A DNA stretch of 33,026 nucleotides from Candidatus Saccharimonadota bacterium. Its GTDB lineage: Bacteria; Patescibacteriota; Saccharimonadia; Saccharimonadales; UBA4665. Positions within the stretch are counted from its first letter, which is position 1. Each line of letters begins with the position of its first letter. Shown in pieces: positions 1 to 33,026 of this stretch. The notes under the pieces were generated by a model. The model was not told the DNA's origin. It did not search any database and worked only from the letters and a program-made list of their open reading frames with translations. The position numbers and the translations under genes were made by a program. The stretch is from NCBI GenBank assembly GCA_003133385.1, contig PKXF01000004.1:46004-79029 (forward strand), written 5' to 3'.

Positions 1-324
1 GTAGGCATAATTGGCGCCTAGCGCCCCGACCCCGGCCGGCAATAAGCGGTTAACGAGCATGGCAGCAAACTGCACAACTACGACTTCGTGATAGCGCAAA
101 CGCAAAGGGGCCAGCAGGCAATAGGTTAAAGCCGCCAACAGGTAAGTTGTTATCGTCAGGCCGACCGCCGTTAACGTCCAGACCAGCTTAAGATTGCCCA
201 AAAGGTGCCAGCTGTTCCGGAAAATAGATAACTGCGGTAGCAAAACGTAAAGGGCTAGAATAAACAACAAGGCCAAGAGTACCTGGCGGCGGTCAATAGA
301 AATTTTGGAGTTTGGACTCGCCAT
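1..324 (-). CDS. LPG synthase TM-domain family protein, partial (5' end only)
   Basis: An open frame of 108 codons runs from ATG at 324 off the left edge of the window. It starts MASPNSKISIDRRQ, followed by hydrophobic helices at about residues 14-32 and 48-70. The stretch NRLLPAGVGALGANYAY near residues 92-108 resembles the N-x-L-L-P-x-G-x-G segment of lysylphosphatidylglycerol synthase transmembrane-domain (flippase-like, UPF0104/YbhN) proteins, which sit in the cytoplasmic membrane and are linked to lipid modification or flipping. Only about a third of the usual 300 or more residues is visible, so the substrate cannot be inferred. The start is supported by a TATAAT box nine bases upstream with no Shine-Dalgarno. 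It is transcribed away from the gene at 434. The family call is from motif memory and is moderate. Confidence 0.55.
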   Translation of the reverse strand, partial: MASPNSKISIDRRQVLLALLFILALYVLLPQLSIFRNSWHLLGNLKLVWTLTAVGLTITTYLLAALTYCLLAPLRLRYHEVVVVQFAAMLVNRLLPAGVGALGANYAY

Positions 325-333
325 ACGCTAGTT

Positions 334-339
334 ATTATA
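334..339 (-). promoter_or_regulatory. -10 box, near-leaderless promoter of the gene ending at 1
   Basis: On the minus strand a perfect TATAAT lies nine bases before the ATG at 324. The expected transcription start is then about three bases before the start codon. No clear -35 and no Shine-Dalgarno are visible. Confidence 0.5.
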
Positions 340-433
340 GCCCGGACATGTTCAAAATCTTACCCAGTAACTACCACGACTATGTTTTAATAGGATATTA
401 ACTCAATCTAAAGCGAGGTGGATACTTCTTGAA

Positions 434-1372
434 ATGATACCCACTACTAATTCTGTCACCCCAACACTAAAAACCATGCGGCGGTGTATAGCAGTGGCCG
501 TAATGTATATCGTCCTTATTTTCATTTTGCCTGCCAACCACGGCACCATGCATTATTATCATCTTTCGGCCGTCGGATACCGAGTCGTCAACGTGGCCCT
601 GGCCCTGCCGACGATTGCCGTATGGTTTGCGGCCTTCTGGGGTTACGCCAAATTGCGTGAATACAGCAGCGCCATAGCTAGAAGTAAAGAAGGCCCGCAG
701 TTCGATGGGCTGGCAAGCGGTTGCGCCTGGCTGGCATGGAGCCTGCCGGTAACTACCCTCAGCGCATTCCTGCTGAACGGCCTAGCCAACAAGTGGCCGG
801 CTTTTCATAATTCAGCCATAATAATTTCCAATTACTTTGCCCTAATTCTGCCCCTTATTGCGTTCATTACCATCAGCCTGGCCGCCCGTGGGATGATTGG
901 TAAATCCCGTCTCAATATGGATCTGGCTGGCGCCCGCGTGTTGATGGCGATCTTTTTAGCAGGCGGCTTGGCGTATTGCTTCTTCATATTCCGCCACCTT
1001 GACCTGAACAGTTTGGCCAGCACGAATAATCCGTACTTTTTACCAGCCTGGCTGATGATAATAAGCGTTATCATTCCATACCTATACGCCTGGTTTATAG
1101 GGCTGCTGGCCGCCTACGAAATTAGCTTGTTCAGCGCTAATGTCCAAGGGTTACTGTACCGGCGGGCGCTGCTATATATGGTGAGCGGACTTGTTGCCGT
1201 GATACTCAGTTCGATTGCCTTGCAATATATAAGCAGCGTCGTGCCCAGGTCAGGTGACCTGTTGTTTGACTATAGGCTGCTGATAATTTTGGTGGTGCGG
1301 ATTGTTGGCGGCGTTGGTTTTTTTGTGCTGGCTATAGGCGCCAGCCGGCTCAAGAAGATTGAGGAGGTGTAG
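434..1372 (+). CDS. Polytopic membrane protein, about eight TM helices, unknown function
   Basis: The 312-residue protein has about eight hydrophobic segments, near residues 16-36, 50-70, 93-115, 127-148, 165-185, 203-225, 245-265 and 282-303. It has a short basic end (SRLKKIEEV) and no recognisable enzymatic motif. I do not recognise the family. It heads a tight group: its last codons carry GAGGAGGTG, which is also the ribosome binding site of the 91-residue gene starting 5 bases later, and a histidine kinase without its own membrane segments follows. I infer that it could be the membrane sensor or partner of that soluble kinase, but nothing in the protein proves it. GAGGTG at 415-420 lies 13 bases before the start, rather far. 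Confidence 0.8.
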   Translation: MIPTTNSVTPTLKTMRRCIAVAVMYIVLIFILPANHGTMHYYHLSAVGYRVVNVALALPTIAVWFAAFWGYAKLREYSSAIARSKEGPQFDGLASGCAWLAWSLPVTTLSAFLLNGLANKWPAFHNSAIIISNYFALILPLIAFITISLAARGMIGKSRLNMDLAGARVLMAIFLAGGLAYCFFIFRHLDLNSLASTNNPYFLPAWLMIISVIIPYLYAWFIGLLAAYEISLFSANVQGLLYRRALLYMVSGLVAVILSSIALQYISSVVPRSGDLLFDYRLLIILVVRIVGGVGFFVLAIGASRLKKIEEV

Positions 1373-1377
1373 GTATT

Positions 1378-1653
1378 ATGACCAGTAGCTCCAACGCCAC
1401 AATTTATGACAAAGTCGTGCGCATAACGCATGCGTATCTTGGCCCGGCCGCCAACCGTTTTATAGCCCGCCAAGTAAAAAACCACCTGCATAAACGCCCT
1501 GGCGATTTATCGCCGGCTGACCTGCTACACCTTATAGATTGGATCAGGGTTGCCGTTTCTTTGCTAACTGAGGACAGCGAGGTTGTTGAGCGCTACATTG
1601 CCGAACTGCAAAAACTGGCGCATAGTTATGGAAGGCAAACCGGTAAAAACTAA
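1378..1653 (+). CDS. Small helical protein between membrane protein and PAS kinase
   Basis: This 91-residue soluble protein has a strong Shine-Dalgarno (GAGGAGGTG at 1361-1369) formed by the last codons of the preceding gene. Its stop overlaps the start of the histidine kinase (TAATG at 1651-1655), so the three genes are probably translationally coupled. Predicted content is mostly helix. Conserved-looking segments are ITHAYLGPAANRFIARQ (about 16-32) and LLHLIDWIRVAVSLLTED (about 49-66). There is no catalytic motif and no membrane segment. A plausible role is an adaptor or regulatory partner of the kinase at 1653; this rests on position only. The coupling and codon use make it a convincing real gene, but the function is unknown. 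Confidence 0.8.
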   Translation: MTSSSNATIYDKVVRITHAYLGPAANRFIARQVKNHLHKRPGDLSPADLLHLIDWIRVAVSLLTEDSEVVERYIAELQKLAHSYGRQTGKN

Positions 1654-2816
1654 TGGGAACTGCCATGCCCAAGCTTGATAAAACAATACACCTGCCACTT
1701 TCGTATGAACGGCGTACCGAATCTGAAGCCTTGTTTAACAGTATGGGCGATGGCGCCATAACCACCGACGAATTCGGCAAGATTACCCGGGTTAACCCGG
1801 CCGCCCAACAAATTCTTGGCTACAAAGAGTCCGAGCTCATCGATGCCTGGCTCCCGAAAAAGATCATTGCCTTGTCATTTGACGGCAATATCATAAATCT
1901 TATTGACCGGCCGATTACCAAAACGTTCTTAACGGGTAAACCAATCTCCGCCAAGATGTACTACCGCCGAAAGGATGGGGAAAGAGTGCCGGTGGCCGTC
2001 AGTGCTTCGCCGATTATGTTGAACGGCAAACCGCTTGGGGGCATCGAAGTCTTCCGCGACATTACGCTTGAGCAAGAGGTTGACCGTATGAAAAGTGAAT
2101 TTATTTCATTGGCTTCACACCAGCTGCGCACGCCGCTGTCTGCCATTAAAACCTACACCCATATGCTGGCAGAGGGCTACATGGGCCCGTTGAATGCCGC
2201 CCAAAAGAAATCACTCAATACTATTGTTACGGCTTCCAACCGCATGAATGAGCTGATTAGCACCTTGCTAAACATCACCCGGATCGAGAGCGGCACGATT
2301 GAAATGACACCCAAAATGGTCCACATAGGGGCGGTCATTAACGAAGTGTTGCCTGAGTTACTTATTATGGCCGAGGAAAAAAAGATTACAGTTACGCTTG
2401 AAGTATCTAACACCGTACGTAACCGCATCAGGACCGACCCGTTAATAGTAAAAGAAGTTATAACTAACCTGGTAAGCAATGCCATTAAATACACGCCTAA
2501 GGACGGGGCAGTTGAAATTATGGTCAAGCCGCGGGCCAATGAAATATTGGTCGAAGTCCGTGATAGCGGCTGGGGCATACCGGCTTATGCCCAAGACCAG
2601 ATATTCAGCAAGTTTTTCCGTGGCCAGAACATTGTTAAGCGCGAAACCAACGGCACGGGACTGGGTTTGTACCTCGTAAAAGGCCTCATCGATGTACTAG
2701 GCGGTAAAATATGGTTTACATCCCAGGAGACCGTAGGCACCAGCTTTTTCTTTAGCTTGCCCCGCTCCAAACGCCCCGGTCCCACCCAAAAAATAGATAA
2801 AGGCTATAATTTGTAA
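1653..2816 (+). CDS. Soluble PAS-domain sensor histidine kinase
   Basis: A 387-residue cytosolic sensor kinase. A PAS domain covers roughly residues 20-138 (FNSMGDGAITTDEFGKITRV through VFRDITLEQEV). The dimerisation and phosphoacceptor helix contains ASHQLRTPLSA with His156. The HATPase domain shows the N box (NLVSNAIKYTP, Asn272 and Asn276), the G1 motif DSGWGIP (Asp304) and the G2 motif NGTGLGLYL (about 333-341). No signal peptide or membrane helix is visible. The start overlaps the previous stop; ATG at 1665 (Met5) is an alternative. A receiver-only response regulator follows 82 bases downstream and is the likely phosphotransfer partner. The PAS ligand is unknown, but redox or oxygen sensing would suit the nearby respiratory genes; that last point is inference. 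Confidence 0.93.
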   Translation: MGTAMPKLDKTIHLPLSYERRTESEALFNSMGDGAITTDEFGKITRVNPAAQQILGYKESELIDAWLPKKIIALSFDGNIINLIDRPITKTFLTGKPISAKMYYRRKDGERVPVAVSASPIMLNGKPLGGIEVFRDITLEQEVDRMKSEFISLASHQLRTPLSAIKTYTHMLAEGYMGPLNAAQKKSLNTIVTASNRMNELISTLLNITRIESGTIEMTPKMVHIGAVINEVLPELLIMAEEKKITVTLEVSNTVRNRIRTDPLIVKEVITNLVSNAIKYTPKDGAVEIMVKPRANEILVEVRDSGWGIPAYAQDQIFSKFFRGQNIVKRETNGTGLGLYLVKGLIDVLGGKIWFTSQETVGTSFFFSLPRSKRPGPTQKIDKGYNL

Positions 2817-2827
2817 GAAATGCAACA

Positions 2828-2855
2828 GTGACAGGCGCTCCGACTATGCTATAAA
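2828..2855 (+). promoter_or_regulatory. Candidate promoter for the receiver gene
   Basis: GTGACA at 2828-2833 and TATAAA at 2850-2855 are separated by 16 bases, each one mismatch from the sigma-70 consensus. Transcription would begin near 2862, giving a leader of about 36 bases with the Shine-Dalgarno GGAGG. This would uncouple the response regulator from the upstream kinase message. Confidence 0.4.
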
Positions 2856-2868
2856 TATATATGAAGAA

Positions 2869-2877
2869 ACGCTTAAG
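2869..2877 (-). promoter_or_regulatory. Shared intergenic motif CTTAAGCGT, copy 1
   Basis: The minus strand reads CTTAAGCGT in the leader of the receiver gene. The same nine bases occur upstream of cyoA and between the flavin dehydrogenase and ndh. A function as an operator is inference. Confidence 0.25.
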
Positions 2878-2897
2878 AAACTAAGTGGAGGCAAAAA

Positions 2898-3314
2898 ATG
2901 GCACGTGTATTAGTAGTTGAAGATGACCGCGATCTTAATAAAGCCTACTCTATTATCCTCAGGCATGAAGGCCATGAAGTTGTCTCGGCATTTGACGGCC
3001 AAGAGGCACTCGACAAGTTAACAGACTTTGAACCGGATTTGGTATTACTCGATCTTCTAATGCCGATCATGGGCGGTCTGGAGTTTTTGCAGCAATGGGA
3101 GAAATCCAAGAGGCAGCCAAATGTCAAAATCTTAATTTTCACCAACATGGAAAACTCGCCCGAAGTCGCTGAAGCCTACAAACTGGGGGCCGAACGCTGC
3201 ATTATTAAATCCTGGACCGCGCCCCACAACCTGGCCCGGGTGGTCAGCGACAGCTTAGCCGGCACAAGTAAGACCAAACGGTTAAAGGCTTCAAAGACTA
3301 AGACGCCAGTGTAG
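2898..3314 (+). CDS. Stand-alone receiver-domain response regulator
   Basis: A 138-residue single-domain CheY-like protein. It has the acidic pair Glu8-Asp9-Asp10 region (VVEDDRD), the phosphoacceptor Asp52 (LVLLDLLMP), the switch Thr82 (ILIFTN) and the conserved Lys104 (CIIKS). After residue 120 there is only a basic, probably disordered tail (TKRLKASKTKT) and no DNA-binding domain, so output is by protein contact. GGAGG lies just upstream of the start. It follows the PAS kinase and is probably its phosphorylation target. Its last 17 bases overlap the convergent CRP-type gene, so the two transcripts are antisense at their ends. A candidate promoter in the gap could let it be made separately from the kinase. 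Confidence 0.92.
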   Translation: MARVLVVEDDRDLNKAYSIILRHEGHEVVSAFDGQEALDKLTDFEPDLVLLDLLMPIMGGLEFLQQWEKSKRQPNVKILIFTNMENSPEVAEAYKLGAERCIIKSWTAPHNLARVVSDSLAGTSKTKRLKASKTKTPV

Positions 3315-3996
3315 CGGCTTCTATATCAGCCATAAATTGATCATTTAGCCGCTGAGTAAGTTTATGGCGGTCTAACTGGTATGGCGTGTGCTTGCTGTAA
3401 TAGATAACACCTTGTTTTTTCAGTTTATTCAGTTCAGTTGCGGCTGTTTCACGGGTGAGACCGGTAAGGTTGGCGAAGTCTTGATGGGTCAGTTCCAATA
3501 GTATCTCAATCTTGTCATCAGCCAATGGGCGTCCATAAGTCAGTGCTAAGTAGTGCAGACTGTAAATGAGCTTGTCGCTGGCCCTGGAATGCTGAAGGGC
3601 ATTAAGCCTAAGACTAGCACCGATTTGATCTGATAAAACATGCTGTAGCTCCTGAAATAACAGCTCCGGCCGTTTTTTTATAAAAGTAACGAACTGTGCG
3701 CGGTCAATGGCATAGACTTGGACTTCCGGCGTAAACGCCTCGTAGTAATACATGGCGTTAGACGCCTTACCATAGACCCAGGAAGCCGGAAAGGTGCTGT
3801 CTGGCGCATAGAAGGCCACTGGCTTCTCGTCGCCGTTGACGCTCAGGTTATAGGCTTTGACGCTGCCCGATTTGATAACGTAAGCCGTCCTAGGCACTTC
3901 GCCCTGAAAAATAATAACTTCGCCTTTTTTAAAAGTGCGAACCGGATGCCGTTCTAAAAACAGGTGCAAATAGTTGACTGCCACTTGATCGCTCAT
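3298..3996 (-). CDS. CRP/FNR-family transcription regulator
   Basis: A 232-residue protein with an N-terminal cyclic-nucleotide-binding-type beta barrel (about 20-125; FKKGEVIIFQGEVPRTAYVI and IKSGSVKAY), a long dimerisation helix (about 112-150) and a C-terminal winged helix-turn-helix (about 165-205). The recognition helix reads LTRETAATELNKL, with Arg182 and Glu183 where E. coli CRP has Arg180 and Glu181, the residues that read the GTGA core; the position of CRP Arg185 is Thr. The protein has no cysteine, so an FNR-type iron-sulfur cluster is excluded, and the Arg-Ser pair that holds cAMP phosphate is not seen, so the ligand is unknown. CRP-like palindromes occur elsewhere in the window. 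A -10-like TATGCT lies six bases before the ATG, suggesting a leaderless message. Confidence 0.9.
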   Translation of the reverse strand: MSDQVAVNYLHLFLERHPVRTFKKGEVIIFQGEVPRTAYVIKSGSVKAYNLSVNGDEKPVAFYAPDSTFPASWVYGKASNAMYYYEAFTPEVQVYAIDRAQFVTFIKKRPELLFQELQHVLSDQIGASLRLNALQHSRASDKLIYSLHYLALTYGRPLADDKIEILLELTHQDFANLTGLTRETAATELNKLKKQGVIYYSKHTPYQLDRHKLTQRLNDQFMADIEAATLAS

Positions 3997-4002
3997 ATAC
4001 GG

Positions 4003-4008
4003 AGCATA
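4003..4008 (-). promoter_or_regulatory. -10 box, leaderless promoter of the CRP-type gene
   Basis: The minus strand has TATGCT six bases before the ATG at 3996, preceded by TG one base upstream (extended -10). With normal spacing the start codon itself would be the first transcribed base. The hexamer matches only four of six consensus bases. Confidence 0.35.
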
Positions 4009-4047
4009 CCATTCATTGCCCGTCTAAACCACCCATACTGCAGCATT

Positions 4048-4071
4048 CTGTCACAAAATTATAAGGGACAG
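4048..4071. promoter_or_regulatory. Imperfect inverted repeat, possible operator
   Basis: The arms CTGTCAC and GGGACAG are separated by AT-rich spacer, giving CTGTC...GACAG symmetry with one internal mismatch per arm. It lies in the 198-base gap between the divergent CRP-type and ABC permease genes, about 40 bases upstream of the predicted CRP-gene -10. It differs from the TGTGA-type sites at 25699 and 32981. Autoregulation or control by the OmpR-type regulator at 6900 are both possible. Confidence 0.3.
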
Positions 4072-4194
4072 TTCTCGTAGTCATGGCTTGCGATAGCACT
4101 AAGGGTTAAGCAATTCCTCAGCTTGTACCTGTGTAATCATGCTCAGTCACTACTATATTAAAGATTAACTATACAAAGAGGACTTTTAACTATT

Positions 4195-5577
4195 ATGAAC
4201 GTAGTTAGCCGCGGTATCCGCAACGCCTTCCGCAACGTTATACGTACGTTCTCAATCGTTATCATCCTTGGTCTCAGCATCGGCTTAAGCCTGACTATGC
4301 TGATAGCCCACCAAGCAGTCGGCGACAAAATCCAATCAATCAAAGCATCGGTCGGCAACACCGTCAGCATCTCGCCAGCCGGAGCCCGGGGCTTTGAAGG
4401 TGGCGGCAACCCGTTAACCGCAGCAAATTTGAATTCTGTTAAGTCTTTGCCGCATGTGCTGTCAAACGTAGCCACGCTCTCAGACCGACTGACAAGCAGT
4501 AATTCCAGCCTGCAGTCGGCCATAGATGCCGGCGCGCTCGGCAAACGCTTCAGCCAAAACAGCGGCTTTGTATTCCATGCCCAAACCGGCGAAGCTATTG
4601 GCGTTGGCGGACCGGGCGGCGGAGGCAGTTTCAGCTTCACGCCGCCCGTCACAGTAACCGGCACTAACGCTCCGACCAATCTATCGGCAGGCCCCCTGGG
4701 CGGTGGCGGTACGTTTACACTCAAGTCCGGCAGCGTCTTTAGCGCCAACAGCACCGCTGACGTAGCTTTAGTTAGCACCTCAATTGCCAGCAAGAACAAC
4801 CTAAAAGTCGGTTCATCTTTTACGGCTTATAACACCGCTGTTCAAGTCGTCGGCATTTTTGATGCTGGCAACACTTTCAGTAATAACCAGGTAATCCTGC
4901 CGCTAGCTACCGAGCAGAATCTAAGCAGCCAAACTGGCGACCTGACCAGCATTACCCTGAACGTCGATTCGATTAGCAATGTTAGTACCGTAACTTCAGC
5001 CGCCTCCAAGGCACTTGGTAGCTCGGCAGACGTCACTAATGCAGCATCCGATGCCCAAACTACCATAACCCCGCTGCAGAATATCCAGAGCATCTCGCTC
5101 TATAGCCTGATCGGGGCGGTTATTGCCGGCGCCATCATCATTCTGCTAACCATGATCATGATAGTCCGTGAGCGCCGGCGCGAGATCGGCGTTATAAAAG
5201 CCATTGGCGGCAGCAATGTCAAAGTTATGGGCCAGTTCATGGTGGAAGCCGTTACCTTTACGTTCATGGCGGCAGTCATCGGTATCGGACTTGGCGTACT
5301 TGCCGGTAATCCCATTACGCGTCTGTTGGTTAATAATAGCTCGTCTTCGGCGTCAGTTGCTACTCCATTTGGCGGTGGTGGTGGCCGCGTACTCAGAGCA
5401 GGCGGCCACGGTTTCGGTGCACTCCGTAACAACTTCTCCAACATCCATGCCATCATCGGCTGGAATATTATCCTCTACGGACTAGCGGCGGCTCTGATCA
5501 TAGCAATCGTAGGCAGCGGTCTGGCGTCGTTGTTTATCGCAAAAATCAGGCCAGCTGAAGTTATGAGGGTCGAGTAG
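4195..5577 (+). CDS. ABC transporter permease, MacB/FtsX type
   Basis: A 460-residue integral membrane protein with the MacB-type layout: one N-terminal helix (about 18-39), a large extracytoplasmic domain (about 40-300), and three C-terminal helices (about 302-324, 350-370, 425-448). The cytoplasmic loop VRERRREIGVIKAIGG (about 324-339) is the FtsX-family coupling signature. The outer domain carries low-complexity Gly-rich insertions (about 138-145, 168-173, 393-408). AGAGGAC upstream provides a ribosome binding site. The ATPase gene follows after 50 bases, then an anchored outer protein and a two-component system. Such four-TM permeases act with a dimeric ATPase as mechanotransmitters, often in peptide, lipoprotein or antibiotic handling; the substrate here is unknown. 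Confidence 0.88.
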   Translation: MNVVSRGIRNAFRNVIRTFSIVIILGLSIGLSLTMLIAHQAVGDKIQSIKASVGNTVSISPAGARGFEGGGNPLTAANLNSVKSLPHVLSNVATLSDRLTSSNSSLQSAIDAGALGKRFSQNSGFVFHAQTGEAIGVGGPGGGGSFSFTPPVTVTGTNAPTNLSAGPLGGGGTFTLKSGSVFSANSTADVALVSTSIASKNNLKVGSSFTAYNTAVQVVGIFDAGNTFSNNQVILPLATEQNLSSQTGDLTSITLNVDSISNVSTVTSAASKALGSSADVTNAASDAQTTITPLQNIQSISLYSLIGAVIAGAIIILLTMIMIVRERRREIGVIKAIGGSNVKVMGQFMVEAVTFTFMAAVIGIGLGVLAGNPITRLLVNNSSSSASVATPFGGGGGRVLRAGGHGFGALRNNFSNIHAIIGWNIILYGLAAALIIAIVGSGLASLFIAKIRPAEVMRVE

Positions 5578-5627
5578 GCCATGAATAAACTGCCGTCCAT
5601 ACCTAAAGCAGCGGAAAGGGGACAACT

Positions 5628-6302
5628 ATGTTAGAAGTTAAAAAGATCAAACGTCTTTTTAAGAGCGGTGACTTGCAAGTTGCCGCAGTTAACGGCGTGT
5701 CCTTCAGCGTACCCGATGGCCAGTTCGCCAGCATTGTCGGCCGTAGTGGTAGCGGCAAAAGCACGCTGCTCAGTCTGCTAGGCGCGTTGGATAAACCGAC
5801 CAGCGGCAGTATCAAGGTCGACGGCGAGGATATTACCCAGCTAAACGACCACAGCTTAATTCGCTACCGTTGCCAAAAAATCGGTTTTGTCTTTCAGAGC
5901 TACAATTTGGTGCCAAACCTAACAGCTGCCGAAAATGTTATGCTGCCAATGGAATTTGCCGGGGTTGGCGCTAAAGAACGCCAAGAGCGCGCCGTAACAT
6001 TGCTGCAACAAGTCGGGCTGACCGAAAACGAAATAGGCCGCAAGCCGGGTCGCCTGAGCGGCGGCCAGCAGCAGCGGGTTGCCATTGCCAGAGCGTTGGC
6101 TAATAAGCCAAAATTAATCCTGGCCGATGAACCGACCGGAAATCTTGATAGCCAGACGGGCAAAATGATCTTTGACCTTTTGCACGGTCTAGCTAAGAGC
6201 GAAAAAACCACCATTATTGTTGTGACTCATGACCTGGAAATCGCTGGGAAAACTGACCGGGCCTTCCAGCTCAAAGATGGTAAATTGCAGGAGAAGAAGT
6301 AA
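5628..6302 (+). CDS. ABC transporter ATP-binding protein, LolD/MacB type
   Basis: A 224-residue nucleotide-binding subunit with all motifs intact: Walker [10 protein letters not shown] (about 38-46), Q loop VFQSYNL (about 88-94), signature LSGGQQQR (143-150), Walker [13 protein letters not shown] (163-174) and the switch His in VVTHD (about 198-202). Length and sequence fit the LolD/MacB/FtsE branch that pairs with FtsX-type permeases, here the gene directly upstream. The start ATG follows GGAAAGGGGAC. It ends one base before the ATG of the next gene, whose ribosome binding site (GGAGAAGAAG) lies within its last codons, so coupled expression is expected. Confidence 0.95.
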
Positions 6303-6303
6303 G

Positions 6304-6846
6304 ATGGCAGACAAAATTGTAAGCGGTGAAGAATACCAGGCTATGAGCCGGAAACCGGCAAAACCGGGCCACGAAGTTTCGTTATCGAGCAACACGATTG
6401 TTATAGTGGTCGTTGTTATAGTACTGTGCCGTTTAAGCTTTTTGGGCGGCGCAGCTTATGGTAAACATAATGCCCGGGCAGCGACTGCCACAACGTCTGC
6501 CTTTGGCGGTGGACCAGGTGGTTACGGCGGCGGCTTCCGTAATGGTGGCGGCTTTGGACAAGTGACAGCAGTTAGCAGTACAAGTATTACCGTGCAAAAT
6601 CCCCGGTCCGGTACAAGTAAGACCTATACAATCACTAGCTCTACGACAATTACCGATAACGGTCAGGCGGTTAGCGCTAGTAGCATCCAAACCGGCGCTA
6701 CCGTTATCGTACGGGTTGCCAGTTCAGGAAGCACTACAGCAACCAGCATTATGGTCAACCCCAGCTATGGTGGGGCATCAAGTAGCAGTGGTGGCAGCGC
6801 CGGCGGTAGTAGTACGACAAGTGGCAGTGCTACTGTCGTCCAGTAA
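6304..6846 (+). CDS. Membrane-anchored extracellular protein with DUF5666-like domain
   Basis: I chose ATG at 6304, with GGAGAAGAAG just upstream, over an upstream ATG at 6229 that would overlap the ATPase gene. The 180-residue product has a short basic cytoplasmic end, one membrane helix (about 30-50, very rich in Val and Ile), a Gly-rich linker (67-84) and a small beta domain (about 85-152) of the FGQVTAVSSTSITVQN type, resembling DUF5666. It ends in a Ser/Gly/Thr-rich tail, probably exposed on the surface. Its place between the ABC transporter and the two-component system suggests an accessory binding protein for the transporter; this is inferred from gene order. Confidence 0.75.
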   Translation: MADKIVSGEEYQAMSRKPAKPGHEVSLSSNTIVIVVVVIVLCRLSFLGGAAYGKHNARAATATTSAFGGGPGGYGGGFRNGGGFGQVTAVSSTSITVQNPRSGTSKTYTITSSTTITDNGQAVSASSIQTGATVIVRVASSGSTTATSIMVNPSYGGASSSSGGSAGGSSTTSGSATVVQ

Positions 6847-6886
6847 AGACTGCCCTTATGCTACAGCTAATTTTCAACCGTGGCCT

Positions 6887-6892
6887 TATAAT
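6887..6892 (+). promoter_or_regulatory. -10 box, leaderless promoter of the OmpR-type regulator
   Basis: A perfect TATAAT lies seven bases before the ATG at 6900. There is no Shine-Dalgarno and no convincing -35. Transcription would start at or one base before the start codon. Confidence 0.5.
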
Positions 6893-6899
6893 ATAGAGT

Positions 6900-7580
6900 A
6901 TGAGGATACTAGTTATTGAAGACGAGCCAAAGATTGCCCAGGCTGTCAAACGTGGCCTGGAGCTTAAAGGCTTTGCCGTTGACGTAGTATACGACGCCGA
7001 TACCGGACTGGCCTACGCCAGCGATCCTGACTATGACGCAATCGTACTCGACCGCATGTTGCCCGGCAGTATGGATGGCGTTAAGTTATGCCAAAAACTC
7101 CGCAGTGACGATATAAGCACTCCGATTATTATGCTGACGGCCCGGGGCACCATCGGTGACCGCGTCGAGGGTCTGAACAGCGGAGCCGACGACTACCTGG
7201 TCAAACCATTTTCATTTGATGAATTAACCGCTCGCGTCCGGGCGTTGCTCCGCCGGCCGCCGGTCCAGGTCGGCACATCGCTGAAACTAGCCGACTTGAC
7301 CCTAGACACTGGCAGCTATGAAGTACGCCGGGGCGAGCAGCCAATCAAGCTATCCCACAAGGAATTCACCTTACTGGAGTACCTTATGCATCATCCCGGG
7401 CAGGTTATAACCAAAGATATGATTATCAGCCATGTATGGGACCAGGACGCCGACATTCTGCCAAATACCATTGAGGTATATATCGGTTATCTCCGCAATA
7501 AGATCGACCGGCCATTCCCCAAATCCGAAGCGCTGCTGCAGACTGTGCGAGGCTTCGGCTATAAGTTAAGTACCGGCTAA
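6900..7580 (+). CDS. OmpR/PhoB-family response regulator
   Basis: A 226-residue transcription factor. The receiver domain (1-118) has the acidic cluster EDE at 7-9, phosphoacceptor Asp51 (IVLDRMLPG), Thr in MLTARG and Lys in YLVKPFSF. The winged-helix domain of the OmpR type occupies about 128-224 (LSHKEFTLLEYL, then DILPNTIEVYIGYLRNKID and VRGFGYKL). The sensor kinase starts three bases after its stop. The pair sits directly downstream of an FtsX/MacB-type transporter and is likely to control it in response to an envelope or toxic-compound signal, as in many transporter-linked systems; the direct target is inferred from context. Confidence 0.95.
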   Translation: MRILVIEDEPKIAQAVKRGLELKGFAVDVVYDADTGLAYASDPDYDAIVLDRMLPGSMDGVKLCQKLRSDDISTPIIMLTARGTIGDRVEGLNSGADDYLVKPFSFDELTARVRALLRRPPVQVGTSLKLADLTLDTGSYEVRRGEQPIKLSHKEFTLLEYLMHHPGQVITKDMIISHVWDQDADILPNTIEVYIGYLRNKIDRPFPKSEALLQTVRGFGYKLSTG

Positions 7581-7583
7581 TCT

Positions 7584-8615
7584 ATGTTCCGCTCAGCTAC
7601 CTTCAAACTCACTATGTGGTACCTGGCTATTGTCATGGCTATCAGCATAATCTTTAGTTTCGCGCTGTATAACGTCACTACCGGCGAGCTCAACCGGGGC
7701 TTAAACCGCGAAACACAGCGTATCGACACCCAATTTCCGGTGTTTCAAAATGATCCTAACATTCGATACATGAGCACATATGCTTCTCAAGACGCTAGTC
7801 GTATTATGCTCAGGCTTATAAGTTTAAATTTGTTTGTCCTGGTCGGCGCCGGATTTGCCAGCTACTTTTTGGCCCGCCGGACCTTGGAGCCGATCGAGGC
7901 CGCTCATGAGCAGCAAAAACGCTTCACGTCAGACGTAAGCCACGAGCTGCGCACGCCGCTGACTGCTCTTCGGATGGAAAGTGAGGTCGCCCTGCTCAAT
8001 AGCAAAACCAGCTCAGCCGAACTCCGTAAAACTATAAAAAGTAATTTGGAAGAAGTGACTAAACTCGACTTGCTTATTAACAATTTGTTGCGTCTAACCC
8101 AGTTGGAAGCCGATGAGCTCCAGCAACACTTTCAGCGCATCAGTAGCAGGGATGTGGTAGAGGCGGCAATTGAAAGGGTCAGTAAGCTGGCTGAGGCGCG
8201 TAAAATTACAATCAAGCAGACGGTTAAAGATGCTGCTGTTTTAGGCGATCAGGAAAGCCTGGTGCAGATCATTGTTATTCTACTCGATAACGCCATTAAA
8301 TACAGTCCTGAAGGCAAGACTGTAACACTTGATGCTTCAGCTACAGGCAAGGAGGTCATCTGGCGTATTAGCGACGAAGGTAATGGCATTGAACAAGCGG
8401 CTCTAGAGCATGTTTTCGATCGTTTTTACCGTTCCGACAGCTCACGCGCCAAATCTACGACTGAAGGCTACGGGTTAGGCCTCAGCATCGCTAAGATGAT
8501 TGCTGACGTACACGAGGGAAACATTACAGTCAAAAGCCGGGTCGGACACGGCACGACTGCCATCGTTTTGATACCTAAAGCCGCGAACACAGAAGCAGAG
8601 ACCGTTGCAACTTAA
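7584..8615 (+). CDS. Membrane sensor histidine kinase, partner of the regulator at 6900
   Basis: A 343-residue kinase. Membrane helices are near residues 11-29 and 77-97, with a short outer loop of about 47 residues between them and almost no room for a full HAMP domain after the second helix. The phosphoacceptor is His120 in DVSHELRTPLTAL. The N box is LLDNAIKYSPEG, G1 is DEGNGIE, the F box lies around VFDRFYRSD, and G2 is GYGLGLSIAK. The ATG is three bases after the stop of the response regulator, so the two are co-translated. The small sensor loop suggests detection within or at the membrane, possibly through the neighbouring transporter, rather than by a large ligand domain. That last step is inference. 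Confidence 0.94.
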   Translation: MFRSATFKLTMWYLAIVMAISIIFSFALYNVTTGELNRGLNRETQRIDTQFPVFQNDPNIRYMSTYASQDASRIMLRLISLNLFVLVGAGFASYFLARRTLEPIEAAHEQQKRFTSDVSHELRTPLTALRMESEVALLNSKTSSAELRKTIKSNLEEVTKLDLLINNLLRLTQLEADELQQHFQRISSRDVVEAAIERVSKLAEARKITIKQTVKDAAVLGDQESLVQIIVILLDNAIKYSPEGKTVTLDASATGKEVIWRISDEGNGIEQAALEHVFDRFYRSDSSRAKSTTEGYGLGLSIAKMIADVHEGNITVKSRVGHGTTAIVLIPKAANTEAETVAT

Positions 8616-8631
8616 GAATAAGCTTTACGTG

Positions 8632-9183
8632 CTACTCGCCAACCACATTACCAGTGCAGATATTTCTGTACTGGTTAGGGTTGAATGATCCCCCATATTG
8701 AGGGAAATACCACTCAATTGCAGTATATGCAGATTGTCCATGGCAGGTGGAAAGATTGAACGCAACAATGGTTGCTTGTGCTTGCGTGCCCTGAGACGTC
8801 GTTTCGTTAGGAGCAACATAAGTACTGGTGCCTTGACCAGTTGCGCGTGAACCTCCCCAAGATTGCCATGTCACATTAGTAACTATGCCCGTTGGATCAC
8901 CACCATTATTAATAGTGGTAGGTTGAACTACGCCATAACCTTGTTGATAGGCACTCCATATTATGCCAAGCGTCGGTCCCGGCGTTGAAGATATCTTACT
9001 CCTTGAAGTATTTGCTTTGGTTTGAGTTATAGCTTTATTGATAACAGGCGTAGACTTGTGCCCATTATGATAGATAAGCCAGCCACCTAAACCAATGATT
9101 AACACACCTGCCAATACAAAAAGAACGCCTATTAAGCCGAAACCCTGATTCGATAAATTCTTCGGTAGCTGCCGTTTGATCAT
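8632..9183 (-). CDS. Pilin-like secreted or membrane-anchored protein, unknown function
   Basis: The 183-residue product starts with a basic leader and then GFGLIGVLFVLAGVLIIGL, the shape of a type IV prepilin N-terminus: a Gly before the hydrophobic helix, then Phe. However, position +5 of the mature protein would be Gly, not the usual Glu. After the helix (about 15-38) come a polar linker and a C-terminal domain rich in Gly, Thr, Asn, Gln and aromatic residues, with two cysteines (in STCHGQ and NICTGN) that could form a disulfide. It lies between the convergent sensor kinase gene (16-base gap) and cyoE. GATAAT is found nine bases before the ATG. It may be a minor pilin-like or surface protein; the function is unknown. 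Confidence 0.7.
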   Translation of the reverse strand: MIKRQLPKNLSNQGFGLIGVLFVLAGVLIIGLGGWLIYHNGHKSTPVINKAITQTKANTSRSKISSTPGPTLGIIWSAYQQGYGVVQPTTINNGGDPTGIVTNVTWQSWGGSRATGQGTSTYVAPNETTSQGTQAQATIVAFNLSTCHGQSAYTAIEWYFPQYGGSFNPNQYRNICTGNVVGE

Positions 9184-9192
9184 CTTGCGGTT

Positions 9193-9198
9193 ATTATC
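9193..9198 (-). promoter_or_regulatory. Candidate -10 box of the pilin-like gene
   Basis: The minus strand reads GATAAT nine bases before the ATG at 9183, with no clear -35. It fits the near-leaderless layout of other genes here. GCAAG directly before the ATG is too close to act as a ribosome binding site. Confidence 0.3.
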
Positions 9199-9241
9199 TA
9201 TTAGTCAAACTGCATTTTCAACTAAATGCTCGTAGCATCGG

Positions 9242-10102
9242 TTAACGAAATGCAGCGAACCCGCTCAAACTAATAAAGACGCAAAGCACCAGTAGAACAA
9301 GCAGTGAGATACCAAACATCTTGCGTGCCCAGCTATTATCATCGTTAGCCCCGAAGCCGTGAAATCCTGATATAAACCAGAATAGAGTTAAACCTACAGC
9401 CATAACGAAATAGAGTGGTCCGGTGTGGGCAAAAAAGGTCAGTGAAACGGCTGCCACACCAAAGGCCAGGATATAAAGCAGGATGTCACGTTTAGCAATT
9501 GACACTCCTTTGACAACCGGCAGAACCGGCAGCCCGGCAGCCTTGTAGTCATTACGGCGATACGTGGCGATAGCGTAAAAATGCGGCATTTGCCAAAACA
9601 CTAAAATCAAAAACAGCGTTATAGCTGACGCATTAAGATGGTCGCTCACGGCAATATAACCGGCAACCGGCGGCATTGCTCCGGATATACTGCCGACAAG
9701 GGTGCCGTGTACCGACTTACGCTTGGCGTAACCATAAACTACGACGTAAAAAAACAATCCTATAATGCCGCCAATTACCGTCAGCCAATTAGTGTAAGCT
9801 GCCAGCACTATAAAACCGACCAGCCCCAAAACAGTTGCATAGGTAAGGGCGCTGCGTTTACTAATGGCCCCAGTGGCTAAGGCCCGGTTCTTGGTACGGG
9901 CCATTCTCTTATCAATATCCCTATCAATATAATTGTTGTAGACGCAGGCGCTGGCTATAACCAGTGATATGCCAAGCAGCGTTTCCAGCAGCAGCCGGTA
10001 GCTGACGTTGCCTCTGGAGGCTAAAAAAAAGCCGGCAATGGCCGGTACGGCGTTGCCGCGTATGATACCGGGTTTTGTAAGCTGATAATAAGTCCTAAAC
10101 AA
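9242..10102 (-). CDS. cyoE: Heme O synthase (protoheme IX farnesyltransferase)
   Basis: A 286-residue polytopic UbiA-family prenyltransferase that adds a farnesyl group to heme b to make heme O for the bo3 oxidase. The first Asp-rich motif is NNYIDRDIDKRM (about 71-82), followed by the family segments RALATGAIS and GAMPPVAGYIAVSDH. About eight to nine membrane helices are visible. It is the last gene of cyoABCDE, nine bases after cyoD. The frame begins with TTG (TTGTTTAGG); an AAGGA about 15 bases upstream is a distant ribosome binding site, so the exact start is uncertain. No heme A synthase is present, which agrees with an o-type oxidase. Confidence 0.93.
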   Translation of the reverse strand: MFRTYYQLTKPGIIRGNAVPAIAGFFLASRGNVSYRLLLETLLGISLVIASACVYNNYIDRDIDKRMARTKNRALATGAISKRSALTYATVLGLVGFIVLAAYTNWLTVIGGIIGLFFYVVVYGYAKRKSVHGTLVGSISGAMPPVAGYIAVSDHLNASAITLFLILVFWQMPHFYAIATYRRNDYKAAGLPVLPVVKGVSIAKRDILLYILAFGVAAVSLTFFAHTGPLYFVMAVGLTLFWFISGFHGFGANDDNSWARKMFGISLLVLLVLCVFISLSGFAAFR

Positions 10103-10111
10103 TGTTTTAAA

Positions 10112-10489
10112 CTAGATTCCTTGTTGGTTATTCATGTAGTTGTTTTGCTGGGTAGGCGTCATGCGGGAGTTCAGATTTGACATAATCCATAGCGAACCGC
10201 CGACGAGGACAACTACCACCATGATCATGAACAACGCCACGGCCAGTTTCCAGCGGGGTTTCGTCTCACGCCCTAGGTGCAGGAAAAACAGCATATGGAC
10301 GATGAACTGTACCAGAGCCAGGCCGACAATGACAGCCGTGAGCACAGTGTTGCTAAACAGGTGGTTATAGACGGCAAGGTAAGCCGTAACCGTTAAATAG
10401 ACGGCGAAAATATACCCAGCGACGTAAGAAGCCAAGGTGCCGCGGGCAGTATCATGTTGGGCTACAACAACTCTTTGGTGCTCGCTCAT
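10112..10489 (-). CDS. cyoD: Cytochrome bo3 quinol oxidase subunit IV
   Basis: A 125-residue protein with three hydrophobic helices (about 20-42, 50-72, 82-105) and the subunit IV pattern GYIFAVYLTVTAYLAVY and FIVHMLFFLHLG. Its ATG overlaps the cyoC stop as ATGA at 10489-10486, so it is translationally coupled. Subunit IV has no cofactor and is thought to help assembly of subunit I and CuB insertion in the E. coli enzyme. The length is close to the usual 109 residues, with a short polar extension at the end (MTPTQQNNYMNNQQG). Confidence 0.9.
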   Translation of the reverse strand: MSEHQRVVVAQHDTARGTLASYVAGYIFAVYLTVTAYLAVYNHLFSNTVLTAVIVGLALVQFIVHMLFFLHLGRETKPRWKLAVALFMIMVVVVLVGGSLWIMSNLNSRMTPTQQNNYMNNQQGI

Positions 10490-11073
10490 GGCGCAATTGC
10501 TCCTCTAAGATAAACTATCGTGAAAATAAAGATCCAGATAATGTCCAAAAAGTGCCAGAACATCGACAGGAATGTCAGACGCTTGATTATGCTGCGCGAT
10601 AGTCCGCGCTTCAGTACTTGCCACATAAGAATTACCATCCACATCAAGCCAATCGTAATATGCAGCCCGTGGGTACCGACCAGCGTAAAGAACGCCGATA
10701 AAAAGCCGCTCCGCCGCCAGCTGTTGCCGGTAACTACGAAGTGCCGGAATTCCGTTAATTCAATAGCCAGAAAAGCTATACCTAGTGCAAAGGTCACAGC
10801 GAACCAGAACAAGGTCTGCTTACGGTCGTCACGATGTGCAGCCAGCATGGCCAGGCCGCAGGTAAAACTGCTTGTAAGTAATATGAGTGTCTCGGCCAGG
10901 ACATTCTTCAGATTAAACAGCTGGTAACCGGACGGGCCGCCAGCGGTATTTCTAAACAGCACTGCATAGGTAGCAAATAAGCTGGCAAACAACACGCAAT
11001 CAGTCATTATATAGATCCAAAACCCCAGGATTGGCTTGGAGTCGTCAGCTTGCGTAATAGCGCTGGAACTCAT
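10486..11073 (-). CDS. cyoC: Cytochrome bo3 quinol oxidase subunit III
   Basis: A 195-residue protein with five membrane helices, matching the shortened subunit III of quinol oxidases. Typical segments are GFWIYIMTDCVLFASLFATY at the start, LTSSFTCGLAMLAAHR in the middle, and TLVGTHGLHITIGLMWM and FLSMFWHFLDIIWIFIFTIV at the end. The conserved Glu of the lipid-binding helix is present in AIELTEF. ATGA overlaps join it to cyoB upstream (11073-11070) and cyoD downstream. It supports the stability and proton uptake of subunit I rather than binding redox centres. Confidence 0.95.
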   Translation of the reverse strand: MSSSAITQADDSKPILGFWIYIMTDCVLFASLFATYAVLFRNTAGGPSGYQLFNLKNVLAETLILLTSSFTCGLAMLAAHRDDRKQTLFWFAVTFALGIAFLAIELTEFRHFVVTGNSWRRSGFLSAFFTLVGTHGLHITIGLMWMVILMWQVLKRGLSRSIIKRLTFLSMFWHFLDIIWIFIFTIVYLRGAIAP

Positions 11074-13067
11074 GCGTAGCCTCCTTGAGCCCGGGCTTTT
11101 TTATCCAGCTGCTCAAGCTTCTTGGCGGATATATGGTGCTCGGTGTGGTCATCGTTGCAGCGGACAAGAATCAAGAAAACTATACTGAATAGGCCGATAG
11201 CCGATAGCCAGACAATGTGCCAAATCGCCCCGAAACCAACCATGAACGACATTATGCCAATATATAGTCCAATAGCGCTATTCTTCGGCAAGCTAATTGC
11301 TTCGTAATGCGGCGGTTCAACTGCTGCTCCGGCAGCCCGGGCTTGTTTTACGGCCCAAAACGGATCGCGGCTATCAACCTCCGGCGTAACCGCATAGTTG
11401 TAAAACGGCACGGGCGAGGGGGTTGACCACTCCAGTGTCCGGCCATTCCAAGGATCACCGGTCGTATCACGAGCCTCGTGTCGGCCTCGAATACTCACGA
11501 ATATTTGCAGCAGCTGCATGGTTACGCCAATCGCAATAATGCCGGCCCCGATGCCCGCAACAATAAACAAGGGCTGGTATCCCAGCGATGCGCTGTAGTG
11601 GTCCAGCCGCCTGGTGGCACCCATAAGCCCAAGTATATACAGAGGCCCAAAGGCCAGAATAAAGCCGACAAACCAGCACCAAAAGGCATAGTTCCCAAAC
11701 CGCTCATTAAGACGGAAGCCAGCAAATTTGGGGAACCAATAGGTAACCCCGGCGAAGTAGCCAAATAGTACGCCGCTGACAATCATGGTATGGAAGTGGG
11801 CCACCAAGAACAAGCTGTTATGCAATTGGAAGTCGATCGCCGGCACGCCTAACAAAACGCCGGCTATGCCCCCCATCGTAAACAGCACGACAAAACCCAT
11901 GAACCAGCGCATCGGCGTGGCGAATAAAATCCGACCGCGGTACATGGTAAACAGCCAGTTAAAGATCTTGACGCCGGTCGGCACGGCAATAATCATGGTC
12001 ATAATACCGAAGAAACTATTAACATCAGCGCCAGCTCCCATCGTGAAAAAATGGTGCAGCCAGACCGAGAACGACAAAGCTACTATTGCCCACGTCGCCC
12101 ACACCATAGAGGTATAACCGAATAAGCGCTTGCGCGAGAAGGTAGCGACAACCTCCGAGAAAACTCCAAAGGCCGGCAGGACAAGTATATAGACCTCGGG
12201 ATGCCCCCACGCCCAAATGAGATTGACGTACATCATCATATTGCCGCCGCTGCCAGCCGTAAAGAAATGCATGCCGAATGTCCGATCAAGATAGAGAAGT
12301 GTGAGCGTAACAGTCAGGATCGGGAAAGCAAAAATGACTAGTGTCATGGCACCCATAACGGTCCATACGAACATCGGCATCTTCATGAGACTCATGCCTT
12401 TGCAGCGCATTTTGATAATAGTCGTTAAAAAGTTAATACCTGAGAGCAAACTGCCGATTCCGGCAATTTCCAAGCTCCATATCCAATAATCGACGCCGAC
12501 ACCCGGACTATAGTGAAGCTCAGACAGAGGCGGGTAGGCCAGCCAGCCAGCCGCTGAAAATGACCCGACCACCAGCGACAAATTAACTAGCGCCACCCCC
12601 ACAAAAAACAGCCAGAAACTTATAGAGTTCAAAAACGGAAAGGCCACGTCGCGCGAGCCGATTTGCAGCGGCATTATAAGGTTTATCAGGCCGAACATCA
12701 GGCCCATGCCGACAAAGAAAATCATAATCGTCCCGTGAGCTGAAAAAATCTGTTGGAAGTGATTACTGTCCAAAATACCGTGGTTAGCACCGACCGAGAC
12801 GGCCTGCTGGGTACGCATCATCAGGGCATCTGTACCGGCCCTAATGAGCATGACGGCTGCCACCACGATGTACATGATGCCAATTTTTTTCGCGTCAAGC
12901 GACGTCAGCCATTCCTTCCATAGCCACTTCCAGCGTTTGAAGTAGGTCAGTAGTGCCATGACGCCTAAAACGCCGCCAACTACAGTAGCAGCGCCTCCGG
13001 CAGTGATTGGATCCTGCGGCAGAGCGCTCCAGTTAAGTTTTCCGAGTAAACTGGCAAACTCTATCAT
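11070..13067 (-). CDS. cyoB: Cytochrome bo3 quinol oxidase subunit I
   Basis: A 665-residue heme-copper oxidase subunit I, about the size of E. coli CyoB (663). All functional residues I checked are kept, shifted by +5 from E. coli: quinol site Arg76, Asp80, His103, Gln106; low-spin heme ligands His111 and His426; CuB and cross-link His289 and Tyr293 (GHPEVY); His338 and His339 (WLHHFF); high-spin heme His424; D-channel Asp140 (SRDVAFPF); Glu291; and K-channel Lys367 (PTGVKIFN). It is therefore a proton-pumping A-type quinol oxidase, reducing oxygen to water. About 15 membrane helices are expected. The start overlaps the cyoA stop (ATGA). The close likeness to the proteobacterial enzyme suggests acquisition by transfer at some point. 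Confidence 0.97.
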   Translation of the reverse strand: MIEFASLLGKLNWSALPQDPITAGGAATVVGGVLGVMALLTYFKRWKWLWKEWLTSLDAKKIGIMYIVVAAVMLIRAGTDALMMRTQQAVSVGANHGILDSNHFQQIFSAHGTIMIFFVGMGLMFGLINLIMPLQIGSRDVAFPFLNSISFWLFFVGVALVNLSLVVGSFSAAGWLAYPPLSELHYSPGVGVDYWIWSLEIAGIGSLLSGINFLTTIIKMRCKGMSLMKMPMFVWTVMGAMTLVIFAFPILTVTLTLLYLDRTFGMHFFTAGSGGNMMMYVNLIWAWGHPEVYILVLPAFGVFSEVVATFSRKRLFGYTSMVWATWAIVALSFSVWLHHFFTMGAGADVNSFFGIMTMIIAVPTGVKIFNWLFTMYRGRILFATPMRWFMGFVVLFTMGGIAGVLLGVPAIDFQLHNSLFLVAHFHTMIVSGVLFGYFAGVTYWFPKFAGFRLNERFGNYAFWCWFVGFILAFGPLYILGLMGATRRLDHYSASLGYQPLFIVAGIGAGIIAIGVTMQLLQIFVSIRGRHEARDTTGDPWNGRTLEWSTPSPVPFYNYAVTPEVDSRDPFWAVKQARAAGAAVEPPHYEAISLPKNSAIGLYIGIMSFMVGFGAIWHIVWLSAIGLFSIVFLILVRCNDDHTEHHISAKKLEQLDKKARAQGGYA

Positions 13068-13984
13068 TGCATGCCCATGCCTGACATTGACGTTTTACCC
13101 CCCGTATACATACCCGACATAGACGTTCCCGGGCCATCATATTTCGCTAGTATTGTACCATAGAGGTTATCCTTGGGAGAGGAGTAGTAGGCCACCGGAT
13201 TATTCTGGCTGGGACGGTCTAGATTGTTGTAGGCAGCTAAACTGAGCTTGTTCTGTGATCGGCTGGCGTGGTGTGCCCAAGCCACAAAATCTTTTTCTGA
13301 GCTAGACCTGGCTACAAATGTCATGCCCGAAAAACCGGCACCGCTAATATTTGCCGACAATCCGTTAAAGCTGCCGTATTGGCTGGCCATCAGGTGTAAT
13401 TGGCCAGACATACCCGGCATGGAATATATTTGGCCGCCAAGTTGCGGAATCCAAAACGAGTTCATGACTGAATCAGAAGTGATCTGAAAATCTATGGGCG
13501 TGTCTTTGGGGAATTGCACCAAGTTAACTGAGGCAATATGCTGCTGGGGGTAGATAAACAGCCACTTCCAATCAAGTGCCACGACCTGGATAGTCATTTG
13601 GGGGGTTTTGGAATTTAAGGCCTTATACGGATCGAGTGAATGTGATGAGTTCCAAGCCACAACCGAGAGTACGCCAATCATCGCCGACGGTATCAGCCAC
13701 CATATGGTTTCAATAATCCGGCTATGGTCAAAGTCCGGGCTGTATCTTGCCGACTCATTACTTTCCCGGTACTTCCAGGCAATGAAGAAAAGCAACGAGA
13801 AAACCGGGATTATCACGAACAGTGACAGGGCAAGGGCAAATAGCAAGAGGTTGCGCTCCTGCAGACCAACAGGCCCCTTAGGTTCAAGTATTGGAATAGT
13901 TGTACGGCGCAAGTACCACACAGCAACCGACAGAAAGCCAACGATCACTACCGCAGGTAGTATAATCTTGAGTTTTTTGTTCAT
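13064..13984 (-). CDS. cyoA: Cytochrome bo3 quinol oxidase subunit II
   Basis: I chose ATG at 13984 (MNKKLKIILP, 306 residues) over TTG at 13999; GGGTAG lies a few bases upstream. Layout: N-terminal helix (about 7-25), transmembrane hairpin (about 45-70 and 90-110), then a periplasmic cupredoxin domain (ALDWKWLFIYPQQ, SVMNSFWIPQLGGQIY, GAGFSGMTFVARS). The Cys/His/Met ligands of CuA are absent, so it accepts electrons from quinol and not cytochrome c. The E. coli protein is a lipoprotein; here no lipobox Cys is seen, so the first helix probably anchors it. The C-terminus is Met-rich with two SMSGM units, comparable to the Met/His-rich tail of E. coli CyoA. First gene of the cyo operon. Confidence 0.94.
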   Translation of the reverse strand: MNKKLKIILPAVVIVGFLSVAVWYLRRTTIPILEPKGPVGLQERNLLLFALALSLFVIIPVFSLLFFIAWKYRESNESARYSPDFDHSRIIETIWWLIPSAMIGVLSVVAWNSSHSLDPYKALNSKTPQMTIQVVALDWKWLFIYPQQHIASVNLVQFPKDTPIDFQITSDSVMNSFWIPQLGGQIYSMPGMSGQLHLMASQYGSFNGLSANISGAGFSGMTFVARSSSEKDFVAWAHHASRSQNKLSLAAYNNLDRPSQNNPVAYYSSPKDNLYGTILAKYDGPGTSMSGMYTGGKTSMSGMGMQ

Positions 13985-14035
13985 AGTTTTGCTACCCAAT
14001 ATGTCTTGATCATTAACGCCCTATTACTCTCACGC

Positions 14036-14046
14036 AGCTTAAGCGT
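14036..14046 (+). promoter_or_regulatory. Shared intergenic motif AGCTTAAGCGT, copy 2 (cyo leader)
   Basis: AGCTTAAGCGT lies about 50 bases upstream of cyoA. It forms the centre of an imperfect inverted repeat, TCACGCAGCTTAAGCGTAA. The same 11 bases occur at 18639-18649 and a nine-base part at 2869-2877. Confidence 0.3.
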
Positions 14047-14059
14047 AACCACTCTTAAT

Positions 14060-14065
14060 ACTATA
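14060..14065 (-). promoter_or_regulatory. Candidate extended -10 for the cyo operon
   Basis: The minus strand reads TGCTATAGT, an extended -10 with one mismatch in the hexamer (TATAGT). Transcription would start near 14053, giving a leader of about 70 bases to the cyoA ATG that contains the AGCTTAAGCGT motif. There is no recognisable -35. Confidence 0.35.
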
Positions 14066-14113
14066 GCACTTTAATCTAGCGTTATTGATAAGCTTTAAGC
14101 CTTAAGACTCGGG

Positions 14114-14788
14114 CTATTGAGAAGAAGCCAGCCCGCGCTTAAACACTGTGTAAACATTAAGCCCTATGACAATCAGGGCCAGCCCATAAGCCACAAGGAA
14201 TAACAGTTGTGTTGATTGCGCAGCAGCCGCCTTACCGTTGGAAAGAGCAAATACACAAAACAATATGCCAAGTGCCGACCAGGCAATTAACATTGCCCGA
14301 GCAGTTAGTATTAACCAACTCCCCAACCTATAACGTACACCCAGAACGCAGGCACTGGCTAAGCTGGCCAGTAGCCCAAGTGCGGCAATAGCACTAAACA
14401 ATGCGTCAAGACCTAGCCCGCGATTGCTACCTGTTCCGCAAGCCAGAGCCGCACTGACCGAACAATGAGCAGGCACCGTGGTTGCGGCAATCGTAAAAAA
14501 TCCAAACAACGTAAGTCCTATGATGCAACTGGTCCAGGTTTTTGTTAAGACGCCGTGTCTTAACTTTAGCCATATCAGAATTGAAGCGGCCACGGCACAA
14601 ACTCCCGTTAGAACGTCGAATAGGATAAATAGCCAGTAGTATGGCTGGCCAGTCTGCTCTAAATCACTCATTAGGCCGTTATGGGCAGTGTAGTTGTTAA
14701 GCATGTAACCGAGCGGCCACGAATTATAAAGAACAGCCGCTAACGTTAATAGGGATAAGTCGAGACGAGCATATTTATATTGAGACAT
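14114..14788 (-). CDS. DUF998-like integral membrane protein
   Basis: A 224-residue protein with about six hydrophobic helices (near 10-30, 48-70, 80-102, 124-147, 155-178, 188-212). The pattern of a long N-terminal extracytoplasmic loop (NNYTAHNGLMSDLEQTGQ), a mid-protein loop with a Cys-rich stretch (PAHCSVSAALACGTGSNRG) and evenly spaced helices recalls DUF998 proteins, whose function is not established. It is upstream of cyoABCDE on the same strand, 115 bases away. A perfect TATAAT lies eight bases before its ATG. It is divergent from the membrane protein at 14853. The family assignment is tentative. Confidence 0.65.
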   Translation of the reverse strand: MSQYKYARLDLSLLTLAAVLYNSWPLGYMLNNYTAHNGLMSDLEQTGQPYYWLFILFDVLTGVCAVAASILIWLKLRHGVLTKTWTSCIIGLTLFGFFTIAATTVPAHCSVSAALACGTGSNRGLGLDALFSAIAALGLLASLASACVLGVRYRLGSWLILTARAMLIAWSALGILFCVFALSNGKAAAAQSTQLLFLVAYGLALIVIGLNVYTVFKRGLASSQ

Positions 14789-14796
14789 CTAACCAT

Positions 14797-14802
14797 ATTA
14801 TA
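14797..14802 (-). promoter_or_regulatory. -10 box, near-leaderless promoter of the DUF998-like gene
   Basis: The minus strand has a perfect TATAAT eight bases before the ATG at 14788. It implies a leader of about two bases. No Shine-Dalgarno is visible. Confidence 0.5.
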
Positions 14803-14852
14803 CTGCTATAGTGGTAACGGTTAGCCCATAATAAACCCAATCGGTAGGCAGT

Positions 14853-15731
14853 ATGAAAATTACCCGGCGCACTATACAAATACCTCTTGGCTTGCTTTGG
14901 TTGCTTGACGGAGCGCTACAGCTTCAAAGACAGATGTTTACCCATAACTTCGCGACGCAGGTTATTGGCCCCAACGCCCAGAACCAGCCCCTAGTTATTA
15001 GGGGGCCTATACACTTTGCCGTTCACACAATCTTGTTACACCCAAGCCTATGGGACGGCTTTTTTGCGCTTATACAAATAAGCTTGGGAATACTTATTCT
15101 CATCAAACGGACGACCATTTATGGATTAGTAGGATCTGTCATCTGGGGCTTGACGGTTTGGTATATCGGCGAAGGCCTTGGAGGTCTATTTAACGGGCAT
15201 GCCTCGCTGCTCATGGGAGCGCCGGGAGCAGCACTGCTATACGCCATAATTGCCTTAGGTGTCCTGCCGACAAAATCAACCAAAAATAAAGACGCCATGA
15301 GACCAGCTTCATGGTTAACAATTGTCTGGGCAGTCATATGGCTCGGCGGAGCTTCGTTGCAACTCATGCAGGGACAAAACACCGCGCGAGGACTTTCTAC
15401 GATGATCAGTAGCATGGCTAGTGGCGCGCCAGGCTGGCTAGCCGCGTTAGATAATTCCGTCGCCCGCCATTTGGCTTCTGCCGGTGAGTCGGCCATTATC
15501 GGCCTAGTGATCGTCCAGGCTCTTATCGGCATACTCATACTACTGCCACGCCCCTGGCGCACCTTGGCAGTTTTCAGCGGGTCAATAGTTACATTATGTT
15601 TCTGGAGCGTCGGCCAAGCCTTTGGAATGTTCTACACCGGGCTGGCCACTGATCCGAATACCGCGCCACTGGTTATTTTACTCGGAGCAGCAATTTTGGG
15701 CAGCCGGCGCATAATACTTGGCGTTTTTTAG
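14853..15731 (+). CDS. Membrane protein with two tandem homologous halves, unknown function
   Basis: A 292-residue polytopic protein of about eight helices. The first half (about 9-147) and the second half (about 152-290) repeat the same pattern: a W-x5-G-x-LQL helix (LLWLLDGALQLQ versus VIWLGGASLQLM), then a helix ending in ILILIKR or ILILLPR, then IWGLTVWYIGEGLGGLF versus TLCFWSVGQAFGMFYTG, then a Pro/Ala-rich last helix. This is direct evidence of internal duplication. I do not recognise a named family. TAGGCAG before the ATG is a weak ribosome binding site. It ends four bases from the stop of the convergent GH114 gene. The conserved glycines and tryptophans would fit a transporter-like or respiratory-associated membrane protein, but no function can be assigned. 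Confidence 0.75.
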   Translation: MKITRRTIQIPLGLLWLLDGALQLQRQMFTHNFATQVIGPNAQNQPLVIRGPIHFAVHTILLHPSLWDGFFALIQISLGILILIKRTTIYGLVGSVIWGLTVWYIGEGLGGLFNGHASLLMGAPGAALLYAIIALGVLPTKSTKNKDAMRPASWLTIVWAVIWLGGASLQLMQGQNTARGLSTMISSMASGAPGWLAALDNSVARHLASAGESAIIGLVIVQALIGILILLPRPWRTLAVFSGSIVTLCFWSVGQAFGMFYTGLATDPNTAPLVILLGAAILGSRRIILGVF

Positions 15732-15734
15732 GTA

Positions 15735-16889
15735 TCAGTTCTCGCAAGGCTCATAGAACTTACTATCGAGATTGACGTCAAAAAGCGACCCGGTAATCCC
15801 GGCCGCCTCGTCAGCTGTACAGAACTTTGCAGTCGTTTCCTTGTCAGTATCTTCATACTCGGCATTTAGAACCGGCTTGCCAGCTGAGAGATAGGCCGTG
15901 GCGTCGCCGCCGGAACCTGAGCACGGATCATTATAGAAGTTGCATTCTTCAATGATCATACCATCATATAATGACGCGTCAGCCGGTTCGTTAGCGCTGT
16001 CATTTTTTTGGAAAATCGCGAGACCGTCAGAGTGAGCGGTGTAAGCCAGCCATCGTTCAAAGCCAGCACTATCAGCCTGTACTAAGCCCCAGCCGCCGCC
16101 AGATGCTCCGGTTTGACTTTGATTGGTGTAGCCGTCCAAGTCGTCCGGTTCTAAGGCATTTTGACCTTCACTTTTACAGCCTGAGATGCGCTGACTGAGA
16201 CCCGCCGCGATATTGGGTGCAGCACCAGTTAGTGTGGCGTTATTACCAGCCGTGTAATTGGCGAAGCCTCTAAGGTCGAACCAGTTCTCGCCAGCATAGC
16301 CTTGCATTTGGGTAGTGCTAAGACTTGAACCATTCGTGTAATCAGCGGGGGCAAAGTCATTAAAGTCAGGAAAGCCTTGTTGCTGGGCACCGGCCTCGAC
16401 ATAACAGATAGAATAGTGGCCAGCGGCGTGAATTGCCGTCACGACTGGCGACGGACCATCTGGTATACCGACAGAGTTAACTGTACCCGCATCTGCAAAA
16501 AGGTCAGTGTCCCATATATTTGCCGAGCCTGCTGCAGGGTAAGCCGCACTAACTGCAGGTAAACCACCTAAACCGTTGCTCGGTGGGCTAATCTCCCAAT
16601 ACCACTGATCCGGCAAACCGTTGTTCTGCTTGGTTGGCGGCAGTGTATAGCCAGTTCCCGATGTCTGACTTTTAAACACCACGCAGCTACCATCACTGGC
16701 GCCGGTGCACGTTTGTTTCGCCGCACCGCCGGCTAGGCTACCCCCGTCAGCAGTAAGACTGGCATAGGGAGTGGCGGCATGAGAGCTTATTAATAAGTAC
16801 GTCCCTATACCGGCTACTATGACTACAGCCACTAGCATCGCTAGTCGCCGGGTGCTTTTGGTTTTGCTCAAGAAGTATTTGCTAAACAT
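15735..16889 (-). CDS. Secreted GH114-type glycosidase (endo-alpha-1,4-polygalactosaminidase family)
   Basis: A 384-residue protein with a basic N-terminus, a membrane helix (about 16-35) and SHAATP after it, an N-terminal layout common in Saccharibacterial surface proteins. A short Gly-rich segment (about 42-74) follows, then a GH114-like barrel: DQWYWEIS (94-101), ICYVEAGAQ (161-169), ENWFDLRGF (201-209), LEPDDLDGY (246-254), AIFQKND (291-297), MIIEECNFY (311-319), AGKPVLNAEYED (336-347). Asp252 and Glu314 or Glu315 are candidate catalytic acids by analogy. Enzymes of this family cut galactosamine-rich polysaccharides; the actual substrate here could be a host or biofilm glycan. Five cysteines in the barrel could form disulfides. 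Confidence 0.85.
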   Translation of the reverse strand: MFSKYFLSKTKSTRRLAMLVAVVIVAGIGTYLLISSHAATPYASLTADGGSLAGGAAKQTCTGASDGSCVVFKSQTSGTGYTLPPTKQNNGLPDQWYWEISPPSNGLGGLPAVSAAYPAAGSANIWDTDLFADAGTVNSVGIPDGPSPVVTAIHAAGHYSICYVEAGAQQQGFPDFNDFAPADYTNGSSLSTTQMQGYAGENWFDLRGFANYTAGNNATLTGAAPNIAAGLSQRISGCKSEGQNALEPDDLDGYTNQSQTGASGGGWGLVQADSAGFERWLAYTAHSDGLAIFQKNDSANEPADASLYDGMIIEECNFYNDPCSGSGGDATAYLSAGKPVLNAEYEDTDKETTAKFCTADEAAGITGSLFDVNLDSKFYEPCEN

Positions 16890-16898
16890 GATCTTAAC

Positions 16899-16904
16899 GC
16901 TATA
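16899..16904 (-). promoter_or_regulatory. Candidate -10 box of the GH114 gene
   Basis: The minus strand reads TATAGC nine bases before the ATG at 16889. It matches four of six consensus bases and follows the spacing seen at other genes in this window. Confidence 0.25.
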
Positions 16905-16925
16905 TTCACGGCAACTTTAGCACAC

Positions 16926-16947
16926 CAGCTTACACCGCGTAAAGCTG
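16926..16947 (-). terminator. Weak hairpin after the flavin dehydrogenase gene
   Basis: CAGCTT and AAGCTG form a six-base stem around a ten-base loop, 20 bases beyond the stop at 16967. No T-run follows, so it is a poor intrinsic terminator. Confidence 0.2.
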
Positions 16948-16966
16948 TCGGTAAGTTCAAGCTATC

Positions 16967-18631
16967 CTAAAAATGATCCCGGATGTGGCTAAAGCTATAG
17001 TCCCAATCGGCATTGGCTTTTTTATGCGGATTGAAGATCCCCTGGGGGTCCATTATGCTTTTGGCTTTTTGAAATACATGGAGCATCGGCTTACCATACA
17101 TAGTTTCCAGCCAAGGCCCCCGGATTAGGCCGTCATTATGTTCGCCGCTGAGCGAACCGCCGTACTTAAGCACAAGATGATTAACTTCTTTCATGGCCGG
17201 CAAAATGGTCTTGCGCTCACTTGGGTTCTCAAGCTTCATGAGAGGAATAACATGAAAGTTGCCGTCGCCCATGTGGCCGGCAATGGTAGCGAATAAATGA
17301 TACTTTTTAATAATTTTTCTAAGTTTAGGCAAGAAAGCGGTCAAGTTTGCCGGCGGTACGACTAGATCATCTATAAAAGGGGCGGTGTGTTTGTCTTTAA
17401 CTTTGCTCCTTAGCAGCTGGAAACTATAGCGGCGCATAATCCAAAATTTTTCGGATTTACCTTCGCTAGGGTCTTCTTCAAAGCCGTTAATCTCATACCG
17501 AGCCCGGTGTTTATTTAACGTCTTATGTAGTTCGTGGACTTTTTGGCGGACCGCTTCTTCGCTGTCACCATTAAACTCGATCATCAGTATGAGCTTCGGC
17601 ATGCCGCGCAGCAGCTGCAAACCGTCGGGAATCAATGTAATTAACAGGTGGAGAAAACGTTTCCAGCCCAGCAGTTTTAAGAAACTCGGCATAAAACGGA
17701 TAGACAGCCGAAGCGTAGCATCGTCAAACGATTCAAAGGTAGCCGGCTTAGCCTTCAGCACCTCGGGAATAACTTCACCTAGATCATCAATGTTCTTCAT
17801 GAAAAGCACCAAAAGGCCGGAATGCTGGCGGGCTGGAACCAGACGGAAATGAATGTCGGTTACAAAACCAAGCGTACCCTGGGCGCCAACTATTAATTTG
17901 GTCAGGTCAAAGATGCCCGTTTCCCGGTCCCAAACGTCCCATAGGTTGTAGCCCGTGGAATTTTTGCTAACATGCGGCTTGGCCGCTTTGATGGCGTCAT
18001 AATGGGTGTCTACCAGCTCGAACAATCCGGCGTAGACCTTGCCCTCAAAATCTTTTTGATGCATTTTATCCCGTAACTCCAATTTGTTGAGCGGTTTAAC
18101 CGTCCGTTTAACGCCGTCGGCAAATACAAAATCAAGCTGGGTGACAAAATCCTCGGTCTTGCCGAATTCTAAAGACTTCTCGCCGCCGGAATTGTTATTG
18201 ACCATGCCGCCGATGGTTGCCAGGTCGCGTGAGGCCGGATAGGTCGGCATCAAGGCGCCATGCTTCAAGGTTGCCGGTTCAAAATCCCGGTAAAAAACAC
18301 CGGGTTGGGCCTGGGCGGAAGTGGTTGAAATTTTCTCAATCTCTGTAAAATGTTTGCTAAAGTCGACAATTATTGAATCATTGATAGCGCCGCCAGACAT
18401 ACAGGTCCCGGCACTGCGCGCCGTCACGCTAAGACCCGGTATATCGTGTTTTTTGTCGCCGACGAGTTTTACCAGGGTTTGCACGTCGCGGTCGTCGCGC
18501 GGCATGACAACGAGCTGGGGCCGTAGTTCAAACATTGAAGCATCATGGCTATATACGTTAAGCGTTGCCGGAGAGTTGTCGATCTCACCGGTAAAATGAG
18601 CTTGCTTAAGGGCACTAATAAACGAATCCAT
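16967..18631 (-). CDS. FAD-linked 2-hydroxyacid dehydrogenase (GlcD / D-lactate dehydrogenase family)
   Basis: A 554-residue flavoprotein of the VAO family. The FAD_binding_4 domain occupies about 35-225: LVVMPRDDRDVQTLVKLV, ARSAGTCMSGGAI and DLATIGGMVNNNSGGEKSLE, the last holding the flavin-binding Gly-rich turn. The C-terminal substrate domain (about 260-540) ends with the family signatures ATIAGHMGDGNFHVIPLM, GGSLSGEHNDGLIRG and DPQGIFNPHKK, including the His residues expected for D-lactate or glycolate oxidation. No fused iron-sulfur domain is present. Such enzymes donate electrons to quinone or an electron-transfer partner. The gene is divergent from ndh, so both would feed the quinone pool used by the bo3 oxidase. 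The precise substrate (D-lactate, glycolate or other) cannot be decided from sequence alone. Confidence 0.87.
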   Translation of the reverse strand: MDSFISALKQAHFTGEIDNSPATLNVYSHDASMFELRPQLVVMPRDDRDVQTLVKLVGDKKHDIPGLSVTARSAGTCMSGGAINDSIIVDFSKHFTEIEKISTTSAQAQPGVFYRDFEPATLKHGALMPTYPASRDLATIGGMVNNNSGGEKSLEFGKTEDFVTQLDFVFADGVKRTVKPLNKLELRDKMHQKDFEGKVYAGLFELVDTHYDAIKAAKPHVSKNSTGYNLWDVWDRETGIFDLTKLIVGAQGTLGFVTDIHFRLVPARQHSGLLVLFMKNIDDLGEVIPEVLKAKPATFESFDDATLRLSIRFMPSFLKLLGWKRFLHLLITLIPDGLQLLRGMPKLILMIEFNGDSEEAVRQKVHELHKTLNKHRARYEINGFEEDPSEGKSEKFWIMRRYSFQLLRSKVKDKHTAPFIDDLVVPPANLTAFLPKLRKIIKKYHLFATIAGHMGDGNFHVIPLMKLENPSERKTILPAMKEVNHLVLKYGGSLSGEHNDGLIRGPWLETMYGKPMLHVFQKAKSIMDPQGIFNPHKKANADWDYSFSHIRDHF

Positions 18632-18638
18632 TCCCTAT

Positions 18639-18649
18639 AGCTTAAGCGT
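18639..18649 (+). promoter_or_regulatory. Shared intergenic motif AGCTTAAGCGT, copy 3
   Basis: The 11 bases are identical to those in the cyo leader at 14036-14046. They lie eight bases upstream of the flavin dehydrogenase ATG and overlap its candidate -10 (TATAAC at 18653-18648 on the minus strand), and are about 75 bases upstream of ndh. Confidence 0.3.
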
Positions 18650-18708
18650 TATACTACTAAAAATGCAAATAGGGGTGAGACTACGTGGTTTCCCAACCTA
18701 TATTTTGG

Positions 18709-18714
18709 TATAAT
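18709..18714 (+). promoter_or_regulatory. -10 box, near-leaderless promoter of ndh
   Basis: A perfect TATAAT lies ten bases before the ATG at 18725, giving a leader of about four bases. There is no Shine-Dalgarno. Confidence 0.5.
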
Positions 18715-18724
18715 CGCTAGCAAG

Positions 18725-19924
18725 ATGGCAAAAACAGAACAAGTCCTGATCGTAGGTGGCGGTTTTGCAGGTATAAGTGCCGCCCGCGAGTTAGCTGATG
18801 ACACAAGGTTTAATGTCACACTCTTGAGTGATGACGCTGATATGCGTTACTATCCAACGCTATACCATACAGCTACCGGCGGCGAACGCGCCAACTCCAG
18901 TATTCCGCTCAGCAAGATCTTCGAGGAAACCAAAAACATACAATTTGAAAAAGGCGTTGCAACCCACCTTGACCGCAAGGCTAAGACAATCACGACCCAA
19001 GAAGGCAAAAGCCTAAGTTACGACACTCTTATACTGGCCTTGGGCGTTGTTACCAACTACTTTGGCATTCCCGGGCTGGCTGAAAACTCCTTCAGCATCA
19101 AGTCCCAAGACGAAGTAGCCCGATTCAAAGCCCACTTACACCAACAACTGGTAGACGACCACCGGCCCGATTTAAACTACGTGATTGTCGGCGCCGGGCC
19201 AACTGGTATTGAACTGGCCGGTGCTTTGCCGGCATATTTACGCCACATTATGAAAAACCATGGCCAGCCGTCAAACCGGGCTATCCATATTGATTTGATT
19301 GAAGCTGCGCCCCGGCTGTTGCCCCGGATGCCCCGGACTACATCCAGAAGCGTTCGCCGGCGGCTTAAAAGACTGGGCGTTAAGCTCTACCTTAGTAGCG
19401 CCGTCCAAGGGGAAACCGCTGACCAGCTGACTATTAACGGCAAGCCTATGCCAAGCCACACTGTAATATGGACGGCCGGCGTGACTAATCATCCTTTCTT
19501 CAAGGACAATAGCTTTGTAATAATGTCCCGGGGCAAAGTCGCCGTCGACACCTACATGCAGGCTGATGATAATATCTTCGTACTCGGTGACAATGCCAAT
19601 ACGCCTTACAGTGGCATGGCCCAGACCGCTCTGCGCGACGGGGTCTTTGTGGCTACCAACTTAAAGCGGCGAGCTTCTGGTAAAAACTTAAAAAGCTACG
19701 TGGCAAAACAACCTATTACCATTATACCAGCCGGGCCGCATTGGGCAGCGGTAGTCTGGCGGAAAGTGCAAATAAGCGGCTGGGTCGGTTATCTTATGCG
19801 CCAAGCCGCGGACCTAGTTGGTTTCCATGATTTAGAGCCATGGCCGGTTGCCACCAAGCAATTCCTGACTGAATTTAGTTCCCAAGACGACTGTGAAGTT
19901 TGTGCGGCCGCCCAAGCTAATTAG
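18725..19924 (+). CDS. ndh: Type II NADH:quinone oxidoreductase (NDH-2)
   Basis: A 399-residue single-subunit flavoprotein that oxidises NADH and reduces quinone without pumping protons. The FAD-binding Rossmann motif is VLIVGGGFAGISAA (7-20) with the ATLGV-like segment LILALGVVTNYFG (102-114). The NADH-binding motif is YVIVGAGPTGIELAG (152-166), followed by an acidic end to the second strand (Glu193), which favours NADH over NADPH. The FAD motif IFVLGDNAN is at 284-292. The quinone-site motif normally AQxAxQ reads AQTALRDG (299-306), with Arg304 in place of the second Gln. The C-terminus has an amphipathic membrane-binding segment and ends near DDCEVC, two cysteines of unknown use. It is the probable main electron entry for the bo3 oxidase. 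Confidence 0.94.
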   Translation: MAKTEQVLIVGGGFAGISAARELADDTRFNVTLLSDDADMRYYPTLYHTATGGERANSSIPLSKIFEETKNIQFEKGVATHLDRKAKTITTQEGKSLSYDTLILALGVVTNYFGIPGLAENSFSIKSQDEVARFKAHLHQQLVDDHRPDLNYVIVGAGPTGIELAGALPAYLRHIMKNHGQPSNRAIHIDLIEAAPRLLPRMPRTTSRSVRRRLKRLGVKLYLSSAVQGETADQLTINGKPMPSHTVIWTAGVTNHPFFKDNSFVIMSRGKVAVDTYMQADDNIFVLGDNANTPYSGMAQTALRDGVFVATNLKRRASGKNLKSYVAKQPITIIPAGPHWAAVVWRKVQISGWVGYLMRQAADLVGFHDLEPWPVATKQFLTEFSSQDDCEVCAAAQAN

Positions 19925-19944
19925 TTATATTCCTACCAGCCCCC

Positions 19945-19979
19945 GATAAAGCTCAACGACCTTAGATTTAACCTTTATC
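19945..19979. repeat. Inverted repeat upstream of the MntP-like gene
   Basis: GATAAAG at 19945-19951 and CTTTATC at 19973-19979 are perfect complements with 21 bases between. It lies between ndh and the gene at 19997, just upstream of the predicted -10 box. It could be a weak ndh terminator or a two-arm operator. There is no T-run. Confidence 0.25.
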
Positions 19980-19984
19980 ACTGC

Positions 19985-19990
19985 TACTAT
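19985..19990 (+). promoter_or_regulatory. -10 box, leaderless promoter of the MntP-like gene
   Basis: TACTAT lies exactly six bases before the GTG at 19997, so the start codon would be the 5' end of the message. Confidence 0.4.
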
Positions 19991-19996
19991 GTTTAG

Positions 19997-20551
19997 GTGA
20001 ACGAAATAATTACCTTAATACTGGTTGGCCTGTCTGTAGGCCTTGGTAATTTTGCCGCCTCTATAGCAATTGGGCTTGGGGGTGTCAGCCGATCGCTTCG
20101 TTTACGCATAGCTTTAGTTTTTGGTTTATTTGAGACCGGTATGCCTATTATAGGACTACTAGTCGGGCACCGGGTTGCCCATGAACTTGGTGGCAGCGCT
20201 AATATTATAGGCGGAGCACTGCTTGGGCTAGCGGGCATTTATTTAGCAGTCAATAGTTTGCGTAAAACAGACGAAAAAGAAGTCGACGAAGCTTCGCGTG
20301 GCTGGGGCAAGTTACTAATAGCCGGCGTGTCTCTTAGTATTGATAACTTAATCATAGGCTTCGGTCTAGGTACCCGACACCAATCGTTGTTACTGGCCGT
20401 AGTAGTTATTGGCGCTACCAGTGTTTGCTTGGCTCTACTAGGCCTAGAATTAGGTAACAGGTTAAGCAGCAAGGTTGAAGAGTACAGCGAGCTATTAAGC
20501 GGCCTGATACTGGTATTAGTCGGTATATTGATTGGCTTAAAGATTTTGTAA
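19997..20551 (+). CDS. MntP/YtaF-like membrane transporter, possible metal efflux
   Basis: A 184-residue protein of six membrane helices in two repeated halves. Similarity to MntP is clear in both: GLGNFAASIAIGLGG (about 15-29) against the usual SMDAFAASIGKG, the segment FGLFETGMPIIGLLVG (about 42-57), and SLSIDNLIIGFGLG (about 113-126) against SLDAMAVGVGLA. MntP proteins export manganese, using an acidic residue in each half. Here the first Asp is replaced by Asn18 (G-N instead of M-D), whereas the second (Asp116) is kept. The substrate may thus differ or transport may be impaired. The start is GTG with no Shine-Dalgarno but with a -10 box six bases upstream. It ends 22 bases before the helicase gene, which has its own -10 box. 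Confidence 0.75.
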   Translation: MNEIITLILVGLSVGLGNFAASIAIGLGGVSRSLRLRIALVFGLFETGMPIIGLLVGHRVAHELGGSANIIGGALLGLAGIYLAVNSLRKTDEKEVDEASRGWGKLLIAGVSLSIDNLIIGFGLGTRHQSLLLAVVVIGATSVCLALLGLELGNRLSSKVEEYSELLSGLILVLVGILIGLKIL

Positions 20552-20561
20552 GCCCGACCTG

Positions 20562-20567
20562 TACAAT
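20562..20567 (+). promoter_or_regulatory. -10 box, leaderless promoter of the helicase-nuclease gene
   Basis: TACAAT lies exactly six bases before the ATG at 20574. There is no Shine-Dalgarno. It matches five of six consensus bases. Confidence 0.45.
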
Positions 20568-20573
20568 AAAACC

Positions 20574-23500
20574 ATGGATAAGGAATTTTTGGCAGGCTAT
20601 AAAGAGCTCAATAAAGCCCAGAAAGCCGCCGTTGATATCATTGACGGACCGTTGCTTGTCGTGGCCGGACCAGGCACCGGCAAAACACAGCTTTTAAGCA
20701 TGCGGGTAGCCAATATCTTGCAAAAAACCGATACCGATCCGGCTAATATTCTCTGTCTGACGTTTACCGATTTTGCGGCCACCAACATGCGGGACCGCCT
20801 AAACCGGCTTATAGGCACGCCGGCGCATAAAGTCATGGTACGGACTTTTCACAGCTTTGCCGCCGAGATTATGAATATGTACCCGGACTATTTTTGGAAC
20901 GGCGCTTCCTTGCGTATTGTGCCTGACACAGTCCAGTTGGAAATAATCCAGGACATTTTAGGCCAGCTGCCGCTGGATAATCCACTGGCCGTCAAGTTTG
21001 CCGGAGCCTATACGGCAATTAACGATGCACAGCAAGGTTTACGCTTGAGCAAAGAGGCAGGATTGACGCCTGCTAAACTAGCGGCCATGCTGGCAGTCAA
21101 TACTGCCTACATTGACATTATCGAACCTACGCTGGTGGAATTGCTTAAGCCCACGTTAAGTATCAAAAAGCTTGAATCGCTGGCGAGCGCAGTCGAGAAG
21201 TTGCCGGACCAGTCGATTGATGAAAACGTCACGCCGCTAGCTTCACTCAGCAGCGTCTTAAAAACCAGTTTGGCTCAGGCCATTGACAGCGATTTAAACG
21301 AGGGTAAGACGACCGAGACCGGCAAGTGGAAGCGCCGCTGGCTGCAAACCGTGGCAGGCGAGAAGGGTATGTTCACAGAAAGACGGCGCAACGCCTGGTG
21401 GCAAGCCCTAGTTGATGTTTACTCACTCTACCGCGACCAGCTGCACGGGCGGGGGTACTACGATTACGCCGACATGTTAATCGAAGTCAACACCCAGCTG
21501 GAACAACATTCGGAATTACTTTCCCAGGTCCAGGAGAACTTTCTCTACGTGCTAATTGATGAATTTCAAGATACCAACGCCGCCCAATTGCGTTTAAGCC
21601 ATTTAGTAGCCAACCACCCCAGCAGCGAGGGCAAGCCCAATTTGATGGTTGTGGGCGATGACGACCAATCAATCTTTGCCTTTAACGGCGCCGAGCTTAA
21701 TAATATGCTGCGCTTTCAGGATACCTATCCTACCACTCAGACCATCGTATTGACCGATAATTACCGTTCGACCCAGGAACTGCTTGACTTCTCCCGCACA
21801 ATAATCGAGCAAGCTGATGACCGTTTGGTCAAGCGCCGCCCTGCGCTTAACAAAAACTTGCGGGCGGTAGCTGCACCTAGTCCGGGTAAGCTTACGCATA
21901 TAAGCTACCCGACCCGCGAGCACCAACTATTAGGCCTAGCGGAGCGGGTAAGGCAAACTTGGCAAGATGACCCAGTAGCCAGCGTCGCCGTACTGGCCCG
22001 CAGCCACGACAGCCTACGGCAGCTGAGTGCCTACTTAACGCGTTTAAAGGTACCGATCCGTTACGAACAGCAGAATAATGTGCTGGACCAGCCCCTAATG
22101 CAGCAGGTCGCCCTGGTGGCAGAAATTGTGCTCGGTATCGCCAGCGGCAATGAGAGCCAAACTAATTACCAGCTGGCAAGATTACTGGCTCATCCGGTGT
22201 GGGGCATCGACGATGGTGCTCTATGGCAACTGGCTATTACCAACCGCGTCCAGGCCCATTGGCTTGATTCTCTTTTGAAATCAGCTGACGTAAGACAAGT
22301 CGAACTTGCGCAGTGGCTGCTATGGCTGTCCCGGCAGGCAACCAACGAACCGCTGGCCGCCATGCTTGAATATATTATCGGGCTGCGAGACGGCCCCAAG
22401 TTCAGCAGTCCGCTTCACAATTACTTCGTAAGTCCAAGGCCGGTTACCTCCAGGTACGTTCAGACGCTATCGGCAATCCAAGTCGTGCGCAGCCTGGTAT
22501 ATGAAATAGTCGGGCAAAACGTCGTGGAAACTGCCCGCCTAAGTGATTTTGTCCGTTTTTTGCACTTGAGCGAGCAGCAGAGCCGCCCGCTAACCGACGA
22601 ATCATGGTTCGTTAGCGGCAGTCGTGCCGTCCAGCTGATGACCGTCTATAAGGCCAAAGGCCTGGAATTTGACAGCGTATTCTTAGTCGATGCCATTGAA
22701 GACAACTGGCAGCCGCGACATATAGGGCGTAAGCCGCCGGCTAATTTGCCGCTTCAGCCATATGGCGAGCTGTTTGACGACTATGTACGCTTAGCTTACG
22801 TGGCAACAACCCGGGCAAAACGCTCGGTTACCGTCAGCAGTTATACGACTAACACTTTAGGGCGCCTGTTGCTGCCGACGCCGCTTATTAAAGCCTTGCC
22901 GACAACAACAGTTGATGAGAAAGACGCTGCTGACGCTGCCAGCGTCCTGGAGGCTGCATTAGCTTGGCCACGCTTAGAAACCAATGATGAAAAGGCCCTG
23001 CTTAGCCCTAGCTTGTCAGAATATAACTTGAATGCCACGGCTTTCCTGCAATTTTTAGATGTTACAACCGGCGGTCCAACCCATTTCTTGGAAACCCAAC
23101 TGCTGCGCCTGCCACAAGTTACCACCTCCAGCATGGCTTACGGCACGGCCGTGCACCGGGCACTGCAAACGGCCCAGCAACTGACCAACGCCGGCAAGTT
23201 TAAGTTTGCTTCCGTCGTGCAAAGCTATGAGCAAGCCCTGAGCGAGCAACAACTTCCGGTGAGCGAAACCGAACGTTATCGGGTTCACGGCGAGCAGGTG
23301 CTTGCCAATCTCTTCAAGCTCAAGACTTTTAACCTGGTGAAGGGCGCTAAACCCGAGGTAGCCATCCGTGAAGCAAGAGCCGGCGCTGCCCGATTAGGTG
23401 GCAAGCTCGACCGGATTGACGTAAATGAAGACGGTATTCTTATTACTGACTATAAAACTGGGATCCCTCTGCCAAGTTTCGACTCAAAGGACCAGACCAA

Positions 23501-23813
23501 AGCCATAAAAGCCTGGCGACACCGCAACCAACTATTATTCTATACGCTGCTACTTCGCCAAAGCTCCCGCTATCCAAACCCTAAAAACATCAGGGGGCAG
23601 ATGATGTACGTTGAAGCCGAAGATCCAGCTAGTCTGGTGCTAACCTACGAGCCGGACCAAGAATCCTTAAGCCGCATCCAAAGTCTGATTACTGTAGTCT
23701 GGAAGCATATAATGGACCTCAATTTTCCAGACACTTCTGTTTATCCAAAGACTATGGCTGGCATCAATGCTTTCGAAGCTGACCTTTTAAAGGGCAATTT
23801 ACCTACTAAATAG
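20574..23813 (+). CDS. UvrD/PcrA-type helicase fused to a RecB-like PD-(D/E)XK nuclease
   Basis: A 1079-residue superfamily 1A helicase. Motifs in order: Q motif LNKAQKAAVDI, Walker A GPGTGKTQLL (motif I), TFTDFAATNMRDRL (Ia), YVLIDEFQDTNAAQ (II), LMVVGDDDQSIFAFNGA (III), VLTDNYRSTQEL (IV), LMTVYKAKGLEFDSVFL (V) and YVATTRAKRSV (VI). After about residue 850 a RecB-family nuclease domain follows: YGTAVHRALQ, then LGGKLDRID (about 940) and ILITDYKTG (about 956), supplying the Asp and Asp-x-Lys of the metal site. It would unwind and resect DNA ends, a function like AddAB or RecBCD in one chain, although the partner subunit is not in this window. A strong hairpin terminator follows the stop. Confidence 0.92.
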   Translation: MDKEFLAGYKELNKAQKAAVDIIDGPLLVVAGPGTGKTQLLSMRVANILQKTDTDPANILCLTFTDFAATNMRDRLNRLIGTPAHKVMVRTFHSFAAEIMNMYPDYFWNGASLRIVPDTVQLEIIQDILGQLPLDNPLAVKFAGAYTAINDAQQGLRLSKEAGLTPAKLAAMLAVNTAYIDIIEPTLVELLKPTLSIKKLESLASAVEKLPDQSIDENVTPLASLSSVLKTSLAQAIDSDLNEGKTTETGKWKRRWLQTVAGEKGMFTERRRNAWWQALVDVYSLYRDQLHGRGYYDYADMLIEVNTQLEQHSELLSQVQENFLYVLIDEFQDTNAAQLRLSHLVANHPSSEGKPNLMVVGDDDQSIFAFNGAELNNMLRFQDTYPTTQTIVLTDNYRSTQELLDFSRTIIEQADDRLVKRRPALNKNLRAVAAPSPGKLTHISYPTREHQLLGLAERVRQTWQDDPVASVAVLARSHDSLRQLSAYLTRLKVPIRYEQQNNVLDQPLMQQVALVAEIVLGIASGNESQTNYQLARLLAHPVWGIDDGALWQLAITNRVQAHWLDSLLKSADVRQVELAQWLLWLSRQATNEPLAAMLEYIIGLRDGPKFSSPLHNYFVSPRPVTSRYVQTLSAIQVVRSLVYEIVGQNVVETARLSDFVRFLHLSEQQSRPLTDESWFVSGSRAVQLMTVYKAKGLEFDSVFLVDAIEDNWQPRHIGRKPPANLPLQPYGELFDDYVRLAYVATTRAKRSVTVSSYTTNTLGRLLLPTPLIKALPTTTVDEKDAADAASVLEAALAWPRLETNDEKALLSPSLSEYNLNATAFLQFLDVTTGGPTHFLETQLLRLPQVTTSSMAYGTAVHRALQTAQQLTNAGKFKFASVVQSYEQALSEQQLPVSETERYRVHGEQVLANLFKLKTFNLVKGAKPEVAIREARAGAARLGGKLDRIDVNEDGILITDYKTGIPLPSFDSKDQTKAIKAWRHRNQLLFYTLLLRQSSRYPNPKNIRGQMMYVEAEDPASLVLTYEPDQESLSRIQSLITVVWKHIMDLNFPDTSVYPKTMAGINAFEADLLKGNLPTK

Positions 23814-23816
23814 AAA

Positions 23817-23838
23817 ACTGCCCAGTGTACTGGGCAGT
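23817..23838. terminator. Bidirectional intrinsic terminator
   Basis: A nine-base perfect stem, ACTGCCCAG and CTGGGCAGT, surrounds the four-base loop TGTA. On the plus strand AATCTTTTGGTTTT follows; on the minus strand TTTTCTATTT follows. It separates the helicase gene from the convergent aquaporin gene. Confidence 0.85.
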
Positions 23839-23873
23839 AATCTTTTGGTTTTAGAGCGTCTTTATATTAAAAG

Positions 23874-24614
23874 TTACTTCTTCTTTTTAGTGGACTTTTT
23901 GGCAGCCTTTGGCTTAGGGCTAGACTGGATAGTTACTACCTCGCGGGTAGTTGAGAATGAGGCCATGCTCAAACCGCCTAGCATGCCGCTGTCGTCTGAC
24001 TCGACAAATATTACCCGGTAAAGCAAGGTTCCTACAACCGCGCCAAGTACTGGACCAAGCACGTAGGTGCCCCATACCCAGGCACGTGCGCCAAGCGCAA
24101 CAGCCGGGTTCAAAAGGCCAAGAGCGCCTGAGGATGCGGCGACGCTACCAATCATCAATCCTAAACCGGCAAAGCTGGCAGTGACTGCCCGGCTCAAGCC
24201 TTTGTAGACCGTTGCGGCAAAGACAAAGGCAAATATTCCGGCACCCACTGCTTCAGCGGCAAGTATCCGGGCCGTGAAGTGCCCCCCGATAGGTCCGAGG
24301 TGATTGTTAACTAGATAGGTGTACACATAGTAAGCTCCCCAACCGCCAAGTAATTCAGCGCCAACGTATGCGATGGCTGTTACTGTTGACACCTTACCAA
24401 CAAACCATTGGCCGATGGTAATAGCTGGGTTAAAATAACCGCCTGAGGCTTCACCAACCGTAAACGATATGAGCATGAATGCCAGTCCTACAGCGGCAGC
24501 CACGAAAAGCGGGTAGCCAATTCCGGAGTGCTGGACACTTAATATCATTACCGTTAACAAACCCGCACCAATAAACTCTGCTACTAAAGCAGCTACTTTA
24601 CGTCTTCCAAACAT
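23874..24614 (-). CDS. Aquaporin-like MIP channel with altered selectivity filter
   Basis: I chose ATG at 24614 (246 residues): GGAGG at about 24622-24626 lies eight bases upstream, and a longer frame from GTG at 24629 would use that same Shine-Dalgarno as coding sequence. Six membrane helices and two re-entrant loops are visible. The first NPA is in SGGYFNPAITIGQW (Asn62-Pro63-Ala64) and the second in GLLNPAVALGA (Asn169-Pro170-Ala171). The residue after the second NPA is Val172, whereas almost all MIP channels have Arg there. The cytoplasmic end is very Lys-rich (KPKAAKKSTKKKK). Passage of water or small neutral solutes is expected, but the filter may be wider or less polar. It lies downstream of the carbonic-anhydrase-like gene on the same strand. 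Confidence 0.88.
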   Translation of the reverse strand: MFGRRKVAALVAEFIGAGLLTVMILSVQHSGIGYPLFVAAAVGLAFMLISFTVGEASGGYFNPAITIGQWFVGKVSTVTAIAYVGAELLGGWGAYYVYTYLVNNHLGPIGGHFTARILAAEAVGAGIFAFVFAATVYKGLSRAVTASFAGLGLMIGSVAASSGALGLLNPAVALGARAWVWGTYVLGPVLGAVVGTLLYRVIFVESDDSGMLGGLSMASFSTTREVVTIQSSPKPKAAKKSTKKKK

Positions 24615-24644
24615 TATTGGAACCTCCACTTAGTTAATGTCATA

Positions 24645-24673
24645 AGATTACCCGTACTTGTGTGATTTGTAAA
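24645..24673 (-). promoter_or_regulatory. Candidate promoter of the aquaporin gene
   Basis: On the minus strand TTTACA (24673-24668) and TAATCT (24650-24645) are 17 bases apart. The -35 is good (five of six); the -10 is poor apart from the T-A and final T. A leader of about 25 bases with GGAGG would result. Confidence 0.3.
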
Positions 24674-24693
24674 GTATTAAAGATCATGCCCGC

Positions 24694-25605
24694 CTACGTT
24701 TCTTCTTTGAAAACAGGCATGCCCTTTGTCACAATACCAGCCCCGACGTGCAAGGCATCGTCAGCAAAACCAATGAGAATCCGCAGTCTTTCTTCGGGGC
24801 TGCCGCCTAGTTTGTAAGCCAACTGATGCATTTTAGCTTGAGTGACCGAGAAAGCCTGCTGGCCAGTATTTTCATTAAAGGCATTGGTGGCAAAGCCGCG
24901 GTTTTCACTTGTAACAACGTAAATACTTGAACCGTTATGACCACGGGTTTCGTGGTCGTCAGGGTCATCGGCTAGGAACGAAAAATTTTGGGGGAAGCGA
25001 CTTATAAGATAATCCTGGTGCTTGGCAGGATCCCAGCCGCCATAAAATCCTGACTCTAGGCGAGCCCGTTTGGTATTAGTGTTGCGTTGTATATATGCAT
25101 TGTGATCATAATCTGCCGAAAAGGGAACAAAGAGTCCTATGCCCGCCACAAGACTCTCGTGAGGAATCTCATGCGCTACCGATTTTTCTACGCTGCCGCT
25201 CGCGCCACAGACAGCATGGCCAGCGTCCTCTTCGCCAAACTCTTTATATAGGAAGGGAGAAACTATTTCGTAGGCCTCCCACATACTTTTGGCATCTTTG
25301 ACTATAGCGGCATCGGCCGAAACTAACGCCTTTGCAGTCGCCAAACCCAGACCTCCAAATAGTTGTGACACTATGCGTTCACGTAAAACCAGCGGATCAT
25401 TTGTGCCATCAGCCAACCCAATCGCCGGACGATCGTCGCCGCACCCCGCAGTATTAGCTTGGGTAAGTGGCAACGTATGAACGGACAATTGATAAGCGTG
25501 CTCCTGTTCTGCCTCGGGACTACCTAGAGGATGTCGTTGGCCAACTTTGCCAAAAGCAAAATCCAGCTCGGCTAACTTTGCGACGCTGGCTTGTTCTACG
25601 TGCAT
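24694..25605 (-). CDS. Putative metalloprotein resembling cadmium-type/beta carbonic anhydrase
   Basis: I chose ATG at 25605 (303 residues) because GGAGA lies seven bases upstream; an ATG at 25635 would place that site inside the gene. The sequence has the pattern C-x-D-x-R (Cys55, Asp57, Arg59 in AGCGDDRPA) and H-x-x-C-G (His130, Cys133 in GHAVCGASG), which is how beta carbonic anhydrases bind zinc and place the Asp-Arg dyad. The spacing of 75 from Cys to His exceeds the usual 55 or so. A later segment (AFNENTGQQAF to KLGG) recalls the end of diatom cadmium carbonic anhydrase. No signal peptide is visible. I do not recognise it beyond this, and general similarity to the family is unproven. 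It could hydrate CO2 or be an unrelated metalloprotein. Confidence 0.45.
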   Translation of the reverse strand: MHVEQASVAKLAELDFAFGKVGQRHPLGSPEAEQEHAYQLSVHTLPLTQANTAGCGDDRPAIGLADGTNDPLVLRERIVSQLFGGLGLATAKALVSADAAIVKDAKSMWEAYEIVSPFLYKEFGEEDAGHAVCGASGSVEKSVAHEIPHESLVAGIGLFVPFSADYDHNAYIQRNTNTKRARLESGFYGGWDPAKHQDYLISRFPQNFSFLADDPDDHETRGHNGSSIYVVTSENRGFATNAFNENTGQQAFSVTQAKMHQLAYKLGGSPEERLRILIGFADDALHVGAGIVTKGMPVFKEET

Positions 25606-25698
25606 ATCAAATTCTCCGTAAGACCTGTGAACCATACTTTGCTCGTCTTAAACCTTTAGGTATTAAAATCTTAAGGGCTATACTACACTTCTTTGGCA

Positions 25699-25714
25699 TG
25701 TGATGCAAGTTACA
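25699..25714. promoter_or_regulatory. CRP-like palindrome A
   Basis: TGTGA-TGCAAG-TTACA matches nine of ten bases of the E. coli CRP half-sites. It lies in the divergent gap between the carbonic-anhydrase-like gene and the gene at 25794. Its centre is 23 bases from palindrome B, about two helical turns. Confidence 0.45.
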
Positions 25715-25721
25715 AAAAAGT

Positions 25722-25737
25722 TGTGGGAATTATCACA
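25722..25737. promoter_or_regulatory. CRP-like palindrome B
   Basis: TGTGG-GAATTA-TCACA matches nine of ten bases of the CRP half-sites. The centre is 40 to 52 bases upstream of likely starts for the gene at 25794, depending on which AT-rich -10 hexamer (25757-25775) is used, which fits activation. Confidence 0.5.
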
Positions 25738-25756
25738 CTAGACTTTAGGTAATCAT

Positions 25757-25775
25757 TATATTATAAATCTATAAA
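25757..25775 (+). promoter_or_regulatory. AT-rich -10 region for the gene at 25794
   Basis: Overlapping hexamers TATATT (25757), TATAAA (25762) and TATAAA (25770) precede the GTG start. I cannot tell which one is used. AAGGG at 25779-25783 is a possible ribosome binding site. Confidence 0.4.
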
Positions 25776-25793
25776 TTAAGGGCATTTGCAACA

Positions 25794-26108
25794 GTGAGAG
25801 ACAGGCAAAAATCTCCTAAAGAATCAGTGGCAGGTATTGAGCCTGAAGTTCTTATAAGTATATATACAGCAGAGCACCGGCCGACTCATGATCAGAAATG
25901 GGCCGAATTAGACGCTGCTGATGCGCCTTTTGCCCGTGCTGCGCTGGCCCGGGCTGAAGAGATCCGGGCTGAGGGAACGGACCCTGGCAATGCTTATTTG
26001 CAGGGTATCGCCGATTTTCACGCCGCTCAGTCCAGACAGCAACTGATTCAAGAGATGGTAGATTTTGATCCTCAAACAATAATCCGGGTAGCGCCTGAAC
26101 CCGTTTAG
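25794..26108 (+). CDS. Small acidic helical protein, unknown function
   Basis: A 104-residue soluble protein starting at GTG. An N-terminal polar stretch is followed by Glu/Ala/Arg-rich helices (AELDAADAPFARAALARAEE, then IADFHAAQSRQQLIQEMVDF) and a short Pro-rich end. No cysteine, no membrane segment and no catalytic motif are seen. I do not recognise it. It is the only rightward gene between the aquaporin region and the right end of the atp operon, its stop is 12 bases from the atpC stop, and two CRP-like palindromes lie upstream. The two-site promoter makes regulated expression likely. The GTG start and moderate AAGGG site leave some doubt about the exact beginning. Confidence 0.6.
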   Translation: MRDRQKSPKESVAGIEPEVLISIYTAEHRPTHDQKWAELDAADAPFARAALARAEEIRAEGTDPGNAYLQGIADFHAAQSRQQLIQEMVDFDPQTIIRVAPEPV

Positions 26109-26124
26109 AAACTAACTGGTTCAG
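26095..26124. terminator. Weak hairpin between the gene at 25794 and atpC
   Basis: CTGAACC and GGTTCAG form a seven-base stem, with TTAG/CTAA pairing possible inside. A short TGCTTTTGG follows on the plus strand and no T-run on the minus strand. It overlaps the ends of both convergent genes. Confidence 0.35.
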
Positions 26125-26549
26125 TGCTTTTGGTGACGCCGCTTGAGACCAGCGACTTGGAGACGGATAGACTGGCGGTCAACAAGCGTCTGGGCATGCT
26201 CTAAGCTAACCTGGTCCTTGGCTTCAGCTTTCATCTTGTGCGCACGATCCAGCGCCTTTTGAGCCTCGGCTTCGTTAATGTTATCAGCATGATCGGCTTC
26301 ATCAACTAATACGCGGACAGTATTGTGGTCAATCTCAATCACCCCGCCGTTCGTAGCAAAGTATTCGCGTTGTGCATCGGAGTCTCTTGGCTGTCGGCGA
26401 ATAGCTATCGCTCCGGTGGTGGCAACGCTCACCAGCGGCATATGGTCTTGCAGTATGCCGATCTCGCCGTCCAGTGTCGGTAGGATGACTTCGTAGACAT
26501 CGTCATCGAACTTTTTACCGCTGATACTAACGAGTTGGAAGTTAAACAC
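26121..26549 (-). CDS. atpC: ATP synthase F1 epsilon subunit
   Basis: A 142-residue protein. The N-terminal beta sandwich (about 1-88) has FQLVSISGKKF, LPTLDGEIGILQDHMPLVS and the family pattern YFATNGGVIEIDHNTVRVLVD. The C-terminal helical hairpin (about 92-135) is present, so it could inhibit ATP hydrolysis. It is the last atp gene, six bases after atpD. The frame starts at GTG; GGAG is about 17 bases upstream and weak. A convergent gene ends 12 bases from its stop. Confidence 0.95.
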   Translation of the reverse strand: MFNFQLVSISGKKFDDDVYEVILPTLDGEIGILQDHMPLVSVATTGAIAIRRQPRDSDAQREYFATNGGVIEIDHNTVRVLVDEADHADNINEAEAQKALDRAHKMKAEAKDQVSLEHAQTLVDRQSIRLQVAGLKRRHQKH

Positions 26550-26555
26550 TTAGAC

Positions 26556-27968
<1,413 letters not shown>

Positions 27969-27972
27969 TTAA

Positions 27973-28065
27973 TCATTCTAACTTACGGCTCCTTGTTGCA
28001 GATTGAACCTGGGCAAAAAGCGTGAGACCGTCAATTAAACGCGTATCCGGATATTGATCAACCAT
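27973..28065 (-). CDS. Possible 30-residue small protein between atpG and atpD
   Basis: An ORF of 30 codons starts at ATG 28065, overlapping the end of atpG by eight bases, and stops at TGA 19 bases before the atpD start. GGAGG lies six bases upstream of its ATG, inside the last atpG codons, which is the best Shine-Dalgarno spacing possible. The product begins MVDQYPDTRLIDGL and ends TRSRKLE; it has no membrane helix. It accounts for 104 bases that would otherwise be an unusual gap in this compact operon. It may be a real small gene or only a leader that couples atpG and atpD translation. No homologue is known to me. Confidence 0.4.
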   Translation of the reverse strand: MVDQYPDTRLIDGLTLFAQVQSATRSRKLE

Positions 28066-28927
28066 TGAGTGCCTCCGCACCACCGGTTATTTCAGCCAGC
28101 TCTTGAGTAATCGCAGCTTGGCGGGCGGTGTTCAGTTCCAGGGTATAGTCCTCAATAAGGTCATTGGCATTATCGGTAGCGTTCTTCGTAGCAATCATAC
28201 GCATGGCATGCTCGCTGGCTAAGCTCTCTAAAAGAGCCTGCCAAAGCTGAGCTTCGATAAGACGGGTGGTCGCTTGATCAACGACGGTCTCAACATCCGG
28301 CTCAAAATTACTGACCGCGACGCGTTTGGCTTCAGCGGGATCAAGTACTGGAGCAGGCAACAGATGCATGTCTTGAGCCTGCTGGCTGACTGTCGAGTTA
28401 AACTGCGTGTAAATCAAGCGAATATCGTCGACGGCTTCAGACTTGTATTGCTCTATGACCGTATTCAATATTGGCCGAACGTCATTAGCGGTAGGGTGAT
28501 CACCAAACGGCGGGTAAGCGGCCAATAATTCTACACTGTTTAAACGGCGGACAAAGTGTGCACCCTTACTACCAATTACGATGACGTGGCTTTTGACGTG
28601 ATCAGCTTCGTCCTGCTGAATGTCGTGTAATAGCATCTTTAAGACGTTGGCATTATAAGCACCGGCCAGACCAGTATTACTGGTGATGACTACATAGAGC
28701 CTGTTTTTAATCGAGCGCTTGGTAAACAGGGGGGTCCGCTCGACTTCTTCCATAGCATTGAGCTTGCGGAGTAGGTCATAGGCTAGATCCCGGTAATCCC
28801 GGCTGGCAGTAGCATACTCTTGAGCCCGGCGAAGCTTACTGGCCGAGACAAGCTGCATGGCCTTGGTAATCTGCCGGGTACCACGAATAGACTTAATGCG
28901 TCGTTTTAGGATTATGGTACTTGCCAT
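28058..28927 (-). CDS. atpG: ATP synthase F1 gamma subunit
   Basis: A 289-residue central stalk subunit. The N-terminal helix has the family signature LKRRIKSIRGTRQITKAMQ and the segment VSASKLRRAQ. The Rossmann-like middle contains YVVITSNTGLAGAYNANV (about 74-91). The C-terminal helix reads SEHAMRMIATKNATDNAND and DYTLELNTARQAAITQELAEI, the coiled coil that turns inside the alpha3beta3 ring. Length is normal. It lies 10 bases after atpA. The 3' end overlaps a small ORF. Confidence 0.97.
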   Translation of the reverse strand: MASTIILKRRIKSIRGTRQITKAMQLVSASKLRRAQEYATASRDYRDLAYDLLRKLNAMEEVERTPLFTKRSIKNRLYVVITSNTGLAGAYNANVLKMLLHDIQQDEADHVKSHVIVIGSKGAHFVRRLNSVELLAAYPPFGDHPTANDVRPILNTVIEQYKSEAVDDIRLIYTQFNSTVSQQAQDMHLLPAPVLDPAEAKRVAVSNFEPDVETVVDQATTRLIEAQLWQALLESLASEHAMRMIATKNATDNANDLIEDYTLELNTARQAAITQELAEITGGAEALNG

Positions 28928-28937
28928 GTAGCCTCAA

Positions 28938-30500
28938 TTACTCCTTGCCGGCCTTGTCGGTTTTTTTAGTCTCAACCTTATAGCTGGCAGTAATCGCTTT
29001 GGCAACCTTTAAGACACTGGCATTTTGGGCATCTGTCGGTTTATCACCTGAATTCAACTCTTCGGTCAGCTTGGCATGCTTGGCTTTCAGTTCACGGTGA
29101 ATGGCTTCTTCTGCTAACTTCACTTTTTCAAGTGGTACCTCATCAAAACAACCATTATTGGCAGCATACAAACTGGCGTACATTTCCCAGATGGAGTAGG
29201 GGCTATACTGAGCTTGTTTGAGTAGCTCCGTCAACCGTTGACCGCGTTCAATAGTCTGGCGCGTTTCAGCGTCAAGGTCGGTCGAGAATTGGCTGAAAGC
29301 CGCTAGCTCACGGAATTGAGCCAGGTCCAGTTTCAAGCCACCACCTACAGACTTAATTGCTTTACTTTGAGCGTCACCACCGACCCGTGAGACACTGAGG
29401 CCGACGGAAATAGCCGGACGGATACCTTGGTAGAACAAGTTCGTCTCCAAGAAGATCTGGCCGTCAGTAATAGAGATGACATTAGTCGGAATATAGGCAC
29501 TAATATCACCAGCTTGAGTTTCGATGATCGGCAAGGCCGTTAAGCTACCGGCTCCGAGCTTGTCGCTCAGCTTGGCAGATCGTTCCAGTAGGCGAGAGTG
29601 CAGATAGAAGACATCACCTGGATAGGCTTCACGGCCTGGCGGGCGACGAAGCAGCAGGGACATTTGACGGTAAGCAGCAGCATGTTTGGTCAAGTCATCG
29701 TAAATAATGAGCGCATGCTTGCCGTTGTCGCGGAAGTATTCACCCATTGATGAACCGGAGTATGGTGCCAGGTATAATAGGGCCGCCGGATCAGACGGAC
29801 CAGTTGCCACAATTATCGTTTGCTTCATAACGCCTTCACGCGTTAATCGCTCTTTCAAGGCAGCAATCTTCGATAACTTCTGACCAATCGCTACATATAC
29901 GTTAATAACACCGGTTTTTTGCTTAGCCTGGTTAACCATAGTATCAACGGCAACAGCAGTTTTACCCGTTTGTCGGTCACCAATGATCAACTCCCGCTGT
30001 CCGCGACCAATTGGTACCGTCGCGTCGACAGCCATGATGCCCGTCATCATAGGCTCATGGACATGCTTACGATCGAGAACACCCGGAGCATGGCGTTCTA
30101 CCCGATAGGTCTGCTTGGTTTTAATTGGATCGCCACCATCGAGCGGGTTACCAAGCGGATCAACAACACGGCCGACAAGCTCCGGCCCAACCGGTACTTC
30201 CAGGACGTGACCGCTCAAGCGGACTTTTGCTCCGGCTTTGACGGATGCATCTTCGCCGATGAGCACTGCACCGATTTCGTCTTCGCCGAGATTCAGGGCA
30301 AAGGCGGTGACTTTGCTGCCGTCTACTCCCTCAATTTCAAGCATTTCATTGAAGCCAGCTTTGGCAAGACCATATACCCAGGCGACACCGTCGCCAACCC
30401 GGGTTACGACTCCGACGTTTTCAATGTCCGGACGTTGCTTCAGTTCGGCAATTGCCGAGCGAATGTCTTCTGATAATTCTGTGATCGATAATTCTGGCAC
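28938..30500 (-). CDS. atpA: ATP synthase F1 alpha subunit (regulatory)
   Basis: A 520-residue non-catalytic nucleotide-binding subunit. Walker A is [15 protein letters not shown] (about 169-183), with Gln rather than the beta-type Gly-Val, and the arginine finger lies in [13 protein letters not shown] (about 370-382). The start is GTG (GTGCCAGAA), preceded by AAGGA nine bases upstream. The last about 40 residues ([17 protein letters not shown] onward) form a polar extension rich in Lys. It follows atpH by five bases. It pairs with beta to form the F1 head and its N-terminus contacts the delta subunit. Confidence 0.98.
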
Positions 30501-30505
30501 TCTGG

Positions 30506-30910
30506 TTATTCCTTTCCGGCAGTCGTTAACTGTTTAAACTTGTTTAATTTGGCCTCGACGGTAAGATCAAGCTGCTGATTCGCCAGGCTTAAGCACACAC
30601 CGCCAATTACTTCAGGGTCATGAGCTTCAGTTACAATAATCCGTTTAGCATTCGGGTACAGTGACTTAATCCGCTTCTCAATATCTGCCCGAGTGGCCGC
30701 AGTGAGCGGGTGGGCACTCGCCGCCAGCACTTCTACAAAACCTGCCTCGGCCCAGTCAGCCTGGACATCCCGAAGTAACGAATCGAGATCACCGACGCGC
30801 CGTTCACTGAGTAAATAAGCAGCAATTTCCTGGCTAAGCTTTTTCTTTAAGCCATCCTTCAAGGTACGGTCAGCGATAGTATGGGCAATACGTGTACGGG
30901 AAGTTTTCAT
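30506..30910 (-). CDS. atpH: ATP synthase delta subunit, N-terminally shortened
   Basis: At 134 residues this is well below the usual 170-185. The C-terminal domain pattern is complete: [21 protein letters not shown], then [13 protein letters not shown] and [12 protein letters not shown], which hold b to F1. The N-terminal six-helix bundle that binds alpha is cut to about 60 residues ([19 protein letters not shown] to LLRDVQADW), so about two helices are missing. The gene starts six bases after atpF and ends five before atpA, and there is no upstream in-frame extension because atpF precedes directly. Shortening is therefore real and not an annotation effect. Confidence 0.9.
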
Positions 30911-30916
30911 GCTTTA

Positions 30917-31453
30917 CTACGCAGCCTGCCGTTCCTTTAGGAGCCGTTCAATGAGCTGGGCATCTTTTTTGACGTCCACTTTCTCTTCAATAATGGCTTC
31001 GGTAGTATCAGCAATCAGACCAACTAATTCTTTTTCCAGCTTCTTACGAGCTCGAGCCGTATCTTGGATAATACGCGAATCGGCCTCTGCCAGAATCCCC
31101 GCAGATTTAGCGCGAGCTTTTTCTTCGCCATCACGAATGGTTTGACGGGCTGTGTCCTGGGCCTCAGCAATGATACCGTCAGCTTTTTGGCGGGTTTCGT
31201 GCAGCGTCTTCTCCACTTTTTCTTCCAGCTCAACTTGTTCTTTGCGGAGCTGTTCAGCCAGCTTGACGCTTTCTTCGATAGTTTCGCGGCGCCGTTGCAT
31301 CACCTTTAAGATTGGCCCAAAAGCATAATGGCGCAACACCAAATATGCCAATATAAAAGTAATCAGCTGGATGAGGAAAGCTTGGCCACTAAAACCAAGT
31401 GCTCCAATTCCGCTCGAACTTGCTCCAAAATGTGTCAACAGTACTATGTTCAT
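30917..31453 (-). CDS. atpF: ATP synthase Fo b subunit (peripheral stalk)
   Basis: A 178-residue protein with one membrane helix (about 25-45, SGQAFLIQLITFILAYLVLR) and then a long, highly charged coiled coil to the end, rich in Glu, Lys, Arg and Ala, with the typical GPILKVMQRRRETIEESV start. Its N-terminal outer segment (MNIVLLTHFGASSSGIGAL) is longer than in E. coli. It links the a subunit to F1 through delta. GGAG lies about 16 bases before the ATG, a poor fit. The gap to atpE is 59 bases, with no other feature seen. Confidence 0.96.
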   Translation of the reverse strand: MNIVLLTHFGASSSGIGALGFSGQAFLIQLITFILAYLVLRHYAFGPILKVMQRRRETIEESVKLAEQLRKEQVELEEKVEKTLHETRQKADGIIAEAQDTARQTIRDGEEKARAKSAGILAEADSRIIQDTARARKKLEKELVGLIADTTEAIIEEKVDVKKDAQLIERLLKERQAA

Positions 31454-31512
31454 AGTGCTATGTGTCTAGCTCCAAGCTTTTTCGTTAAATCTGCCATATA
31501 CCCTAAAATCCT

Positions 31513-31746
31513 CTACTTCGCAAAGATAAATACTGATGCGAAAGCGAGCAGTCCGAATAGCTCAGCGAGAGCTACAAAGATCAGGGCCTGTCCCAAAAGT
31601 GAACCTGCTGCGCTAGGATTACGTCCAGCGGCTTGCACGTAGCCACTGCCTACCAAACCAATGCCAATTGCTGGTCCAATAAAACCGCCACCAATCATCA
31701 GGCCCTTGGCGATGACTACTGTATTAACTGTGTCTGCTACTACCAT
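31513..31746 (-). CDS. atpE: ATP synthase Fo c subunit (rotor ring)
   Basis: A 77-residue two-helix hairpin. The loop has the conserved Arg-x-Pro (GRNPSAAG, Arg42) and the second helix carries the ion-binding Glu62 in FVALAELFGLLAF. The ligands that define Na+ rings are missing: the residue after Glu62 is Leu rather than Ser or Thr, and the position of the first-helix Gln is Ile. The ring is thus predicted to move protons, in agreement with a bo3 oxidase. AAGGAG is 13 bases before the ATG. A 46-base gap separates it from atpB. Confidence 0.96.
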   Translation of the reverse strand: MVVADTVNTVVIAKGLMIGGGFIGPAIGIGLVGSGYVQAAGRNPSAAGSLLGQALIFVALAELFGLLAFASVFIFAK

Positions 31747-31792
31747 ACTGTTACGTTATCTCCTTACCATTATGTTATTACACGTGCAAAAA

Positions 31793-32644
31793 CTACCCAC
31801 TGACAGCCTCCCCGGGTGTTACCTCTATTGTTTCAGGAAGGTCATCTTCGGTCAAGTCATCACTGTGCGCGTTGGCGCCGTTAACTGCAATTGCAAGGTA
31901 CATGACGGCCAGAATAGTGAAAATGTACGCTTGCAAAGCACCGACTGCAATCTCGAGCAGAGTAAAAGGCAGGGCGGTGAGCGGTGCGGCAATGTGGCCT
32001 AAGTAGGAAAATACGGCAATGAGAATTTCACCAATGGCAACATTCAAGAAAAGCCGAAGCGACAGGCTAATCACTCGAGTAAGGTCGGTAAATATTTCCA
32101 GTATGCCTACGAGAAGATAAATAGGATTTAGCGGATTGCCGACAAAGAAATGCTTAAAATAGCGCACCGGGCCACCCGATTCACGGATAGAGGCGGCATA
32201 GACAAGTAGCATGGTGACCAAGCCGAGCGCCAGCGTGCCATCCAAATCACCAGTAAAGGGACGTAGCAAGGGCAAACTGCCGGATTTAAAACCTTCGCCG
32301 ACTATTGGCAATAGGCCAAGCCAATTGTTGAGCAGAATAAAAAAGAATAAAGTTACAAAATATGGAACATACTTACGGCCTATCTTATCGTCATCAAAAG
32401 CACTCTCAACCAGGTCCGTAATAAAGCTGACGGCAACTTCAACATATTGAATTACGCCCCGTTTAGGTTTAACGGTAATGTGGCGGGCTACCCAGATCAG
32501 AAAAGCACTAATTCCTATGATGCAGATCCAGCCGTAGAGGATGGAGTTGGTAATGCTGATACCACCAATTTGCCAAACGGTACCAGGCGCAATGTGTACG
32601 GTAGGTCCGCTGGCGGCAAATAGGTTAATAAGGCGGGGTATCAT
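31793..32644 (-). CDS. atpB: ATP synthase Fo a subunit
   Basis: A 283-residue membrane subunit. Five or six helices are visible, and the essential stator Arg197 lies in ISLSLRLFLNVAIGEIL. The helix before it (LVGILEIFTDLTRVISL) and the last helices with the conserved Gln239 (GALQAYIFTILAVMYL) form the half-channels for protons. An acidic, probably disordered tail (HSDDLTEDDLPETIEV) follows the last helix. The ATG overlaps the stop of atpI (ATGA at 32644-32641), so it is translationally coupled. Confidence 0.96.
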   Translation of the reverse strand: MIPRLINLFAASGPTVHIAPGTVWQIGGISITNSILYGWICIIGISAFLIWVARHITVKPKRGVIQYVEVAVSFITDLVESAFDDDKIGRKYVPYFVTLFFFILLNNWLGLLPIVGEGFKSGSLPLLRPFTGDLDGTLALGLVTMLLVYAASIRESGGPVRYFKHFFVGNPLNPIYLLVGILEIFTDLTRVISLSLRLFLNVAIGEILIAVFSYLGHIAAPLTALPFTLLEIAVGALQAYIFTILAVMYLAIAVNGANAHSDDLTEDDLPETIEVTPGEAVSG

Positions 32645-32961
32645 GAACGGGACCCCTTAGTATGGGCCGGTCCAGCTGGCATAAAACGCTGAAATTGTCG
32701 CCACACGACCACCACTCCGCCGGCTATTGCCACAACAAACCCGACTATTGTTAGCAATGGCTGGGTACGGAGTTTTCTATCAAGTTCAAAACCGCCCAAG
32801 ATAGGTACAAGCACAATGATGGCCAACTGCCAACTCATGTTTAGCGTGGTGGAAAAAAACTCTGCAATTAGGGAACTGTTTAGGTTACCCACCTCGGCAG
32901 TCTCTTGAGACTGTCCCGTATGCGGCGAGGGCGTCTTGATAGGCGTCGTCGTCTTCTTCAT
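32641..32961 (-). CDS. atpI: AtpI/AtpZ-family protein, ATP synthase assembly factor
   Basis: A 106-residue protein with a long polar N-terminus (TTTPIKTPSPHTGQSQ) and two hydrophobic helices (about 45-59 and 69-88), joined by the family loop GGFELDRKLRTQPLLTIVG. AtpI or AtpZ proteins precede the Fo genes and help to assemble the c-ring and may affect ion uptake. It is the first gene of the operon. An extended -10 (TGTTATACT) is eight bases before the ATG and a CRP-like palindrome lies just upstream of it, so this site probably controls the complete ATP synthase. Confidence 0.85.
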   Translation of the reverse strand: MKKTTTPIKTPSPHTGQSQETAEVGNLNSSLIAEFFSTTLNMSWQLAIIVLVPILGGFELDRKLRTQPLLTIVGFVVAIAGGVVVVWRQFQRFMPAGPAHTKGSRS

Positions 32962-32969
32962 CTCTATAA

Positions 32970-32975
32970 AGTATA
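32970..32975 (-). promoter_or_regulatory. atpI: Extended -10 box of the atp operon
   Basis: The minus strand reads TGTTATACT, an extended -10, eight bases before the ATG at 32961. The predicted leader is two bases or less. There is no good -35; the CRP-like palindrome occupies that region. Confidence 0.5.
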
Positions 32976-32980
32976 ACAGG

Positions 32981-32996
32981 TGTGATATCTATCACG
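32981..32996. promoter_or_regulatory. CRP-like palindrome over the atp promoter
   Basis: TGTGA-TATCTA-TCACG matches nine of ten CRP half-site bases and contains a near-perfect inner palindrome, GTGATATCTATCAC. It begins five bases upstream of the -10 box and covers the spacer and -35 region of the atpI promoter, which would fit repression. A weaker match (7 of 10) follows at 33003-33018. Confidence 0.5.
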
Positions 32997-33020
32997 CAAC
33001 CCCGTGTGGAGGTTCACTAC

Positions 33021-33026
33021 ATGAGC
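33021..33026 (+). CDS. Start of a divergent gene, cut by the window edge
   Basis: ATGAGC at the very end follows GGAGG (33008-33012) with eight bases between, an ideal ribosome binding site. Only two codons are in view, so nothing can be said about the product. The gene would be divergent from the atp operon and share its intergenic control region. Confidence 0.35.

Follow-up and report, generated by a model that had tools for sequence, protein, structure and literature searches.

What kind of protein is encoded by an open reading frame for 303 amino acids that carries the residues of a carbonic anhydrase metal site and that standard database searches fail to name? The gene lies on the minus strand of the window, the whole 33,026-nucleotide stretch of Saccharibacteria DNA analysed here, and occupies positions 24694-25605, stop codon included, reading from the ATG at 25605. 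A likely ribosome-binding site for this start, GGAG at 25614-25617 (minus strand), can be read from the sequence eight bases before it; a longer form starting at 25635 is a possible alternative. The codons for C55-G-D57-D-R59 (25429-25443, minus strand) fall on conserved columns and would specify a first metal-binding cysteine and an Asp-Arg pair. Those for H130-A-V-C133-G134 (25204-25218, minus strand) would specify the metal histidine and, after a loop of two residues, the second metal cysteine. Both motifs sit exactly where the original prediction had located them, and the protein has no cysteine besides C55 and C133. Further along the chain, H223 (codon at 24937-24939, minus strand) is placed by alignment on a G-x-H element found likewise in the cadmium carbonic anhydrase of diatoms (CDCA). 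The histidine of this element is kept in 74 of 75 family sequences, and one alignment placed H218 there instead of H223.

The motifs C-x-D-x-R and H-x-x-C-G are those of beta carbonic anhydrases. The pair, separated by 20-150 residues, appeared in none of 20000 shuffles of the window protein and in none of 2279 non-family ORFs from the fetched loci (at least 60 amino acids, all six frames, overlapping loci counted). The window gene is under selection, since its product is 54% identical in amino acids to that of its nearest relative, L003, whereas agreement between the two genes at fourfold sites is limited to 27 of 88.

Family membership and predicted fold

Searches made with the window protein alone returned little. 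Its best Pfam match, to DUF6986 (E 0.025), fell below the cut-off; within a limit of E 10 neither the zeta-class model PF18484 nor the beta-class model PF00484 matched, and PF18484 found nothing in the window's genome either. No match was obtained in NCBIfam or, by phmmer, in the PDB, and a search of genome contigs with the single sequence yielded no relative. Among 392 genomes of the order, the protein found itself and three others (L003, 55% identity; L002 and L004, 28% each). A four-row profile recovered itself and one more sequence (L097) from 379 genomes of the phylum and no chain from the PDB; the four-row alignment found nothing in viral contigs.

Relatives detected by other routes connected the protein to the zeta class. 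Of 294 genomes sampled from the order, PF18484 matched 53 at E 1e-3 or better, 35 of them over the cut-off, and a scan of named genomes with family patterns gave 29 loci, assigned by title to Candidatus Saccharibacteria or Saccharimonas (24), Patescibacteria (1) or simply "bacterium" (4, including L074). Run on the ORFs from the loci, an HMM built from 30 ORFs found by PF18484, with the window subfamily left out, picked up the window protein at E 4.2e-6; it missed L002, one of the three nearest relatives. Alignment with hhalign against 49 relatives scored 95.1% for the single sequence, 96.9% after addition of L003 and 98.6% with L003 and L002, against at most 1.0% for reversed controls and at most 1.7% for the best of 30 column shuffles of each; a separate comparison with four rows gave 98.9%. 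A profile of 29 relatives run against the whole PDB matched the CDCA entries 3boh, 3uk8 and 3bob at E 5.8e-14 to 4.2e-12 (next match, 0.33), with C-x-D-x-R, the metal histidine, the cysteine and G-x-H aligned together. Over 258 genomes of the phylum, the 29-row family profile matched six genomes of the same order and missed the window's own. The window protein is best read as a highly diverged zeta-class relative, neither a beta carbonic anhydrase nor a founder of a new class; where the original prediction had contemplated a new class of enzyme, the data place a divergent branch near a known one.

Among the same 258 genomes, weak partial matches to the family occur outside the order, in three genomes belonging to other families of the phylum (G532, G534 and G618). 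In genome G102, the family gene (locus L011, 1318-2226) is interrupted by an in-frame TAA. Locus L043 has a tandem pair of family ORFs in the same orientation (65-808 and 821-1765), an arrangement reminiscent of the repeats of diatom CDCA1.

An AlphaFold2 model of the window protein, computed from an input alignment that already held 25 relatives, reached a pLDDT of 77.4 and a pTM of 0.81. VIA-align, which re-examined the 592 candidates supplied by Foldseek and is not an independent search, matched this model to CDCA1-R1 (3boh_A) at Z 9.7 (rmsd 3.6, 177 aligned of 213), with the next match at 3.1; the match spans residues 11-303. No CDCA figured among the best 50 of Foldseek's 90 matches, and no beta carbonic anhydrase among the matches listed for the model by either program (for Foldseek, the best 50 of 90). 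The model of a mainstream relative, L074, whose alignment included the window protein as one row, had a pLDDT of 90.2. With it, Foldseek returned CDCA chains at E 4.7e-6 to 1.6e-4, and VIA-align placed five CDCA entries at Z 15.3-15.8, the next being 2.6. CDCA structures are part of the AlphaFold training set. From the matches of the two models it follows that the family has the zeta fold, as predicted, and that the model of the window protein shares it. Sequence profiles, predicted fold and gene position (see below) thus all back the carbonic-anhydrase-like metal site and the likeness to the diatom cadmium enzyme that had been suggested at the outset.

Compared with CDCA1 of Thalassiosira weissflogii (3bob, 3boh, 3boj, 3uk8 and 7bez), the window protein is alike in the fold of its model (Z 9.7, against 15.8 for the relative) and in possessing the Cys-x-Asp-x-Arg motif, the metal histidine, the second cysteine and the G-x-H element. 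It differs in being bacterial, in lying below detection by PF18484, in having two instead of nine residues between histidine and cysteine, and in the size of its domain, about 300 residues against about 210. It also consists of one domain, whereas CDCA1 is described in a section of a 2015 review as having three repeats (PMC4413181). With the CDCA-like family of Saccharibacteria matched by PF18484, it shares the position after the atp genes, the length, the invariant residues and a profile match of 95.1-98.6%, yet it is only 28-55% identical even to its three nearest relatives. Its loop is of two residues where the family mostly has 11, and it has lost residues common in the family: the glutamate two positions after the conserved histidine (HxE), an asparagine, and the aspartate and tryptophan of VDxW.

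The metal site and its shortened loop

Conservation was scored over 75 sequences (an initial 72, minus five fragments, plus eight added). The metal histidine and the second cysteine are present in all 75. The first cysteine, the aspartate and the arginine are found in 73; the two sequences gapped there (L105 and L106) hold CIDGR elsewhere in the alignment. A second conserved histidine is kept in 74 and a phenylalanine in 73. When several ORFs overlapped one match, preference was given to the one with C.D.R, so the invariance of that motif is partly a matter of choice, while the metal histidine and second cysteine were unselected. Loss of these residues in homologues, which the original prediction had named as the observation that would speak against it, was not what we found: ligands and Asp-Arg pair are kept across the 75 sequences. 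The ligand set of zeta carbonic anhydrases, Cys-His-Cys in that order, thus appears to be present in the window protein, as judged by its alignment with CDCA through the relatives, and the aspartate and arginine that follow the first cysteine in these enzymes are present as well.

The stretch between the metal histidine and the second cysteine counts nine residues in CDCA (H-GDHSSDMLG-C), where it forms the exchange hinge; this hinge is absent from the window protein. The corresponding loop measures 2-3 residues in seven of the 75 sequences and 8-24 in the other 68, the commonest length being 11 (43 sequences). One of the seven short-loop rows, L111, entered the set by position and motif without an HMM match. 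Its ORF (2309-3175, minus strand), with C-x-D-x-R and H-x-x-C, may represent an extreme relative or be unrelated.

On the tree, the seven short-loop rows require four changes, and the starred branches force two. Some branches are long (6.95 for L111, 4.95 for L048, 3.16 for the window clade), which makes the placement of the short-loop sequences unsure. With this reservation about long branches, the short loop seems, from the sequences, to have arisen more than once, and a single shortening event was set aside.

Passages of the review cited above report that altering two glycines flanking the hinge stretch of CDCA1-R2 abolished metal exchange, and that a region lying, by its numbering, within the hinge stretch moves when the metal is absent (PMC4413181). 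Read with the glycine result, a loop of two residues leads to the prediction of a form in which metal exchange would be difficult.

A gene beside the ATP synthase operon

Upstream of the window gene lies atpC (26121-26549, minus strand), followed by atpD, atpG and atpA up to position 30500. A small divergent ORF of 104 amino acids (25794-26108, plus strand), with no Pfam match, lies between atpC and the zeta-like gene; L003 (phmmer 1.3e-12) and L002 (7.5e-5) have it in the corresponding position. The next gene downstream, after a gap of 64 bp, encodes an aquaporin of the MIP family (23874-24629, minus strand; PF00230, 50.1 bits), and the two could be co-transcribed. Aquaporin and atp neighbours at other loci were sought by tblastn with the window's own proteins, a procedure that divergent genes can escape; names for the atp and UvrD genes were assigned by eye.

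In a set of 58 loci, one per genome, 36 have atpC upstream in the same orientation. The 22 without it comprise 17 with fewer than 1000 bases of upstream sequence and five with 1041-1356 bases. Among the 29 named loci, atpC was found in 23; two are too short (L077 and L086), and four (L083, L084, L085 and L094) lack it over 3.9-6 kb. The two counts are not independent, since 21 of the 29 repeat genes of the 58. Of the 58 loci, 29 have an aquaporin gene downstream in the same orientation; it is absent despite at least 1000 bases in 21, the sequence is short in seven, and in one the gene is elsewhere. The gap between the two genes ranges from 50 to 168 bases across loci some of which had been chosen for their aquaporin. 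The aquaporin neighbour pointed out in the original prediction, as a channel that might carry CO2 or water, is therefore real and recurrent, but its adjacency says little about function, because MIP proteins are present in 261 of the 294 genomes sampled from the order. Co-occurrence gave no support to a specific partnership (261 genomes with MIP against 53 with PF18484), and that idea was dropped.

Genomes lacking a PF18484 match were represented by 20 intervals, hand-picked by aquaporin position on the understanding that two draws of 294 genomes are the same. Nine of them held a full-length family member by HMM, two held remnants and nine gave no HMM match. PF18484 hence undercounts the family. 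The nine intervals without an HMM match include L111, with its motif-bearing ORF, and three that lack atpC (L107, L108 and L109). In some genomes, among them those of L115 and L116, atpC adjoins the aquaporin gene and the family gene is absent. The remnants, at L117 (1533-1820) and L104 (2297-2635), are short stretches between atpC and aquaporin that show signs of decay. Such remnants and absences indicate that the gene is dispensable in parts of the order.

No other carbonic anhydrase turned up in the searches made. PF00484, run across the order, gave no match over the cut-off in 294 genomes and a single weak one with an internal stop; in the window's own genome neither this model nor PF00194, PF00132 or PF08332 matched. 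The kind most widespread among bacteria was thus not found in this group of tiny parasites, whose main carbonic anhydrase may be the present family.

Proposed function and competing explanations

Homology, the match of the predicted fold, conservation and gene position lead us to regard the window protein, with a probability of roughly three in four, as a carbonic anhydrase of a Saccharibacteria species that resembles the zeta class and consists of a single domain. From these data we infer how it might bind its metal, catalyse and serve the cell. C55, H130 and C133 would hold one metal ion and a water molecule, the metal being probably Zn2+ and possibly Cd2+. D57, paired with R59, would help set up the metal-bound hydroxide which, by homology with CDCA, would attack CO2 to form bicarbonate. 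With two residues separating H130 from C133 and no flexible hinge for swapping zinc and cadmium, the metal would be expected to be fixed and tightly held. In the cell, the enzyme could speed the equilibration of CO2 and bicarbonate, contributing to pH balance and to bicarbonate supply. Parts of a study of a Saccharibacteria strain report that its ATP synthase is dispensable and speculate that it runs backwards against acid stress; carbonic anhydrase goes unmentioned in those parts (PMC10633639). A carbonic anhydrase beside the ATP synthase operon would fit a role in pH balance, although neighbourhood is no proof.

That the motifs arose by chance in an unrelated protein might be argued from the want of any significant database match for the single sequence. 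The profile match by hhalign and the fold match rule this out for practical purposes: homologues and fold agree, and the motif pair never appeared in the shuffled or unrelated sequences. The idea of a distant beta-class enzyme takes its appeal from the two motifs, and above all from the His-x-x-Cys-Gly spacing, which had originally been read as a beta-like zinc motif; the CDCA repeat itself is described, in a section of the review, as a possible mimic of a beta carbonic anhydrase dimer (PMC4413181). We consider it very improbable nonetheless. PF00484 is silent up to E 10, 75 positions separate the first cysteine from the histidine, and the match to the CDCA fold covers nearly the whole chain, from residue 11 to 303. 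Moreover, the spacing proves to be a shortened loop confined to seven family sequences, the other 68 having 8-24 residues at this place.

Other explanations accept fold and site and question the reaction. CS2 or COS can serve as substrate for beta-type and zeta enzymes, and the great divergence of the window subfamily (a branch of 3.16), together with the loss of some conserved non-ligand residues, would suit a change to such a small heterocumulene or to some otherwise different reaction. We think this unlikely, as the CO2 site retains every ligand together with its Asp-Arg pair, and the genome gave no match to any of the four other carbonic anhydrase families for which it was searched. Fast divergence, the remnants in L104 and L117 and the absence of the gene between atpC and aquaporin elsewhere could also point to a zeta-fold protein that binds metal for a structural, storage or regulatory purpose and no longer catalyses. 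This too appears improbable, given that purifying selection is strong and that D57 and R59, which are not ligands, are conserved like the ligands, if partly through ORF selection. A zeta-class-like carbonic anhydrase thus stays the preferred reading.

The family behind the window protein is a more interesting fact than the window protein itself. The titles and the beginnings of abstracts in the open-access literature searched contained no description of a bacterial zeta carbonic anhydrase. Homologues of CDCA1 had been identified only in diatoms according to a passage of the 2015 review (PMC4413181), and the relevant portion of a 2020 table enters the zeta class under diatoms alone (PMC7215798). 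We tentatively advance, as a proposal for and against which the odds are nearly balanced, that zeta carbonic anhydrases, far from being peculiar to diatoms, form a bacterial family that is well established, serves Saccharibacteria as their main or only carbonic anhydrase and is kept at the ATP synthase locus; that several lineages, including the window's, trimmed the hinge to the beta-class spacing and so gave rise to a natural fixed-metal form; and that bacterial genes of this kind may be the ancestors of the diatom ones. The short-loop branch offers a natural way to learn which portion of the enzyme allows cadmium and zinc to be exchanged, and its location by the ATP synthase genes hints at a testable part in pH balance for the family. 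A bacterial zeta family would open the question of cadmium use by bacteria and, in replacing the beta class in many of the ultra-small organisms that make up one order, would shift the presumed home of the zeta class and perhaps its origin.
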